Positions 1 to 64,000 of a stretch of DNA of 64,000 nt are shown in pieces. The DNA is taken from positions 1 to 64,000 of the IMG/VR virus record IMGVR_UViG_3300034107_000262; one strand, given 5' to 3'. The notes below the pieces were generated by a model. That model was not told where the DNA came from, did no database searches, and was given only the letters and a program-made list of their open reading frames with translations. A program made the position numbers and the translations under genes. This DNA comes from a virus. Position 1 is the stretch's first letter. The number at the start of each line of letters is the position of its first letter.

Positions 1-230
1 TCGTTCCATCCTTCGCTGGCTAAACCGCCGGTTTCGCTCATTTTGATGAGATACTCATCGCACGCCATTATCAGCGTGATATAGTATGCCCGGGTTTCGA
101 AATTCGAGCCGGACAGATACGTTTCCGGACGAAACCCGAAGGTATCCTTGAAGTAATCGCGGCATTCCGCGATCAGTTGCTCGGTGTCCATATGAGCGTA
201 GTTTTCAAGCACGTCTTTGATTCGTGACAT
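1..230 (-). CDS. Hypothetical protein, 3' end cut by window edge
   Basis: The frame is open from an ATG at 230 (minus) to the window edge, giving the first 76 residues. They begin MSRIKDVLENYAHM and are soluble, mixed alpha-helical and rich in acidic and aromatic residues, with no membrane segment. An AGGGG stretch lies just before the ATG. The gene follows the small minus-strand gene at 243-416 with a 12-base gap, so the two probably share the promoter at 423-452. I do not recognise the family. From its place in an early-type region opposite a candidate anti-CRISPR gene it could be a host-takeover protein, but that is inference from position only. Confidence 0.55.
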   Translation of the reverse strand, partial: MSRIKDVLENYAHMDTEQLIAECRDYFKDTFGFRPETYLSGSNFETRAYYITLIMACDEYLIKMSETGGLASEGWN

Positions 231-242
231 AATATACCCCTA

Positions 243-416
243 TTAATCGACTTGGATACTACGGATAGTATCATCGGAGTTAAAGAAATAATACACGGAT
301 ACATTATGTATCCCGTATGTTACCCATACGCAGCCATTACCCTCGCGAGTAGTATAGCGCAGAACACCAACCTTGGCAAGGTCGGCAGCAACAGCAGCAA
401 GTTGTTTCGTATTCAT
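243..416 (-). CDS. Small early protein, 57 aa, probably leaderless mRNA
   Basis: Encodes 57 residues starting MNTKQLAAVAADLAKVG and ending in a beta-rich, aromatic half (VWVTYGIHNVSVYYFF). An in-frame ATG further upstream at 452 is rejected because it lies inside the -35 box of the promoter at 423-452. With the ATG at 416, only six bases separate it from the -10 hexamer, so the predicted transcript starts at or next to the start codon and has no ribosome-binding site. The family is not recognised. It is the first gene of a two-gene minus-strand unit with 1-230. Confidence 0.6.
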   Translation of the reverse strand: MNTKQLAAVAADLAKVGVLRYTTREGNGCVWVTYGIHNVSVYYFFNSDDTIRSIQVD

Positions 417-422
417 GAATGA

Positions 423-452
423 ATGATACCATGAATCAGCGCGCAGTGTCAA
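423..452 (-). promoter_or_regulatory. Early sigma70-type promoter (minus strand)
   Basis: On the minus strand TTGACA (452-447) and TATCAT (428-423) are separated by 18 bases. The -35 box abuts an inverted repeat, AAGACCCTA at 451-459 with TAGGGTCTT at 467-475, which is a likely operator. The core CCCTACAGAAAATAGG of this element recurs in the same orientation, relative to transcription, upstream of the plus-strand promoter at 768-797. The -10 box of both is followed by TCATTC. Confidence 0.75.
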
Positions 453-500
453 GACCCTATTTTCTGTAGGGTCTTTCAGCCAGGTGCGATTATCGCCTAA

Positions 501-598
501 AGTGAGCGTCTAGGGTTTACCCTAATGATAACGTTCAAAGTGAGCGGCATGCGAAAGCGTGTAAATCGTTTATACGATTAACGCGCAGAGTGAGCGTC
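501..598 (+). repeat. Three 10-bp direct repeats AGTGAGCG(T/G)C
   Basis: AGTGAGCGTC occurs at 501-510 and 589-598, and AGTGAGCGGC at 539-548. All are in one orientation in the intergenic stretch between divergent early promoters. A palindrome TAGGGTTTACCCTA lies at 511-524 and is repeated at 1577-1590. The arrangement looks like protein-binding sites, either a transcription operator or replication iterons. The 417-850 gap otherwise holds only promoters and the hairpin RNA described separately. Confidence 0.5.
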
Positions 599-637
599 CA
601 GGTATCCCTACTGCTAGCATGGTATGGTAAACACCTA

Positions 638-667
638 TTGACAGCGAGTACGATGCCATGGTATAAT
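638..667 (+). promoter_or_regulatory. Consensus sigma70-type promoter without downstream start codon
   Basis: A perfect TTGACA (638-643) and a perfect TATAAT (662-667) are separated by 18 bases. CATGGTAT is directly repeated at 618-625 and 657-664. Transcription would enter two perfect hairpins at 676-730 rather than a gene with a ribosome-binding site, which suggests a small RNA or a long leader for the gene at 851. Confidence 0.75.
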
Positions 668-673
668 TTTGGC

Positions 674-750
674 GCACCCGATAGTTAAAAACTATCGGGT
701 ACCTGGTGGTGATAGGCTTTGCCTATCACCCCGAAACCTGGCCGAATAAC
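674..750 (+). ncRNA. Candidate small structured RNA with two perfect hairpins
   Basis: The predicted transcript from the promoter at 638-667 contains two back-to-back perfect hairpins. The first has 11-bp arms (676-686 / 690-700, loop AAA) and the second 10-bp arms (708-717 / 721-730, loop TTT). There is no T-tract after either, so they do not look like ordinary intrinsic terminators, and no ATG with a ribosome-binding site lies between them and the next promoter at 768. A regulatory or decoy RNA fits. A structured 5' leader read into 851-1168 is the main alternative. The 3' end is not defined by the sequence. Confidence 0.4.
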
Positions 751-767
751 CCTACAGAAAATAGGTG

Positions 768-850
768 TTGCACACCAGGTGCAACATCCTTTATAATTCA
801 TTCATCGGGGCAGCAAAACGCAAACCCCCCACGGATCCGAAAGGTCTATC
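768..850 (+). promoter_or_regulatory. Early promoter and conserved 5' leader, copy 1
   Basis: TTGCAC (768-773) and TATAAT (792-797) have an 18-base spacer. A perfect inverted repeat GTTGCAC / GTGCAAC (767-773, 779-785) covers the -35 box and is a likely operator. The 53-base leader carries GGGGCAGCAAAACGCAAA followed by a C-run, then CGAAAGGTCTATC immediately before the ATG at 851. The same leader recurs at 1218-1269. AAAGG is the ribosome-binding site. Confidence 0.75.
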
Positions 851-1168
851 ATGGCAACATTCATCGCTAACGCATTTTCCCTCAACATGGTCGCTGAGGC
901 CGACCTGCCCCGGCTGCGCATGGTGGCCTGTGCCGAGCCTACGCGTACCCTTAACGGCCGATTTGTTTCGGCTGTTGGGCACGCTGACACGGCTGCCATC
1001 CTAGGCGTGCCATGCAACCGCATTAGCCTGACGCTGACCCAAAGCGATTGGCTGTACGTTGCCCAGTATAAGGGCCCACGGCTGCCAGAGGGCACGACAA
1101 CCCTGCCGTATGGGGCATCGTTTTCATGGGTCAGCATTTGGCTCGAGAGGGACGACACAACGGCATAA
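851..1168 (+). CDS. DUF1874 / AcrIII-1-like ring nuclease (candidate anti-CRISPR)
   Basis: This 105-residue protein carries the signature blocks of the DUF1874 (STIV-B116-like) family: NAFSLNM at residues 7-13, SAVGHADTA around G43-H44, LYVAQ at 68-72 and GPRLPEG at 75-81. In the characterised viral member AcrIII-1 (SIRV1 gp29), a small dimeric enzyme cleaves the cyclic tetra-adenylate messenger made by type III CRISPR complexes. The catalytic histidine and the Arg/Glu pair described there line up with H44, R77 and E80 here, by my recollection of that sequence. It would act in the cytoplasm to shut off type III accessory nucleases. The gene has its own strong early promoter and leader, which suits an anti-defence protein needed at once. 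Functional assignment is by family; cA4 cleavage is inferred. Confidence 0.85.
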   Translation: MATFIANAFSLNMVAEADLPRLRMVACAEPTRTLNGRFVSAVGHADTAAILGVPCNRISLTLTQSDWLYVAQYKGPRLPEGTTTLPYGASFSWVSIWLERDDTTA

Positions 1169-1187
1169 CCCTTCAGCCTGTAGGGGC

Positions 1188-1269
1188 TTGCACAGCCCCT
1201 ACAAAATCGCATATAATTCACCCATGGGGCAGCAAAACGCAAACCCCAAACGGACTCGAAAGGTCTATC
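1188..1269 (+). promoter_or_regulatory. Early promoter and conserved 5' leader, copy 2
   Basis: TTGCAC (1188-1193) and TATAAT (1212-1217) have an 18-base spacer. The -35 box sits in the loop of a perfect inverted repeat, GTAGGGGC (1180-1187) with GCCCCTAC (1195-1202). The 52-base leader repeats that of the gene at 851: GGGGCAGCAAAACGCAAACC, then CGAAAGGTCTATC next to the ATG at 1270. The hairpin may also act on readthrough from the gene at 851. Confidence 0.75.
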
Positions 1270-1491
1270 ATGTCAGCAGCCTACAAAATCAATGTCCTGC
1301 GTGCAGCCCGTGCCGAGCTTGCCGAGTGCCGCGTAGCCTTTGCTGCGGCCGAAGCTGCGGCCTACGATAGCTGCGGCCTAGTGCGCAGCGCTGCAGCCTT
1401 GCAAACCTTCAGCCGTGCCAGCGATGCGCTGGCCGACGCGATCTACACGTTCAAGGAAATGTTCGATTTTGCGTGTAGTCGCGACGAATAA
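1270..1491 (+). CDS. Small alanine-rich early protein, 73 aa
   Basis: The start at 1270 is fixed by the duplicated leader ending AAAGGTCTATC directly before the ATG. A longer open frame upstream runs through the promoter and is not used. The product begins MSAAYKINVLRAARAELAEC and is strongly helical, with about a third alanine, three cysteines and no membrane segment. The family is not recognised. It shares promoter and leader architecture with the AcrIII-1-like gene, so the two are probably expressed together at the start of infection. An anti-defence or host-takeover role is a guess from that context. The gene is GC-rich compared with the structural genes. Confidence 0.6.
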   Translation: MSAAYKINVLRAARAELAECRVAFAAAEAAAYDSCGLVRSAAALQTFSRASDALADAIYTFKEMFDFACSRDE

Positions 1492-1528
1492 CTAATAAGG
1501 GGAAACCCTTATTAGTTAGGGTTTCCCC
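1490..1528 (+). promoter_or_regulatory. Two mutually exclusive hairpins after the 1270 gene
   Basis: Two perfect stems share bases. Stem A pairs 1490-1501 with 1506-1517 (12 bp, GAAA tetraloop). Stem B pairs 1499-1508 with 1519-1528 (10 bp). Only one can form at a time. Neither ends in a T-run on the plus strand, so this is not a plain terminator. It could be an RNA switch, a processing site or a protein-binding structure. It begins inside the stop codon of the gene at 1270. Confidence 0.5.
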
Positions 1529-1544
1529 CCGATTGACTATTATG

Positions 1545-1590
1545 TAGGGTAAACCCTTATAGGGGGGATATTGGACTAGGGTTTACCCTA
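1545..1590 (+). repeat. Inverted TAGGGTAAACCCT / AGGGTTTACCCTA pair
   Basis: TAGGGTAAACCCT at 1545-1557 is the exact reverse complement of AGGGTTTACCCTA at 1578-1590. The unit TAGGGTTTACCCTA is itself nearly palindromic and also occurs at 511-524. Three copies flanking the early region suggest operators for one dimeric regulator. Confidence 0.5.
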
Positions 1591-1629
1591 TATACCCAAG
1601 ACCCAACCACACGGCCTATTTTCAAAATT

Positions 1630-1686
1630 CCTGACAAAACTTTCGGTGCCATTACCTGCAGTACCCTGACAAAACTTTCGGTGCCA
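1630..1686 (+). repeat. Perfect 22-bp direct repeat upstream of the packaging genes
   Basis: The same 22 bases, starting CCTGACAAAAC and ending TTTCGGTGCCA, occur at 1630-1651 and 1665-1686, a period of 35 bases. They lie in the 339-base gene-free stretch (1492-1830) before the small terminase gene, followed by AT-rich DNA. Possible roles are a packaging recognition site (pac/cos), replication iterons or a late-gene operator. The sequence alone does not decide. Confidence 0.6.
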
Positions 1687-1770
1687 ACATGCATCTAGCC
1701 CAATAAACCGCAATCAATTTAACCAGTTTATTCAGTAAAACTAATTTTCCAAAGCTCCAAAAATTTATAC

Positions 1771-1799
1771 TTGTACCCGCCATACTAAAGTGCTATAAT
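1771..1799 (+). promoter_or_regulatory. Promoter for the packaging and head genes
   Basis: TTGTAC (1771-1776) and TATAAT (1794-1799) with a 17-base spacer, 31 bases before the small terminase ATG. It resembles the other structural-region promoters in its spacer and in the TGCTATAATA box. Confidence 0.7.
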
Positions 1800-1830
1800 A
1801 TTCTCAACAAAGAAAATAAAAGGCATAAGC

Positions 1831-2307
1831 ATGACCAAACAACTCGCCACCCACCATCCAGCAGAAGTGCTACAGATCTCGCCAGAAGCGTTAGAAGTAG
1901 CCAATGCGTATCTTACGATCCAGAATGCCCAAAAGGTATCAGATCAATTAGATATTCCGCTGGAGACCGTTAGCCAAATCTTAGGCAGGCGTGAGGTCAA
2001 GGCGTATGTCGACCAAGTATTCTTCGATATGGGCTTCAATAATCGCTTTACTCTTAGAAAAGCGATGGATGCTATTATCTCGAAGAAGTTCCAGGAGATG
2101 GACGAGGCCGGTGTAGGATCAAATAAGGATATTATTGAGATCTTAGCCCTTAGCCACAAGATGACTATGGAAACTTTAGATAAGGAGTTACAGCTAGAGA
2201 AATTACGAGGAAGTTCGATTAAATCACAGGTAAATGTACAAATTAACGAGGGTGGGGGGTCTAATTATGGAAATCTCATTGAAAGATTAATCTCTAATAA
2301 AATATAA
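1831..2307 (+). CDS. terS: Terminase small subunit (probable)
   Basis: A 158-residue protein. The N-terminal half contains a helix-turn-helix-like stretch (residues about 34-60, KVSDQLDIPLETVSQILG), suited to recognising the packaging site. The rest is helical and would form the oligomeric ring that hands DNA to the large subunit. Assignment rests on size, the HTH, and position just upstream of the packaging genes, since small terminases are poorly conserved. AAAAGG lies before the ATG. It is the first gene of the late transcription unit. Confidence 0.7.
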   Translation: MTKQLATHHPAEVLQISPEALEVANAYLTIQNAQKVSDQLDIPLETVSQILGRREVKAYVDQVFFDMGFNNRFTLRKAMDAIISKKFQEMDEAGVGSNKDIIEILALSHKMTMETLDKELQLEKLRGSSIKSQVNVQINEGGGSNYGNLIERLISNKI

Positions 2308-2308
2308 C

Positions 2309-3550
2309 ATGCAGAATTATAACCGCGCAACGAAGTATCTAGAAAAAGGTAACCCAGAGAAAGCGTTGCAATTTTACAAACGTCAGATTAAAGAATATGG
2401 ATTTAAGGAGTGCTACCTCAATATGGGTAATTCCTATCGTCTATTAGGAAATGATGCAGAAGCAATTAAGTGCTATTTAAAAGCTTCCGCTTTAGACACT
2501 CCTTTTAGCGATAATACATTTGGAGCGTATGACAATGCTTTAGGCAATTTAGGTTTGTTGGAGTATACATATGGTAATGATGATGCTGCAATTGCATATT
2601 ATACCGCAGCTTTAGAAAAGAATCCTTTGCACTTTGATTCTATTTGGAACTATGCCAATGCTTTACTGCGTAAGCATTGCTCTTTAGAAGAAGTGGATGT
2701 TGCGTCTGCTTGGAAGATGTATGAGTATAGGTTTAAGCGTTCTAGTGCTACGAAGATTGATCGCTCGATTACGACTTGGGATGGTATTAGTTCTGGCAAG
2801 TCGATAGTAGTCTTAGCTGAACAAGGAATGGGCGACAAGTTTATGTTTGGCAGGTATATTCATTGTTTACGTGATTATTTTGCTGAGATTTGGGTTCAGT
2901 GTCCTAAAGAAATGGAAACTATCTTTAGCGAGTATAATACTTGTCAAGAAGTACCAGATGCTGAGTGTAGCGTACCTATTTGTAGTTTGGCAGGTATTTT
3001 TGGGTCGAGTGACGATGCTTGGCTAGTTGGTATGTTTTCTGCCAGGAAATTTGCTGGTGATGGGTTAAAGATTGGTATTGAATGGGCTGGCTCGGATACT
3101 CACAGTAATAATAAGTATAGAAGTGTAACCAGTAATTATTTTCAGGATTTAGCTGAGTTTGGTGATCTGTATAGCATTAGACCCGAGGCTGAGGCTGTAC
3201 GTGGAGTTATAGCGTTGAATGCATGCTCATGGGCTGAATCTGCTGAGATAGTTAATGGACTGGATCTAATTATTAGCGTAGATACTTCTATCGTGCATTT
3301 AGCTGGATCGCTAGGTAAAGAATGCTGGATGTTGCAGCCTCTGAAAGAGACAGACTTTAGATGGGGTAGTAACTCGATGGGCGAAAAGAATATCTGGTAC
3401 GATTCAGTTAAGGTAATACGTAATCATGGTAACTGGTCGAACGTATTCGCTGAAGTACGCGCTAGATTAGAGTTACGTAGGTTAGAAGCTTGGAAAGATA
3501 AAATGCAAAGCATGATTGGGGATTTGAATGCTACTAGTATCCAGAGATGA
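2309..3550 (+). CDS. TPR protein with GT9/heptosyltransferase-like C-terminal domain
   Basis: 413 residues. Residues 1-135 hold at least three TPR-like helical pairs (for example LNMGNSYRLLGNDAEAIKCY and NLGLLEYTYGNDDAAIAYY). The remainder resembles the TPR-linked glycosyltransferase family common in aquatic phages: a glycine-rich loop AEQGMGDKFMFGRY near residue 169 and an acceptor/nucleotide-sugar type segment DLIISVDTSIVHLAGSLG near 317. It is related to the protein at 45778-47124. It likely transfers a sugar, but whether to phage structural proteins, phage DNA or host surface is unknown. It sits between the terminase genes and overlaps terL by 23 bases, an unusual place for such an enzyme. 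Confidence 0.7.
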   Translation: MQNYNRATKYLEKGNPEKALQFYKRQIKEYGFKECYLNMGNSYRLLGNDAEAIKCYLKASALDTPFSDNTFGAYDNALGNLGLLEYTYGNDDAAIAYYTAALEKNPLHFDSIWNYANALLRKHCSLEEVDVASAWKMYEYRFKRSSATKIDRSITTWDGISSGKSIVVLAEQGMGDKFMFGRYIHCLRDYFAEIWVQCPKEMETIFSEYNTCQEVPDAECSVPICSLAGIFGSSDDAWLVGMFSARKFAGDGLKIGIEWAGSDTHSNNKYRSVTSNYFQDLAEFGDLYSIRPEAEAVRGVIALNACSWAESAEIVNGLDLIISVDTSIVHLAGSLGKECWMLQPLKETDFRWGSNSMGEKNIWYDSVKVIRNHGNWSNVFAEVRARLELRRLEAWKDKMQSMIGDLNATSIQR

Positions 3551-4835
3551 CATTGATAAAGTTAGTTTAACTGAGTATTCTGCTGGGGAACGTTTCATTA
3601 AGCTGCCTATTGCTAACTACTTGAAGTTATTAACCTTTGAGGGCAAGAATGTGCACGAGGAACTGAATCGTCCTCAAATAGCTTTGATTAATGCAGTTAA
3701 TAATCCTAAGTATAGGTTTATCTGTGCTGCTCTTAGTCGTCGCTTAGGCAAAACATTCATTGCTAACATTATAGGACAGTTAGTAGTATTGATCCCCGGA
3801 TCTAACGTACTAATCATGTCACCAAACTATAATCTATCTTCTATCAGCTTTGAACTGCAACGCAAGCTAATTAAACACTTCGACCTAGAAGTGGAGAAAG
3901 ATAATCTGAAAGATAAGGTAATAGAACTTGCCAACGGTAGCACAATCAGAATGGGATCGTTGTCCACAGTTGATTCTACAGTGGGCCGATCCTATAACCT
4001 TATCATATTCGATGAAGCAGCTCTAGGATCAGACGGTGAAGCAGCCTTCAATGTTTCTCTGAGACCTACACTAGATCGAGCAAATGCGAAAGCCATATTC
4101 ATCTCGACACCACGTGGTAAACATAATTGGTTTAGCACATTCTGGCAGCGCGGGTTTGAACCTGAATATAAGGAATGGATCTCCTTACAAGCAGATTACA
4201 CCGAGAATGATCGTATGACTGATGCAGACGTAGCTGAAGCTCGTAGATCTATGTCCAAAGCAGAATTCGACCAAGAATACCTTGCCTCATTTAATACATT
4301 TGAGGGTCAGATCTTTGGTACCTTTGATAGCGAACTGTGCGTGCAGGAATTCGAGCATTCTGATGGTGTGGAGTATATTGCAGGATTGGACCCTGGATAT
4401 CGGGATCCTACAGCTTTCGTAGTTGTAGCATACGATGGTAAGTTAGACAAGTTCCATGTTGTAGATGAGTACCAAGAGTCAGAAGCTACAACTGAGGGTC
4501 ATGCTGCAGCAATCGGTGAGTTCGTAGCTAAGTACGGTATCGAGTCTATCTTTATCGACTCGGCAGCCGCTCAGTTCGCTGGCGACTTAGCATATACCTA
4601 CGATATAGCTTCTATAAAAGCTAAGAAGCAAGTCCTAGAGGGAATTGCATATGTTCAGACAGTTGTGGATCAAGGACGCCTATTGGTAGCTCCACACTGT
4701 AAGCATACTCTAAAGATGTTAGACCAATATCAATGGAGTAAAAATACTGCGTTAATTCGTGAGAAACCAGAACACGATATTAACTCTCACATTGCGGATG
4801 CTTTACGCTACGCACTTTATACGTATACAATATGA
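3528..4835 (+). CDS. terL: Terminase large subunit
   Basis: The 435-residue packaging motor. The ATPase domain has a Walker A of the viral type (SRRLGKT, residues 70-76) and a Walker B (LIIFDEA, about 158-164). The C-terminal RNase H-like nuclease shows its acidic residues in GLDPGYRDPT (about 286), FIDSAA (about 341) and HIADALRYA (about 421). It pumps DNA into the prohead through the portal and cuts the concatemer. The ATG at 3528 lies inside the end of the upstream gene, preceded by GGGGATTT, so translation is probably coupled. Length and motifs are complete. Confidence 0.95.
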   Translation: MLLVSRDDIDKVSLTEYSAGERFIKLPIANYLKLLTFEGKNVHEELNRPQIALINAVNNPKYRFICAALSRRLGKTFIANIIGQLVVLIPGSNVLIMSPNYNLSSISFELQRKLIKHFDLEVEKDNLKDKVIELANGSTIRMGSLSTVDSTVGRSYNLIIFDEAALGSDGEAAFNVSLRPTLDRANAKAIFISTPRGKHNWFSTFWQRGFEPEYKEWISLQADYTENDRMTDADVAEARRSMSKAEFDQEYLASFNTFEGQIFGTFDSELCVQEFEHSDGVEYIAGLDPGYRDPTAFVVVAYDGKLDKFHVVDEYQESEATTEGHAAAIGEFVAKYGIESIFIDSAAAQFAGDLAYTYDIASIKAKKQVLEGIAYVQTVVDQGRLLVAPHCKHTLKMLDQYQWSKNTALIREKPEHDINSHIADALRYALYTYTI

Positions 4836-5356
4836 AATCAGGCATTTATAAATTAATCTTCTCTAGCGGCAAATGTTATATAGGAAAATCTGCTGATATT
4901 CCTGCGCGCTGGAAACAACATACGGATAGATTTAAGAAAGGTGACGCAGCAAGTAAGATGCAGCAGGAATACAATAAGTGCGGAGTACCAGAGATAGAAG
5001 TAATCTTTGAATGCCATGCAGACCATATTGATATTATGGAAACTTATTGTATTCATGCTCATGATAGGGCAATGCTTCTAAATACTAGCGTTCCAGAAGC
5101 TTTAGCTCAAGTAGAGTATAATAACTTACTTCTTAGCCCCGAAGTACTGAAATTCTCTACAGCAGACCATGTAGCTACTATGTTTAGCCTACATGCAGAT
5201 GTACGTGAACTTAAAGCTCAGATTGCTGCATTTACTCCTGCCCCCACTCCTTTAGAAGAGAAGCTGCATGCAGCATTACATACAGAAATCGAACGATTAA
5301 AAGACGAAGTAAATTATCACAAGGCACAACCTTGGTACAGCAAAATTTTCTCCTAA
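4832..5356 (+). CDS. GIY-YIG endonuclease
   Basis: 174 residues. The N-terminal nuclease domain carries GIY (residues 4-6), CYIG (15-18) and the following arginine (ADIPARWKQH). The rest is helical, ending in a coiled-coil-like segment (residues about 125-165), and may bind DNA. The start codon overlaps the terL stop (ATGA). Such genes are either free-standing homing endonucleases or part of packaging and DNA processing. The terminator immediately after it and the fresh promoter before the next gene leave this gene at the end of the packaging unit, which fits a later insertion but does not prove it. Confidence 0.85.
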   Translation: MKSGIYKLIFSSGKCYIGKSADIPARWKQHTDRFKKGDAASKMQQEYNKCGVPEIEVIFECHADHIDIMETYCIHAHDRAMLLNTSVPEALAQVEYNNLLLSPEVLKFSTADHVATMFSLHADVRELKAQIAAFTPAPTPLEEKLHAALHTEIERLKDEVNYHKAQPWYSKIFS

Positions 5357-5394
5357 GCCTTTGAAAGCCTTGTGTTTTCAGAGGCTTTTTCTTT
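5356..5394 (+). terminator. Intrinsic terminator after the GIY-YIG gene
   Basis: AGCCT-t-TGAAA pairs with TTTCA-g-AGGCT, followed by TTTTTCTTTT. It overlaps the stop codon of 4832-5356. Confidence 0.75.
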
Positions 5395-5416
5395 TGGTAC
5401 TATGAAATTTTAAGTG

Positions 5417-5445
5417 TTGACAGTACCATGCCTAGATGCTATAAT
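5417..5445 (+). promoter_or_regulatory. Structural-region promoter before the HNH gene
   Basis: TTGACA (5417-5422), a 17-base spacer GTACCATGCCTAGATGC, and TATAAT (5440-5445). The spacer resembles those at 28055 and 30704 (TACTATGCCTACATGA), so these promoters form a family. Confidence 0.85.
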
Positions 5446-5473
5446 AAGGAAATTAAAAACTTTGGTGTAAAAA

Positions 5474-5911
5474 ATGGCTAAGAATACGGGGAATAACCGC
5501 ATCCCAGTTAAATGGGTTAGAGATAGGGCGAAGGCGGCATATGATAAGAAGGACTCTTGTCATATCTGTAATACTCATGCCGACTTAGAATTACATCACA
5601 CGCATTCACTTACCGTGTTACTGAATAACTGGGCAAACAAAAGCGGCTACGATATCTCTACTGATGCAGGTATCTTAGCTGTAAGGGATCAATTTATTGA
5701 AGTACACCATAAGGAAATCTACGAAGACGTCTATACTTTATGTAATAGGCATCACGTATCTTTACATGGCGTGTATGGTAAGGCCCCTAGCTTAATTAGT
5801 GCCAGTAAACAAGGTAAATGGATTGAAGAACAAAAAGCAAAATCTGAGGATGGCTATATAGAACCTATCAAGGTAGCTACAGCTATATCTCCCTTTGCCC
5901 AATTCTATTAA
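5474..5911 (+). CDS. HNH endonuclease
   Basis: 145 residues with a zinc-ribbon type HNH nuclease: CHIC at 29-32, LELHHTHS at about 39-46 (the HH of the motif), then CNRHHVSLHG near residue 90 with the final C-x-x-H. In many HK97-type phages an HNH protein encoded next to terminase and portal stimulates terminase cleavage at the packaging site. That is the preferred role here, with a homing nuclease as alternative. It begins a new transcription unit with portal and capsid. Confidence 0.85.
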   Translation: MAKNTGNNRIPVKWVRDRAKAAYDKKDSCHICNTHADLELHHTHSLTVLLNNWANKSGYDISTDAGILAVRDQFIEVHHKEIYEDVYTLCNRHHVSLHGVYGKAPSLISASKQGKWIEEQKAKSEDGYIEPIKVATAISPFAQFY

Positions 5912-5919
5912 GGAATCCT

Positions 5920-7152
5920 ATGGCTTGGTACAAACCGAATACTTGGTTTGCAGATAATAGCGAGAAGTTGAATCCAGCGCAAGAAATGATTAGTAGAGAG
6001 CAAGGGTTGTTTATCAACACCAATGCTGTTATTAGTTATGCGCAGGCATTTGATAAGCTAGAATCTGTAAATCGTGGCGTTAACATGATTGTTAGTGCCG
6101 CCAGCAGTTTAGATTACGATATTAAAGATAAAGAAGCACCTGGTATAGCTAATGGCGTTAGACAGAAAACATTAAATAACTTATTAAACTACACGCCCAA
6201 TCCTTATCAGTCAGCACAAGATTTTAGAAACAATCTATTCCTTGACTTTATCCTAGAAGGCAATATATTCATTTATTACGATGGCGTTCATCTATACCAT
6301 CTGCCCGCCTCACATGTCACAATCGAAACTGATACTAAAACTTTTGTAAGTCTGTATACTTACAATAGAACGATTACATTTAAGCCTGACGAGATTATAC
6401 ATATTAAAGATCTTAATAGTGTATCAATCTATCGCGGTACGAGCCGTTTAGTATCTGCGGATAGAAATATCAAAATTCTGTACAAGATGCAGACTTTCCA
6501 AGAACAGTTCTTCGAAAATGGAGCTGTAGCAGGCTTAATCTTTACTAGCGAGAATACGCTAAGTCAGATTGCTAAAGATAAGACAATCGCTAACTGGCAG
6601 GCCCGCTACAGTCCAAAGAATGGAGCTAAGCGCCCCATGATTCTAGATAGCGGTCTAAAACCCTTTGCTAACTTAACTCAGTCATTTACTGAGATGGATT
6701 TTGAAAAATCTGTTGATAGTCACAACGCTAAGATTCTACGTGCTTTAGGAGTTCCGCCTATTCTATTAGAAGGCGGTAACAATGCTAATATTAGTCCTAA
6801 CCTACGTTTATTCTATCTAGAAACAGTCCTTCCAGTAGTTACAAAGTTTGTATCTGCTTTAGAACGTTATTTCGGATATGATATTGCACCAGTTACATAC
6901 AATGTATCTGCGTTACAACCAGAATTAAAGGACGTAGCTGCGTATAATGTTTCATTAGTTAATGGCGGCATTATTAGTCCTAACGAAGCGCGCGTAGAGT
7001 TACGTTACGGGCCTATGCCTGGATTTGATGAACTACGAGTACCAGTGAATATCGCCGGTTCAGCAGTAAACCCTAATATAGGTGGAGCGCCGCCTAAGCC
7101 TCCGGCAGACGGGGCAGCCCCAAAACCTCCAGCAGGTGGTAAGGCACAATAA
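5920..7152 (+). CDS. Portal protein (HK97 family)
   Basis: 410 residues. It forms the dodecameric ring at the capsid vertex through which DNA enters and to which the tail attaches. Family features include the segment KTLNNLLNYTPNPYQSAQDF (about 88-107), the phage_portal-type LLEGGNNANISPNLRLFYLETVLPV near 290-315 and a proline- and alanine-rich C-terminus. Located between the HNH gene (8-base gap) and the protease-capsid gene, the usual order in HK97-like modules. The ribosome-binding site AAGGAATCCT precedes the ATG. Confidence 0.93.
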   Translation: MAWYKPNTWFADNSEKLNPAQEMISREQGLFINTNAVISYAQAFDKLESVNRGVNMIVSAASSLDYDIKDKEAPGIANGVRQKTLNNLLNYTPNPYQSAQDFRNNLFLDFILEGNIFIYYDGVHLYHLPASHVTIETDTKTFVSLYTYNRTITFKPDEIIHIKDLNSVSIYRGTSRLVSADRNIKILYKMQTFQEQFFENGAVAGLIFTSENTLSQIAKDKTIANWQARYSPKNGAKRPMILDSGLKPFANLTQSFTEMDFEKSVDSHNAKILRALGVPPILLEGGNNANISPNLRLFYLETVLPVVTKFVSALERYFGYDIAPVTYNVSALQPELKDVAAYNVSLVNGGIISPNEARVELRYGPMPGFDELRVPVNIAGSAVNPNIGGAPPKPPADGAAPKPPAGGKAQ

Positions 7153-7164
7153 GTGAGGAGTAAT

Positions 7165-9135
7165 ATGGAAAAAAATAAAGTACTATATTTGAATAGTGCT
7201 TTTTCCATTAAAGATATTAGTGATACCTTACCAGCCGTAGGTGACAAGATTGACTCCATCTTTATCGAAGGATACGCAAGTACCAACGATATCGATAGAT
7301 CAGGAGATGTAGTTCCTAGTTCGGTTTGGGAAAAGGGCATTCAAAACTATCTGAAGAATCCTATTATTCTATCTCAGCATGACTATGATGATCCAGTAGG
7401 ACGCATGGTTGAGTATAAGGTAGATGGTAAAGGTTTATGGATTAAAGCAAGAGTCTCAGCAGCCGCAGAGATATTTAGTTTAGTTAAAGACAAGGTATTA
7501 ACAGCCTTTAGTGTTGGTTTTAGAATTATGGATGCTGAGTATAATGCTGCAGCTGAAGTATTCATGATCAAAGAGCTAGAGTTAGTTGAAATTTCAATTG
7601 TTTCAGTACCATGCAATCAGAATACTGTATTTAATTTATCTAAAGCGTTTAACAACGACGAAGACTACAGTAAATTTAAAGAGCAATTTGCACCCAACGG
7701 CACTTCAGCTAAAGGGCTAGAATCCACAACGGAAGCAATGAGCACAACACAAAAGGAATGGAAAATGAATCCAGAAGAACTAAAGCAAATGCTTGCTGAC
7801 GCTGCCAACAGTGCTGCCGAACAAGCCACCAAGTCTCTACTAGCGGCTCAAGCTGCTCAATCAGAAAAAGCTCTTTCAGAAGCCAAGGCTACTGCAGATC
7901 TAGAAGCTAAGATTAAAGCTGCAGTTGCTGCTTCAATCCAGACCGTTGATACCGGTGCTGAGCGTCTTCTAGCTGAAGTTACAAAGCGTTTCGAAGATCA
8001 AAACCAAGAATCAAAGAATGCTCTAGCTGGTCTAGAAGCAGCTATCTCTGAGAAAACAGCCGAACTAGCCAAGATCCAAGCAAGCAAGATGCAATTTGCT
8101 GGCGACAAGACTGGTCAAGGTTCTGAGTATGCTGAACGTGAAAAAGCCTATCTACTAGGTAAGATCACCGGCAAGGGTATCGAAGGCACAAAGTTTGGTA
8201 AGTCAATCGTTGAGAAGACTGGCCAACATCTACCTTCAGCCACTTGGGAACTAGAAGTTTCACTAAACATGGAACAAGAAGTTCGCAGACGTCTAATCGT
8301 TGCACCTAACGTTCGTGCAATCGCCATGAAGACTAACGTCATGACTCTACCTGTTAATCCAGAAGCTGGTGTTGCTTCATGGGTTACCAACGCAACATTC
8401 GGTACTTCAACCTCAGCTGGTGGTACATCAACCGCTGCTGGTGGTGCTGGTTCACCTCACGCTCTAAAGGAAATCACCTTAAATGCGTATAAGGTTGCTA
8501 CCAATGAGTACATGAACTACGAAGAAGAAGAAGACAGCCTAATCGTTCTAATGCCTATCGTTCGCGATGCAATGGTTCGTCGTGTTGCCCGTGCTGTTGA
8601 CCGTGCATATCTACAAGGTGCTGGTTCTGGTACTGACCCAGTTAAGGGTCTAGCATTATACAATGCTACTTCTACAGTTACTCCTACCAATACTGGTGTT
8701 TGTACTATTGCTAATCTACGTGCCCTACGTAAGAGCCTAGGTGCATGGGGTCTAGATCCTGCTGAACTAGTTTATATCGTTTCTACCGAAGTCTATTACG
8801 ACTTACTAGACGATACAGCTTTCCAGACAATGAACCAAGTCGGTGTACAAGCTACATTACTAACTGGTCAAGTCGGTTCACTAGGTAACACACCCGTTCT
8901 AGTATCAGGCGAGTTCCCAACCAAGGCTGGCGGTACTGCTACAGCTGCTACCAACATTGGCGCAATCTGCGTTGCTCCTGGTAACTTCCTAGCTGGTAAT
9001 CAGCGTGGTCTACGTTTTGACACTCAAGAACTAGTTGAGACTCAACGTCGTGTTCTAGTAGCTAGCCTACGTACTGGTATGACTCAAGTCACTACCAATC
9101 TAGGTGCTGGCGTAGCAACTCTACGTTGGAGCTAA
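7165..9135 (+). CDS. Fused prohead protease, scaffold and major capsid protein
   Basis: 656 residues from the ATG at 7165, which follows GAGGAG; a GTG at 7153 lies upstream of that site. Residues 1-160 are an S78-type prohead protease: H72 in SQHDYDDPVG, S116 in AFSVGF and E142 in LVEISIVSVP fit the HK97 gp4 triad. Residues about 175-320 form an alanine- and glutamate-rich coiled coil typical of the scaffold (delta) domain. From about 322 on is an HK97-fold capsid protein (EVRRRLIVAPNVRAI, then a glycine/threonine loop, then VDRAYLQGAG). HK97 encodes protease and capsid separately, so this one must cut itself free during maturation. Followed by a strong hairpin at 9144. Confidence 0.9.
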   Translation: MEKNKVLYLNSAFSIKDISDTLPAVGDKIDSIFIEGYASTNDIDRSGDVVPSSVWEKGIQNYLKNPIILSQHDYDDPVGRMVEYKVDGKGLWIKARVSAAAEIFSLVKDKVLTAFSVGFRIMDAEYNAAAEVFMIKELELVEISIVSVPCNQNTVFNLSKAFNNDEDYSKFKEQFAPNGTSAKGLESTTEAMSTTQKEWKMNPEELKQMLADAANSAAEQATKSLLAAQAAQSEKALSEAKATADLEAKIKAAVAASIQTVDTGAERLLAEVTKRFEDQNQESKNALAGLEAAISEKTAELAKIQASKMQFAGDKTGQGSEYAEREKAYLLGKITGKGIEGTKFGKSIVEKTGQHLPSATWELEVSLNMEQEVRRRLIVAPNVRAIAMKTNVMTLPVNPEAGVASWVTNATFGTSTSAGGTSTAAGGAGSPHALKEITLNAYKVATNEYMNYEEEEDSLIVLMPIVRDAMVRRVARAVDRAYLQGAGSGTDPVKGLALYNATSTVTPTNTGVCTIANLRALRKSLGAWGLDPAELVYIVSTEVYYDLLDDTAFQTMNQVGVQATLLTGQVGSLGNTPVLVSGEFPTKAGGTATAATNIGAICVAPGNFLAGNQRGLRFDTQELVETQRRVLVASLRTGMTQVTTNLGAGVATLRWS

Positions 9136-9143
9136 TCTAACTT

Positions 9144-9199
9144 AAAGATAGGGAACTTCGGTTCCCTATCTTTTCTAAGGCCTGAGCTTTAGAAAAGAT
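9144..9199 (+). terminator. Terminator with overlapping antiterminator-type stem after the capsid gene
   Basis: A perfect 13-bp hairpin with a TTCG loop (9144-9156 / 9161-9173) is followed by TTTTCT. Its 3' arm is also part of a second perfect 11-bp stem (9168-9178 / 9189-9199), so the two cannot coexist. This could tune readthrough so that capsid transcripts exceed those of the downstream tail genes. Confidence 0.7.
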
Positions 9200-9212
9200 A
9201 AAAGGAAAACAT

Positions 9213-9842
9213 ATGGGACTAAATCTAGTAACACTCGCAGAATATAAAGCCTACGCAGGAATTACTAGTACTACGTCGGATGCCCAACTTAACACTATCA
9301 TTACTGGAACTAGTAGCTTAGTAAAACAAATCTGCCGTAGAAGTTTTGTAGATTATGTTAACGATACTAAGACTGAAATATTTAAAGGCGGGCCTGCATT
9401 GAATGTAGCCGAAACCCCTTTACTGGCAGTTAGTACTTTTGAATACTCCACTGATTATGGTAATACGTATACTGAACTTGTAGAATTTACTGATTATGCT
9501 GTAGACCAAGAAACAAGTCAGATTATTCCAATTAGAACTATGAACTACTATCCTGACTATTATGCAGGAACTAGTACTACTATGCGCTATAACCCAGAAC
9601 CTGAGTTCCCTAGGCGTGTTAACGGTTATCGTGTTATTTATACAGCGGGCTATGAAACATTGCCTTATGATCTTAGATTAGCTGTACTAGATTTAGTTAC
9701 TTATTACTTCAAGCAAGAGTGGGCAGTTAAAAGTAATAAGGCTACTGGTAGTAGCACTACCCAGATTGATTACATTATGAATACTGACCTACCTGCTAAT
9801 ATTAAGCGCGTATTGGATCTATATACTGAGAGCTATAATTAA
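9213..9842 (+). CDS. Head-tail connector (HK97 gp6-like)
   Basis: 209 residues with the head-to-tail adaptor pattern: an N-terminal helical segment (LVTLAEYKAYAGITST), a variable beta region, and the C-terminal block YRVIYTAGYETLPYDLRLAV-LDLVTYYFK at about 138-168, which is diagnostic of the gp6/connector-1 family. It would form a ring beneath the portal. It has an AAAGGAAAAC ribosome-binding site and lies directly downstream of the capsid hairpin. Confidence 0.8.
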   Translation: MGLNLVTLAEYKAYAGITSTTSDAQLNTIITGTSSLVKQICRRSFVDYVNDTKTEIFKGGPALNVAETPLLAVSTFEYSTDYGNTYTELVEFTDYAVDQETSQIIPIRTMNYYPDYYAGTSTTMRYNPEPEFPRRVNGYRVIYTAGYETLPYDLRLAVLDLVTYYFKQEWAVKSNKATGSSTTQIDYIMNTDLPANIKRVLDLYTESYN

Positions 9843-9844
9843 TC

Positions 9845-11620
9845 ATGTCAGGTGATATTCATAAATTTAGCGTAGTTAGTAATATAGAAAAGTTTCTAGT
9901 AGGTATGCGAGTAAATACGCTGGAATTTGAAAGTATTAATATAGCAAAACATGCAAAAAATAAAGCTATTTTTAATCGTATATTTGATATAGAAGATAAT
10001 TTAAGAAATGCTTATGATAGCCTTATTCCAAATGTACACATATTAAATGTAGATAAATTAACAGATCTAGTAATAAAACATCTGGAAAATCAAAAAGAAT
10101 TTTATATAAAATTTTATAATAAGACAATACCTTCAGCACCTCCCTCGGATGCTGAAATTGAAGATATGTATAAAGAGTTTGTAAAAGTTCTTAAAGATAC
10201 GGTACAGTGGCATAATATGCGTAATTCTATATTCAAAAAAGTATCTGAATATCATATGAAAATACACCAAGCAGGTAATCCTGTAGAAGAACTCAATAAA
10301 TTAAGTAGTACATTGTTTAATTATACAAATTCTACTTATGCAATTACCGATGCAGAAGCTGTAAAACTAGGATATGATTTTGCTAGACAATTAAATAATA
10401 TTTTTGGAAAAAAAGCTATAATTGGTTTTACTGACCGAGTTTTAGGAAGTAGTCATAATACTTTTGTATTTTTCGGTAAGTCTTTCAATGCTATGAAGAC
10501 AATAATTAATAATGAGATTAATTCTGCTATTACTCCTATACTTAATAAAATTATAACTGATGCTAATATTAAATATCAACAATATGCGGTACAAGTAAGT
10601 GTAGGTTATATAGCTAATTTTGGTCATGGGATGGTAATATCTAAGGATAATGGAAGAGAACTAGGTAGATTCGTTAATTCTCCGGGATTTGCTTCTTCTG
10701 TATACGGAGTAACTAAAGGTTTGGGTAGAGTTGCTGGTACAACTCCTCATGATGCTGCGTTATTATATAAAGAAAAAAGCGGTTTAGTTACAAATTCTAT
10801 AGAACTAAATAAAGACTTTGATAAGGATTTTGGTGTATTAATGAGTCTGGGAGTTACTATAACATTTCCAGAAGATTATGATATAAATCAAGAAAGGGGC
10901 AGAAAACAAGAAGGCCCCAGTAAGACGTCACTAGTAGAAAAAGCAGATTTTGTATTAACTAAAAGATTTACTGGAACAAGTCGTACTAGATATACAGCAT
11001 ACTTAAAAAATATTATAATAAAGAATATAATTGGAAAGCATCCAGAATCTGCTAAAGCTTCCAGAAGTATTATTGATTTTATATCAGATTCTATAATGTC
11101 TATACTGTCAGGTAGAAAACCTGCTACAGAAAAAGAAAGAATAGTTAAAACAAATAGTACTCCTGTAAAAACTATAACACGAGTAAAAAGTACTGCTAAA
11201 CCTATAGTTTTTGCAAATCCTCAAGTAGTGAGCCCAACAGGTGCTATGTCTTTTCCTGTCGGTCCCAAGTTACGTACTACTAGAGGCCAATTCACTAGTT
11301 TAGTATCTATACAGAATATTCTTAATCAAGGCCTAGCTTCCCAGATAGAGAAAAATATGGGTAAAGGCGATCGTAGAGATATTCTTAATTATCGTAGTGG
11401 ACGCTTTGCAGAATCTGCCAGAGTAGAAACGATGAGTCAGTCTAGAGAGGGTATGATTACTGCTTTCTATAGTTATATGCGTAATCCTTATGCAACTTTT
11501 TCATTTGGTGGTGCGCAGTCTAGTCCGGCTACCAGAGACCCTAAACTGCTAATATCTAGGTCAATTAGAGAAATCGGAGCCACAATGGTTGGAAACAGAA
11601 TGAGGGCGGTACTAGTATGA
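9845..11620 (+). CDS. Large neck/head-tail joining protein, mostly unrecognised
   Basis: 591 residues. The last 120 (from LNQGLASQIEKNMGKGD through YMRNPYATFSFGG to SIREIGATM) look like a conserved phage head-tail joining or tail-completion domain. The first 450 are lysine- and asparagine-rich, helical and more AT-rich than the neighbouring genes, and I cannot assign them. Position between connector and tail terminator supports a neck role. The long N-terminal part may be an acquired domain. The stop overlaps the next start by four bases, indicating coupled expression. Confidence 0.55.
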   Translation: MSGDIHKFSVVSNIEKFLVGMRVNTLEFESINIAKHAKNKAIFNRIFDIEDNLRNAYDSLIPNVHILNVDKLTDLVIKHLENQKEFYIKFYNKTIPSAPPSDAEIEDMYKEFVKVLKDTVQWHNMRNSIFKKVSEYHMKIHQAGNPVEELNKLSSTLFNYTNSTYAITDAEAVKLGYDFARQLNNIFGKKAIIGFTDRVLGSSHNTFVFFGKSFNAMKTIINNEINSAITPILNKIITDANIKYQQYAVQVSVGYIANFGHGMVISKDNGRELGRFVNSPGFASSVYGVTKGLGRVAGTTPHDAALLYKEKSGLVTNSIELNKDFDKDFGVLMSLGVTITFPEDYDINQERGRKQEGPSKTSLVEKADFVLTKRFTGTSRTRYTAYLKNIIIKNIIGKHPESAKASRSIIDFISDSIMSILSGRKPATEKERIVKTNSTPVKTITRVKSTAKPIVFANPQVVSPTGAMSFPVGPKLRTTRGQFTSLVSIQNILNQGLASQIEKNMGKGDRRDILNYRSGRFAESARVETMSQSREGMITAFYSYMRNPYATFSFGGAQSSPATRDPKLLISRSIREIGATMVGNRMRAVLV

Positions 11621-12054
11621 GTAGAAGAAATTCCATAGTTATAGCCCTTGCTGAAAAATTCAAAATCATCGACGGTTCTAGCGGATATAAAACTAATCTT
11701 TTTAACAACTCGTTTGCAAAACTAAAGTTTTGGGATGAGACCAACGATTTCCCTTCGGTCTTCGTAGTAGCAGGGTCAGAGGCTCGCGAGTATATGCCAA
11801 GTGCTTTTACTTGGGGTTACTTAGGTGTAAGCCTAAAGATCTACTGTAAAGGCGAAGACTCACAACAATTACTAGAAGACCTATTAGAAGATGTAGAAAA
11901 TGTTATTGATGCTAATCGTGTCTTAGTATATGATACTACTAATAACTACGAAACCACAGAAATTCTATTAACTTCTATAACTACTGATGAAGGCCTTTTA
12001 GCCCCCTATGCAATTGGAGAAATTAATCTTCAAGTGCGCTATCAAATCATGTAA
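11617..12054 (+). CDS. Tail terminator / tail completion protein (probable)
   Basis: 145 residues, alpha/beta, soluble. Segments such as FPSVFVVAGSEAREYMPSAF followed by a beta strand and an acidic helix (EDSQQLLEDLLEDVENVIDA) match the plan of tail-terminator proteins that cap the tube. Order (connector, neck, this gene, tube) is that of siphophages. Overlaps the upstream gene by ATGA. The 92 bases after it contain a small perfect hairpin TAAGGCA/TGCCTTA at 12055-12070 and the AGGAGA site of the tube gene, and no other gene. Confidence 0.6.
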   Translation: MSRRNSIVIALAEKFKIIDGSSGYKTNLFNNSFAKLKFWDETNDFPSVFVVAGSEAREYMPSAFTWGYLGVSLKIYCKGEDSQQLLEDLLEDVENVIDANRVLVYDTTNNYETTEILLTSITTDEGLLAPYAIGEINLQVRYQIM

Positions 12055-12146
12055 TAAGGCAGATGCCTTACCTAGTCTCTTATAAGCATATACAGATAAA
12101 TATCTAGTCAGCGCTTTGACGAGACTTCACCATTTAGGAGAAATCT

Positions 12147-13637
12147 ATGGCAATTAATCTAAGTAGAAATACAAAAGTATACTTCACAACAAACGTAGAC
12201 TCAGCAGGTAAAGTAGTTGAGCCTGCGACCACTGCTAGTTCTGCTACTAATACTTTTCAAATCCAAGTATTAGATGGCTATTCATTTAGTCAAGCAACTA
12301 CACAATCAACAATCCAATTATCAGAAGCAGGTGACACTCCTGCTCGTGGACAGCGTGCCTTTAACACAGCATTAAATCCTGTAGACTTTTCTTTCTCCAC
12401 ATACATTAGACCATCGCTAGGAGCTACAACAGGCCCAGTTACTGCAGCTGAGAAAGTTTTATGGAATGCTCTTCTAGGAGATGCTAATTTAGATACTGCA
12501 GGTACTACAGTAACTAGTATTACTAGACTAGCTAGTACTTCTCCAGTAATTGCAGCAACTGCTAGCCCTCTAGCTACAGTTGTACTAACTGCTGCCTTAA
12601 GTAAGACTTACGGTGGTAGTACTGCTACTGTAGTTTTAGGTGTAGGTGATATTATTAATATCAATGGTGTAACTCCAACTAGCTTTAACCAACCAGTTAA
12701 AATTAGTGCAGTTAGTAGTAATACGTATACAGTTGAATATGCTATTGCCCCGGCCGTAGGTACAACAGCAACAATTACCGCTGCTGTTGCTACTAGTGGA
12801 GCTTGGGGTAAAGGTACCGTTGCTACTACTGATGCAAATAATTTTAGTTATGTCAGTACTATGGGTTCTAATAAAAATCAATTATTAAAATTTGGTCTAA
12901 TCTTTGCAGTAGATAACGTTTTATACGCAATTGATAACTGTGCTATGGATCAGGCGTCTGTTGATTTTGGTTTAGATGCAATTGCTATGTGTGCTTGGAC
13001 AGGAAAAGGAACCGGACTTAGACAGATGACAGCTACAGCTATAACAAGCGCTGCTGTTGCTCCTACTCTTGCTCCGTACATTACTAATAAGTTATCAACA
13101 ATGACTTTAAAGAGTAATATTGGCGGATCACAGTACACAACTACAGCAGCAGTAGTATATAACATCCCTATTACTGGTGGTAATATTACAATTGCTAATA
13201 ATATTGCATATCAGACTCCTACTAATCTAGCTGTTGTTAATGCTCCGATTGGATATTATACGGGCCAGCGTTCAATTTCTGGTAATGTAACTGCATATCT
13301 ACGTACTGGAGGTTCCGGCTCAACTGCTGCAGATGCAGGACAACTACTAAATGCTCTACTAGTTGCTTCTGCATCAGCTACAGATGCAGGCGTAGAACCT
13401 AAGTACGCTGTACGTTTAGAAATGGGCGGGTCGACCGCAAAGAATCGTGTTGAATTTGACATGCCTGGCGTAGTACTACAAATCCCTGCAGTTAATATTG
13501 CAGACGTAGTTGCAACAACAATCAATTTCAACGCACAAGGATTTGTCTCTGATGTAGTTAATTCACAGACTTTCGATGTAACAGCCAATAATGAACTACT
13601 GGTACGTTATTTCTCTGATACTGTCGCAGCTACCTAA
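12147..13637 (+). CDS. Major tail tube protein with inserted beta domain (probable)
   Basis: 496 residues, almost all beta strand, rich in Thr, Ala and Ser. The N-terminus (MAINLSRNTKVYFTTN) and C-terminus (VVATTINFNAQGFVSDV) are tube-like. Residues about 130-215 (AALSKTYGGSTATVVLGVGD onward) read like an inserted Ig-like or surface domain that would decorate the tail. The gene has a strong AGGAGA ribosome-binding site and ends at a terminator, both fitting a highly expressed structural protein, and sits between tail terminator and chaperones as in lambda. The exact family is not certain. Confidence 0.7.
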   Translation: MAINLSRNTKVYFTTNVDSAGKVVEPATTASSATNTFQIQVLDGYSFSQATTQSTIQLSEAGDTPARGQRAFNTALNPVDFSFSTYIRPSLGATTGPVTAAEKVLWNALLGDANLDTAGTTVTSITRLASTSPVIAATASPLATVVLTAALSKTYGGSTATVVLGVGDIININGVTPTSFNQPVKISAVSSNTYTVEYAIAPAVGTTATITAAVATSGAWGKGTVATTDANNFSYVSTMGSNKNQLLKFGLIFAVDNVLYAIDNCAMDQASVDFGLDAIAMCAWTGKGTGLRQMTATAITSAAVAPTLAPYITNKLSTMTLKSNIGGSQYTTTAAVVYNIPITGGNITIANNIAYQTPTNLAVVNAPIGYYTGQRSISGNVTAYLRTGGSGSTAADAGQLLNALLVASASATDAGVEPKYAVRLEMGGSTAKNRVEFDMPGVVLQIPAVNIADVVATTINFNAQGFVSDVVNSQTFDVTANNELLVRYFSDTVAAT

Positions 13638-13648
13638 TTAGTTTCACA

Positions 13649-13679
13649 AGAGACGGCTTGATCACCGTCTCTCTTTTTT
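13649..13679 (+). terminator. Intrinsic terminator after the tail tube gene
   Basis: AGAGACGG (13649-13656) pairs with CCGTCTCT (13665-13672), followed by CTTTTTTC. Confidence 0.8.
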
Positions 13680-13707
13680 CTCTCTTATATAACAAAGGAT
13701 ACAATCC

Positions 13708-14148
13708 ATGTCAATTGACAAAGTCTCAGTTACTAGCCTATCACTAAAATCACTATTAGTTCCTAGTAAGCAAGTTGAAGCAGAATTTCCTGGTTTTGCA
13801 GGTTTCAAGGTTCAACTAAGTTTCTTATCTCGTGAAACCCTAGTCGGCATTCGTAAGAAGGCCACTAAGATTACATTTAAGAATCGCCAACCAACAGAAG
13901 AACTAAATGACGACTTATTCTTACAGCTATACGTAGCTGCATGTATTAAGGGTTGGTCTGGTTTCAAGCTATCATTTCTAGAACAATTAGCACCTGTCGA
14001 CCTAAGCGGTCAAGACATGAATGCTGAACTAGACTTTAGCGATGAAAATGCTCTATTCTTAATGAAGTCTAGTAGCAACTTTGACTCATGGGTTTCGGAA
14101 CAGGTCACAGAATTGGGAAACTTTCAGAAGATCAGCGCCAGCAAGTAA
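13708..14148 (+). CDS. Tail assembly chaperone, short form (lambda gpG-like)
   Basis: 146 residues, mixed fold, between the tube and tape-measure genes, the invariant place for tail assembly chaperones. It starts MSIDKVSVTSLSLKSLLV after an AAAGGATAC site and ends about ten codons after the slippery heptamer at 14115-14121. Most ribosomes would terminate at 14148 to give this form. A minority would slip to make a 262-residue fusion with the following frame. It would coat or guide the tape measure while the tube polymerises. Confidence 0.85.
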   Translation: MSIDKVSVTSLSLKSLLVPSKQVEAEFPGFAGFKVQLSFLSRETLVGIRKKATKITFKNRQPTEELNDDLFLQLYVAACIKGWSGFKLSFLEQLAPVDLSGQDMNAELDFSDENALFLMKSSSNFDSWVSEQVTELGNFQKISASK

Positions 14149-14495
14149 ATCTGCAGCTGGAGTCATACTTTCAAAATAGCTCAGTTGGCATGACTCGTGA
14201 CCAGTATTTTGAAATGTGTGAGATGCTGGGCAACGAACCTTTAGATTCTGAGATTCCGGTCGAATACGATGACTTACCTTTAGAAGTTCAGGATGCTCTA
14301 CGTATCTATAATACTCTGCAAGATAATTGGGACTATATGGGCGGTAACTATATAGGCAAAAATCTTCATGGTATCAGAGATATATTCGAGATGAACGATA
14401 TAGAGAAAACAGATCATAAATCTATATATGAACTAATTCTACATATAGATAGAATTAGAGCAAAACAGATTCATGATAGCAAACCGAAAAAGTAA
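14088..14495 (+). CDS. Tail chaperone frameshift extension (lambda gpT-like part)
   Basis: This frame is best read as the C-terminal part of a fusion that starts at 13708 and shifts at 14115-14121, giving 138 residues of the short form followed by 124 of this one (LSEDQRQQVNLQLESYF onward). An ATG at 14088 has no ribosome-binding site, so independent initiation is unlikely. The extension is helical and acidic (EVQDALRIYNTLQDNW), as expected for the domain contacting tube subunits. It is followed by a terminator and a new promoter for the tape measure. Confidence 0.85.
   Translation: MGFGTGHRIGKLSEDQRQQVNLQLESYFQNSSVGMTRDQYFEMCEMLGNEPLDSEIPVEYDDLPLEVQDALRIYNTLQDNWDYMGGNYIGKNLHGIRDIFEMNDIEKTDHKSIYELILHIDRIRAKQIHDSKPKK
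14115..14121 (+). other. Programmed -1 frameshift site GGGAAAC
   Basis: GGGAAAC is read in the upstream frame as G GGA AAC, exactly the X-XXY-YYZ phase needed for a -1 slip. It lies in the overlap of 13708-14148 and 14088-14495, whose frames differ by -1. It resembles the lambda G-T slippery site GGGAAAG. Confidence 0.9.
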
Positions 14496-14525
14496 AGAGC
14501 CTCCTCTAGTAGGGGGCTTTTTTAC
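14496..14525 (+). terminator. Intrinsic terminator before the tape-measure gene
   Basis: AGCCTCCT pairs with AGGGGGCT (one G-T wobble) across a CTAGT loop, followed by TTTTTTA. It separates the chaperones from the tape-measure promoter at 14547. Confidence 0.75.
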
Positions 14526-14546
14526 GCCTCGCAGAAAAATACAAGC

Positions 14547-14575
14547 TTGACTTGTGCCACCCTCGATGGTATAAT
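14547..14575 (+). promoter_or_regulatory. Promoter for the tape-measure gene
   Basis: TTGACT (14547-14552), a 17-base spacer and TATAAT (14570-14575), 56 bases before the ATG at 14632. Confidence 0.8.
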
Positions 14576-14631
14576 TGTAGCAAATGTGAGTGACACATAA
14601 AATTTTTATACTGGCAACTCCAGGAGAATGT

Positions 14632-17600
14632 ATGGCAACAGATAATATAGTAAATATTGGCGTTAATGTATCGGACAATGGCTCAATTGCAAAAGTAACA
14701 AAGAACGTAGAAGTTTTAAGAGATTTATTAGTAAACACTGCCGCAATTGCTGCTCGGATTAACGTAGGTGGCGGAGCCATGCCCTTTGGTGGCATGGGAG
14801 CATCTACTGGTGCCCCACGTGCTGCACGTGCTGCTGGTGCAGCAGCTCCAGCAGCTGGTGGTGGTGGGGGTGGTTCTACTGGTGGTGGCGGGGCTGCAGC
14901 TACTGGTGGCGGCGGAACCTCAGGTAGCAGAGCCTTGAGCGAACAATCTAGATATGGTATGTTCAGAGGGGTTGCTGAAGAAACTGGATCGGCTGCTGGT
15001 AACTTTTCTCAACAAGCACAGGGAGCCAATGGCTTAGTACGTATATATGCTACATTAGCTGCTAACGTATACGCAGCTAGTGCTGCATTTGCCGCACTAT
15101 CTAAAGCGGCAGACATAAGTAATTTAACAGCGGGCCTAGATATGTTAGGCGCAGCTTCTGGTAAAAACTTGGGGGCAATGGCTAAAAGATTAGTCGAAGT
15201 AACTGAAGGTGGATTATCTTTAGCAAATGCAATGAAAGCTACGGCTAAGGCTAGCTCCGCCGGAATTTCTACAGATAACATCGAACGTTTAGGCATAGTA
15301 GCTAAAAAGTCATCCCAGGCTTTGGGTTTAGACATGAGTAATGCTTTTGACAGATTAAGTCGCGGTGTTACTAAGCTAGAACCAGAACTACTAGATGAAT
15401 TAGGTATATTTACTAAGATCGGTCCTGCTACAGAAGCTTACGCTAGAAGTATAGGTAAGAGTGTATCAGGTTTGACAGACTTTGAGAAACGCCAAGCGTT
15501 TGCTAATGCTGTACTAGATGAAGGCGAGAAGAAGTTTGGAGCAATTGATCTAGCTACAAATGGTTATAATATCATACTTGCTAAACTAACCAACGGTCTT
15601 CAAAAAGTTCTTGAAATGGCAAATAAAGTACTGAAGCCTATTATAGATTTTCTAAGCCAAAATCCTACAGCTCTACTCTTAGCGTTGGGGTTATTAGCTA
15701 AAATAATGTTTGGTAGTCTGGTACCTGCTTTAACTAAATGGAAAGAATCAAATAAATTAGTTACTGAAAGTACTCAGAAAAAGATCGACGCATTGCGCGA
15801 AGAACGTGCCTCGATGTTAGCTAGAAGAAATGAGATACTTGGTAATTCTGCTGCAATGAGATTACAGAATGCAGAAGATAGTCGTTCATTAAATTTACAA
15901 AAGCTACTATCGGACCCTAATTTAAATCCCAAAGTTAAAGCAGCTTTAACAACTACAAGTAGGATTGGCGAGGCAGGACCCCAAGCCCCCGTAACAAGTG
16001 CAGTTGGAGAGATTACACCAGACAGGTTAAAAGTACTAGAACAAGCAAAAAGATCTCTAGAACAGGATATTAGGGCACGTGCCGGACTGTATATTTCAGC
16101 CCCCGGATTAGCGGCAAAACAGGCAGAAGATCTAAAACATCTAGATCAAGTAATTAAAGCCCAAAAGGCTGCGACTCTGGCAGCCAAAGAATTAAATAAG
16201 GTCGAAGCTATTACTACCGCATCTAGAGGCGAAATTAAGTTACTAGATGCGGAAAGAAAAGCTCTATTAAGCCTACAGAAAAGTAACATAGTACAAAATA
16301 GTCTTGAAACTCAAGCTATTGACGGAACTAGAGCAGGATTTAGGGCACTAATAAAAGAATTAAGCCTTGCTAGACAAGGTTTTGATATTAATGGAGCAGC
16401 TTTCGCAGATTCTAGTAAGAAGTTAGGATTCTTTAGTGCAGCTGCAACTATGGCTATAGGCTCCGTTAAACTTCTAACGGGGGCACTAAATGCTCTTCTA
16501 GGTACCCTTAGTAGAATATTAATGATAATTGGAATAGTAACAGCAGTATTCCAAATACTTAATTCTATTTTCTCAACTTCTATTAAAGAATCTGCTAATT
16601 TTGCGGCAGCCAGTGATTTATTAGATAGTGCTTTAAAAAATGTGGGTAATACTTTAGATAATATTTCTAAGAAGAAGTTTCTAAGCGCTGAAAGCGTTCA
16701 GCAAACTGCAAATGCTTTTAACGACTTAACTGATGCTACTAGAAAACAATTAAAAGCATTTACGGAACTTACAACATCTCAAAATGGATGGGATAGATTC
16801 TGGGAAGGTATCTTTAGTGAGATCCCTGGAGTCAAAAGCAATACAGATATTCTAGCACAGAATTTAACTAATGCTATTGACCAATCTATAGTACTAATAA
16901 AAGACAAAAAATTAAGAGCTGAATTTGAGAAGAAATTATCGGGTATATATGACCCATCTGGTACTAAAAAAGAACGTATAGCAGGATTAAAAGTAGCTAT
17001 AGAAGGTGGCGAAAATATTGGTTTTATAACTAAAGAATTAGACAAAGTTAATGCTGCTATAAATAATGCCGCTAGTTCTTTGACATCTCTAGATGCAGGA
17101 TTTACTGAAATCTCCAAACAGGTTACGGATATAGCGACTAGTACAAAATTAACTGATGTAGGAGGTAAGTTAGGAACTTCTATGCTTGCTGAAGCAGATA
17201 GACTAACTAAAGCATTCAAAAATCCAGAAGAAGGTCTTATTGCATTAAGTAAAATAGTAAAAGATGTCAATTTAATTACTATTTTTCCAGATTCTGTATC
17301 TAGAGATTTAATAAATAACAAAGAGCAGATACTTGAATTAAGTGCCGCGTATCAAAAAGCTAGTGTAGAAGTAACTGATCTAGAATTAAGGGCTAAAAGT
17401 GCTCAAGGAGTAGACGCCCTAATTGTAGAAGAACAATTAGCTAAAGCTAGAAAAGTACTTTCAACTATACAGGCCTCTTCAAAGACTTTAGTGTCCTATT
17501 TTGATACTAAAGTTACTGGAGGATTAATAGAACAAGCCTTTAATAAGGTAGGTATATCATTAAAGAATGCTATAGTAGAGGCAGGTATTATCAGTGCTAG

Positions 17601-20600
17601 AGGATACGTAAGTATTCTATCTTCTTTAGGGGCTAATACTGCTTCTATGGAGGCAGATTTAAAAGTAAAAGAATTACAAAACCAAAAAGCAGTAGCTAGG
17701 GCCTCTTATGATCTAAGCCAAAGTTTAGTACGTAATAGATTAGCTATGGAAATTCTTACTCAGACCACCCTAGAAGGTAATGCGTTAAAAGCTATATCAA
17801 ATGCCTGGGAATCTAAAAATAAACAGGGCGATGACAAAGCTAAAGCTTTTACTACGCTTCAAGGGGCTATCACCGTAAACGACCTGCTACCTCAAGATAG
17901 ACAAGCTATAGCTAAAGCTCTACCTAATGGAGTAAGTAAAAGTACCGAATCAGCGAAAATATTTGAATTTGAAAAGACGACAGCTACTGCGGGGGTAGAA
18001 GACTTAAATAAAAAGCAAAATATAATATCTAAACTTGTACTAGATGCTATAGAGGTATTTAAAACTCCTGTAATAGATCCTAAACAGGTTATAGCCGACT
18101 CAGCAAAAGCTTTAGCCGAAGCTTTTGCTAAACGGATAAGTCTGGAAAGTAGTAAAAAGAGATTTTTTGCAGAGAATGGTGAAGGTAAGGCTAATCCAAA
18201 AGAAATAAGAAAAGGTGCAGCCGAAACAGGAACAGAAGCTTCCTCCATAGCTAAAGAGCTATATGTTAATATGGCGGGTCTAGAAGCTGTTATTTCTAAG
18301 TTAGATGCTCAAATAAAGGTAGCTAACCTAGAGGGGCAAGTAGGCAATATACGCGGAGAAGCAAAGAAAAATATTGAATCACAACAGCGCAAGGGTGGAG
18401 TAGCAGCAGATATAGTTACTACGTTGAAAGATGAAGAAAAACTATTAGGACTTTATAACGAAGGACTGGTAGTTAAACGACAAAAATATGAAGTAGAGGT
18501 TTCAGCCCGACAAGCAGCAGAAGATAGCATAAAACTAAATTCGGACTTAAAAGCTGCAGAATTAGTTTTAAGTAATATTAAAGATAAAACTAGCGATGCC
18601 GGTATAAAAGCAATAGAAACTGAAAAAGAGCTAAGAGAAAAAGTAAGAGAAAATGAAACTAGTTGGACTAAAAAAGAAAGAAAACAAGATACTGAACAAT
18701 TAATCGAACGTTTAACTGGTGCAGAATCTCTGGCAGTTATAGACAGAGAACGTCAAACTAAAACTCTAGAGTTTGAGAACAACATTAAGCAGACTTCAAT
18801 TGCTAATTTAGAAGCTGAACTAGGTATGCGTCAAGCCTTAGGAATTATTAGTGATAAAGAAATAGCTATCAGAATAGCTGAACTAAGTATCAGTAAGCAG
18901 GCTATAGATTATAGTCAACAAAAGTTAGCTATAGAAAATACAATAGCTGCTACTACAGCAAAAAATATCATAGATAGGGCAGGCCTTGAAAAAGCTGGAG
19001 CAACTCCAGCAACAATTGCAGTATTTGATGAAGCCGCAAAGAAAAACCTAGATATATTAAACTTACAGAAATCAAGCATAGATGCTCAAAATGCTTCTAA
19101 ACTATACGGTATAGAAATAAGCAAACAAACACAATTACAACTAGCCGCTGAAAAGAAGATCTTAGACGATCAAAAGTACGCAATGGATAATCTAGTAGCA
19201 AGTACTAATAGTTTAGCCCTAGTATTGGGGGATGTTGGCAAGAAATTTGGAGAAGGTTTGACAGGTTTACTTCAAGCTAATCAAGATTCTATTAATGCAC
19301 GTACAGCCCTTGATAAGAAGTATGCGGCAGATAAGACTGCTATTGAGGCACAGACTCAAGCGGATATAAATTCAATAGCAGATCAAGGACCAGAACAACA
19401 TCTTATGGAAATTGCTGACGCTACCGAAAAAGGTAATAAAGCCAAAATTAGCTTAGAGAAGAAATTTGCTAAAGATTCTATGAATTTAGAGTTTGAAAAG
19501 AACGCTAAAACGATTAGTTCCGCTAAAAATATGTTTTCTGAGAAAACTGCAGCATATAAAATACTAGCTAATGTAGAGAAAGTAATGCACATTAGTAAGC
19601 TGGCCATGGAAGCAAAAGAGATGGCTACGTCCTTATTTGCTGAAGGTAAGAAATTATTTGCAAAAGTATTTACTGCTGAAACCGGCGCTGCAGCAGCAGT
19701 TGCAGCAGTACCTGTAGAAATAGCAGCAGCTAACTCAGCCGCTGCAGGTGAGATTGCAGCGGCTGTTCCAGGAATTTTTGCTAAATTTAGTGCAATGATG
19801 GGACCCTGGGGCTGGGCCGCCGCAGCGGCAGTTGTAGCTGCTTTAGGATTTTCTGGGGGCGGACCTTCTAAACCACCAGCAGGATTCTCAGCCGAAGAAC
19901 AGCAAAAAGTTCAAGGTACGGGTCAAGTATACAGAGATGGTAAGTTAATGGATACGGGAGCAGGTGCTTTAGGCGACCCTACTCAAAAATCAGAATCAGT
20001 TGCAAATGGTATTGCTAATATTGAGAAGTATTCGTTTGACGGATTAGATTATTCTAATAAGATGTTAGATGCTCTTAAAGCAATTAAAGATAATACTGCT
20101 AATCTTAGCACTGCTATTCTTAGATCAATTCCTGGACTTAATATTAAACCAGCAGATATAAATAGTGGAAATTGGTTATTTGGTAAAAGTACCAGCGCAG
20201 TAGTAGATGCCGGAGTAATACTAGCAGGAAGTTTTGGACAGTTAATCGATAGGACAGGAGAACTATCTTCGTATATTAATACCGTGACTACTTCTAGTGG
20301 CTTATTTGGATTCGGCTCTGAAACTAATGCTAATAGTGAAATAAAAACTATTAATAATGAAACCGACTTAGCAAGAGTAGTTTCCAGTATAATAAGATCT
20401 GTTGGAGATGCTCTATCGGAAGCAGGTAGTACACTAGGTCTTGGTATGTCCGACGATATATTAGAAAGTTTTAGAAAACTTAAACTACCCGACGATATAA
20501 AAGCGTCTATTCTAGGACTAAAACCTTCAGAACAATCAGATGCTATTTTACAAGTTATAAGTGCGGGATTAGATTTAGCTGCTAAAGACCTTTTCAGTTC

Positions 20601-22551
20601 TTTAGAAAAGTATCAAAAAGCAGGAGAAACCTTTGGCGATACAGTTTTAAGACTTGCAAATGATACTATGGTAGTAAATAAAAACTTCCAAATGTTGGGC
20701 ATTAGTCTTACGAAGTTAGATGAAACTACAAGCACTGCTACCACAGCTATGTACGATGCAAGGAACCGAGCGCAAGAGAATCTGCGTCAAGTAACAGCAG
20801 CTAGAAATACAGTGGTTGAAACACCGGACCCCGGCGGCATGGGGTCTATTTCGAGTCTTGGAGCTACTTTTGAACAAGTACAAGCAGCTCAGAAAGCTTA
20901 TGATACGGCTGTTAATAACATAAATCGTGCAAATGCTGGTATGACTACTAATAATATAGCTCTTTATGAGACAATTATTGAAGCTTCTGGCGGATTAGAT
21001 AAATTTACAGAAAATACTAAAGCATTCTCTGAGGCTTTCTTAACAGATCGTGAAAAGATTACACCTAGAGTAGATGCTCTACATACTGCATTAGTAGATT
21101 TAACATACGGTACCATTACTACTAGAGATGAGTTTAAACAGTTAATCCTAGGTTTCAAGATTACAAATGAAACCAGTGCTGAAACTTACGCAAAACTAAT
21201 AGCTTTGTCTGCTGGCTTTGATGCAGTAGCTCAGTTTGAAGAAAAACTAGCAGATTCCAGGGATAGTCAGACAGATACAATTAGGAAACTAATAGGTACT
21301 GAAAAGACTTTAGCCGCCAGCTTAAAAGCTTCTAGAGATAGAGAACTTAAAGCTATGGACCCTAGTCTTGTAGCTACTCAGAAATATATTAATGCTCTAA
21401 CGGACGAAGTCGCAGCAAGAGATAAAGCAGCTACTGCAGTTAAGTCAACTATTGACAGTTTGAAGGGGTCGGTTACAACTCTAACAGATTATCAAACTAG
21501 CTTAAAAACTAGTGCTCAAGGTACTATGACCCCTGAACAACGTTATGCAGCGCTACAACAGGAACTTTTAGTTACCCAAACAGCGGCGATGGGGCCTACT
21601 GGTACTCCAGCCCAATTAGCCGCACAACAAGCAGCAGCAGCTAAATTACCACAAGCAGCATCCGCTTTCTTAGATGCTTCCAAGGTACTAAATGCTAGTT
21701 CAAGTAAGTATAGTGACGATCTAGCAGGTGTGCAGAAAATAATTGCAGATACTATTACTTCAGTTAGTGGAACTCAAACCTTAGCTGAGAAAAATCTGGA
21801 GGCTCTAGGGCCACTAGTTAGTATTGATGCCAGTGCTACACTAACATCTAAATTAATGCAAGATTTTTTAACTGCACAAGGAGTAACAGAAACTGCTAGA
21901 ATAGCTATGGATATTGCTACTAATCAATGGCAAACAAACTTATTAGCAGCACTTAATCCTACTGAGCAAGCTGGTCCTGTACAGCAAACAGCTGCAGAAA
22001 AAGCTGCTGCAGATGCAGCTGCATCTACTGCTGCATATGAAGCAGCTATGGCAGTAACCTCTGTCGCTTTACTTGATGGTACTGCAAGAATAACTGTAGT
22101 TAATGATTCTTTAGTACTTAGTGTTGGGGCATTAGATACCAGTACTATAGCATTAACTACTGCAGTAGGAGCTTTCGGCTTAGGGGTGGATAGTAATACT
22201 GCATCCGTACTTACTGCTGTTAATAGTAACTTAAATGCAAGCAGCGTTCTAGATACTAGTATGCGTTCGCTAAATACTAATGTTGATGACTTAAACTTTA
22301 ATATGTCTGATAATACTGCATCTCTTGGTTATCTGGGTAGCGAGGCTTTTGCCAGATTCTTAGCTAAGGCTGTCGGGGATGCTATAGATACTGGATCAAT
22401 TGTTACGGCTATCAATGATTCTACAGGAGCTCAGATTGTAGCTAATGCAACAGTAGTAGCTAATCAAACTGCAGAACTTACTGCCGCTCAATTAGATGCT
22501 ATAGCCTATCAAGATTATTTAGATCGTAGTGCTCTTCAAGGTGGTGGTTAA
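14632..22551 (+). CDS. Tail tape-measure protein
   Basis: 2,639 residues from the ATG at 14632, which has an AGGAGA site five bases upstream; a GTG 42 bases earlier lacks one. The protein sets tail length and is ejected ahead of the DNA. Visible parts: a glycine-rich linker (residues about 75-100), long lysine/glutamate/alanine coiled coils through most of the length, and hydrophobic segments near 335-375, 613-650 (ALLGTLSRILMIIGIVTAVF) and 1690-1740 (MMGPWGWAAAAAVVAALGF) that could cross the host inner membrane. A conserved peptidase or lysozyme motif was not found by eye. If the usual relation of about 1.5 angstrom per residue holds, the tail would be very long. It has its own promoter and ends at a terminator. 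Confidence 0.93.
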   Translation: MATDNIVNIGVNVSDNGSIAKVTKNVEVLRDLLVNTAAIAARINVGGGAMPFGGMGASTGAPRAARAAGAAAPAAGGGGGGSTGGGGAAATGGGGTSGSRALSEQSRYGMFRGVAEETGSAAGNFSQQAQGANGLVRIYATLAANVYAASAAFAALSKAADISNLTAGLDMLGAASGKNLGAMAKRLVEVTEGGLSLANAMKATAKASSAGISTDNIERLGIVAKKSSQALGLDMSNAFDRLSRGVTKLEPELLDELGIFTKIGPATEAYARSIGKSVSGLTDFEKRQAFANAVLDEGEKKFGAIDLATNGYNIILAKLTNGLQKVLEMANKVLKPIIDFLSQNPTALLLALGLLAKIMFGSLVPALTKWKESNKLVTESTQKKIDALREERASMLARRNEILGNSAAMRLQNAEDSRSLNLQKLLSDPNLNPKVKAALTTTSRIGEAGPQAPVTSAVGEITPDRLKVLEQAKRSLEQDIRARAGLYISAPGLAAKQAEDLKHLDQVIKAQKAATLAAKELNKVEAITTASRGEIKLLDAERKALLSLQKSNIVQNSLETQAIDGTRAGFRALIKELSLARQGFDINGAAFADSSKKLGFFSAAATMAIGSVKLLTGALNALLGTLSRILMIIGIVTAVFQILNSIFSTSIKESANFAAASDLLDSALKNVGNTLDNISKKKFLSAESVQQTANAFNDLTDATRKQLKAFTELTTSQNGWDRFWEGIFSEIPGVKSNTDILAQNLTNAIDQSIVLIKDKKLRAEFEKKLSGIYDPSGTKKERIAGLKVAIEGGENIGFITKELDKVNAAINNAASSLTSLDAGFTEISKQVTDIATSTKLTDVGGKLGTSMLAEADRLTKAFKNPEEGLIALSKIVKDVNLITIFPDSVSRDLINNKEQILELSAAYQKASVEVTDLELRAKSAQGVDALIVEEQLAKARKVLSTIQASSKTLVSYFDTKVTGGLIEQAFNKVGISLKNAIVEAGIISARGYVSILSSLGANTASMEADLKVKELQNQKAVARASYDLSQSLVRNRLAMEILTQTTLEGNALKAISNAWESKNKQGDDKAKAFTTLQGAITVNDLLPQDRQAIAKALPNGVSKSTESAKIFEFEKTTATAGVEDLNKKQNIISKLVLDAIEVFKTPVIDPKQVIADSAKALAEAFAKRISLESSKKRFFAENGEGKANPKEIRKGAAETGTEASSIAKELYVNMAGLEAVISKLDAQIKVANLEGQVGNIRGEAKKNIESQQRKGGVAADIVTTLKDEEKLLGLYNEGLVVKRQKYEVEVSARQAAEDSIKLNSDLKAAELVLSNIKDKTSDAGIKAIETEKELREKVRENETSWTKKERKQDTEQLIERLTGAESLAVIDRERQTKTLEFENNIKQTSIANLEAELGMRQALGIISDKEIAIRIAELSISKQAIDYSQQKLAIENTIAATTAKNIIDRAGLEKAGATPATIAVFDEAAKKNLDILNLQKSSIDAQNASKLYGIEISKQTQLQLAAEKKILDDQKYAMDNLVASTNSLALVLGDVGKKFGEGLTGLLQANQDSINARTALDKKYAADKTAIEAQTQADINSIADQGPEQHLMEIADATEKGNKAKISLEKKFAKDSMNLEFEKNAKTISSAKNMFSEKTAAYKILANVEKVMHISKLAMEAKEMATSLFAEGKKLFAKVFTAETGAAAAVAAVPVEIAAANSAAAGEIAAAVPGIFAKFSAMMGPWGWAAAAAVVAALGFSGGGPSKPPAGFSAEEQQKVQGTGQVYRDGKLMDTGAGALGDPTQKSESVANGIANIEKYSFDGLDYSNKMLDALKAIKDNTANLSTAILRSIPGLNIKPADINSGNWLFGKSTSAVVDAGVILAGSFGQLIDRTGELSSYINTVTTSSGLFGFGSETNANSEIKTINNETDLARVVSSIIRSVGDALSEAGSTLGLGMSDDILESFRKLKLPDDIKASILGLKPSEQSDAILQVISAGLDLAAKDLFSSLEKYQKAGETFGDTVLRLANDTMVVNKNFQMLGISLTKLDETTSTATTAMYDARNRAQENLRQVTAARNTVVETPDPGGMGSISSLGATFEQVQAAQKAYDTAVNNINRANAGMTTNNIALYETIIEASGGLDKFTENTKAFSEAFLTDREKITPRVDALHTALVDLTYGTITTRDEFKQLILGFKITNETSAETYAKLIALSAGFDAVAQFEEKLADSRDSQTDTIRKLIGTEKTLAASLKASRDRELKAMDPSLVATQKYINALTDEVAARDKAATAVKSTIDSLKGSVTTLTDYQTSLKTSAQGTMTPEQRYAALQQELLVTQTAAMGPTGTPAQLAAQQAAAAKLPQAASAFLDASKVLNASSSKYSDDLAGVQKIIADTITSVSGTQTLAEKNLEALGPLVSIDASATLTSKLMQDFLTAQGVTETARIAMDIATNQWQTNLLAALNPTEQAGPVQQTAAEKAAADAAASTAAYEAAMAVTSVALLDGTARITVVNDSLVLSVGALDTSTIALTTAVGAFGLGVDSNTASVLTAVNSNLNASSVLDTSMRSLNTNVDDLNFNMSDNTASLGYLGSEAFARFLAKAVGDAIDTGSIVTAINDSTGAQIVANATVVANQTAELTAAQLDAIAYQDYLDRSALQGGG

Positions 22552-22560
22552 GTAATAAAT

Positions 22561-22588
22561 AAAACCCTAGCCTAAAAGCTAGGGTTTT
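22561..22588 (+). terminator. Intrinsic terminator after the tape-measure gene
   Basis: AAAACCCTAGC (22561-22571) pairs perfectly with GCTAGGGTTTT (22578-22588) across a six-base loop. The T-run is short and the stem is symmetric. Confidence 0.7.
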
Positions 22589-22607
22589 ACCTAAATAGGA
22601 AAAGAAG

Positions 22608-24632
22608 ATGTATACTCAGTATGAACAAGCATGGCTAGAAGACTCTAGCGCAATCCGAATCGTCCTAGTTGAAGCTCAAGTTTATAATGTACTTACATCC
22701 ACAAATACTTATTTATATTTGTCTACCGATAACTACATTACAACTGATGGGTCAATTAGCTTCTTATCTATAATTAAAAATAACATTACCCTAAATGAAA
22801 CGTTATCTGCGGATGGTTCGGGTGCAATGACTTTTGGGGATATTGAGATAGCCAATCACAATGGCGAGTACGACACCTACTTTGATAAAGATAAGTACGT
22901 ATGGTCAAATAGAACTATTAAAATCTATTATGGGGATGCGCGCTGGACGTGTGCAAATTTAGCAGAAATAGTTTCCAAATTTAAAAATATATTCAATGGC
23001 GTAATTGATGATGCAGACTCTAGAAATAGAGTCTCATTTAATATTAAGATCAGAGATAAGTTAGAACGTCTTAATGCACCTCTTACTTCAGATAAGCTGG
23101 GCCCATACGGAACTTGGGCAGGCGGACAGCAAAATATAGATGCCATTAAACCACTAGTATTTGGAGAAGTTTTTAACATTACTCCAATGGTAATGGATCC
23201 ATCGTTACTTAAGTATATGTTTAACAACGCACCTTCAAGTGCTCTAGTTGAAATTAGAGATAACGGTGCACCTCTTAAAACTGATATAGTTACTGGTTTA
23301 ACTATATCAGCCACAGTATCTTCAGGGGTAATTACAGCAGCCAGTATATCTGCTGGAGGTAGTAATTACATGATAAGCGATAAAGTCTATGTAATTGACT
23401 CTAACAGTAATACTAATGCCGTCTTTACAGCTAATATGGCCAATACTACTCTTACCATTTTATCAGTAACTTCTGGTGTAATAAGTGTGGGCATGAAAGT
23501 TACAGGTATTGGTATACCTAGTAATACAGTTATTAATGGCGGTAGTGGAAGCAGCTTTACTGTTAATAATACTTTACCTACTTCTACTAGTGTAAGTATT
23601 ACGGGGGTTAATACCTTAGCAATAATAAATATAACTGGTGTAAATGGTGCAGGGGCTGCCACAAGTATTATTGTAGAGAATGGCGGTACCGGGTATTTAG
23701 GTAATGGTACTAAATCCACAGGTTTATACAAAGTAAGTATAAATAGAGAATTTAGTGCTGTAGATAATTCAGTAGGAATCTTTTGTTTAGCCTCACAACC
23801 TGCGGGTACTATTACATGTAGTGTACGTGGAGTTAATAATTCTATTAACTTAACTACAGGAGCTTTAGTAACAGGCACTTATTCAAATAATATTGCAAGT
23901 ATAGTCTCTCTAATAGCCACCCAGTATGGTAAGGAAAATACTAGATTTAATTATACAGACTTAGACCTCACCAACTTATCCGCAGCAGCATCGAGCCTGA
24001 CAGGTGTTGTAGTTAGCGATACTGCTAATGTATTAACAGTATGTAAACAAATAGTTAATAGTATAGGCTGTCAATTGTTTATTACGCGCGTTGGTAAGTT
24101 GCAAATATTACGCTATGGTGCAGGATATGTTAACGATCGAGATATTACCACAGTAACTGAATCAGATATTGTATATAACTCTTTGGCTATTAGTAACCGT
24201 TTGCCAGTAGTAGGCGCAGTTAAATTAGGTTATGCTAAAAACTATACGATACAGAGTAATTTACTTACAAGAATCTTACCTGCACACAAAGATATGTTTG
24301 CGCAAGAGTGGCTGAGTTTAACAGAATTAAATCAGTATGTAATTAGTAAATACGCACTATCTCAAGACGTAACCCAAACTGATACGCAGTTAATAAAAAC
24401 TGAGGAAGCTCTAGCAGAAGCAAAACGTAGATTAGATTTTTATAGTAGCCAGCGTATTGTTTATAGATTTACAGGTATATCTAAATTATTAGGGTTAAAA
24501 TTGGGGCAACAAGTAACATTAATTCACAGTAGGTTTAACCTATATAATTCAGGTAGTGGCGTAATTGGTCAAGTTATAACACTTCTTCCTAATTGGTCTA
24601 CTAACCGCGTTGACGTTGAGGTAATTATTTAA
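22608..24632 (+). CDS. Distal tail / baseplate hub-like protein
   Basis: 674 residues. The N-terminal 230 ([24 protein letters not shown]... [12 protein letters not shown]) and the last 200 ([25 protein letters not shown]... [24 protein letters not shown]) resemble siphophage tail-tip proteins that start tail assembly after the tape measure. The middle, about 235-370, contains Thr/Ser-rich beta repeats of the type [20 protein letters not shown], a module also present in the next protein. It immediately follows the tape-measure gene, as distal tail genes do, and its stop overlaps the next ATG (TAATG). The exact family is not assigned. Confidence 0.6.
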
Positions 24633-26614
24633 TGACATATCTAACAACAGCTACTAATGCACGAGATCTAATACTTGAAGCCAGTGTATTTGAAGACAGA
24701 TTCGTATCTAGCGCTAAAAGCATAGTAGTAAGTGCTAATTCTCAGGTTTTTACTTATGATGGTACAGGAGCTCTATCTCCTGCTACACAGTATATTTCTA
24801 TTAATGCTAGTAAAGCAAATACTGCTAATAATATTACTTGGACTACAGTACCTAGTAGTATCCCTTTATACGCTGCAATTACAGGTGGAAGTTCTTTAAC
24901 TGGTACTAGTACTGCAACTAATATAGTATATCTACGCAGTGCTGATTTTGTTAGTACTGCAGTATTTACTGGAAGTATTACTGCAACAACCTTAACAGTC
25001 AGTGCAATAACTAGCGGTACTATCAGTATTGGAATGACGTTAACTGGTACTGGAGTATCCGCAGGATGTGTAATTAAAACATTGCTAACAGGTACAGGAG
25101 ACGTCGGTAGTACTTATACAGTAACTATTCTATCAGCAACTACAGTTGGTAGTACTACTATTACAGGCACTAAGCCTGCTAATTCTGTGCAAGTATTGGC
25201 AACTATTCTTGATAGTGAAATAGTTAGTGATAGTGTTACTATTGTTAAACTACAAGCAGGTTTTGGCGGTATATCTGCTATATTAACTAATGAAACTCAC
25301 ACAATTCCTACTGATAGTACAGGAGCAAGTCCAGTATTTACAGGCAGCGGTACTGATATATATTTATACGAGGGCTTAACTCAGCTAGTATATGATGGAG
25401 TTGGAACAGCCGCGGGTACTTGGACAGTAACAGCATCTAATCCACTTGGAGATTTAACCATAGGAGCTATTACTGATCTAGGTAGTTATGCACGAGTTGC
25501 ACAACTAACTGGCATAAACACCGGAGTTAGTACAGCTTTAATTAATTATACTATTACAGGGGTTTCTTCAACCGGAATTGCCATTAGTGTTGTGAAGACT
25601 CAGACGTTTAGTAAGAGTAAGCAAGGTACTCCTGGAGCTCCAGGGAATCCAGGGAATCCAGGGAATCCAGGGGATCCAGGAGCTACAGGAGCTCAAGTTT
25701 TCATTATCTATATTAGAACAGAAAGTTCATCTACTGTTCCAACCGTTGGGGCTACTAGTAATGTTGGAGCAGTACCTAGTGGAGGGGCGGGGAGTGGGGC
25801 AACTACTACAGTTTGGCAGTATACAGCTATTTCTCCTGTTAACTTAAGTGGATCCCAGGCACAATGGCAATCTGATGGTACTGCACCAGCAGGAAGTAGT
25901 ACAGTAACTTGGAGCACTCCTTATCTAAGTTACTTCAAAGTCGGCAGTTTATCTGCAATCACCGCAGATTTAGGCAGTATTACTGCTGGTAGTGTTGTAA
26001 TTGGGGCTCCAGTACTAACTGGTACTAAAATAACATCCGGAACTGGTACTAGACTTAATTCTGACGGCACATTTGCAGCAGGTGGAGCCACTTCTAGTAT
26101 TGTGGGTACTGGGTCTGCAATCTATTTGAATGGAGAAGTAATAAGTACTGGAAATATTACTGCTAATGCTGTGACTAAAATAACTCCTTTATCTGTAATT
26201 TCCGGTGGAACTTCTGTCTATCTGCCTAATTTTACTACTGATGGTGGCAATATATTTATATCTGTTATTATAAAACCGGATGGAGTACATACTACTGTTT
26301 CAGCATCATATATATCATTAAATGTAATATTATATTTATATAAAACAAATGATATTAATTATTATGGAGGTAGTTTTAGTTTAACTAAATTTTTAGTACC
26401 TGCTGGACTTAATACCTCTGCAGGTAATACATGGGTAAGAGATTGTTTTACTATGATGAGTACTTTTACTGGAAAACCTGCAGATTCTTACTATTTTCAA
26501 GTAGTATGCTATTATACAACTTTAACTAATTCAGGGACGATAGTAACAACTAGTAGTTCGGGTAATCTTAGCAGTATAGAAGTATACGGTGCAATTATGG
26601 AATTGAAAAAATGA
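24632..26614 (+). CDS. Tail tip / fibre protein with collagen-like segment
   Basis: 660 residues, mostly beta. Residues about 110-190 contain the same [20 protein letters not shown] module as the preceding tail protein. A short collagen-like run of Gly-x-Pro triplets ([16 protein letters not shown], near 336-351) joins it to a C-terminal region with a phage host-specificity type segment ([19 protein letters not shown] near 445), which is typical of central tail fibres. It would trimerise at the tail tip. The gene overlaps neighbours at both ends, suggesting a co-translated tip module. Confidence 0.6.
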
Positions 26615-27075
26615 AAAACTTTGTATTATATGATGCAACTGGAAATATTAAAATTACTAGTATATGTGAAGATAATGAATTATCTTCACAGAATAGACCT
26701 AATTTAACTTTATTAGAAACTCTAGCTTATATTTCTTTTAACGATGGGTACGTTTCAAATAACGAATATGTTGCATATACTTCAGAACAAAGAGCTTTAA
26801 AAGATAATAGACCCTATTATCCAGCTAAATGGAGTAATAATACTATGTCCTGGGAAGATTTACGTTCATCTCAAGAAAAACTAGATCAACAATGGTATAT
26901 AGTTAAATCTCAACGAGATCAACTTCTCCAAGAATCAGATTGGCGAGTTATAAAGGCTTCAGATACAGGTGTTCCCATCTCACAAAACTGGAAAGATTAC
27001 CGTCAAGCATTAAGGGATATAACTACTCAGTCAGATCCCTTTAACATTATTTGGCCAACGCCTCCAACCGCATAA
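26611..27075 (+). CDS. Tail assembly chaperone (Phage_tail_APC-like)
   Basis: 154 residues. The C-terminal half, [15 protein letters not shown]..., then [20 protein letters not shown] followed by WPTPP, is the signature of fibre-associated assembly chaperones found beside tail fibre genes. The N-terminus is a small variable domain. It probably helps fold the neighbouring fibre. The start overlaps the stop of the upstream fibre gene (ATGA), giving coupled translation. Confidence 0.75.
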
Positions 27076-27087
27076 TTTAGGATTAGT

Positions 27088-28011
27088 ATGGCAACAAATA
27101 ATTTACGTATTATCTATAATAATGTAGTTGATTTATCAACTACTACAATCACAGCATCTAGTACTCAGTCAGGAACACCCTCAGTAAATAATCTAAAGAA
27201 AGATGCCAAAGGTTTGATTTGGAGATCGAGTCCTACCACAGTATCGAGTACTACTGTTAGAGCTTATTTAACAATAGATCTGGGTAGTGCTAAATCGATT
27301 CAAGGAGTGGTGTTAGCTTTTACTAACTTAGTATCCTCAACTGCAACTATTAAAGTACAGAGTAGCGACATAGCATTTGCAGCAAACGCAGAAAGTCAGA
27401 TTGATAATCCTGGAGTAACTCCTGCGAATAATGCAACTGCTGTACTAGCATGTCCTTGGAATACTTTAAGTTTACCAGACTGGGGAACTAACTCAGTGGG
27501 TGCTAATACATACGCGTACGGAGGTGGCACATACGCCAGGGTATGGCTATCTGATACTACTGCACGCAGATACTGGAATATTGAAATCACAGATACTCGA
27601 CCAGCGGGTACAGGACATTACATTGAAGTATCTAGACTAATTATGGGACAGTACTGGACTCCTAAGTATAATACTGGATATGGTATGACCAACTCAATGA
27701 AAGACATGAGCACGCATGAACGCACAGAATCTGGTGATTTAGTATCTCAACGTGGACCTAGATACAGCTGTCTTACCTTTGACCTAAAGTGGTTAGACCC
27801 TAGCGATCGCATTCAGTTAACTAAGATTATGCTAGGTAATGGACTTCCAAGACCGTTATTAGTTAGTTTATTTCCAGATAATGGAAGTACTACAATAAAA
27901 GCTGAAATGGAACGTGCGCATCAAATTTATGGTAAGATGGTTACTCTACCAGGAATTACATATGATATGCTGGATATATACTCCACTCAGTTCGAGATAG
28001 AAGAAGTATAA
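27088..28011 (+). CDS. Tail protein with discoidin-like beta-sandwich (probable)
   Basis: 307 residues. The first 190 read like a carbohydrate-binding, galactose-binding-like fold: an alternating strand pattern with YLTIDLGSAKSIQGVVLAF near 71-89 and YWNIEITDTRPAGTGHYIEVSR near 170-191, as in discoidin domains. The C-terminal third is a phage-specific structural domain (TFDLKWLDPSDRIQLTKIM). Probably a tail-tip protein that touches glycans. It is the last gene before a terminator. Confidence 0.55.
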   Translation: MATNNLRIIYNNVVDLSTTTITASSTQSGTPSVNNLKKDAKGLIWRSSPTTVSSTTVRAYLTIDLGSAKSIQGVVLAFTNLVSSTATIKVQSSDIAFAANAESQIDNPGVTPANNATAVLACPWNTLSLPDWGTNSVGANTYAYGGGTYARVWLSDTTARRYWNIEITDTRPAGTGHYIEVSRLIMGQYWTPKYNTGYGMTNSMKDMSTHERTESGDLVSQRGPRYSCLTFDLKWLDPSDRIQLTKIMLGNGLPRPLLVSLFPDNGSTTIKAEMERAHQIYGKMVTLPGITYDMLDIYSTQFEIEEV

Positions 28012-28013
28012 CA

Positions 28014-28045
28014 AAAATTCCCAGCCTTCGGGTTGGAATTTTTTT
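28014..28045 (+). terminator. Intrinsic terminator with TTCG loop
   Basis: AATTCCcAGCC pairs with GGTTGGAATT around a TTCG tetraloop (one bulge), followed by TTTTT. Confidence 0.8.
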
Positions 28046-28048
28046 GGT

Positions 28049-28077
28049 TTGACTATACTATGCCTACATGATATAAT
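28049..28077 (+). promoter_or_regulatory. Structural-region promoter, family member
   Basis: TTGACT (28049-28054), a 17-base spacer ATACTATGCCTACATGA, and TATAAT (28072-28077). The spacer is almost identical to that at 30704-30720. Confidence 0.85.
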
Positions 28078-28141
28078 AAGGTCAATTAAAACTAATAGTG
28101 CCAATATTTTTTGGTTAATTATACGGCAAAAGGAACATAAT

Positions 28142-28543
28142 ATGGCTGATGCTATAAGATTTGTACACGGCGATACACTTCCACAATTGAAATTAACTAT
28201 AAGTGACTCGGTAACAGGTACTGCAGTAAATCTAACAGATTATTACGTTTATATGTGGATACGTGCCGCAGGTTCTACTCAGAGCCCTCAACGTAAACTA
28301 AGTAGTGTGGCCGGGGGCAGTATTACTGTATCTACTCAAAGTGGGTCGACGCTTGGCCAATGTATTATTGCCTGGGGTGTCGATGATTTAAAATTGGCTA
28401 CTAGCAGTTATGAAGCAGAAATAGAATTGGTACATAAAAATAATGGTAGTAGAGAAACTATATATGATTTACTTACTTTCTACGTACGTGGTGAAGTTGG
28501 GCCTACCCCCTTATCTAATGATGTTGTAATAGCATACCCGTAG
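28142..28543 (+). CDS. BppU-like N-terminal domain protein
   Basis: 133 residues from the ATG at 28142, which follows AAAGGAACATAAT; an upstream in-frame ATG at 28049 lies in the promoter. The sequence (FVHGDTLPQLKLTISDSVTG... VNLTDYYVYMWIRAAGST... SYEAEIELVHKNNGSRETIY) matches the baseplate upper protein N-terminal fold, a small beta domain that fixes receptor-binding fibres. A related protein is at 30796-31383. It likely serves as an adaptor between tail tip and fibres. Confidence 0.65.
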   Translation: MADAIRFVHGDTLPQLKLTISDSVTGTAVNLTDYYVYMWIRAAGSTQSPQRKLSSVAGGSITVSTQSGSTLGQCIIAWGVDDLKLATSSYEAEIELVHKNNGSRETIYDLLTFYVRGEVGPTPLSNDVVIAYP

Positions 28544-28544
28544 T

Positions 28545-29153
28545 ATGTGGCAAGTAGTAGCAAGTTTAAAGTCAAGCCTTGTAGGCACTTTAACTAGTAG
28601 CAGTAATAAAATAGCAAACATCGTTGCCACTAGTAATAAGACTTCCATCATAAGTCAAGTTAGTAATTTAGCACTTACAGTAGTACAGGGCATATTTGTA
28701 CAGATACTTTATTTATTAGATACTGCAGCTACTAGCGATACTACTAGTAAGGAGTTTGGTAAAGGTATCCCAGATTCTACTAGTGTAGCTGATATTATTT
28801 CTAGTAAAGGTTTTGATAAAGGCATTCCAGACCCTACAACTGTAGCTAATACCTATAGTGTAGGAACAGGTAAGAACGTAGTAGACCCTACAACTGTAGC
28901 TAATACCTATAGCGTAGAAACAGGCAAGAATGTATCAGACCCTACAAGTGTAGCAAATACTTACAGTATAGGAACAAGTAAAAATATACCCGATCCTATA
29001 AGTATAGGAGATACTATAGGAAGAGTAGTAGCATTTAATAGATCCTATAATGATCCTACAACTATAGTAGATACCGGTACACTATTACGTATAACGTATG
29101 TAGATAGCAGTTATTTTCTCGAAGACTACGTCGGAACTGCTAGCATTTTTTAA
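28545..29153 (+). CDS. Repeat protein with 18-residue units
   Basis: 202 residues. The middle consists of four tandem 18-residue units of the type DPTTVANTYSVGTGKNVV, preceded by two looser ones (STSVADIISSKGFDKGIP). The N-terminal 65 residues contain a hydrophobic helix (ALTVVQGIFVQILYLLDTAA). The family is not recognised. Regular short repeats in a fibre cluster suggest a rod or shaft. The repeats are near identical in DNA, so copy number may vary between relatives. It starts two bases after the preceding stop. Confidence 0.55.
   Translation: MWQVVASLKSSLVGTLTSSSNKIANIVATSNKTSIISQVSNLALTVVQGIFVQILYLLDTAATSDTTSKEFGKGIPDSTSVADIISSKGFDKGIPDPTTVANTYSVGTGKNVVDPTTVANTYSVETGKNVSDPTSVANTYSIGTSKNIPDPISIGDTIGRVVAFNRSYNDPTTIVDTGTLLRITYVDSSYFLEDYVGTASIF
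28830..29045 (+). repeat. Tandem 54-bp coding repeats
   Basis: Units start at 28830, 28884, 28938 and 28992, each beginning GAYCCTA. The first two share 29 identical bases from GACCCTACAACTG onward. The array encodes the 18-residue repeats of 28545-29153. Confidence 0.8.
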
Positions 29154-29171
29154 TTTAAAGAAAGAACTAAT

Positions 29172-29666
29172 ATGAATTCCAATGAGAAATTAGGTATTAA
29201 AGGCAATTTAAATATTGTTCTTACTGATGCACAAGGCAGAATTAAAGATACTAGACAGGTAACAAATAAAGTTACTGCGAATGGCTTAAATCATATTTTA
29301 CAAAGACTAGGTAATCTTACCCCCGCTACTTTTATGACCCATATGGCAGTAGGAATCAATGCTAGTCAAACTGCTGAAGATGGTTCGAGTACTATCTTAA
29401 AAACTGAAACTGGTACCAGGGTATCCACAACAGGTACAGTTGCTGCAAATGTAATTACATATGTAGCAGATTTCGTAGCTGATCCAGACGGGGCTGGGGC
29501 TGGGGTATCTAATCCTGCTGCAGATTCAGCTATCACGGAAGCAGGAATTTTTACTCAAAGTGCAGTTGGTGGTATTCTACTATGCAGAACAGTATTTGCA
29601 GTAGTTAATAAACTTACCACAGATAGTTTAAGAATTACTTGGAAAATTACACTAACTGCATCTTAA
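29172..29666 (+). CDS. Phage structural protein of the fibre cluster
   Basis: 164 residues. The pattern resembles small tail-associated proteins often encoded beside fibres: an N-terminal strand pair (GNLNIVLTDAQGRIKDTRQV), then NGLNHILQRLGNL, then MTHMAVGINASQTAEDG and a C-terminal set of strands with ITEAGIFTQS. No catalytic motif or membrane segment. The role is probably structural; partner unknown. The ribosome-binding site is AAAGAAAGAA. Confidence 0.5.
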   Translation: MNSNEKLGIKGNLNIVLTDAQGRIKDTRQVTNKVTANGLNHILQRLGNLTPATFMTHMAVGINASQTAEDGSSTILKTETGTRVSTTGTVAANVITYVADFVADPDGAGAGVSNPAADSAITEAGIFTQSAVGGILLCRTVFAVVNKLTTDSLRITWKITLTAS

Positions 29667-29681
29667 TAAAAGAGGTTTGAA

Positions 29682-30662
29682 ATGGCAGCTATTACTACTA
29701 GGCAAACAGCAGGTACTGGAGCAACGGTTGCAGGGGTGCCACTAACAAACGCTCAACTTGATCAAAATTTTATAAATTTAAATACCGCTGTGGTGGATGC
29801 TGCAGCAAATACTGCAGTAACTGCAGGTGCATATACTAATACTAATTTAACAGTAAACGCTCAGGGCAAGATTACGTCAGCATCTAATGGATCCCCCGGT
29901 GGAGTAACAGCGGTTACTGGTACCACCCCTATAACATCTACTGGTGGTAGTACCCCGGTTATTAGTATGCTTGCTGCTACGGCCTCCGTTAATGGTTATA
30001 TGACCAGTACTTATGCACTTAAATTAGATGGTATAGCATCAGGTGCTACTGCAAATGTAGGTACAGTAACAGCGGTTACTGGTACCACCCCTATAACATC
30101 TACTGGTGGTAGTACCCCTGCAATCTCTTTAGATAATACGGCAGTTACCCCTGGATCCTATACTACAGCAAATATTACTGTAGATGCCAAAGGTAGATTA
30201 ACTGCCGCATCTAGTGGATCTGGCGGTGGTTTAACAGTCTCAGATGATACTACTACTGACGACTCATATTATCCTATTATAGCTACAGCTACTTCAGGTA
30301 ATCAGAGTACGGCGAAAGTAACTAGTACTAAGTTATATTTCAATCCCAGCACAGGTACACTAAGTGCAACAATATACGCCTCATTATCAGATATTACTAA
30401 GAAGACTAATGTTAAAAATATTAGTGATGCTTCTAGTATTGTTGATAAATTACAGGGCGTAAGTTTCGATTGGAAAGATGGTTCAGGCAGCAGCTACGGT
30501 TTTATTGCGCAAGACTTAGAAAAAGTAGTACCAAATGTAGTAACTACAGGTATAGAAGGTATAAAATCTGTTAATTATTCTGCTATTATTCCTTTCTTAC
30601 TAGAAACCATCAAAGAACAAAATATTAGGATATCTAAATTAGAAGCATTGGTAAGACCCTAA
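29682..30662 (+). CDS. Tail fibre with C-terminal S74 intramolecular chaperone
   Basis: 326 residues. The shaft (1-200) is Thr/Ser/Gly-rich with two copies of VTAVTGTTPITSTGGSTP. The last 90 residues (LSDITKKTNVKNISDASSIV... GFIAQDLEKVVPNVV... SAIIPFLLETIKEQNIRISKLE) are a peptidase S74 domain, which trimerises the fibre and then cleaves itself off before a Ser residue. The same C-terminal module, with the same GGGLTVSDDTTT lead-in, ends the protein at 38659-40392. Probably receptor-binding. Confidence 0.85.
   Translation: MAAITTRQTAGTGATVAGVPLTNAQLDQNFINLNTAVVDAAANTAVTAGAYTNTNLTVNAQGKITSASNGSPGGVTAVTGTTPITSTGGSTPVISMLAATASVNGYMTSTYALKLDGIASGATANVGTVTAVTGTTPITSTGGSTPAISLDNTAVTPGSYTTANITVDAKGRLTAASSGSGGGLTVSDDTTTDDSYYPIIATATSGNQSTAKVTSTKLYFNPSTGTLSATIYASLSDITKKTNVKNISDASSIVDKLQGVSFDWKDGSGSSYGFIAQDLEKVVPNVVTTGIEGIKSVNYSAIIPFLLETIKEQNIRISKLEALVRP
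29903..30118 (+). repeat. Exact 54-bp direct repeat inside a fibre gene
   Basis: Positions 29903-29956 and 30065-30118 are identical and 162 bases apart, in frame. They encode two shaft copies of the motif VTAVTGTTPITSTGGSTP. Confidence 0.85.
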
Positions 30663-30668
30663 GAAGAA

Positions 30669-30694
30669 AATCCAACTCAGGTTGGATTTTTTTT
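30669..30694 (+). terminator. Intrinsic terminator after the first S74 fibre
   Basis: AATCCAAC (30669-30676) pairs perfectly with GTTGGATT (30681-30688) around TCAG, followed by an eight-base T-run starting within the stem. Confidence 0.85.
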
Positions 30695-30697
30695 GGT

Positions 30698-30726
30698 TTG
30701 ACTGTACTATGCCTACATGATATAAT
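30698..30726 (+). promoter_or_regulatory. Structural-region promoter, family member
   Basis: TTGACT (30698-30703), spacer GTACTATGCCTACATGA (17 bases), TATAAT (30721-30726). Nearly identical to the promoter at 28049. A 69-base leader precedes the ATG at 30796. Confidence 0.85.
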
Positions 30727-30795
30727 AGCATAAAATATACCAGCATAATATACTTGTGCTACATAGACGTTATCTGACGCCAACAAGGAGAATGT

Positions 30796-31383
30796 ATGGC
30801 AGCACCTACTAAACTGAATTTCAAGATCTACCAAGGCAGTACTTTTAGTGAAGTGTTGCGCTGGGAAAGCGATGTAAAAGTATACGTACCTATTATTAAT
30901 ATTGTAAAAACTGCTCCAATGGTAGTAACTGCTACAGCACACGGAGCACCTGCAAATTGGAGAGTTAAAATCTCTAATGTACTAGGTATGAAAGAAGCCA
31001 ATACTAGTGATTATATACTTGCTACTAGTGTTAGTGCTAATTCTCTTACTTTTAATTCTATTAATGCTACCACGTATACTGCGTATACTGCCGGTAGTGG
31101 TATATTAGAATATAACCAACCAGTAGATCTAACAGACTATACTGCGCGCATGCAGATTCGCGAAAAGGTTACTAGTAGTACCATTATTAAGGAACTTACC
31201 ACTGCTAATGGTGGGATTACTATTGATAATAGTAATAAGACTATTAGTTTTATTATTTCTGCAACAGATACTGCCTTATTTACTTTTAAAACAGCAGTAT
31301 ATAGCCTAGAACTAGTAAATGGTGCTTTAGTACTACCATTCATCTTCGGTGGAATTACTCTAGACACAGAAATTACGAGATAA
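30796..31383 (+). CDS. BppU-like protein with internal insertion
   Basis: 195 residues. Residues 1-30 (LNFKIYQGSTFSEVLRWES) and 110-195 (VDLTDYTARMQIREKVTS...) together form the BppU-type N-terminal fold, as in 28142-28543. Between them, about 33-108, sits an extra beta domain (MVVTATAHGAPANWRVKISN...). It is probably an adaptor that mounts fibres on the tail. Strong site AAGGAG before the ATG. First gene of a new fibre unit. Confidence 0.65.
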   Translation: MAAPTKLNFKIYQGSTFSEVLRWESDVKVYVPIINIVKTAPMVVTATAHGAPANWRVKISNVLGMKEANTSDYILATSVSANSLTFNSINATTYTAYTAGSGILEYNQPVDLTDYTARMQIREKVTSSTIIKELTTANGGITIDNSNKTISFIISATDTALFTFKTAVYSLELVNGALVLPFIFGGITLDTEITR

Positions 31384-31385
31384 TA

Positions 31386-31643
31386 ATGGACTTAATAAAT
31401 ATTATAGAAACTAGTAATATTATTAGCTCGGGCACTAGTGGTAATATTATTGTAGATAAACCAAGTAATAGTACTATAGTAGTATCAGGACTTCCCGGCC
31501 CACCAGGCCCTCCCGGAGGTGCTACAATAGGATCTTATTCAATTGTAGTATCCGGAATAGCCGCTAACGATTTATTAGCATTTAATGGAACTAATTGGAT
31601 TAATCGACCACAGGAACAATTGACCGAAGGCGGCAATTTTTAA
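31386..31643 (+). CDS. Small collagen-like structural protein
   Basis: 85 residues. An N-terminal strand-rich part (NIIVDKPSNSTIVVSG) leads into a short collagen-like triplet run (GLPGPPGPPGG, residues about 35-45), then a 40-residue tail with the fibre motif AANDLLAFNGTNWIN. It is likely a trimeric connector or small fibre. The gap to the upstream gene is two bases. Confidence 0.55.
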   Translation: MDLINIIETSNIISSGTSGNIIVDKPSNSTIVVSGLPGPPGPPGGATIGSYSIVVSGIAANDLLAFNGTNWINRPQEQLTEGGNF

Positions 31644-31655
31644 AAGGAGCCTTTG

Positions 31656-33311
31656 ATGGCAAATACAATTCGTATTAAACGTAGAGCTACAGGGGCTGTA
31701 GGTGCTCCTGTAGGTCTAGCCAATGCTGAACTAGCATTCAATGAAGTAGATAACACCCTTTATTATGGTAAAGGCACTGGCGGTGCGGGAGGTACTGCAA
31801 CAACTGTAGATGCTATCGGGGGCTCAGGGGCATTTGCAACTCTTACTAGTAATCAGACCATTAGTGGAGATAAGACCCATACTGGTTCACTAACTGCAGT
31901 AACTCAAACTTCCTCAGATAATAGTACATTAGTAGCAACTACTGGATTTGTTAAATCTCAGAATTATCTCACAACGGTAGCAGGCTCCTCTCCAGTAACA
32001 GCATCTGTATCAGGTAGTACTGCTACCGTAAGTATGGCTGCGGCCACTGGTAGTGCTGATGGATATTTAACCAGTACTAATTGGACTACTTTTAATAATA
32101 AGCAGCCAGCAGGTGCGTATCTAACTGGTAATGAAAGTATTACTCTTAGTGGTGATATTACTGGTTCTGGTACTACTACTATTACTACTACGCTAGCTGC
32201 TGCAGGAACTGCGGGAACATACACTAAAGTAACTACAGATGCCAAAGGCAGAGTAACTTCTGGTACTACACTTGCCGCTACAGATATCCCTACTCTTACT
32301 GCTGCCAAAATCAGCGACTTTGATACTCAGGTAAGAACATCTAGACTAGATCAGATGGCTATTCCTACTTCTGCCGTAACATTAAATGCACAGAAAATCA
32401 CTGGATTAGGTACTCCTACAGCAGATACGGATGCGGCAACTAAGCAATATGTTGACGCTACGCGTCAAGGGCTTGCAGTAAAAGACGCAGTTCGCGCAGC
32501 AACTACAGCAGATATTACTCTCTCCGGTACTCAGACAGTAGACGGAGTAGCGCTAGTAGCTGGAGATAGAGTACTAGTTAAGAATCAAAGTACTGGTGCA
32601 AATAACGGTCTATATAATGTAGCAGCAGGTGGTTGGACTCGTACTATTGATAGCGATGCTCCTACTGGTGAACTTAGTGGTGGTGCATTTACATTCGTAC
32701 AAGAAGGTACTGTAAATGCTGATTCAGGATTTGTTTGTACTACTGATGGTGCCATTACTATAGGTACTACTGCCTTAACCTTTACCCAATTCTCAGGTGC
32801 CGGGCAGATTACAGCTGGTACTGGTCTTAGCAAAACTGGTAATACTCTTGATGTAGGCGGCACTGCTGATCGTATTACTGCGAATGCTGATACTATTGAT
32901 ATTGCCAGTACTTACGCAGGGCAAAGTACGATTACTACTCTGGGTACTATTACCACAGGTACTTGGACTGGAACTGCCATTGCAGTAGCTAGTGGCGGTA
33001 CAGGCGGTACAACTAGTACTGGTTCTGGAGCTGTAGTATTAGCTAATACTCCTACTCTAATTACTCCCGTATTAGGAACTCCTGGTTCAGGTAATTTTAG
33101 TACAGGCACATTTACTTGGCCTACATTCAATCAAAACACTTCAGGTACTGCAGCAGGTCTTTCTGCTACATTAGCAATAGGTAGTGGTGGTACTGGTGCT
33201 ACAACCTTAACTGGATTAGTTAAGGGTAATGGTACTTCAGCATTCACAGCTGCAGTAGATGGCACAGACTACTTAAGCCCTACCACTACTATCGACGGCG
33301 GCACTTACTAA
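31656..33311 (+). CDS. Tail fibre with phage hub-type N-terminus
   Basis: 551 residues from the ATG at 31656 (AAAAGGAG upstream); a TTG just before is not needed. The N-terminal block (IRIKRRATGAVGAPVGLANAELAFNE...TLYYGKG) is a common fibre hub domain in phages of aquatic bacteria and recurs in the next gene (MANIIKIKNSSVVAKVPLVGDLAYGEIALNY). The rest is a Thr/Gly-rich beta shaft with a known fibre module (GLAVKDAVRAATTADITLSG...GVALVAGDRVLVKNQ near 270-310). No S74 domain. Likely receptor binding. Confidence 0.75.
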   Translation: MANTIRIKRRATGAVGAPVGLANAELAFNEVDNTLYYGKGTGGAGGTATTVDAIGGSGAFATLTSNQTISGDKTHTGSLTAVTQTSSDNSTLVATTGFVKSQNYLTTVAGSSPVTASVSGSTATVSMAAATGSADGYLTSTNWTTFNNKQPAGAYLTGNESITLSGDITGSGTTTITTTLAAAGTAGTYTKVTTDAKGRVTSGTTLAATDIPTLTAAKISDFDTQVRTSRLDQMAIPTSAVTLNAQKITGLGTPTADTDAATKQYVDATRQGLAVKDAVRAATTADITLSGTQTVDGVALVAGDRVLVKNQSTGANNGLYNVAAGGWTRTIDSDAPTGELSGGAFTFVQEGTVNADSGFVCTTDGAITIGTTALTFTQFSGAGQITAGTGLSKTGNTLDVGGTADRITANADTIDIASTYAGQSTITTLGTITTGTWTGTAIAVASGGTGGTTSTGSGAVVLANTPTLITPVLGTPGSGNFSTGTFTWPTFNQNTSGTAAGLSATLAIGSGGTGATTLTGLVKGNGTSAFTAAVDGTDYLSPTTTIDGGTY

Positions 33312-33352
33312 ACTTTTTAGTTTATCAGATTTCTCCTTTTTAGGAACTTAGC

Positions 33353-36085
33353 ATGGCAAATATAATTAAGATTAAGAATTCCTCAGTAGTCGCTAAAGTA
33401 CCCCTAGTTGGAGATTTAGCGTATGGGGAAATTGCTTTAAACTATGCAGATGGTAAGATTTACTATAAGAAATCTGATAATACTATTCAAAGTATTAGTG
33501 GAGGCGTAGCAAGCGTATCAGGAACTGCCCCCATAGTAAGTTCTGGAGGAGCTACGCCTGCTATCAGTATTCCAGTAGCCACTACTTCAGTTAGTGGCTA
33601 TTTGTCGAGTACTGATTGGAATACGTTTAATGGAAAACAAGCAGCTTTAGGATTTACTCCTTATAATGCTACGAATCCTAGCGGATACACTACTAACACT
33701 GGTACCGTAACAAGTGTTGCTGCCTTAACTCTAGGCACTACAGGTACAGATGTTACATCTACTGTAGCTACTGGTACCACTACTCCAGTTATTACTTTAA
33801 ATTTACCAACAGCTTCTGCATCTAATAGGGGTGCTTTAAGTTCTGCTAATTGGACTACGTTTAATAATAAACAAGCAGCTTTAGGATTTACTCCTGAGAA
33901 TACTGCCAATAAAGGGGCTGCTAATGGATACGCTCCATTAGATGCTACTAGCAAAATCTCGTCTACTTACTTACCTAGTTATGTAGATGACGTACTAGAA
34001 TACGCTAACTTAGCCGCATTACCTGCAACGGGTGAAACTGCCAAGATATATGTAACTTTAGATACCAATAAAACCTACAGATGGTCTGGTTCAGCATATG
34101 TAGAGATCTCAGCGTCACCTGGCTCTACTGATGCGGTTACTGAGGGTAGTACTAATCTATACTTTACAAATACTCGTGCTAGAGCTGCAATCTCAGCCAC
34201 ACAGAATTTAACTTATAACTCTACAACTGGAGTTATTACTGGGCCGGTGTTGAGTAGTTATTTAACTGCTGAAGCAGATACCCTAGCTACAGTTACTGCT
34301 CGTGGAGCAACTACTACAGCATCTATTGGAATCGGTGCTGCTAGTCCTACTGCAAACTTACATGTACAGAATTCGACAAATGCTACTTTTTTCCAACCCA
34401 CTGGAACATGGGCTGCAAAGATATATCAGGCCGCTGACGGTCTTGGACAAAATGGATTAGTTGTTGCTAATAGATGGTCCGCAGATAATTCAACTGCATT
34501 TGAAGTTGGTTCGCTATACGGTGCTGGATCTGTATGGTCCTCGTACTATAAAATATCAGGACTTGGTACACATACCTGGGGTTCAGGGGCGGCTGGCGCA
34601 GTCCGAATGACATTGGATACTTCTGGTAACGTTGGTATTGGTACTACTAGCCCTTCCAGTTGGGGCAACCTTGTAGTTAGAGGCACATCTGCGGCGGGTG
34701 CAATAGTTTCAGCAATTGTAAATACGTCCGGCACGGCCGGCAGTCAAGCTGTTTTATCTTTTGATCCAGGTAGCAATGGGTTTAATGTCCGTGATAGTCA
34801 GATACGGGCAACAAATAACGGTAGCAACCAAACCACATTAGAGTTTTATACTGCAAATGCAAGTACACCTGTTGAGTGTATGCGTATTACTAATACTGGA
34901 CGAGTTGGTATAGGTGTAACAGCACCCTCAGTTAGTCTCGATACTATTGGGCCTGTTTATATTAGAGGTGCTAATGCTGCTGGTGCACTCTTGTCTATTA
35001 CACCAAATGTAACATCTGGTGCGAATGGTGTTAACATTGCTGCTAGCTTTATCACTGGTGGGCATGGTCCGCTATTATTTAGTACCGCTGCTGCTACACG
35101 CATAACACTGGATACTTCTGGTAACGTTGGTATTGGTGCGACTACTACAACAGGTGAAAGACTTACTGTTATACCATCTGCAAACCCAACAACATATGCT
35201 ACTGCGAAGCAAATTGCTATCGGAGAGATTACTAATAATTCTGCTTATCGTTTATCCTTAGGATACGCACTTCTATCTGCTAGTGTTTGGACTGGTATAA
35301 TCGATTCAACAGCAAATACTGCAGGAACCACACTTTCAATAAATCCTTCCGGAGGTTATGTTGGTATTGGTACTACAGCTCCTAGAAATCAAGTAGAAAT
35401 TGGAAATGCTACTGCTAATCAAACACTGCGTATTGGTGGAATATATTCTGGACCTACTTCTGGATATACCGCTGTTGGGCAAGAAACTACACGTCACCAG
35501 ATAGTATTCTCAAGCTGGAGAGATGCACAAACTGATACGATTGGTGCCAAGATTGTTGCTATTAATCTAACAAATTATGGTGCCCCTTACTATCTAGTAC
35601 AAAAAACAGATCTAGCATTCTTTACATCAAATGCTACGCCAGCTACTACTGATGCAACAACAGAAAGAATGCGTATTGTTGCAAATGGTAATGTACTAAT
35701 AGGTACAACTACTGATGGCGGATATAAACTTCAAGTTAATGGCTCATTTGCTGCAACTACTAAATCATTCGTAATTGATCACCCAACCAAACCGGGTATG
35801 CAGTTATGTTATGGATCTCTTGAAGGTCCAGAAAATGGTGTATACGTTCGCGGTAAGCTAAAAGGTAATAGGATTGAACTACCTGAATACTGGACTAAAC
35901 TTGTAGATCCTGATTCAATTACAGTTAACCTAACAGCAATTGGTAAATCACAAGACCTATACGTTGAAGATATTATTGATAATGTAGTGCATATTGGTGG
36001 AGATAATATTAATTGTTTCTATATAGTATATGGTGAACGGGTAGACGTTGAAAAGCTAAAGGTAGAATATGATTATCAAGATTAA
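33353..36085 (+). CDS. Long tail fibre, 910 aa
   Basis: The hub-type N-terminus (about 1-50) leads into a shaft with two copies of the fibre motif W(N/T)TFN(G/N)KQAALGFTP (near 84-110 and 165-185) and several NVGIGT-type beta repeats (from about 425). The C-terminus starting near 808 (DHPTKPGMQLCYGSLEGPEN onward) is a conserved end domain found on many phage fibres, where it probably caps or trimerises the shaft. The size suggests the main long fibre. It overlaps the next small frame by 17 bases. Confidence 0.8.
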   Translation: MANIIKIKNSSVVAKVPLVGDLAYGEIALNYADGKIYYKKSDNTIQSISGGVASVSGTAPIVSSGGATPAISIPVATTSVSGYLSSTDWNTFNGKQAALGFTPYNATNPSGYTTNTGTVTSVAALTLGTTGTDVTSTVATGTTTPVITLNLPTASASNRGALSSANWTTFNNKQAALGFTPENTANKGAANGYAPLDATSKISSTYLPSYVDDVLEYANLAALPATGETAKIYVTLDTNKTYRWSGSAYVEISASPGSTDAVTEGSTNLYFTNTRARAAISATQNLTYNSTTGVITGPVLSSYLTAEADTLATVTARGATTTASIGIGAASPTANLHVQNSTNATFFQPTGTWAAKIYQAADGLGQNGLVVANRWSADNSTAFEVGSLYGAGSVWSSYYKISGLGTHTWGSGAAGAVRMTLDTSGNVGIGTTSPSSWGNLVVRGTSAAGAIVSAIVNTSGTAGSQAVLSFDPGSNGFNVRDSQIRATNNGSNQTTLEFYTANASTPVECMRITNTGRVGIGVTAPSVSLDTIGPVYIRGANAAGALLSITPNVTSGANGVNIAASFITGGHGPLLFSTAAATRITLDTSGNVGIGATTTTGERLTVIPSANPTTYATAKQIAIGEITNNSAYRLSLGYALLSASVWTGIIDSTANTAGTTLSINPSGGYVGIGTTAPRNQVEIGNATANQTLRIGGIYSGPTSGYTAVGQETTRHQIVFSSWRDAQTDTIGAKIVAINLTNYGAPYYLVQKTDLAFFTSNATPATTDATTERMRIVANGNVLIGTTTDGGYKLQVNGSFAATTKSFVIDHPTKPGMQLCYGSLEGPENGVYVRGKLKGNRIELPEYWTKLVDPDSITVNLTAIGKSQDLYVEDIIDNVVHIGGDNINCFYIVYGERVDVEKLKVEYDYQD

Positions 36086-36227
36086 AATTAATAAAGAAAC
36101 ACTGGAATATGAATTAGAAGATGCCGGTGCTATAGTTCATAGTATTACAGCAGATGGTGATTATATTAGCGTTGAAATTTCTAAAGAAGATCCTCAATTA
36201 ACCGTGGTACCCCTATGGCAACAATAA
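36069..36227 (+). CDS. Small bridging protein, 52 aa
   Basis: This open frame begins with ATG at 36069 inside the end of the long fibre gene and stops 13 bases inside the next gene. The product begins MIIKIKINKETLEYELEDAG and continues with alternating strands (AIVHSITADGDYISVEIS). The overlap at both ends and the filled gap suggest a translated coupling protein, possibly a fibre chaperone. No family recognised. Reality is supported by context only. Confidence 0.5.
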   Translation: MIIKIKINKETLEYELEDAGAIVHSITADGDYISVEISKEDPQLTVVPLWQQ

Positions 36228-38659
36228 CCTCTACAACATCAGGTAATTTCAATGCGACTACAACATGGGTTGGTGGTGTAGTTCCAGTAGATGGGGATTC
36301 TTTCTATATTGCAACAGGACATACCGTAATATATAATGTTACTACTCCTGTTACGAATGGATTTAATGATAGCGATATTTATGGTATTCTTCAACATCAG
36401 GCATCGGTAAATACCATATTAAGAATGAATGGTAGATTGCGTGTTAGAACTGCTGGTACATATCATATGCGAGCAGGTGCTAAACTGCAGTTTAAAGGTA
36501 CTGCGGCAGAATCGCATATACTATATGTAGTCGGAGAATCAGGTGCTTCATTCATAGCTGAAGGCAGTGATGGAATGCCGGCTACTACTCTTTCAGCTGC
36601 TGCCAATGAGAGGTCTACAAGTTTCACAGTAGTTAGTGCTACTAATTTTGCTGTTGGAGAATGGATATCAGTATTTGATAACGTTACAGCTCAGGCAAAC
36701 ACTGCAGGAGCAACTTCTCTAAGAGATGAAGGTTTCTGGATTCATGATATTTCAGGAAATACGATATATTTTAGACAATACGTTGGCCCACAGACAACTA
36801 TAACTAGTGGATCTGGAACTAGTGTAATCGTTGCAAACTCTAAAGTATTAAGAGTTGGACAGATCATAATTTTTGGTACCGGTGTTAATAGAAATATACT
36901 TACCATCACTGCTATAAATTATTCAACTCATACACTTACACTTTCTGCTGCTATAACAGGAACGATTGCTGGATTAACGGTCTACGAGACTGGAACTGAT
37001 AAAATTCATTCATCTGGAGAAAAGGTTAGGAAGGTAGCAACAGTAACTACAGTTGCAGCGATTTCTACAGATACTACTATTACAGTAGCAAATGCTAATA
37101 TGTTTACTGCAGGTGATGAAGTCTGGGTAGAAGCAAGAAGTGAAGCTGCTAACAATCAGGATAGACAAAAGGATACATATTCCACTTATATGAAAACGGT
37201 ATCAAGTGTTGCAGGTAATGTGCTTACGCTAACTGGTACAATAGGATACAATCTTGTAGTTGGAACTCTTATAACAAGACTAACACGAGATGTAGTAGTT
37301 GAGCCAGTAACTCCAAATACAGACTATTATGGAGTTTATTTTGAAGCATACAATGCAACATATAATCGTAAACTTATAGTAAAAGATATATATTTTAGAT
37401 ATAATGGAAGTTCTGCAGGTCAAGCTGAAGGTGGTGTATGGTTTGCCAATGATGGATATTCTAGTACTAACTCTCCTGCAGTTACCCTAACGCAACAGGT
37501 GCCTGCTTGGTCACAACAACCTTGGATTGAAGGTGTAACGCTACTTGGTAGTAACTCATCACGCGATCTTGGAGGTCTTTGGTTACATGGAAGATACTAT
37601 CAGGCAAGGTGTTGTACAGTAATTGGAAAATATGATAGTTCTATAACGCTATGGTATGAGAGTGGAGTTTGTGCATATAATTGCATAACATCTGGAGGTA
37701 CTTGGGGTTACAGATGCGAAGGCAATGGCGAGTGGTCAGAACTTGCATACTGCTATTCTTCTAGACATTACTATGCCTTAAGACTTACTCTATATGATGG
37801 CGGTTGTGGTGTACATCATATTATTATTGATGCTATGGATAACCCTCCTTCTTTATTCTCTATGGCTGCAATTCCATTGTATAAAATAAATATGACTGGT
37901 GGAACTTACGGACTTGCGGTAGATAGAGGTACTGTGATATTTCTATACTCGAAGTATGCAGTATGCAGTGGTTTTAACAAAATAACTGATAATCCCCCAG
38001 GAACATATCAAAGAGGCTTTTATCACTCACAGATAGATCGTGGAAATGCAGGTACTCAAGTTGTAACTATACTTGAAGAGAATTATGAATATGATCGAGT
38101 AAGACAGTTTAGTTATGGCACTGAACGCTATTGGGATGCTGCAGAAAATGCATGGCGCGTAGTAAATGCCACCGACTTTTCAGATTATGGGAATGGATGG
38201 TTTACATCGGTATATGTACCTCCAAACGTAACACTACGAGTTGCATGCGCAGTTAAGCTAGCAGTAGGATTCTCCGGAACGTATCCTAGACTTGAGGCAA
38301 GATCAGTACAATCAGCAATTGGTCCAAATCAACTTGGAAATGCTGGAGGAAGTTGGAGTAGTGCACTAAGTGGCGGATATTCTGCTGTTGATTATACAAT
38401 TACAGCTGCAAGTGCATATGAAAATGCTCAATTAACTATTGCGGCTAAACCATTTCCAAGGTATATTCAAGTAGGAGTTCACTGCTCTAGTTCAACAAGT
38501 TCAGAAGGCTGGTGGATGAAATCAATTGACACATATCTAGATACTCCTTACCCAAATAAAGCATTTGAAGTAATAAATAGAGATAGTGGATCTGGGAATT
38601 TAGCTATTGAAAATAGTTTTATTCAAAATAAAGTAAGAATCGGCGGGAGATTAATGTAA
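36215..38659 (+). CDS. Tailspike / beta-helix fibre with G8-like N-terminus
   Basis: 814 residues. Residues about 12-110 (TTTWVGGVVPVDGDSFYIAT...GILQHQASVNTILRMNGRLRV) resemble G8-type or similar right-handed beta-helix starts. The central region (about 350-600) has repeated short strands with Asn/Gly turns and many Cys and Tyr, compatible with a parallel beta-helix, the fold of phage tailspikes that bind or degrade surface sugars. No definite catalytic triad could be picked out. Stop and next start overlap (TAATG). Confidence 0.6.
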   Translation: MATITSTTSGNFNATTTWVGGVVPVDGDSFYIATGHTVIYNVTTPVTNGFNDSDIYGILQHQASVNTILRMNGRLRVRTAGTYHMRAGAKLQFKGTAAESHILYVVGESGASFIAEGSDGMPATTLSAAANERSTSFTVVSATNFAVGEWISVFDNVTAQANTAGATSLRDEGFWIHDISGNTIYFRQYVGPQTTITSGSGTSVIVANSKVLRVGQIIIFGTGVNRNILTITAINYSTHTLTLSAAITGTIAGLTVYETGTDKIHSSGEKVRKVATVTTVAAISTDTTITVANANMFTAGDEVWVEARSEAANNQDRQKDTYSTYMKTVSSVAGNVLTLTGTIGYNLVVGTLITRLTRDVVVEPVTPNTDYYGVYFEAYNATYNRKLIVKDIYFRYNGSSAGQAEGGVWFANDGYSSTNSPAVTLTQQVPAWSQQPWIEGVTLLGSNSSRDLGGLWLHGRYYQARCCTVIGKYDSSITLWYESGVCAYNCITSGGTWGYRCEGNGEWSELAYCYSSRHYYALRLTLYDGGCGVHHIIIDAMDNPPSLFSMAAIPLYKINMTGGTYGLAVDRGTVIFLYSKYAVCSGFNKITDNPPGTYQRGFYHSQIDRGNAGTQVVTILEENYEYDRVRQFSYGTERYWDAAENAWRVVNATDFSDYGNGWFTSVYVPPNVTLRVACAVKLAVGFSGTYPRLEARSVQSAIGPNQLGNAGGSWSSALSGGYSAVDYTITAASAYENAQLTIAAKPFPRYIQVGVHCSSSTSSEGWWMKSIDTYLDTPYPNKAFEVINRDSGSGNLAIENSFIQNKVRIGGRLM

Positions 38660-40392
38660 TGGCAAAAGACATAATTATAACACCTGCTAGTGGACTTATT
38701 GATTTCAAAAATCTTGCTGGTACTACAACAGGTAGCATACAAGTAGATGATACTGGTAATCTTACTATATCAAATTCTGGGGGTACATTAAGTGTAGGCA
38801 ATACTGCTAGTAATGTATATCTCGGAGACGGGGTTAATTCAGTTGACTTAATACTAGAACAAAATGGTGCTGTAAGAGGGGCATCTGGAAAAACACTTAC
38901 ACTTGGTAGTTCTAATAGTTCTGTAACAGTTGCTAGTATTCCTGCTTTTAATGGTGGTGTGAGTGGTACAACAGCTCCATTTAGCGTTAGTAGTACCAAT
39001 GTTGTAGCAAACTTAAATGCAAGTCTACTTAGTGGTTATGCAACTACTACTGCTAGTACTGCAAATACTATTCCGCTACGTGACTCTAGTGGTTATTTAG
39101 CGAATGGTTATTTCTATACTTCAGCCGGCGGTTCAGAAAGAAACGCTTCGGGTATGGGATACTTCGCAGGATTTAACTCTAGCGATTACTATATTAGAAG
39201 TTATACTCCTGCAGCTGTAGCAGCTGCTATATCTGGTCAGACAATGAATATTGCTGGTACTGCTGGCTTTGCCACTAATTTAGTTAATAGTGGGGGTGGG
39301 GGCCTATACTCTACTGCTTCTGGCACAGCATATAGTACAGCAGTATGTATACGTGAGTTGAATAGTGCAGGTGCTCAGGGTAATATAGCATCAGTAATGC
39401 CTAGATTGGGATTCCATTGGGGTGGTACAGTAGCTTCTCAAATTGGAATAGAAACTACTGGAAGAATTGCTATTCTAAGTAACCCTGGTACAGCATATGA
39501 AGCTTTTGTATGTGCTGCATTAACTGCATCTACTGGAACATTTTCAGGAGTACTAACTGCATCTAGTTTTACTGGTGCAGGTACAGGATTAACAGGTACA
39601 GCAGCATCATTAAGTATTGGGGGTACCGCTGCTAGTGCTACTAGTGCTACCAGCGCTACTAGCGCTACTAGCGCAACCACTGCAACTTATTTAAACACAG
39701 CATCGTCTTCGACAGATGTTACTAATATTACAACTAGAGTAAACTCTGGCTTTTATCAGAATGCTACTGCTACTACTGCTAATGGTTGGCCAGTTACTAC
39801 AAATTCATACTATCATTTACTAGCGTCTACTCATAGTAATGGAAGTAACTATTACTCAATGCAGTTAGCTGGAGATTTTTATAGTAATACATTATATTAT
39901 AGATCTACAAATGGTTCAGGTACTACTGCGTGGAATAAGATATGGCACGACGGTAATTTCACTGGTGGTGGTTTAACTGTTTCAGACGATACTACAACCA
40001 ACGCTTCGTATTATCCTATTATTGCTACTGCTACTTCTGGAAGTCAGAGTGCTGGTAAAGTATCTAGTACTAAACTATACTTCAATCCAAGCACTGGAAC
40101 ACTAAATGCAACTATATTTAATTCATTATCTGATATATCTAAAAAGACTAACATAGTTAAAATCAATGATGCTACAGAAACTATAAATAAAATTGTTGGT
40201 GTAGAATTCAATTGGATTGACAATAATACTAAATCAGCAGGTGTTATCGCTCAAGAATTGGAAAAAATCTTACCGCATTTAGTTGCAGAAACAGACGGTA
40301 TCAAGAGTGTTAGCTATTCGGGCTTAATTGCTTATCTAATTGAATCTAATAAAGAACTACATGCAAGAATATGTATTTTGGAGAGTAAATAA
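38659..40392 (+). CDS. Tail fibre with S74 chaperone domain, second copy
   Basis: 577 residues. Starts MAKDIIITPASGLIDFKN. The shaft carries an (Ser-Ala-Thr)n run near 325-340 and a fibre module (NGWPVTTNSYYHLLASTHSNGSNYYSMQLAG) resembling pyocin/tail knob domains. The final 130 residues repeat the module of 29682-30662: GGGLTVSDDTTT, then the S74 domain (LSDISKKTNIVKINDATETI...GVIAQELEKILPHLV). The domain would self-cleave after trimerisation. It directly abuts the first RCC1 gene (TAATG). Confidence 0.82.
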   Translation: MAKDIIITPASGLIDFKNLAGTTTGSIQVDDTGNLTISNSGGTLSVGNTASNVYLGDGVNSVDLILEQNGAVRGASGKTLTLGSSNSSVTVASIPAFNGGVSGTTAPFSVSSTNVVANLNASLLSGYATTTASTANTIPLRDSSGYLANGYFYTSAGGSERNASGMGYFAGFNSSDYYIRSYTPAAVAAAISGQTMNIAGTAGFATNLVNSGGGGLYSTASGTAYSTAVCIRELNSAGAQGNIASVMPRLGFHWGGTVASQIGIETTGRIAILSNPGTAYEAFVCAALTASTGTFSGVLTASSFTGAGTGLTGTAASLSIGGTAASATSATSATSATSATTATYLNTASSSTDVTNITTRVNSGFYQNATATTANGWPVTTNSYYHLLASTHSNGSNYYSMQLAGDFYSNTLYYRSTNGSGTTAWNKIWHDGNFTGGGLTVSDDTTTNASYYPIIATATSGSQSAGKVSSTKLYFNPSTGTLNATIFNSLSDISKKTNIVKINDATETINKIVGVEFNWIDNNTKSAGVIAQELEKILPHLVAETDGIKSVSYSGLIAYLIESNKELHARICILESK

Positions 40393-41552
40393 TGCCAAGT
40401 AATTTCTTTACTGATGATCCTATATTAGGATCTATTGATCTTGATAATAAGTACGTTACTGATGCTTGGTTGGTTGATCAGTTTGTTGGTAATGGTTTGT
40501 GGCTATGGGGGAAGAATAACTATGGTCAACTAGGTCTTGGTAACATAGTCGATCGTTCTAGTCCAGTTCAAGTCGGATCATTAACTAATTGGAAACTAGT
40601 TGCTGGTAAACTTAATCACAGTGTAGGAATCAAGACTGACGGCACGCTATGGTCATGGGGGAGCGGGAGTCTGGGTCAACTAGGTCTTGGTGACCAAACC
40701 AGGCGATCTAGTCCAGTTCAAGTCGGTGCACTAACTAATTGGAAACAAGTTTCTGGTGGAAACAGTTGCACTACGGCAATCAAGACTGATGGTACTTTCT
40801 GGTCATGGGGATGGAATAGCAATGGTCAACTAGGTCTTGGTGACCGAATCAGTCGATCTAGTCCAGTTCAAGTCGGTGCACTAACTGACTGGAAACTAGT
40901 TGCTGGCGGAGCCTATCACACCACTGCAATCAAAACCGACGGTACGCTATGGTCATGTGGGCAGAATAGCAATGGTCAACTAGGTCTTGGTGTTGTAACC
41001 AGATATTCTAGTCCAGTTCAAGTCGGTGCACTAACTGACTGGAAACTAGTTGTTAGCGGAGGCAATCACACAACTGCAATCAAGACCGACGGTACTCTAT
41101 GGTCATGGGGGCAGAATAGTAATGGTCAACTAGGTCTTGGTGATCGAGTCAATCGTTCCAGTCCAGTTCAAGTCGGATCATTAACTAACTGGAAACTAGT
41201 TGCTGGAGGACTCTATCACAATGTAGGAATCAAGACTGACGGTACTCTATGGCTATGGGGACGTAATACCTACGGTGCTCTAGGTCTTGGTAACACAACC
41301 GATCGTTCCAGTCCAGTTCAAGTCGGATCATTAACTAACTGGAAACAAGTTGCTGGTGCACCTTTTTCTACCACTGCAATCAAAACAGACGGCACTCTAT
41401 GGTCATGGGGATACAATAACTTTGGTAAACTAGGCCTTGGTGATGTAGCCAATCGATCTAGTCCAGTTCAAGTAGGTACACTAACTAACTGGAAATTAGT
41501 TGCTGGCGGATACTATCACACAGCGGCTATAACCTTCAATGATATAACATAA
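40392..41552 (+). CDS. RCC1-repeat seven-bladed propeller adhesin, copy 1
   Basis: 386 residues. A unique N-terminus of about 38 residues is followed by seven tandem 50-residue units of the RCC1 type (GQLGLGD, RSSPVQVG, LTNWKLVAGG, AIKTDGTLWSWG). Seven such units normally close into one beta-propeller. Positions inside the unit that differ between copies (after LGLG, in the ANWK...YHT loop, and before GQ) would lie on the propeller faces. It is probably the receptor-binding head of a fibre whose anchor is the N-terminus. Two further paralogues follow at 42214 and 43909. Confidence 0.8.
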   Translation: MPSNFFTDDPILGSIDLDNKYVTDAWLVDQFVGNGLWLWGKNNYGQLGLGNIVDRSSPVQVGSLTNWKLVAGKLNHSVGIKTDGTLWSWGSGSLGQLGLGDQTRRSSPVQVGALTNWKQVSGGNSCTTAIKTDGTFWSWGWNSNGQLGLGDRISRSSPVQVGALTDWKLVAGGAYHTTAIKTDGTLWSCGQNSNGQLGLGVVTRYSSPVQVGALTDWKLVVSGGNHTTAIKTDGTLWSWGQNSNGQLGLGDRVNRSSPVQVGSLTNWKLVAGGLYHNVGIKTDGTLWLWGRNTYGALGLGNTTDRSSPVQVGSLTNWKQVAGAPFSTTAIKTDGTLWSWGYNNFGKLGLGDVANRSSPVQVGTLTNWKLVAGGYYHTAAITFNDIT

Positions 41553-41563
41553 GAGAATAAAAA

Positions 41564-42211
41564 ATGCAATACTTACTAGTAGAAAATAAAGAAACTATTC
41601 ATCTTGGTCCATTGTTTTGGAGATATCGTTTTATTCAATCGGAACTAGATGATCTTGAGGTAGAATATGCGGTCTCACCAGTTGAACCAAATGCCTATCT
41701 AAAAATAACTGACTCATTAGAAATATTTCCAATTGAGTCTATCACTGAACCATCTTATGATAGTACATATGAACAGTTAGTTGGACCTCTTTGGGCTTTC
41801 ACTGATGTAGCAATTGGAACATACACAGTTACTTCCAGAGAATTGAGCGTTGTAAAATCTGTTTTAAAAGGTTTGGCTGCTGCTGAACGCTACAAAAAAG
41901 AAGTTGCTGGTGTTAGTGTGACTATTCAAGGTCAAGAAGTAGTAGTTGATACATCTCGTGATGGTCGTAATATCTTTGTTCAAAAGTATCAGATGATGAC
42001 TGATACAGATGTTGTACAATGGAAGTTTCCAACAACTTGGTTGACACTATCAAAAACTGATCTAGGACTTGCTGTAACTGCTGGTGCTGCATACGTTGAA
42101 GCTCAATTTGTCTGGGAACAGAGTATCGTTAATCAGATTGAAGCCGCTGTGACAGTAGACGAATTAAAAGCAATTGTCATTGTTGAGCCAGTCGCACCAC
42201 TAGGAGTTTAA
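41564..42211 (+). CDS. DUF4376-like tail-associated protein
   Basis: 215 residues. The C-terminal 110 (LKGLAAAERYKKEVAGVSVTI...VDTSRDGRNIFVQKYQM...WKFPTTWLTLSKTDLG) are typical of the DUF4376 domain found next to phage tail fibres. The N-terminus (MQYLLVENKETIHLGPLFW) is unrelated and may bind the fibre. It likely acts as an assembly or folding factor for the flanking RCC1 proteins. Role inferred from position. Confidence 0.65.
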   Translation: MQYLLVENKETIHLGPLFWRYRFIQSELDDLEVEYAVSPVEPNAYLKITDSLEIFPIESITEPSYDSTYEQLVGPLWAFTDVAIGTYTVTSRELSVVKSVLKGLAAAERYKKEVAGVSVTIQGQEVVVDTSRDGRNIFVQKYQMMTDTDVVQWKFPTTWLTLSKTDLGLAVTAGAAYVEAQFVWEQSIVNQIEAAVTVDELKAIVIVEPVAPLGV

Positions 42212-42213
42212 TC

Positions 42214-43410
42214 ATGGCAGTAACTGGACCAAAAACTGGGTTTACTGCTGTTGATCCTAATACTGGAGTACGCCAAGATTTAGGAAATAAATACACTAGT
42301 AAAGATTACTTCTTAGATGTGTATCCGAATTTAGTACCAGGTAGGACGAGTCCTGGTTTATGGTCATGGGGCCGGAATACCGATGGTCAACTAGGTCTTG
42401 GTGACGTAACCCATCGTTCTAGTCCAGTTCAAGTCGGTGCATTAACTAACTGGGCTCTAGTTTGTAGCGGGTACTATTATACAGTTACAATCAAGACAGA
42501 TGGCACTTTATGGTCGTGGGGACTTAATGATTTTGGTCAACTAGGTCTTGGTGACATAACCTTTAGAAACAGTCCAGTTCAAGTAGGTACACTAACTAAC
42601 TGGAAACAAGTTGCTGGTGGTTATTATCACACTGCAGCAGTCAAGAATGATGGCACTTTATGGTTATGGGGGCGGAATAACTATGGTCAACTAGGTCTTG
42701 GTGACATAACCTTTAGAAACAGTCCAGTTCAAGTCGGAGCATTAACTAACTGGAAACTAGTTGCTGGTGGAAAATATCACACTGCAGCAATCAATATTGA
42801 CGGTACTCTATGGTCATGGGGATATAATAACGCTGGTCAACTAGGTCTTGGTGACATAACCAATCGTTCTAGTCCAGTGCAAATCGGTACACTAACTAAT
42901 TGGAAACTAGTTGCTGGTGGAAGCAATCACACAACTGCAATCAAGACCGACGGTACTCTATGGTCATGGGGACTTAATACCAACGGTCAACTAGGTCTTG
43001 GTGACCGAGTTCGTCGTTCCAGTCCAGTTCAAGTAGGTTCACTAACTAATTGGAAGGAAGTTGATTGTGGATGGTATCACAGTGTAGGAATCAAGACCGA
43101 TGGTACTCTATGGTCATGTGGATTTAATAACGCTGGTCAACTAGGTCTTGGTGACATAACCTATCGTTCCAGCCCAGTTCAAGTTGGTGCTTTAACCAGT
43201 TGGAAACAAGTTTCTGGTGGAAGTGCACATATTGCAGCAATAAAGACTGACGGTACTCTATGGTCATGGGGATGGAATAATTATGGTCAACTAGGTCTTG
43301 GTAATACAACCGATCGTTCTAGTCCAGTTCAAGTAGGTACACTAACTAATTGGAAGCAAGTTGATTGTGGAGCCCTTCACAATGCAGCAATTTCAGATGG
43401 ATACTTATGA
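42214..43410 (+). CDS. RCC1-repeat seven-bladed propeller adhesin, copy 2
   Basis: 398 residues: a unique N-terminus of about 50 residues (MAVTGPKTGFTAVDPNTGVR...) and seven RCC1 units of 50 residues. The N-terminus differs from that of copies 1 and 3 although the propellers are near identical, as if one propeller cassette had been joined to different anchors. Two units share the exact loop GDITFRNSPVQVG. The stop overlaps the next ATG (ATGA). Confidence 0.8.
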   Translation: MAVTGPKTGFTAVDPNTGVRQDLGNKYTSKDYFLDVYPNLVPGRTSPGLWSWGRNTDGQLGLGDVTHRSSPVQVGALTNWALVCSGYYYTVTIKTDGTLWSWGLNDFGQLGLGDITFRNSPVQVGTLTNWKQVAGGYYHTAAVKNDGTLWLWGRNNYGQLGLGDITFRNSPVQVGALTNWKLVAGGKYHTAAINIDGTLWSWGYNNAGQLGLGDITNRSSPVQIGTLTNWKLVAGGSNHTTAIKTDGTLWSWGLNTNGQLGLGDRVRRSSPVQVGSLTNWKEVDCGWYHSVGIKTDGTLWSCGFNNAGQLGLGDITYRSSPVQVGALTSWKQVSGGSAHIAAIKTDGTLWSWGWNNYGQLGLGNTTDRSSPVQVGTLTNWKQVDCGALHNAAISDGYL

Positions 43411-43907
43411 AACAATTTATGAAATGTCAACAGTTCTATCAAGACATAGATCAACTGCAAAATTTGATATCCTCTCTTGAATTTGAAGACCATTCGCTTG
43501 GCAAAGAAATCCTAAACTTCTATTATATTCCAGAAGGTCTTCAGGATTTTCTGAAACAAGTTGTGCAAGAAGATATTGAGATTCAACCCGATACAGGAAC
43601 ATTCCGTAAACCATCTAATTTAATACACGTAGACAATTTTTACCAACATGCTCTTTGGACTTGTGTTGTTGCACTAGAAGATACTAAAGTAAACATCTGT
43701 GCTCATAAAGATGCAAATACATTCTTTGATGTTAAAGATAGCCCAGATTTTTTTAAAGAATGTACTATGCTAGAAAACTGGACAATAGATACAAGTATCA
43801 CTCTAAAGAAGAATGAGTTTGTTTTAATTCGTCCGTGGCTTTGGAAATCATTAGAACAAGATAAAATGGTTCAGACATTTTTGCTGAATACAAACTTAGG
43901 ACAATAA
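43407..43907 (+). CDS. Hypothetical protein between RCC1 genes, 166 aa
   Basis: The start at 43407 overlaps the stop of the upstream gene (ATGA); a longer in-frame start lies inside that gene and is less likely. The product has an amphipathic helical N-terminus (FYQDIDQLQNLISSLEF) and a C-terminal beta core with HVDNFYQHALWTCVVAL and ICAHKDANTFFDVKD. The conserved-looking His/Asp pairs recall double-stranded beta-helix (2OG-oxygenase or cupin) folds, but I cannot confirm a metal triad. It could modify or chaperone the propellers. Confidence 0.5.
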   Translation: MKQFMKCQQFYQDIDQLQNLISSLEFEDHSLGKEILNFYYIPEGLQDFLKQVVQEDIEIQPDTGTFRKPSNLIHVDNFYQHALWTCVVALEDTKVNICAHKDANTFFDVKDSPDFFKECTMLENWTIDTSITLKKNEFVLIRPWLWKSLEQDKMVQTFLLNTNLGQ

Positions 43908-43908
43908 T

Positions 43909-45078
43909 ATGGCATCAGGATATAAATTTCCAATTTTAGATAGTGCTGGAGTAGCAACTAGCACAGTTGTTGATTTTGATGATATGTTTGTGCCACAAGA
44001 GTTATTTCTGAATAGTGGGTTGTGGTCGTGGGGGTATAATGTATATTCTCAACTAGGTCTTGGTGACACGACCAATCGTTCTAGTCCAGTTCAACTAGGA
44101 TCATTAACTAACTGGAAACAAGTTGCTTGTGGAGGCTATCACACTATAGCAATAAAGACTGATGGCACTCTTTGGTCATGGGGGTATAATTTTATTGGTC
44201 AACTAGGTCTTGGTAATACAACCGATCGTTCTAGTCCAGTTCAAGTCGGATCATTAACTAACTGGAAACAAGTTACTGGTGGAATTATTCACAGTGTAGG
44301 AATTAAAACCGACGGCACTCTCTGGTCATGGGGCTTAAATACTAAAGGTCAACTAGGTCTTGGTGACGTAACCCATCGTTCTAGTCCAGTTCAAGTCGGA
44401 GCACTAACTAACTGGAAACAAATTGCGGCGGCGCAGTGGCACACCACTGCAATCAAAACCGACGGCACTCTCTGGTCATGGGGGCAGAATAACTTTGGTC
44501 AACTAGGTCTTGGTAATACAACCGATCGTTCTAGTCCAGTTCAAGTCGGAGCACTAACTGACTGGAAACAAGTTGCTTGTGGAGTCGATTTCACTGCAGC
44601 AATTAAGACTGATGGCACTCTTTGGTCATGGGGGTATAATGTATATTCTCAACTAGGTCTTGGTAACGTAGCCAATCGTTCTAGTCCAGTTCAAGTCGGA
44701 TCACTAACTAACTGGAAACAAGTTTCTGGTGGAAATTATCACACCTCTGCAATAAAGACTGACGGTACTCTATGGTCATGGGGGTTTAATATCAACGGTG
44801 GTCTAGGCCTTGGTGACGTAACCACTCGTTCTAGTCCAGTTCAAGTCGGATCGTTAACTAACTGGAAACAAGTTGCTGGTGGAGGTTATCACACCATTGC
44901 GACCAAAACCGACGGTACTCTCTGGTCATATGGAGCTAATGGTTATGGGGGTCTAGGCCTTGGTGACACAACCAATCGTTCTAGCCCAGTTCAAGTAGGC
45001 ACACTAACTAACTGGAAATTAGTTGCTTCGGGAGTCTATCACTCCGTTGGAATTCAAGCTCCAGATTTACCGATATAA
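43909..45078 (+). CDS. RCC1-repeat seven-bladed propeller adhesin, copy 3
   Basis: 389 residues: an N-terminus of about 42 residues (MASGYKFPILDSAGVATSTV) and seven RCC1 units. Two units have SQLGLG and two GGLGLG instead of GQLGLG, the clearest divergence among the three paralogues. It is the last gene of the fibre block and is followed by a promoter for the sugar cassette. Confidence 0.8.
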   Translation: MASGYKFPILDSAGVATSTVVDFDDMFVPQELFLNSGLWSWGYNVYSQLGLGDTTNRSSPVQLGSLTNWKQVACGGYHTIAIKTDGTLWSWGYNFIGQLGLGNTTDRSSPVQVGSLTNWKQVTGGIIHSVGIKTDGTLWSWGLNTKGQLGLGDVTHRSSPVQVGALTNWKQIAAAQWHTTAIKTDGTLWSWGQNNFGQLGLGNTTDRSSPVQVGALTDWKQVACGVDFTAAIKTDGTLWSWGYNVYSQLGLGNVANRSSPVQVGSLTNWKQVSGGNYHTSAIKTDGTLWSWGFNINGGLGLGDVTTRSSPVQVGSLTNWKQVAGGGYHTIATKTDGTLWSYGANGYGGLGLGDTTNRSSPVQVGTLTNWKLVASGVYHSVGIQAPDLPI

Positions 45079-45112
45079 ATATATATTATATCAAGGATAG
45101 TGAAAATTATTC

Positions 45113-45142
45113 TTGATTTTTAATACTATTATACAGTATAAT
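45113..45142 (+). promoter_or_regulatory. Promoter for the sugar-modification and lysis genes
   Basis: TTGATT (45113-45118), an 18-base AT-rich spacer and TATAAT (45137-45142). The 61-base leader contains AAGGAG followed by a TTG-initiated 10-codon frame (LQAVLYSRIL), and then the ATG at 45204. Whether that small frame is translated as a leader peptide is unknown. Confidence 0.7.
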
Positions 45143-45203
45143 AGTGTTTTAATAAAGGAGAAATTGCAAGCTGTCCTCTACAGTAGGATTTTGTAAAATA
45201 ATT

Positions 45204-45785
45204 ATGAAATTAAACATTGGATCTGGTTATAAACGTTACGAAGACTTCTTAAATATTGATGACGATCCTTTAGTCTGCCCCGACTATATTGTTAATCTAG
45301 AAGAATCTAAACTTCCATTTGATGATAACTCTATCGAAGAAATTCGAGCTCATCATATTCTTGAGCATATCAAGAATTTCATTCCTCTTATGCAGGAATT
45401 TTATCGAGTCTGCAAACACGGGGCAGTTATTGATATAGTTGCACCTCACCATAATCATGAAGTATACTACGGTGACCCAACTCATGTTAGACCAATTACG
45501 GTCAATGGCATGTATCTCTTTAGTAAGAAGCATTGTTCTACCCATAAAGAGCAACATGATTCTAGCTCAGGATTAGCATTCAAATATAAAATAGATTTTG
45601 AAGTAATTTCTTATGATTTTGATTACGATATATTCTATGTTCCATTGGTCACACAATTTAATCAAAGAAAAGACAAAGGCGAAGTATCCCAAGAGGAAGA
45701 CTTCGCCTTTCAACGTCTTATGCGTGAAGCAAATAACGTTGCAATCAATACCAAGATCAAATTAATGGTCATCAAAGATGAGTAG
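45204..45785 (+). CDS. SAM-dependent methyltransferase
   Basis: 193 residues. A class I methyltransferase: motif I is LNIGSGYKRY (residues 3-12), an acidic residue follows in FLNIDDDP, and a post-motif II region reads AHHILEHIKNFIPLMQEFYRVCKHGAVIDIV, typical of the methyltransf_11 group. The substrate is unknown. Placement ahead of glycosyltransferase, sulfotransferase and epimerase genes suggests a sugar or lipid acceptor. A second, unrelated-by-position methyltransferase is at 59507-60070. Confidence 0.8.
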   Translation: MKLNIGSGYKRYEDFLNIDDDPLVCPDYIVNLEESKLPFDDNSIEEIRAHHILEHIKNFIPLMQEFYRVCKHGAVIDIVAPHHNHEVYYGDPTHVRPITVNGMYLFSKKHCSTHKEQHDSSSGLAFKYKIDFEVISYDFDYDIFYVPLVTQFNQRKDKGEVSQEEDFAFQRLMREANNVAINTKIKLMVIKDE

Positions 45786-47124
45786 TAATACTCCATTACT
45801 AGACTCAATCATTCTCTCCTGCAAATCAAAAAACAATCTTGAAGATGCTAAGACATTTTTAATTATCGCAGCAAAAAACTGTAGTGATCTAGAACAATTA
45901 GATCATATTGCATATTTGCAGAGTGAGATTAAAGACTATAAAGGCTGTGTTGAAAGTCTAAAGTTGTGTCTATCTATGGCATACAACGACCGGTCAAAAT
46001 TTGCTATTCGAGCCAATGCAGCAAAGATGTACAACCATCTCAATGAGCCAATGATGTCTCTTGCTTATTCTAAGATGAATAAGGAATATCAGTTTGATTA
46101 CGATACACTTATGGAGATGTCGTTCTCATATTATCTAATGGGCAATTATGCAGAATCCGAAAAAATGATGCGTTCATTGGTAGCTGATCAAAATCTACCA
46201 GACGAAGTCCGAGGAAGAGTTGAATACAATCTTGGATCATATGATATCGAAAGAGGCAACTTCAAAAAAGGCTTAATAGGTTTTATTGACGTTGGACATA
46301 AAATCAAGATATGGCATAACCGATATACTCCTAACATTCCGGTATGGGATGGTGAAGACGTCTCAGACAAAACTGTGATTATTCACGCCGAAGGCGGTAT
46401 CGGTGATGAACTAATCAATGTCAGATTTGTTAATAATCTAAAGAAACTCGGTGCTACTCCAATCTGGGTGTCTAATAATAGTGAGCTTGTGCATATTTTT
46501 AATCGTAATGAAATTCAAAGTACTCAATCTCTTAAAGACATTGATATTTCAAACACTGTGCAGTGTATGGCAATGTATCTCCCTATCCTACTAGATTTGG
46601 ATAAAGATCAACTTTGGTCCGGTCCTTATCTAAAACCATCAGATAAATATCTTGCTAAATGGCAAAAAATCTTACCTGAAGGTAAGAAGATAGCACTACG
46701 ATGGTCTGGTGCACTTGTATATGATCAGAATCTGCATCGTAGTCTTACTTTAAAACATTATATGGATTTATTTGCTTCTACTCCAGATATTACATTTGTT
46801 TCAGTTCAACGTGATTGTGATCTAGAGCAACTTAAAGATTATCCAAATGTATTAGATCTTAGCGATAAATTAGAAACCCTAGAAGATTTGTTAGCATGTA
46901 TTTCATTAGTAGATCATACATTTTCTAGCTGTACTAGTACAGTGCATGTTGCTGGTTCTTTAGGCGCGAATGTAACAGTGTTTCCCCCTATTGCAGCGTA
47001 CTATACCTGGCTGGGTAGAACCGACAATAAGTCAGACTGGTACGGTAATTCTGTTACTGTTATTAGACAACAAAAATTAAAAGATTATTCTCATCTTCAG
47101 AGTACTTTACCTCTTACACTATAA
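45778..47124 (+). CDS. TPR protein with GT9/heptosyltransferase-like domain, second copy
   Basis: 448 residues. TPR-like helices occupy about 1-175 (LMEMSFSYYLMGNYAESEKMMRSL). The C-terminal domain has IIHAEGGIGDELINVRFVNNL near 198 and VDHTFSSCTSTVHVAGSLGANV near 380, the same landmarks as in the protein at 2309-3550. The family is the TPR-glycosyltransferase group related to ADP-heptose:LPS transferases. Next to an HldD-like gene, transfer of a heptose-type sugar is a reasonable proposal. ATGA-type overlap with the upstream methyltransferase. Confidence 0.72.
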   Translation: MSSNTPLLDSIILSCKSKNNLEDAKTFLIIAAKNCSDLEQLDHIAYLQSEIKDYKGCVESLKLCLSMAYNDRSKFAIRANAAKMYNHLNEPMMSLAYSKMNKEYQFDYDTLMEMSFSYYLMGNYAESEKMMRSLVADQNLPDEVRGRVEYNLGSYDIERGNFKKGLIGFIDVGHKIKIWHNRYTPNIPVWDGEDVSDKTVIIHAEGGIGDELINVRFVNNLKKLGATPIWVSNNSELVHIFNRNEIQSTQSLKDIDISNTVQCMAMYLPILLDLDKDQLWSGPYLKPSDKYLAKWQKILPEGKKIALRWSGALVYDQNLHRSLTLKHYMDLFASTPDITFVSVQRDCDLEQLKDYPNVLDLSDKLETLEDLLACISLVDHTFSSCTSTVHVAGSLGANVTVFPPIAAYYTWLGRTDNKSDWYGNSVTVIRQQKLKDYSHLQSTLPLTL

Positions 47125-47936
47125 TGGAAAAAACTTATCATTTTTTATCTGGTTTACCTAGATCTGGATCTACTGTTCTTGCATCTATTCTAAATCAACA
47201 TCCAGATGTTTATGTAACACCAACGAGTCCGATGCTCAATATTGCAGTAAAAATGCAAGAAGCCTGGCGAGAAGATCCAACAGTTAAAGCAAATTATTAC
47301 GAAGAACAGATTAATAATTTAACTAAAGCTATTCTTCCAGCTTTTTGGCAACATAGACCAGAATCAATTATCATAGATAAAGGAAGGGGTTGGGCTAAGA
47401 ATATGCCCAATGCTTCTACTTTATTTGGAAAGAAAATTAAAGCAATTGTAGTCGAAAGAGATTTACCAAGTATCATGGCAAGTTGGTTAACTTTAATTAA
47501 AAAACAAAAGAACTGTTATGTTGATAAAGTGTTATTGCAGAGAGGATACGCAATAACAGATGAAAATAGAATGGGTGAGATGTGGTTCAATATGGTAAAA
47601 GATTGTATAGAAGGATCTCGCCAAATACGTAAAGATGCACCAGATCAAATCATTATTATTAAATATGATGAACTAATGGGTAATGCTACAGCAACATTAA
47701 GCCGAATAGAAACGTTCTTACAACTTCCAAAATTTGAATATGATTTAAACAATATTCAAAATGATACTACTGATGATGATATGACTGCGTGGGGATTTGA
47801 AGGATTACATACGATTAGACAAAAATTATCAAAGATATCTAATGATCCTAAAGAAATTTTAGGTAGTGAACTATATAATAGATTTGCTGAATTAGAAAAA
47901 GAATATATATATGAAGATTCTAATAACAGGCTATAA
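47124..47936 (+). CDS. PAPS-dependent sulfotransferase
   Basis: 270 residues. The 5'-phosphosulfate-binding loop is GLPRSGSTVLASIL (PRSGST at 12-17) and a 3'-phosphate-binding type segment follows (KAIVVERDLPSIMASWL, about 111-127). The enzyme would move sulfate from PAPS to a hydroxyl, probably of a sugar. Phage-encoded sulfotransferases are uncommon outside aquatic phages. Start and preceding stop overlap (TAATGG). Confidence 0.85.
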   Translation: MEKTYHFLSGLPRSGSTVLASILNQHPDVYVTPTSPMLNIAVKMQEAWREDPTVKANYYEEQINNLTKAILPAFWQHRPESIIIDKGRGWAKNMPNASTLFGKKIKAIVVERDLPSIMASWLTLIKKQKNCYVDKVLLQRGYAITDENRMGEMWFNMVKDCIEGSRQIRKDAPDQIIIIKYDELMGNATATLSRIETFLQLPKFEYDLNNIQNDTTDDDMTAWGFEGLHTIRQKLSKISNDPKEILGSELYNRFAELEKEYIYEDSNNRL

Positions 47937-48705
47937 AGGATTCATTGGCCAAAATATGGTCAAGTCATTAGAAACAGAGCATGAAGTAACTGGCTTTGAA
48001 TGGGACGAGCCTTTTTCAATTCTAGGATTTGATTTAGTTATTCATTTAGGAGCTATCTCCTCTACTTCAGAAACTAATGTAGATAAAGTCATGCGACAGA
48101 ACTATGATTTTTCTGTTCTACTAATAGAAACTTGTAATATGCTGGGGATAGACTTCCAATACGCATCTTCTGCTTCAGTATACGGGCTAGGTACAGAATT
48201 CAAGGAAACTTCTTCTGTAGACCCTAGAACCCCATACGCTTGGTCTAAGTACATGTTTGATCGTTATGTTCAAAATAAGGTCTGGGATATTAAAGTACAG
48301 GGTTTCAGATACTTTAATGTTTATGGGCCTCATGAAGATCACAAGGGAGATCAGGCTAGTCCTTATCATAAATTTACCAAGCAAGCTAAAACAACAGGTA
48401 CAATTGTTTTATTTGAAGGATCTGATAACTTCAAAAGAGACTTCATACCTGTTAGCCAGGTTGTAGATACTCATAAAGCATTCTTTAGTATCAAAGAATC
48501 GGGTATTTGGAATCTTGGTACCGGAAATAGCAAGTCATTTTTTGAGGTTGCTGAAGAAGTATCAAAATTGTATAATGTACAATATAAATTTATCAAAATG
48601 CCAGAAATATTTAAAAATAGCTATCAGAAGTATACCTGTTCTGATAATAGTAAGATAAATAACACACTGAAGGCAAAATATGTGGATCCTAAACTGGTTA
48701 CCTGA
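47911..48705 (+). CDS. HldD-like ADP-L-glycero-D-manno-heptose-6-epimerase
   Basis: 264 residues of the extended SDR family. The Rossmann GxxGxxG is G7-G10-G13; the active site is S87/Y109-x3-K113 (YASSASVYG and PYAWSK). Sequence specific to the HldD/RfaD group follows: FRYFNVYGPHEDHKG and LFEGSDNFKRDFIPV, with SGIWNLGTGNSKSF. Cellular HldD makes the heptose for the LPS core. The protein lacks roughly the last 30-40 residues of E. coli HldD but keeps the motifs. It overlaps both neighbours. The likely role is supply of a heptose donor to the phage transferases, or altering host LPS to exclude rivals. Confidence 0.82.
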   Translation: MKILITGYKGFIGQNMVKSLETEHEVTGFEWDEPFSILGFDLVIHLGAISSTSETNVDKVMRQNYDFSVLLIETCNMLGIDFQYASSASVYGLGTEFKETSSVDPRTPYAWSKYMFDRYVQNKVWDIKVQGFRYFNVYGPHEDHKGDQASPYHKFTKQAKTTGTIVLFEGSDNFKRDFIPVSQVVDTHKAFFSIKESGIWNLGTGNSKSFFEVAEEVSKLYNVQYKFIKMPEIFKNSYQKYTCSDNSKINNTLKAKYVDPKLVT

Positions 48706-49087
48706 CTGGCTTTTCTATTTAATGTTTTTAGCAGGAGTATTATCTTTAGTAATCGGTAAGATACTTGCCAACCTACGGTTATACGCCTATCCAGCAGGTG
48801 TTGTGCTAATAATTATGGGCACGTGGTACTCAGGTGGCATTGCTAAAGATAAAGAATGGAAAGAAAAAGTAGCAGAAGTAGAAGCTAAATTAGCTATTGC
48901 CCAACAAGCAAGTGCTGTAGTAAACGAAAAGATAATTACTAAGGTAATTACCAAAAATCAGATAATTAAACTACGTGGTGATGATATAGTAAAGTACATT
49001 GATAAGGAAGTTATCAAGTATGATAATACTTGCAAAATCCCTATTGAAGTAATTACTGTACATAACATGGCGGCTAAACATGATTAA
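48680..49087 (+). CDS. i-spanin (Rz-like) with two membrane helices
   Basis: 135 residues. Two N-terminal hydrophobic helices (about 7-29 and 33-53) are followed by a long periplasmic coiled coil (KEKVAEVEAKLAIAQQ...) and a C-terminus rich in strands. A single-helix anchor is usual for Rz, so two helices are slightly unusual. It overlaps the outer-membrane partner at 49080 by eight bases, as spanin pairs do. Together they fuse inner and outer membranes at lysis. Confidence 0.75.
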   Translation: MWILNWLPDWLFYLMFLAGVLSLVIGKILANLRLYAYPAGVVLIIMGTWYSGGIAKDKEWKEKVAEVEAKLAIAQQASAVVNEKIITKVITKNQIIKLRGDDIVKYIDKEVIKYDNTCKIPIEVITVHNMAAKHD

Positions 49088-49334
49088 ATATATCGCTATT
49101 CTATTATTAACTGGATGCGCTACGGCAGTACCTGTAAAGCAGGTATTTCCTAGCGTACCGGAAGAATTGTTAAAGCCATGTCCCGCCCTAACTACTATAG
49201 AGACTCAGGAGATTAAATTAAGCGAGTTATTAAATATTGTTAGCGCAAACTATACCAAGTACTACCAGTGTTCTAATGTATTAGAAGCATGGGCAACTTG
49301 GTATAAAGAAAATAAGAAAATAAGCGAGGAATAG
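49080..49334 (+). CDS. o-spanin lipoprotein (Rz1-like)
   Basis: 84 residues with a lipoprotein signal: IAILLLTGC, cysteine at residue 13 as lipidation site, then a proline-rich stretch (VFPSVPEELLKPCPAL), then a coiled-coil tail. The size, lipobox and overlap with the i-spanin gene fit the outer-membrane spanin, which points to a Gram-negative host. Confidence 0.8.
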   Translation: MIKYIAILLLTGCATAVPVKQVFPSVPEELLKPCPALTTIETQEIKLSELLNIVSANYTKYYQCSNVLEAWATWYKENKKISEE

Positions 49335-49335
49335 T

Positions 49336-49953
49336 ATGTTTGATTTCACTCAAGATCATCTATCTCAATTACTACCAAGTAATCCCTATATTGAATACTG
49401 GCACTCTGCTTTAATGCAATGCTTGCCAGACTATGAGATTGATACTCCGCAGAGAGTAGCAGCCTTTATCGCTCAATGTTCGCATGAAAGTGGCGGATTT
49501 AAAGCCCTAAAGGAGAATCTTAATTACCGTGCTGAAACTCTATTAAAAGTATTCCCCAAGTACTTTTCTACTTTAGCTATTGCACAGCAGTACGCTCATA
49601 AGCAAGAAGCAATTGCTAATAAAGTATATGCTAATCGTATGGGCAATGGCCCTGAAGCTAGCGGAGATGGATTTAGTTATTGTGGACGTGGACTTATTCA
49701 ATTAACTGGTAAGAGTAACTATACAGCATTCGCGGCTAGTATTGAAACTCCAGTAGAAGAAATACCTGAATTCTTAGGTACATTTGAAGGTGCTGTACAA
49801 AGTGCATGTTGGTTTTGGGAATCTAATAACTTAAATCAATATGCAGATGTAGGCGATATTTTAACTATGACCAAACGTATCAATGGGGGAACAATTGGAT
49901 TAGAGGATCGTAAAAAACATTATCAACATGCACTGCATGTATTTGGGATATAA
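49336..49953 (+). CDS. Endolysin, glycoside hydrolase family 19
   Basis: 205 residues. The GH19 core (chitinase/lysozyme type) is evident: IAQCSHESGGFKALKENLNY with the general acid E51 and second glutamate E60, then SGDGFSYCGRGLIQLTGKSNY near 110-130. It cuts peptidoglycan glycan chains after the holin opens the membrane. No signal peptide, so it depends on the holin. One base after the spanin gene. Confidence 0.92.
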   Translation: MFDFTQDHLSQLLPSNPYIEYWHSALMQCLPDYEIDTPQRVAAFIAQCSHESGGFKALKENLNYRAETLLKVFPKYFSTLAIAQQYAHKQEAIANKVYANRMGNGPEASGDGFSYCGRGLIQLTGKSNYTAFAASIETPVEEIPEFLGTFEGAVQSACWFWESNNLNQYADVGDILTMTKRINGGTIGLEDRKKHYQHALHVFGI

Positions 49954-49954
49954 T

Positions 49955-50482
49955 ATGGAAAAACCACTTTCTAGATCAGAACGCGAAGCACACATTAAAG
50001 ACAAAGCCGGTTGGATTATCACTGTTCTTGCTGCTCTGTTGGCCATTACTATGCTTATTGGTGGGAGTAATAGTAGCAAAATTCTTAATAACACCCTAGC
50101 TATTAATGATACTTGGGGATTTTATCAAGCTAAATCAATTAAGCAAACTATAAATGAAGTAGCAGGAGTACAGGCCGCTAATGGCGGAAATCTGGAGTTA
50201 GCTGAGAAATACGCAGCAAAAGCTTTATCGTACGAAAGTGAACCTAAAACTGGAGAAGGTAAAGTAGAGTTAGCAATTAAAGCACGCGCACTGGAAGCAG
50301 AACGCAGCATCGCTAAGTCTAAGAGCCCTTACTATACTTATGCCGGTAGTTTATTCCAGATCGCAATCGTACTACTAACCGCAAGTATTCTAGCTGTTAG
50401 TATGTCACTATTCTGGGGTAGTCTAGCTGTTGGTAGTTTAGGCATCGCAATGCTAGTACAGGCAGTTTGGTTGCTAGTATGA
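49955..50482 (+). CDS. Membrane protein, DUF4337-like
   Basis: 175 residues from the ATG at 49955. A hydrophobic helix at about 19-39 (WIITVLAALLAITMLIGG), a soluble alanine/lysine-rich middle with the segment NNTLAINDTWGFYQAKSIKQ, and two hydrophobic segments at the C-terminus (about 128-175). The segment and topology resemble DUF4337, membrane proteins of unknown function found in Proteobacteria. The lysis-cassette position suggests a holin-like or antiholin role. Overlaps the next start (ATGA). Confidence 0.6.
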   Translation: MEKPLSRSEREAHIKDKAGWIITVLAALLAITMLIGGSNSSKILNNTLAINDTWGFYQAKSIKQTINEVAGVQAANGGNLELAEKYAAKALSYESEPKTGEGKVELAIKARALEAERSIAKSKSPYYTYAGSLFQIAIVLLTASILAVSMSLFWGSLAVGSLGIAMLVQAVWLLV

Positions 50483-50865
50483 AGAAAGAAGATTGGTTAC
50501 AGAATAGATGGAGACCAGCTATTGCATGGCTCTACATGGCAGTATGTGCTTTCGACTTCATTATTGGGCCTATCTTCTTTACTATCGTACAATTCTGGGA
50601 AACCGCAGTTGCTAACGATGCTTTTAGACAGTGGGCTCCAATGACTCTACAAGGTGGTGGTTTATTCCACATATCTATGTGTGCAGTATTAGGAGTTTCA
50701 GCTCATGGGCGCACGCAAGAAAAATTGGCAGTTACTAATACTGCTTCATTAACCCCGACCCCCGTAGCTCCTACACCAGTAACTTACACACCAGTAGCAG
50801 CTCCAATGGTAGCTGTAGTAAACGGTAAACCTGCCCCCCCTAAACAAATCGACCCTATTTTATAA
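50479..50865 (+). CDS. Holin (probable, three-helix type)
   Basis: 128 residues from the ATG at 50479. NRWRPAIAWLYMAVCAFDFIIGPIFFTIV (about 8-37), then TLQGGGLFHISMCAVLGVSA (about 60-80), then a proline- and valine-rich tail ending PPKQIDPIL. The WRPxxxW start is typical of small phage holins. It would form the membrane lesion that lets the GH19 enzyme out. The upstream gene at 49955 is the other holin candidate. Confidence 0.7.
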   Translation: MKKEDWLQNRWRPAIAWLYMAVCAFDFIIGPIFFTIVQFWETAVANDAFRQWAPMTLQGGGLFHISMCAVLGVSAHGRTQEKLAVTNTASLTPTPVAPTPVTYTPVAAPMVAVVNGKPAPPKQIDPIL

Positions 50866-50873
50866 GGAATTAT

Positions 50874-51035
50874 ATGAAATTTCTAGCCACATTATTAGTA
50901 AGCCTTAGCTTACTAGCTCCTGCATACGCAGCAGTTGAAAAGAAGGCAGCCCCTGCAGCTTCTGCACCTAAAAAGGCTAAACCAGTAAAGATTCACAAGA
51001 AAGTAGAAGGCACAAAAGTGCCCGTCAAGAAGTAA
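50874..51035 (+). CDS. Small secreted Ala/Lys-rich peptide, 53 aa
   Basis: 53 residues. A clear signal peptide (MKFLATLLVSLSLL... cut likely after APAYA) leaves about 34 residues of mostly Lys, Ala and Pro (KKAAPAASAPKKAKPVK). The basic periplasmic product could bind peptidoglycan, LPS or DNA. Not a known family. AAGGAATTAT is the ribosome-binding site and the gene directly follows the holin, so it may belong to lysis. Confidence 0.6.
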   Translation: MKFLATLLVSLSLLAPAYAAVEKKAAPAASAPKKAKPVKIHKKVEGTKVPVKK

Positions 51036-51060
51036 TTTCATTAACTAACCGGGATAATTA

Positions 51061-51750
51061 ATGGCAACTAATAGTGGTAAAAAAGCCAGGCGTGTTACTG
51101 CAGTCGGGGACACGTATAAAACTCAATCAGAATTCAGAGATGTAAAACCATTAAATTACATCCAAGAAACCTATCTAGAAGCTATCAAGAATAATGAAAT
51201 TATTTTTGGTATTGGTTCAGCAGGTACAGGTAAGACCTATGTGGCAGCCTCATACGCTGCTGGCGAGTTATTTCACAGACGCGTGGAAAGAATTATTCTC
51301 ACACGCCCCAATGTGGAAACTGGCCGCGGTTTAGGATTCTTACCTGGTACTCTAGAAGAAAAATATGCTCCATACTTAGAACCTTTTGACTCCGTATTTC
51401 ATAAATCGCTGGGCACAGGATTTTATGAATATGCACTCAAGTCTAAGACTATCGATCCTAGACCCTTAGGATTTATGCGAGGAGCTACGTTTGACAATGC
51501 AATCGTTCTAGTGGACGAATGCCAGCAGATGACAAAACCTGAATTCCAGATGCTATTATCCCGCATCGGAAAAGGTACTAAGATTATTCTTAGCGGAGAC
51601 CAGGATCAATCAGATATTCCTGATTCAGGTCTCATGGATGCTGTTAAACGTCTAGAAGGCATTCCTGGAATCGAAGTAGTAAGATTCCTAGATTCAGATA
51701 TTGTACGCAGTAAGATGTGTAAAGCTATAATCATAGCATACCGTAAATAG
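51061..51750 (+). CDS. phoH: PhoH-like ATPase
   Basis: 229 residues. Walker A is GIGSAGTGKT (50-59) and Walker B IVLVDECQ (about 147-154), with ILTRPNVETGRGLGFLPG and the later SGDQDQSDI motif, all PhoH family. The biochemical role in phages is unsettled; related bacterial proteins have RNA helicase or ribonuclease-linked activity. It is a common auxiliary gene in marine and freshwater phages. Placed in the structural/lysis half, not with replication genes. Confidence 0.93.
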   Translation: MATNSGKKARRVTAVGDTYKTQSEFRDVKPLNYIQETYLEAIKNNEIIFGIGSAGTGKTYVAASYAAGELFHRRVERIILTRPNVETGRGLGFLPGTLEEKYAPYLEPFDSVFHKSLGTGFYEYALKSKTIDPRPLGFMRGATFDNAIVLVDECQQMTKPEFQMLLSRIGKGTKIILSGDQDQSDIPDSGLMDAVKRLEGIPGIEVVRFLDSDIVRSKMCKAIIIAYRK

Positions 51751-51759
51751 GAGACTAAC

Positions 51760-52140
51760 GTGGCAGAGACATATAAACCAACTGAAGGCATGGCTACTGC
51801 CGCAAAAAGAGCTTTAAAATGGCGTGAAGATGGCTTTCCTGGAGGCACCTTAGTAGGACTTGCGCGAGCCAATCAACTAAAAGACAGAGAACCTTTAAGT
51901 GCTAGTGTTGTGTTACGCATGTATAGCTTCTTCTCTAGACACGAAGTAGATAAACAAGCAACTGGATTTTCAAGTGGGGAAGAGGGTTTTCCCAGTAAAG
52001 GCAGAGTAGCTTGGGATTTATGGGGTGGCGACGGCGGATTTTCGTGGAGTACTCAAAAACGTGATCAAATCATGAGAGATAGAGAAAATGGTAAACAAAT
52101 GGATACTGTAGCTCGACTATTTGCATATTTAGACGATTAA
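51760..52140 (+). CDS. Conserved phage protein of unknown function
   Basis: 126 residues, starting with GTG at 51760 after TAGGAGA. Well-ordered sequence with strongly conserved-looking blocks: AAKRALKWREDGFPGGTLVG, ANQLKDREPLSASVVLRMYSFF, SRHEVDK and SKGRVAWDLWGGDGG. I recognise the pattern from other phages but know no function. The segment order (helix, loop, conserved WDLWGG) suggests a small structural or nucleic-acid-binding protein. It ends at a strong terminator. Confidence 0.55.
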   Translation: MAETYKPTEGMATAAKRALKWREDGFPGGTLVGLARANQLKDREPLSASVVLRMYSFFSRHEVDKQATGFSSGEEGFPSKGRVAWDLWGGDGGFSWSTQKRDQIMRDRENGKQMDTVARLFAYLDD

Positions 52141-52141
52141 T

Positions 52142-52178
52142 AAAAAGCCCGCAAGGTATTATCCTTAGCGGGCTTTTT
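52142..52178 (+). terminator. Intrinsic terminator after the PhoH unit
   Basis: AAAAAGCCCGC pairs with GCGGGCTTTTT with an inner AAGG/CCTT stem; T-run TTTTT. Strong. Confidence 0.85.
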
Positions 52179-52211
52179 CACGTCCTTAAATTTTGATTAA
52201 TAATTTTGGAG

Positions 52212-52240
52212 TTGACTTTTGATGGTACCTGTTATATAAT
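52212..52240 (+). promoter_or_regulatory. Promoter for the second structural cluster
   Basis: TTGACT (52212-52217), 17-base spacer, TATAAT (52235-52240). The GATGGTACC in its spacer resembles the other structural-region promoters loosely. Confidence 0.75.
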
Positions 52241-52280
52241 ATACATATAAGATATTGGTATATAAAATAAAGGTATACAT

Positions 52281-52745
52281 ATGTTTCAAACTCAATCGCT
52301 TTTCCCCACTACTGGCTTAATGGTTATGCCCGGTTTGACACAGGCACAAGGTTTATTTCCAATACAACCTATTTATGGTTCGGACGATGATATTACTGTT
52401 AACTTCTGTCCTATTCCGGGCCCACCAGGCCCACCAGGACCCCCGGGCCCACCCGGCCCGCCAGGTTCCTTATCGGATGTACCCGTTACACTAATCGACG
52501 AACCTACTTATATTCCTAATGCTGATGAGTATTTTCTTGGCTGCATATATAATGGACAAGTAACCATTACTTTGCCGGCAGGTACTGTAGGCAAAGTTTA
52601 TGTAATCAAAGATAGCGTTGGCGATGCTGCTAATAATCCTATTACTATAGTAGGATCAATTGATGGAGCCGCTAGCTATGTAATCAATATTGACTGGGCT
52701 AGTATTACTTTAGTTTTTAACGGTATAGAATGGAATGTAGTATGA
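52281..52745 (+). CDS. Collagen-like structural protein with C-terminal beta domain
   Basis: 154 residues. Residues 1-45 are unknown. A collagen run follows (PGPPGPPGPPGPPGPPG, about 48-64). The C-terminal 75 residues (EYFLGCIYNGQVTITLPAG, VYVIKDSVGDAANNPITIVG, ITLVFNGIEWNVV) form a beta domain shared with the proteins at 53293 and 53612. A trimeric fibril or capsid/tail decoration is likely. The gene overlaps the next by ATGA. Confidence 0.65.
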   Translation: MFQTQSLFPTTGLMVMPGLTQAQGLFPIQPIYGSDDDITVNFCPIPGPPGPPGPPGPPGPPGSLSDVPVTLIDEPTYIPNADEYFLGCIYNGQVTITLPAGTVGKVYVIKDSVGDAANNPITIVGSIDGAASYVINIDWASITLVFNGIEWNVV

Positions 52746-53293
52746 GTTACTCAGCACCTTTAGCCTCAGCAACAGAATTTGGAGTAGCAAAAATAGGTAC
52801 TGGCTTAACTGCAACTAACGGTACTGTTTCTGCTACATTAGGTTTACTAAACTACGGCTTCTTCACTGACGGCACACAAACTAATCCGGTTGCAAATACA
52901 GTTAATCTTGTTACATTCAATATCACCGGGCCCACCAATGGCATTAGCATAGTTGGTGGTACTGATCTAACTGTTGACAATGCTGGCACCTATAACACTG
53001 TGTTTACACTGAATGTGAACAAAACTTCTGCAGGCGCCAGTACCATTACAATTTGGATGCGCTTAAATGGAGTTGACATTGTGGGTTCAACCCAAGATTT
53101 AATCTTGACTGGCGCGCTAGATACAATCTTTGTAACAGGAAACTTTACATTGAATATTCCTGCAGGCGGTAATATTGAAATGTGCTGGAGTAGTGCTGAC
53201 ACTACCATGCAATTACTTGCATTACCAGCAAGAGTTGCGCCCATTAGACCTTCAGGTGCTAGCGCAAAAGTAACACTAACTAGGATTTCATAA
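52742..53293 (+). CDS. Beta-sandwich structural protein (C1q/TNF-like fold suspected)
   Basis: 183 residues from the ATG at 52742 (overlaps the stop of the previous gene). Starts MSYSAPLASATEFGVAKIG, a motif also found at 53612, then a jelly-roll-like domain: GTYNTVFTLNVNKTSAGAST, IWMRLNGVDI, LTLNIPAGGNIEMCWSS. This strand pattern resembles the C1q/TNF-like fold seen in some phage decoration proteins. The fold assignment is tentative. Confidence 0.55.
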   Translation: MSYSAPLASATEFGVAKIGTGLTATNGTVSATLGLLNYGFFTDGTQTNPVANTVNLVTFNITGPTNGISIVGGTDLTVDNAGTYNTVFTLNVNKTSAGASTITIWMRLNGVDIVGSTQDLILTGALDTIFVTGNFTLNIPAGGNIEMCWSSADTTMQLLALPARVAPIRPSGASAKVTLTRIS

Positions 53294-53601
53294 TGTCACT
53301 TAATTTAGCTACAAGAATTGTTACTACAACTCCTTATAATATTGTTAATAGTGATACTGTAGTTTTTATAAACAGACCATCTGCTATTTCTTCAGTAGTA
53401 TTACCTTCAACAGGTATTGATGACGATGATAAGAAGCGTTCTTTTTATATAAAGGATTTTTCTGGAAATGCAGGAACATTTCCTATTACTATTACTTCAG
53501 CAGGTGGAAAAACTATAGATGGCGGAACTTTCGCCCTTATAAATGGTGGCTATGCATATGTACAAGTTATATATGATGGCACTAATTGGAAAATAATTTA
53601 A
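53293..53601 (+). CDS. Small beta-domain structural protein
   Basis: 102 residues. Essentially a single beta domain (TTPYNIVNSDTVVFINR, KRSFYIKDFSGNAGTFPITI, YAYVQVIYDGTNWKII), the free-standing version of the C-terminal domain of 52281-52745 and 53612-54157. Starts overlap the upstream stop (TAATG). Confidence 0.6.
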   Translation: MSLNLATRIVTTTPYNIVNSDTVVFINRPSAISSVVLPSTGIDDDDKKRSFYIKDFSGNAGTFPITITSAGGKTIDGGTFALINGGYAYVQVIYDGTNWKII

Positions 53602-53611
53602 AGGAAACAAA

Positions 53612-54157
53612 ATGGCATATAATACTCCTCTAGCTTCAGCTACGCAATTTGGTGTAGTTGAAGTTGGCACAAACATTGACGTCGTAGCCGGCGTTATCGA
53701 TCTACCCCAAAGTGTAGCAACTACTGCAAACCCAACGTTTGCAACCGTAACTAGCACAGGTGCAGTTACGGACACAGGTAATAGAGTTATCACAACTCTT
53801 ACCGCAGGTACTGGTATCACAATCACAGGAGTTGCTCCTAGTTTAACAATTAATGCGGATGTAACACCCATAGTACCTACTAGATTAGTAGCTGTTACTG
53901 GGCCTGTTCTAACCACGGATTACTATGTTGGTGTTATTGCAGTAGCTCCTGTAACACTAACCCTACCAGCAGGTGTAGCTGGAGATGAATATGTTATTAA
54001 ATCTGAGTTTGGCAATTTGGGCAATGTAACAATTGTCGGCAATGCCGTAGCAGATACAGTTGAGGGTCTAGTTTCACCTGCAGGTTTTGTACTAGCTTTT
54101 GCAGCCAATGCAAGTGCTACATTAATCTTCCGCGGTACAAACTGGAACGTAGTATAA
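53612..54157 (+). CDS. Structural protein with shared N- and C-terminal domains
   Basis: 181 residues. N-terminus MAYNTPLASATQFGVVEVG resembles that of 52742-53293. The C-terminus (DYYVGVIAVAPVTLTLPAGV, EYVIKSEFGNLGNVTIVG, ATLIFRGTNWNVV) resembles 52281-52745. The middle is a fibre-like Thr-rich stretch. It appears to be a recombinant of neighbours. The function is probably virion surface. AAAGGAAAC ribosome-binding site. Confidence 0.6.
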   Translation: MAYNTPLASATQFGVVEVGTNIDVVAGVIDLPQSVATTANPTFATVTSTGAVTDTGNRVITTLTAGTGITITGVAPSLTINADVTPIVPTRLVAVTGPVLTTDYYVGVIAVAPVTLTLPAGVAGDEYVIKSEFGNLGNVTIVGNAVADTVEGLVSPAGFVLAFAANASATLIFRGTNWNVV

Positions 54158-54208
54158 GTCGGCTTTTTAATTTAAAGTCTTTCTTAAATCAAAAAGTAAA
54201 GGAAGATA

Positions 54209-55375
54209 ATGTGGACACTAGAATCACCGGTAAGCACACTTACTAATAAAGTAGTCACCCCTACGGATGGCAAAATACAAGTAATGTCTACTGGTAATAC
54301 AAAAGTAACAGCTTTTATAAACGATGAAGAAGTAAGACCTCTAAGTCGTTTATGGGCAAGGGCAGGAGACTCTGTACACTTCGAGATCAAAGGAGATCGA
54401 AGTGCAGCTACTACTGTAACAATTATGTATGGGGAAGGTACGAGCACTATTGAAGTGCCGGCACGTGGTCCCAAAATGTCAAATTCAGATGTATATGATG
54501 CATCAGCAATCAACGAGGAAACTATTATGACACCAGCAGAAACAATCAATCTATTCGCCAACCCACAAGGTGGTAATATGGGCGGCGCTCTAGGCGGCGG
54601 TTTAGGAGCAGGACTAGTTGGCGGCCTATTAGGCACAATGCTATTCCGTAACGGCGGGCTTAACGGCGGCGCCGACGGCGGACCAGCGTCGCTACTTGGA
54701 GTTGAGTCAGTTGTCAACAACGCTGCGATTATGCAGAGTCTTGGAGATATTAAGGCTTCTGTACCTCTAGCAGAAGGCCAAATTCAACTAGCTCTAGCCG
54801 GAGCTCAGATGGACATTAACAACCGTACTACAGCAAGTACAGGTTCAGTTATCGGTGCAATCTCATCATTTGAGAGCAACATCATGGCTAACCTAAATAT
54901 GCAAACACAGATGAATCAAAAAGGATTCTCTGATAATGCAGCTACCACAGTAGCAGCCGCCCAAACTAACCTAATAGCTACCAAAGATGCTGCAACTCAA
55001 GCTCTACAAAGCTCATGGTTACTAAATCAAGCTATCGTTGCAGATGGCGATCGTACTCGCGCTCTAATCCAGTCTATCGACAAGACCAATGACAGCCGTG
55101 CACTAGTTGTTCTAGCTAATGAAGTTAGCGAACTACGTAACGAAGGCCGTTTAAACGCAGCCACAGGTAACATCACTATCAGCAACACAAATACTGCTAA
55201 CGCAGTAGCTCAACAACAGCAAGCTCAGCAACAACAACAGCAATTAGCTGTTCTAGGTGCTAACATTGCTGCTTTATACTCACAAAACCAGCACATCCAA
55301 CAAGGTGTTCTAAACATCGGTAGTGGTACAGTTAGTGGTAATTCACAAACTGCTGCTAACACTCGCGTAGCCTGA
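54209..55375 (+). CDS. Structural or membrane-interacting protein, unknown function
   Basis: 388 residues. An N-terminal beta domain (1-90) is followed by a glycine-zipper-like segment (GGALGGGLGAGLVGGLLG, about 124-142), an alanine-rich helical part and, near 328-342, a glutamine-rich run (QQQQAQQQQQQ). The glycine-rich segment could insert into a membrane, so an ejected or pilot protein is one option. It uses many CTA and GCT codons like the capsid gene. The ribosome-binding site is AAAGGAAGAT. Not a recognised family. Confidence 0.55.
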   Translation: MWTLESPVSTLTNKVVTPTDGKIQVMSTGNTKVTAFINDEEVRPLSRLWARAGDSVHFEIKGDRSAATTVTIMYGEGTSTIEVPARGPKMSNSDVYDASAINEETIMTPAETINLFANPQGGNMGGALGGGLGAGLVGGLLGTMLFRNGGLNGGADGGPASLLGVESVVNNAAIMQSLGDIKASVPLAEGQIQLALAGAQMDINNRTTASTGSVIGAISSFESNIMANLNMQTQMNQKGFSDNAATTVAAAQTNLIATKDAATQALQSSWLLNQAIVADGDRTRALIQSIDKTNDSRALVVLANEVSELRNEGRLNAATGNITISNTNTANAVAQQQQAQQQQQQLAVLGANIAALYSQNQHIQQGVLNIGSGTVSGNSQTAANTRVA

Positions 55376-55379
55376 TACT

Positions 55380-55631
55380 ATGCTTGCTGAGTTGCTCAAA
55401 GCGTTAACTCCTGAAATGTTAGTGCACGCTATTAAAACAAATCAGGCCCCTATTATGGCAGCTCTCCGGAATTTTGATGCATACAATTCTTTCGGAGCAG
55501 CATTGTCTGTAGAACAGCAAATATGTATTTCTAGTAACCTCCCGAAGGCTAACGACTTTTTTCTATCGAAAGATGGTAAAGAAGCGCTATCTATACTCGC
55601 TGAGGAATTTGTGACATTTTGTAGCAAATAG
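55380..55631 (+). CDS. Small hypothetical protein, 83 aa
   Basis: 83 residues, helical, slightly hydrophobic (MLAELLKALTPEMLVHAIKT... FDAYNSFGAALSVEQQICIS). No known motif. The last plus-strand gene before the convergent terminator; four bases after the preceding stop, so it is probably co-translated with 54209-55375. Confidence 0.55.
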   Translation: MLAELLKALTPEMLVHAIKTNQAPIMAALRNFDAYNSFGAALSVEQQICISSNLPKANDFFLSKDGKEALSILAEEFVTFCSK

Positions 55632-55634
55632 CAG

Positions 55635-55670
55635 AAAGCCCCCTAAACTAAATGTCTAGGGGGCTTTTTT
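55635..55670. terminator. Bidirectional terminator between convergent units
   Basis: AAAGCCCCCTA (55635-55645) pairs perfectly with TAGGGGGCTTT (55657-55667), with a T-run on the plus side and an A-run on the left (T-run on the minus side). It ends both the structural and the metabolic operons. Confidence 0.88.
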
Positions 55671-55672
55671 AC

Positions 55673-55840
55673 TTATTCAGTCTCTTTAGCTTCTAATGGA
55701 GCAAGCTGTGCTTTAGCACTATCTGTTATCTTCTGAGTAAGTGGATTACAGATTTTAGCAGGAAGTTCTTGTAATCCTGCTAAAATCATATTGATTTCGC
55801 TAAGTGTTACTTCAAGGGTTAGTACTGGGTTTTCATTCAT
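55673..55840 (-). CDS. Small hypothetical protein, 55 aa
   Basis: An open frame from ATG at 55840 to a stop at 55673, with AGGAAAT upstream. It encodes 55 residues (MNENPVLTLEVTLSEINMILAG...), with a helix (LQELPAKICNPLTQKITDSA) near the middle. The frame resembles small phage proteins with the same LEVTLxExNxILxGLxELPxK layout that I have seen beside phage metabolism genes; function unknown. It ends the minus-strand unit after the ribonucleotide reductase. Confidence 0.6.
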   Translation of the reverse strand: MNENPVLTLEVTLSEINMILAGLQELPAKICNPLTQKITDSAKAQLAPLEAKETE

Positions 55841-55859
55841 TGTTTATATTTCCTAATAG

Positions 55860-57719
55860 TTATAAAATCTCACATCCGTCAGGACCTGAGCAGGCTAGTT
55901 CATTGCTTAAATCTACAGAACTACCATCCATTTCGAATACTTTACTAATATCTACTGCCTCTAGTAAAGGTAGCATTTCATAGTATTGTTCTTCAGTAAT
56001 GTCCTCAAAAGGTAACTGAGGATAGGCGGCAGCCCCGAAATAAGGTAGAACTGAAATACCGTTATAGTGATCACGATTATCCCACATCCATCGAGTTAGT
56101 AGCTTCCACTGATTATCCATTACTGAGATAGTGCAAGATACATTATGTTGATTAATACCATCACGGTGCCCTGGAGCAACCCAACGTACTGATACATCTT
56201 TGACTCGTTCTAGAAGTTCTAGCATATGCTCGCTGCGTACTTTAGCACCTACCGGAGCAGCTTGAGGGAAGCTAAGAACTACTTGATGGGCAACATTAAC
56301 ATCCTGTTCTACTAGGCCAGGTGCTGCTTTCATCATGTATTGCGCTAGTGCTTCATCTTTACCAGCACGCATCCTGCGAATGTAATAAGGAGCGTGCCAA
56401 GCATGAATTCCAGAGCTAGTACCTAGAACTAGAGACGTAGTTCCTGCGGGTTTCACGCAGGTAGTTCGTGCGGCTGGGTTGATTCCAATTCGCTCGGCCA
56501 TATCTGCATTCATAGTTTTTACATATTCTACAGCTTCACGCATATCAAGATTCTCTACTGTACCGCTAGCAATACCTGTCATAGATACTCCGATTAGAGC
56601 ATCTTTCTCACAAGCAATACGCCACTTAGGATTCAGATAGTGGAAGTCAGTATAGCCTGCTTGTAGAGTACCTAAGAAAGCAGCAGCACCTGCAGCATGG
56701 TTGAAATCCTCTTGAGTATAGATTTCACCAGCATTGATTTCTGTTAGATTACACATCTGGTAAGGCCGAAGTGCAATCTCGCAACAAGGATTAGTGCCCC
56801 AATCTTTGTTATTAGTCCAGTATACTCCAGGCTCCCCACAACCAGATTCTTCAATACGCTTCATTAGCTGAGTGAATTCAGCTTGTGTGACTTCATCTCG
56901 AGGAAGAACTGCTGAGTTATTACTACGAGCACGTGCAGGATGGTTAATATACCATTCACCTGCTTTACATGCTAGCATTTCTTCATCATCACGGTCGAAT
57001 AAACTAATCATTGCTGCACGTCGAATACCGCCAGCTAATACTGCATCAGCAATAACGCAAGCCATATCATGAACTTCTAGCGGACGTAGTTTACGACCAA
57101 TAGCTTTCCTAAGAATAACTTCTAGATTATTAATGCAAATACGTAGAGGTTCTGGACCTGGGGCTTGCCCACCAGTAGTGATTAGTTCTGCACCTTTTTC
57201 ACGAATATCACGGTAGTCAAAGATCGGTAGAGTACCTGCGTTGAAGAATGCCTTACATACTACCTTAACTGCATCGCTCCATCCTACGATGCTGTCTTGC
57301 ACCTGAAACTTGTATTCCTTATCAGACTCAGGAGTCTTGATTTTAGGCAATTTATTAACGTGTCGAGCTTGTACAGAGTACCCCATACCTGTCCCACCTA
57401 ATAGAAGGAACATTAGCTCTGAGAAAAACCTGGTTGACTCTGCTGGTGCATACGCACAATTGAAGATGCGATTCTCGGCCATAAGGATAGGACGCCCGCC
57501 GAACTGCAGGCTGCGCATACTAGGTAGAACCTTTTTAGTATGCACAAAGTTCTTATATACCGTATCAATGTCTTCTGCAATACCGGGATACTTGGTCTTA
57601 TGCATTTCTGCATTACGGTTGACTATTTCAGTCCAAGACTCCCGCCGGCCTGCATTATGATTGAAACGCGCGTACTTATTAAATACGGTAATATCTGCTA
57701 GTGCTAATTTATCATTCAT
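55860..57719 (-). CDS. nrdJ: Class II (adenosylcobalamin) ribonucleotide reductase
   Basis: 619 residues, monomeric class II type. The first redox cysteine is C88 (IFNCAYAP), the thiyl cysteine C312 in TNPCCEIAL with E314, and the second redox cysteine C323 (QMCNLTEI). The C-terminal exchange pair is C610/C616 in CSGPDGC. The reaction makes deoxyribonucleotides from ribonucleotides using B12. The 739-residue lactobacillus enzyme is longer and the extra regulatory region is missing here. Most class II and other reductases have NPCGEI, here NPCCEI. Overlaps or abuts the dUTPase (57719). Confidence 0.9.
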   Translation of the reverse strand: MNDKLALADITVFNKYARFNHNAGRRESWTEIVNRNAEMHKTKYPGIAEDIDTVYKNFVHTKKVLPSMRSLQFGGRPILMAENRIFNCAYAPAESTRFFSELMFLLLGGTGMGYSVQARHVNKLPKIKTPESDKEYKFQVQDSIVGWSDAVKVVCKAFFNAGTLPIFDYRDIREKGAELITTGGQAPGPEPLRICINNLEVILRKAIGRKLRPLEVHDMACVIADAVLAGGIRRAAMISLFDRDDEEMLACKAGEWYINHPARARSNNSAVLPRDEVTQAEFTQLMKRIEESGCGEPGVYWTNNKDWGTNPCCEIALRPYQMCNLTEINAGEIYTQEDFNHAAGAAAFLGTLQAGYTDFHYLNPKWRIACEKDALIGVSMTGIASGTVENLDMREAVEYVKTMNADMAERIGINPAARTTCVKPAGTTSLVLGTSSGIHAWHAPYYIRRMRAGKDEALAQYMMKAAPGLVEQDVNVAHQVVLSFPQAAPVGAKVRSEHMLELLERVKDVSVRWVAPGHRDGINQHNVSCTISVMDNQWKLLTRWMWDNRDHYNGISVLPYFGAAAYPQLPFEDITEEQYYEMLPLLEAVDISKVFEMDGSSVDLSNELACSGPDGCEIL

Positions 57720-58156
57720 TATTTAGTTCCTGTTGATCCGAATCCGTCAGCTCCACGCTCGGTATCTAACCAATCCGCGTCTGACATATTTACTAATTCT
57801 AGTGTTGGTAATGCAATAGGCATAATCACAATTTGCCCGATGCGATCATAGCGCTCGATAATATAATCCTGAGTGCTATAATTACATAAATTAATTTTTA
57901 TATTTCCTCGATAAGATGAATCAATTACGCCCACGCAATTAGCCGGACTAACATTATGTTTCCCCATTCCGCTCCTTGCGAAAACAAGGCCAACGAAGCC
58001 CTCCGGAATTTTGAAGGCTACTCCTGTATCAAAAAGTTTTGTCTCACCCGCAACTAGAATGTAAGGGATAGTTGAACGTAGATCTAAACCCGCATCAGTG
58101 GGATTAGCGCGGTTGGGTAGACATGCAATATCTGTTACTTTAGTTTGCAATTCCAT
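57719..58156 (-). CDS. dut: dUTP pyrophosphatase
   Basis: 145 residues from the ATG at 58156 (GGAGA upstream), with 58177 as an in-frame alternative. All five dUTPase motifs are visible: DAGLDLRS (21-28), ARSGMGKHN (about 60-68), GVIDSSYRGNIKI (about 76-88), RIGQIVI, and the P-loop-like RGADGFGSTG at the end. It converts dUTP to dUMP, limiting uracil in the DNA. Overlaps the exonuclease gene by 17 bases. Confidence 0.93.
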   Translation of the reverse strand: MELQTKVTDIACLPNRANPTDAGLDLRSTIPYILVAGETKLFDTGVAFKIPEGFVGLVFARSGMGKHNVSPANCVGVIDSSYRGNIKINLCNYSTQDYIIERYDRIGQIVIMPIALPTLELVNMSDADWLDTERGADGFGSTGTK

Positions 58157-59003
58157 TAAGATATTTCTCCAAAACATGGTTGACTTTTTTGCAATTTTCT
58201 GGGCCGATTGCCTCGTCGCAGAACTCCATCAAGTCCATTAATTTATAGTTCAGCATCAGATTTTCTGCACCGAACGCGTTTAGATTCTGAATATATTTAT
58301 ACTTACTAGTAATAGGTAGGTTTGCTGCAATATCATACGCAGTACCATACGCACGTACTAGATCCAAAGCTTTCTTAGGGCCCACACCAGGAACTCCAAA
58401 CACATTATCACCAGAGTCACCTTGCAAGCATTTAATACTAATATACTCTTCTCTAGTAAATTCATAATGCTCTGCCCAATTATCCACAGTGAACTCTTTA
58501 CGCGTGACATAAGAGAATTGACTAACTCCCTCATCTACTAATAGATTCCAGTCACGATCTGAGCTAATCAACCATACCTGGTCAATCTCAAACTTCTTCT
58601 TATTCTTTACGATTAGAGCAGCAATATCATCAGCTTCTGTCTTATCGAAACGAAATACTGGAAAATGAGTTGACTCTTCGTAGGATTCCATAACTCGGTT
58701 GAATTCTTCGAAGAAAAGCTCGAACTCTTTCTGCTCCTCAGGGGTCTGTAAAGCATGCTTATCTTTACGATTTTGCTTGTACTCAGGGTAAATAGCTTTA
58801 CGATAGCTACTAGAACCTGAATCACAAGTCATAACTACTTTACCCGCACCGTACGATTTACGCAGACTATCTACAGTGCGGATATAAGATTCTAGGAAAT
58901 TTAGGTCTCCTGAATGTTTCCAGCGAAAGGCTAGATTAAGAGAATCTACGACCATTACAGTACGTGGGTTCAATTCTGTAATACTTGAGAATGTTTTAGC
59001 CAT
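58140..59003 (-). CDS. 5'-3' exonuclease, FEN/RNase H family
   Basis: 287 residues. The acidic metal site is seen in VVDSLNLAFR (D19), TCDSGSSSYRKAIYPEYK, KTEADDIAAL, SSDRDWNLL and QGDSGDNVFG. It is followed by the helix-hairpin-helix motif GVPGVGPKKAL (about 205-215). Such enzymes (T4 RNase H, T5 D15) remove RNA primers and flaps. It heads the transcription unit started by the promoter at 59028-59056. Confidence 0.9.
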   Translation of the reverse strand: MAKTFSSITELNPRTVMVVDSLNLAFRWKHSGDLNFLESYIRTVDSLRKSYGAGKVVMTCDSGSSSYRKAIYPEYKQNRKDKHALQTPEEQKEFELFFEEFNRVMESYEESTHFPVFRFDKTEADDIAALIVKNKKKFEIDQVWLISSDRDWNLLVDEGVSQFSYVTRKEFTVDNWAEHYEFTREEYISIKCLQGDSGDNVFGVPGVGPKKALDLVRAYGTAYDIAANLPITSKYKYIQNLNAFGAENLMLNYKLMDLMEFCDEAIGPENCKKVNHVLEKYLNGIAN

Positions 59004-59027
59004 AGTATGTTTTATTTAAGAATAATT

Positions 59028-59056
59028 ATTATAACAATAATGATAAAGAAAGTCAA
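59028..59056 (-). promoter_or_regulatory. Minus-strand promoter for exonuclease, dUTPase and reductase
   Basis: On the minus strand TTGACT (59056-59051), a 17-base AT-rich spacer and TATAAT (59033-59028). It overlaps the end of the nuclease gene at 59053. The next ATG is at 59003. Confidence 0.8.
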
Positions 59057-59505
59057 GCTATGAATTTTGGTTTCTCATTTACAAGATAATCTTCTAGTAG
59101 AGATATAAAGAACTCGTGCTCGTCAATATGTATTAACATGTGCCTATAATCTGCGGAAGGTATTTCAGTAAAGGCTACAAATACTTTACTACGATCGTGT
59201 TTGAAGATCAAAATTGGCGCTTTATTAACCTGAATTCCCTGTCGTATGGCCTGCTTCCACCATTCGATAAGCTGAGGATTCTTATTAGTTAATAGACCAC
59301 TATTGATATGATCGTCCTTATAGTGCTTAACTTCTACACAATAGAGATTCTTCTCGTTGGGAACATATAAATCTCCTTTCAATCCGTGTTTCTCATTAAG
59401 AGCACCCGAACCTGGAGTACGTTCCCAATTCAATCCTGTAGCTTTTCTTAGCACATCTCTAATAACTGACTCTGCTCTAGCTCCTTTATCCCTACTATCT
59501 ACCAT
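59053..59505 (-). CDS. PD-(D/E)XK nuclease, possible Holliday-junction resolvase
   Basis: 150 residues. E12 in GARAESVIRDVL, D45 in KGDLYVPN and E58-V-K60 in YCVEVKHYK give the metal site of a PD-(D/E)XK nuclease. The size and the start GARAESxIxxxL resemble archaeal-type (Hjc) resolvases and phage RecB-like nucleases. It probably trims or resolves recombination intermediates with the SbcCD-like pair. Exact type is inferred. Confidence 0.72.
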   Translation of the reverse strand: MVDSRDKGARAESVIRDVLRKATGLNWERTPGSGALNEKHGLKGDLYVPNEKNLYCVEVKHYKDDHINSGLLTNKNPQLIEWWKQAIRQGIQVNKAPILIFKHDRSKVFVAFTEIPSADYRHMLIHIDEHEFFISLLEDYLVNEKPKFIA

Positions 59506-59506
59506 G

Positions 59507-60070
59507 TTAATTCTTTCTAAGGATAAACTCTATAGCGCACTCCGGGCCATAAGTAGGGCCTGTTTGATCTATATGTTTGGGTGCATCAAAATTAAAATTA
59601 TCCTCTATACGTGCTAGACTAATAATTTCTGTATCTTTCCATACTAATTTTAATAGGTCTGATACGTTAATAGATTTAGGTAATCTAGCATTACCACTAT
59701 AGATTTTAAATGACCATTTATGATCTGTATTAAATACAGAAGGCCAGATTCTATGTTCGTATAAATCTTCTTCAGGAATAGTAACTACAATATACCCTCC
59801 TGGAGAGCATACGCGAACCCAGTGTTTTATAGCTACTTTAGGATCAACCATATGTTCTAGACAATGAGAACTATGTACGAAATTAAACTTATTATCAGGT
59901 ACAGAGGCCAAGTACTGCGCATCACCATCTTTTAAATCCCAGTTATACGCATCGAAACCATGTTTACTAATACAGTCCGGTCCGGCACCTATATCTATAC
60001 CGGAACCTTTAAATAACTTATTGTTTAGCTCAGTACCTCTACGGTTAATAGCTTTTGTAGCCTCATCCAT
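59507..60070 (-). CDS. SAM-dependent methyltransferase
   Basis: 187 residues. Motif I reads GSGIDIGAGPDCI (22-34), later NFVHSSHCLEHMVDP and WVRVCSPGGYIVVTIP, typical of class I small-molecule methyltransferases (methyltransf_11). The substrate is unknown. It is wedged between recombination genes and overlaps the stop of the SbcC-like gene by one base. Confidence 0.78.
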   Translation of the reverse strand: MDEATKAINRRGTELNNKLFKGSGIDIGAGPDCISKHGFDAYNWDLKDGDAQYLASVPDNKFNFVHSSHCLEHMVDPKVAIKHWVRVCSPGGYIVVTIPEEDLYEHRIWPSVFNTDHKWSFKIYSGNARLPKSINVSDLLKLVWKDTEIISLARIEDNFNFDAPKHIDQTGPTYGPECAIEFILRKN

Positions 60071-61860
60071 TATTCAATCCTTGATATGTTTTTAGTTTTA
60101 ATTACCTGAATCTTCTCTAATAGGGGATGGCTAAAACCATGACTTATTACAAATGTATTTAAGTGTTCTTCTGCTAGCAATACTTCTACTAGCTTCTCTT
60201 TACCTTCTGTATCTAGATTCTCAATAGTCTCGTCTAGGATAAGCAGATTGATTCTACTATTACTAAGAGACTGCATAAGTTTGCGAATCCCCAGCAATGC
60301 TGCTGCATTTACGCGCGCGCGCTCTCCACCACTAAGTGCAATAATATCAATATCTTTGCCATTATCTGTGATAATTACATTAAGTTTATCAGATGCAGCG
60401 ATCTTGAAACTGATCTGAAATCTACCAGACGAAAGCTCTGCTAGATACTTATTAGTAGTTTCTTCTAGATCTTTAATGAGACACTCGATCTTATATGCTA
60501 CTAAGCCCGTGGAACTAAATGTCTTAACTAATACCTGGAGGGTACTAAGTCTAGAAGATACTGCAGCTAGTTCGGCACGATGAGTCTCTAGCTCATCGTG
60601 CATCTCCTGCATTTGCGTTCTAACTAACTCAACTTTAGCATTATGAGCTAGAGCAGTATTGTTATACTCTGTAGCATCTCTAATTGCTTTATTTACTTTA
60701 GTTATGGTAGCTTCATGTTCTTTGATAATAGCATCTAGATTATCTTTATTAAGTAATTCTTCAGTTAACTCAGGATTATAAAGACCATGATATTCTTCAT
60801 ATAGTTCTTTACTAGTATTCTTGATTTCCCAAGCTGCCAAAGCTGTTTCAATTAGAGCAATCTTATCAGATACACTCTTAACACTTTTCTGAGAAATTAG
60901 CTTGATAGATGCTTGATCTGAGATAATTGTTGCAACTTTGTCAGCATCAATATCCTGTAGACACGTGGGGCAGGATGCCCCTAGTTTCTTCATTTTTAGG
61001 ATGAAAGCATCTGCGCTTTTAATAGCAGAATTATGTTCTATTAACTCTGTATCTAGAAGTTTAGTAGATTCAGGTTTAAGTCCTGCGGGCTCTAAACTTA
61101 TACTATCACGAAGCTCTTTATACTTATTGTTCTGAATTACTTTCTTATTCAGAGTATCTATATTCTTAATACTCTCTTTAGTAGTGGTAACTTCTTCTGT
61201 TAACTGTGTAGGAGTATTAGGTACTTCTACAAAAGATTTCTCTATTAAGGGAGTCTTTGTATACTTAGCTATCCATGTCTCTGCACTAGTAGCTTTAGTA
61301 CTGTAGATAGTTACTTGCTCATTAACTTCCTTAGTAGCCGCTTTGAAGATCTCTGCCGCATCTACATACTTGGATAAGTTAAGTAGATCTATTAGGAACT
61401 TCTTACGGTTAGAATCTGTAGCAGTTAGAAACTCAAGGCTAGCAGCGCTACTCTGGTATACGATCTGTGCGAAAGTCTTATGATCGTAGCCTATTAATTC
61501 TTCTATTAATTTATATGTATTAGTAGCAGTATGCGCGCTAATATCTACATCTTCTTTATAGAGCTTTACAGTTTGAGTATTACCGCGATTAGTCTTAATA
61601 CGGTAATTAGTACCGTCTTTATTGAATTCTAGATCAATAGAATAGCTCTTAGCATTAGAATTACGATTAAGAATATCTGCCTTCTTGATACCCTTAGAGT
61701 TCTTATTATATAATGCTTCTTCTAAAATTAAAGCGATGCTACTCTTACCATGCCCATTCTTACCCACAATCTGAGTCAAAGCGTCTGCGCTGAAGTCTAT
61801 TTCATTATCTTCGCCATACGAGAATAAATTACTCCAGCATAACTTTTTAATTGTAATCAT
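60070..61860 (-). CDS. SbcC / T4 gp46-like recombination nuclease subunit
   Basis: 596 residues. The Walker A GKNGHGKSS (33-41), a zinc-hook CPTC (about 296) in the middle of a long coiled coil, signature LSGGERAR (about 507) and Walker B LLILDETIENLD (about 540) mark an SMC-like ATPase of the Rad50/SbcC/gp46 group. With the nuclease at 62080 it processes DNA ends for recombination-dependent replication. Shorter than E. coli SbcC, as phage members are. ATG overlaps the glutaredoxin stop (ATGA). Confidence 0.93.
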   Translation of the reverse strand: MITIKKLCWSNLFSYGEDNEIDFSADALTQIVGKNGHGKSSIALILEEALYNKNSKGIKKADILNRNSNAKSYSIDLEFNKDGTNYRIKTNRGNTQTVKLYKEDVDISAHTATNTYKLIEELIGYDHKTFAQIVYQSSAASLEFLTATDSNRKKFLIDLLNLSKYVDAAEIFKAATKEVNEQVTIYSTKATSAETWIAKYTKTPLIEKSFVEVPNTPTQLTEEVTTTKESIKNIDTLNKKVIQNNKYKELRDSISLEPAGLKPESTKLLDTELIEHNSAIKSADAFILKMKKLGASCPTCLQDIDADKVATIISDQASIKLISQKSVKSVSDKIALIETALAAWEIKNTSKELYEEYHGLYNPELTEELLNKDNLDAIIKEHEATITKVNKAIRDATEYNNTALAHNAKVELVRTQMQEMHDELETHRAELAAVSSRLSTLQVLVKTFSSTGLVAYKIECLIKDLEETTNKYLAELSSGRFQISFKIAASDKLNVIITDNGKDIDIIALSGGERARVNAAALLGIRKLMQSLSNSRINLLILDETIENLDTEGKEKLVEVLLAEEHLNTFVISHGFSHPLLEKIQVIKTKNISRIE

Positions 61861-62105
61861 TTTGCTAAATACGCAGATAACTGAGGAAAGCCCCCAATAT
61901 ACTCGCCATCAACAAAGATCTGAGGTACAGATTTAGCATCTGGAACCGCATCTATTAGATCTTTCTTAGTCCACTTATTCCCCTCACCAATCTTGCGCTC
62001 TTCGACTTCATACCCATTAAGATGTAAAAGGCGTTTTGCAGAAATACATGCTGCACAGTTGTCTTGACTATAGACTATACTAGTTTTTAATAAGCTCATT
62101 TGCAT
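61857..62105 (-). CDS. Glutaredoxin
   Basis: 82 residues. The redox motif is CAAC (17-20), with cis-proline segment SVPQIFVDGEYIGG (about 58-71). It would reduce the ribonucleotide reductase and other phage thiols. An ATG at 62099 is an alternative, but AGGAAC spacing favours 62105. It is unusual to find it between the SbcC and SbcD genes. The overlap with both neighbours suggests co-translation. Confidence 0.9.
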   Translation of the reverse strand: MQMSLLKTSIVYSQDNCAACISAKRLLHLNGYEVEERKIGEGNKWTKKDLIDAVPDAKSVPQIFVDGEYIGGFPQLSAYLAK

Positions 62106-63036
62106 AATTATTTAGTTCCTGTAATGCATCCTCGACCGCACTATCACTTAACTGTAGTACGTATCTTAGATATTCGTTGACTTCTTCTTCTAGCGTTAAA
62201 TCTGGTGCTAGAATTAATGTAGTATCTGTGTCTCGTTTAATAATCTTCTTGTCGATCAAATCACTATCTGCTAGGGCACCTAGTTCTGACATATCACCTT
62301 CAATCTCGTAGATTGTATGATGATATTCCGTAGGCTGCATTGGCTCTCCAGCTTTAATAGTTTTCCTAATAAGCTGTGGAAGTTTTAGAGTTATGTGCTG
62401 ATGAGACATACTGATAAAGTCAAACAACACAACACCTGTATCCACAGTATGCCTGTGGAAACTAGTAGTAAGAGGAGACCCAGGATAAAGAATATTTCTT
62501 TGCGAGTTTTCATATGCGTGTAAATCACCGGCTAAAACGACTTCCCATTTATCGAAGATAGATAGGTCTACTTCTGGTTTAACATGTGGAGGAATCTCTC
62601 CTCTAACATGAGTACATAGCATAGTTCCAGTAAACTTATGCCCGTCTTTCTCAAAGTGTTTTAGTTTATTATAGGGTATAAAATCAATACTTTCATAACT
62701 AAAGTAATCGTCAATAACCTCTACTAAAGGATTAATCCAGTTAGTTACATCCTTGAAGTTAGTAAAGAATGTACCATGCTTAGTAGTAGATTCATGATTG
62801 CCGCTATAGATGAATGTCTTAATTGGGATAGCTTTTACTAAACTAAAATATAGTTCTAGTTCTTCTGCGGAGGGATACTTATCCCAAATATCTCCGCCAA
62901 TAATTAAAAGGTCTGCCTGTGCACATATCTCAACTAATTGATCCTGAAACATTTTGTAGCGGTTCTTAGCCCATTCTACAGGTACATGTTTCTGTCCTAA
63001 TTTGTAATGAATATCTGCCGTGAATAATACTTTCAT
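62080..63036 (-). CDS. SbcD / T4 gp47-like nuclease subunit
   Basis: 318 residues. Calcineurin-type phosphoesterase motifs: DIH (8-10), GGD (47-49), GNHES (79-83), and later LCTHVRGEIPPH and AGDLHAYE. It is the nuclease partner of the SbcC-like ATPase. GGAGAGCAA precedes the ATG. The terminator of the SSB unit is just upstream of the gene. Confidence 0.93.
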   Translation of the reverse strand: MKVLFTADIHYKLGQKHVPVEWAKNRYKMFQDQLVEICAQADLLIIGGDIWDKYPSAEELELYFSLVKAIPIKTFIYSGNHESTTKHGTFFTNFKDVTNWINPLVEVIDDYFSYESIDFIPYNKLKHFEKDGHKFTGTMLCTHVRGEIPPHVKPEVDLSIFDKWEVVLAGDLHAYENSQRNILYPGSPLTTSFHRHTVDTGVVLFDFISMSHQHITLKLPQLIRKTIKAGEPMQPTEYHHTIYEIEGDMSELGALADSDLIDKKIIKRDTDTTLILAPDLTLEEEVNEYLRYVLQLSDSAVEDALQELNNYANELIKN

Positions 63037-63051
63037 TTGCTCTCCAGAACA

Positions 63052-63086
63052 AAAAGCCCCCAGAGTGTTTATTTCTGGGGGCTTTT
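63052..63086 (-). terminator. Terminator between the SSB and SbcD genes
   Basis: A perfect 13-bp stem, AAAAGCCCCCAGA (63052-63064) with TCTGGGGGCTTTT (63074-63086), and a T-run on the minus strand. Partial readthrough is expected because the next minus-strand gene has no obvious promoter of its own. Confidence 0.85.
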
Positions 63087-63087
63087 A

Positions 63088-63726
63088 TCAGCCTAGTTCT
63101 TTAACTGCTTCACCATCTGCAGACTCGTCAGCAGCCTCATCGACTCCTGAAGTAATCTTCTCTAGTGCTGCTTTGATTTCATCAGCGGTAGGACGGATAA
63201 ACTTGCTATCAATATCTTCCGCCTTTTCAGCTACAGCACGCTCGTCGGCACTTAGCTTGCGCTTCTTGCACTTTAGAACTGAAAGGGTGTACTCGACATT
63301 GAAGGGCAGAGGCCCGGTCTTAACACGCTTGAAGACTACATCCCAGCCACTATCCATATCAGTAGGATCGCCCAGATCTTCAGCAGCAGAAAGAATCTGC
63401 TCAAAGAGCTTCTTCTTGAGATTAAGCGCCTTGACTTTGCCATCGCTAGGGTCGATACAGTTAATAGAATAAGCCCATGAGCACTTCTTATCTGGGAAGA
63501 AGCTGGGGACGTGGTCAACTTCGGTATTCGTGAACTTTTCCTTTTCACGATCGAAGGCTAGACACTCTAGTGGAATATCCTTGTTATTAGTGCCTTTGAC
63601 CCAGTACACATAGCGGGGTAGAACACCACCGACTAGACGCAGCGTATTGTCGCCGTCTTTATATGTGTATGACTCAACTGACTTCTTAACTGCCTTACCC
63701 TTGGTTGAATTGAAAGCTAGTGCCAT
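63088..63726 (-). CDS. Single-stranded DNA-binding protein, gp32-like
   Basis: 212 residues. N-terminal MALAFNSTKGKAVKKSVES, then an OB-like core with NTLRLVGGVLPRYVYWVKG and aromatic/basic residues, and an acidic tail (SGVDEAADESADGEAV), the layout of phage SSB proteins of the T4 gp32 type. Binding partners are likely the nucleases encoded downstream. Strong GAGGAAT site before the ATG. The upstream gene overlaps its start. Confidence 0.75.
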   Translation of the reverse strand: MALAFNSTKGKAVKKSVESYTYKDGDNTLRLVGGVLPRYVYWVKGTNNKDIPLECLAFDREKEKFTNTEVDHVPSFFPDKKCSWAYSINCIDPSDGKVKALNLKKKLFEQILSAAEDLGDPTDMDSGWDVVFKRVKTGPLPFNVEYTLSVLKCKKRKLSADERAVAEKAEDIDSKFIRPTADEIKAALEKITSGVDEAADESADGEAVKELG

Positions 63727-64000
63727 TGTATAATTCCTCGTATTTGAAAAGTATTTGTTTATTTAATACATTAAGTATTGGATTTGATTTTATCTTAGCC
63801 AGATTTAAGTCTGGAAAGAAAGATATATCGAGCGTTATTAATTTATGTGTTTTGTAAAGAGCCCAATCTCGCATACCTGCTAATTTTATATACTGAACCA
63901 AGTAGTTAATATCTATGTTATGGATATTGAAAATAGGTTCAGGATTTAATATAAAACTATAACCTCTCAGCGGTAGTTTACTTGGCTTGTATTTAGATTT
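63695..64000 (-). CDS. Hypothetical phage protein, 5' end beyond the window
   Basis: Open to the window edge with stop at 63695; 101 C-terminal residues are visible. They contain LRGYSFILNPEPIFN, INYLVQYIKLAGMRDWALYK and LDISFFPDLNLAKIK, followed by a Lys/Asn-rich end. I have seen this kind of sequence in phage replication regions but know no function. The stop lies 32 bases inside the SSB gene, so it is expressed before and probably with the SSB. A start and length cannot be given. Confidence 0.6.
   Translation of the reverse strand, partial: KSKYKPSKLPLRGYSFILNPEPIFNIHNIDINYLVQYIKLAGMRDWALYKTHKLITLDISFFPDLNLAKIKSNPILNVLNKQILFKYEELYNGTSFQFNQG

Follow-up and report, generated by a model that had tools for sequence, protein, structure and literature searches.

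What would a DUF1874 protein do for a T5-like phage, and when would it be made? An earlier note had read a short gene in the DNA analysed here as a viral ring nuclease of the AcrIII-1 type, driven by its own early promoter. This DNA, called the window below, comprises 64,000 of the 64,609 bases of IMG/VR record IMGVR_UViG_3300034107_000262. By analogy with characterised members of the family, we consider it probable (roughly 80%) that the product is a phage AcrIII-1-type ring nuclease, which would cleave cyclic tetra-adenylate (cA4) as a dimer and disarm type III CRISPR early in infection. The kind of enzyme is already known; what is added is one more AcrIII-1 family gene, from a T5-like phage, and the interest of this gene lies in its regulation and its neighbours.

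A gene ahead of the packaging genes of a T5-like phage

The large terminase subunit encoded in the window is 47% identical to its counterparts in Vibrio phages from Demerecviridae, a T5-like family, and an SbcC/SbcD pair together with a match to T5 p143 is consistent with such a phage. Judged by these matches, the source of the window is a T5-like phage, present as a partial contig. The T5-like genomes used for comparison run to about 112-122 kb, so the record is probably a fragment. The genes that matter for the argument are the following.

851 to 1168, plus strand: DUF1874 / AcrIII-1-type ring nuclease gene, 105 aa, assigned from family matches, residues and fold
1270 to 1491, plus strand: gene 2, a 73-aa alanine-rich protein with a 58% identical homologue in the sister contig L114
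1497 to 1530, no strand assigned: palindromic terminator-like element closing the small-gene array, which also ends the arrays of the sister contigs L002 and L114
1831 to 2307, plus strand: terminase small subunit, the first packaging gene (PHROG 3802, E 1e-33)

The DUF1874 gene does lie upstream of the packaging genes, as the earlier note had it: these (terminase small subunit, terminase large subunit, portal) are oriented rightward from 1831. In T5 itself, oad, lpp and small genes come after the gene that precedes the large terminase gene, with the start of the right terminal repeat about 3 kb beyond. We considered whether the locus lies inside a T5-type first-step-transfer terminal repeat; this was not supported, and the window contig stops ahead of any repeat.

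Other features of this region were seen in passing. A perfect 22-bp direct repeat, CCTGACAAAACTTTCGGTGCCA, stands at 1630-1651 and 1665-1686, upstream of the terminase small subunit gene, and the sequence around it at about 1600-1650 matches a similar pre-terminase spot in many T5-like relatives; the repeat region may be a regulatory or packaging site. Between the genes for the small and large terminase subunits lies a 413-aa TPR-like protein (2309-3550), and the same gap in L002 holds an extra methyltransferase-like gene of 236 aa (L002:395-1105), both functions being judged by eye. An Rfam search of the window gave no match.

The product belongs to the DUF1874 / AcrIII-1 family

The open reading frame has 105 codons, from an ATG at 851 to a stop at 1168, with a Shine-Dalgarno-like AAAGG at 840-844. 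Relative to its two closest relatives, both in sister phages, dN/dS is 0.12 and 0.18 and the changes fall mostly at third positions, which argues that the sense frame is under purifying selection. A 146-aa antisense frame at 802-1242 was rejected as a shadow frame, since the sense-frame changes are mostly third-position ones.

Several searches agree on the family. PHROG 5063 matches the protein at E 1.7e-9, phmmer finds PDB entries 2j6b and 2x4i, and tblastn finds the DUF1874 gene of phage THSA-485A at E 1e-12 (40.6% identity over 91%). Scans of IMG/VR and GTDB returned more than 100 DUF1874 relatives. A profile built from 80 of them reaches four crystallised archaeal virus proteins at E values of 8e-19 to 1e-15, the best being SIRV1 ORF114 (PDB 2x4i, an AcrIII-1 protein) at 8e-19; the same profile matches 6scf at 2e-16 and the Crn2 domain of Csx1-Crn2 (8y7f) at 8e-5.

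The Pfam search that the earlier note had proposed gave a divided result: the lone sequence scores 20.1 bits (E 7e-4), under the 26-bit cut-off, while 76 of the 80 aligned relatives singly match PF08960 (STIV_B116-like). Another CRISPR-associated ring nuclease, Csx16, is a separate kind; could the protein instead be nearer to that one than to DUF1874? The PADLOC Csx16 model does match residues 29-100 at E 2.5e-5, and Csx16 itself resembles the DUF1874 structure 2J6B (PMC12409355). However, Csx16 is absent from the Pfam matches of the 80 relatives, an NCBIfam search with the window protein gave no match, and the DUF1874 residues G43-H44, R77 and E80 are intact; we consider a closer kinship to Csx16 very improbable. 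On the family matches, the ORF at 851-1168 is a genuine member of the DUF1874 / AcrIII-1 family.

Within the family, a tree built on 82 rows groups the window protein with L007 and L008 without starred support, its 110 columns being insufficient for resolution. DUF1874 was absent from 17 further T5-like relatives found through the terminase small subunit, whose records, many of them fragments, were searched whole.

Conserved residues and fold

The residues that the earlier note had singled out are where it placed them. The catalytic-type histidine H44 is present in all 98 distinct relatives, and of the putative pocket pair R77 is kept in 97 and E80 in 94; because the search patterns held the GH motif and not R77 or E80, only the conservation of the latter two is free of selection bias. 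In the phmmer alignment, the H44 column falls on the histidine position at which 6scf carries the H47A substitution. We take R85 and E88 of SIRV1 to be the Arg and Glu of the RLxEG motif, and thus the equivalents of R77 and E80.

A structure prediction, the other check that had been proposed, points the same way. The AlphaFold2 model of the monomer has a mean pLDDT of 93.5, and its best Foldseek match in the PDB is 6SCF, the AcrIII-1-cA4 complex (E 4.8e-6, probability 1.00, TM 0.63), followed by STIV B116, SIRV1 ORF114, AFV3-109 and Csx1-Crn2; all further matches are at noise level. According to this model, the monomer has the AcrIII-1 fold.

Promoters and leaders around the gene

The regulatory DNA was mapped by consensus matching, RNA folding and comparison with sister phages.

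423 to 452, minus strand: divergent promoter, 11/12 consensus, with the same upstream motif, CCCTACAGAAAATAGG; it feeds the minus-strand genes at 243-416 and 3-230
638 to 667, plus strand: promoter P1, TTGACA-18-TATAAT with TG before the -10, 12/12 consensus, some 185 nt ahead of the DUF1874 gene
676 to 733, plus strand: two strong stem-loops (676-700 and 704-733) from RNA folding, non-coding, between P1 and P2
764 to 788, no strand assigned: dyad GGTGTTGCAC-ACCAG-GTGCAACATC over the -35 of P2, the putative operator of the earlier note, examined by sister comparison
769 to 797, plus strand: promoter P2, gene-proximal, 10/12 consensus
807 to 850, plus strand: 5' leader GGGGCAGCAAAACGCAAACCCC...CGAAAGGTCTATC, common to gene 2 and sister phages
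1179 to 1217, plus strand: gene 2 promoter, matching the P2 module, with dyad TGTAGGGGCT-TGCAC-AGCCCCTACA at 1179-1203 and -35/-10 at 1189-1217
1226 to 1269, plus strand: gene 2 copy of the DUF1874 leader

P1 is kept in L114 as TTGACA-18-TAAAAT. In L002, P1 is directed away from the DUF1874 gene, and P2 is therefore the constant element. A side observation concerns the DNA after the full-consensus promoter, where a structured non-coding stretch with three hairpins (window 638-800; L114:170-306) is found. The segment 673-800 folds at -52.0 kcal/mol, and the stems are kept in L114 with altered sequence. A leader is one possible role for this structured stretch after P1, an early small RNA another.

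The strong promoter that had been proposed for the gene is there, but such promoters are not special to it: other strong sigma70-type promoters precede structural genes at 5417, 14547, 28049, 30698 and 52212, and strength is thus no proof of early expression. Several of the structural-gene promoters have a different promoter-like sequence, of the TTGACTNTACTATGCCTACATGATATAAT type. We noted a recurrent TTGAC-n-TAC-ATGCCTA-ATG-TATAAT element with a conserved spacer at 28049-28077 and 30698-30726 (the clearest), 14547-14575 and 5417-5445, which is likely to be a second promoter class of this phage.

We argue for a separate timing of the DUF1874 gene because its promoter class differs from the TTGACTNTACTATGCCTACATGATATAAT type, and we infer early transcription from promoter class and position only. 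For SIRV2, a ring nuclease whose expression is too late or too weak to counter CRISPR has been reported: its AcrIII-1 gene is part of a middle operon, lacks the early regulatory motif and, driven by its own promoter, did not work natively as an anti-CRISPR (PMC11065993). That failure means that family membership alone does not prove anti-CRISPR action. For the window gene, we regard the same fate as unlikely, though a real contender: the gene has a promoter and leader of its own, set apart from the late structural genes, and several of the latter stand behind TTGACTNTACTATGCCTACATGATATAAT-type sequences.

The dyad over the -35 of P2 does exist, as the earlier note had seen. At most sister promoters there are dyads too, with other sequences but with the pairing kept, and there is none at the DUF1874 promoter of L002. 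This variation in the arms, together with the absence from that L002 promoter, argues against one conserved repressor site, and we set aside the P2 dyad as a conserved operator. Alternatively, it may fold as a stem-loop in the upstream transcript, at its 3' end.

An array of small genes with a common module

The DUF1874 gene had been described as the only plus-strand gene after its promoter. This did not hold: gene 2 is also on the plus strand and, besides its homologue in L114, has its own promoter and a copy of the leader. A self-match of 115 bp (78%, E 4e-20) joins the sequences ahead of the two genes, and the leaders alone agree at 89% over 53 nt. Searches of Pfam, PHROG and NCBIfam with gene 2 gave no match.

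In sister phages, two to four monocistronic genes make up such an array. The row in L114 (terminase small subunit 97% identical) consists of DUF1874, gene 2 and two further genes, one of 62 aa and an acidic one of 90 aa, and each of the last three lies behind a homologous module, AATAACCC..CAGCCTGTAGGGGCTTG...TATAAT, that starts at the preceding stop codon. L002 and L112 (terminase small subunit 99% identical) carry DUF1874 (81%), a different gene 2 and an acidic gene 3, and there the entire array is inverted relative to the terminase. One regulatory sequence and promoter is thus common to DUF1874 and gene 2 of the window, to genes 2, 3 and 4 of L114 and to DUF1874 and gene 2 of L002. The exact 22-mer of the leader, used as bait in IMG/VR, was found only in the two sister contigs.

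The L114 DUF1874 gene is without the GGGGCAGC leader and its gene 2 has it, which indicates that leaders and genes are exchanged. The 62-aa gene of L114 has 82% DNA identity to the gene directly upstream of DUF1874 in L014, a contig from a different phage. This sequence match suggests that phages, perhaps those infecting one host, swap genes of this kind. The last array genes were also seen to be very acidic, with 23 D/E to 3 K/R in 90 aa (L114:1322-1594) and 21 to 2 in 85 aa (L002:5701-5958); their proteins are reminiscent of DNA-mimic inhibitors.

More tentatively, and at less than even odds in our judgement, the array upstream of the terminase may be an exchangeable anti-defence island of T5-like phages, in which single small genes, each flanked by a promoter and dyad homologous to the others, come and go. 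The gene of AcrIII-1 type would be one member, and new counter-defence proteins would be encoded by those around it: gene 2, gene 3 of L114 (62 aa) and the acidic last genes of L114 and L002.

Comparison with characterised ring nucleases

The closest characterised system is AcrIII-1 itself (SIRV1 gp29 / ORF114; 6SCF, 2X4I), which like the window protein is viral, about 105-115 aa long and of the same fold, and in which the GH-motif histidine and the R..E pair of RLxEG are kept. The two differ in that identity is about 20% and the window protein has 6 fewer residues in the segment leading from the post-H44 helix to the strand that follows. We ruled out this short form as a unique variant, as it is common to 39 of the 98 relatives. 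Regulation differs as well: the window gene has a promoter and leader in common with its neighbour, whereas the SIRV2 gene is without an early promoter (PMC11065993). The same work describes an early anti-defence motif in archaeal viruses; the window has instead a bacterial sigma70-type promoter in a T5-like phage, where early timing and an anti-defence function are putative.

The Thermoanaerobacterium phage THSA-485A provides another tailed-phage homologue, but it is a different phage with a different gene neighbourhood, and the exact leader of the window is absent at its locus. The Crn2 domain of Marinitoga Csx1-Crn2 (8Y7F, 8Y7G) belongs to the same family by both profile and structural match. 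Marinitoga Crn2, however, is cellular, fused to Csx1 and encoded in a type III locus, whereas the window gene stands alone, on a phage contig beside terminase and portal genes. A further arrangement was seen in L104, an uncultured proteobacterium MAG, where a 573-aa ORF (L104:2200-3918) has an N-terminal DUF1874 domain (about residues 1-100) and then a Csx1-type CARF-HEPN region at 207-518 (PADLOC E 3e-26), the reverse of the domain order in Marinitoga Csx1-Crn2. The same bin also carries a Cas10 domain.

Proposed function

Extrapolating from characterised members, we propose that the DUF1874 protein would dimerise and bind cyclic tetra-adenylate, and that H44 would drive its cleavage to linear A2>P. 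Host type III CRISPR effectors of the Csx1/Csm6 type would thereby be turned off. The roles of the equivalent histidines fit this scheme: AcrIII-1 H47A binds cA4 at about 25 nM, while the wild type degrades it rapidly (PMC7213978), and in Csx1-Crn2 the equivalent H495 is essential (PMC7293037). The protein would be made early, as one of a monocistronic set of small genes with a common promoter module, and some members of the array may also act on the host.

A ring nuclease of this kind might act mainly on a cyclic oligonucleotide other than the cA4 of type III systems, a CBASS-type messenger for example. Residues outside the core do differ from those of the archaeal enzymes, at the low identity given above. 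Yet the residues common to cA4-specific members are intact, and the characterised members AcrIII-1 and Crn2 are cA4 enzymes (PMC7293037, PMC12409355), so that we consider a different main target improbable.

The cA4 reading makes it plausible, as a prediction only, that the host of the window phage has type III CRISPR. Among bacterial bins with a DUF1874 gene, 4 of 10 have a Cas10 cyclase domain over the cut-off, a count without a proper base rate that fits the expected link. A protospacer search with 20 kb of the phage against 399 Pseudomonadota genomes gave no matches beyond those expected by chance.

Among the ring nucleases carried by phage genomes, AcrIII-1 is the one found most often (36 of 28,114; PMC12409355). 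A phage copy with a separate early-type promoter, as found here, would be a natural test of whether timing makes the enzyme an anti-CRISPR. The common leader, in turn, flags neighbouring genes without an assigned function as candidate counter-defence proteins.
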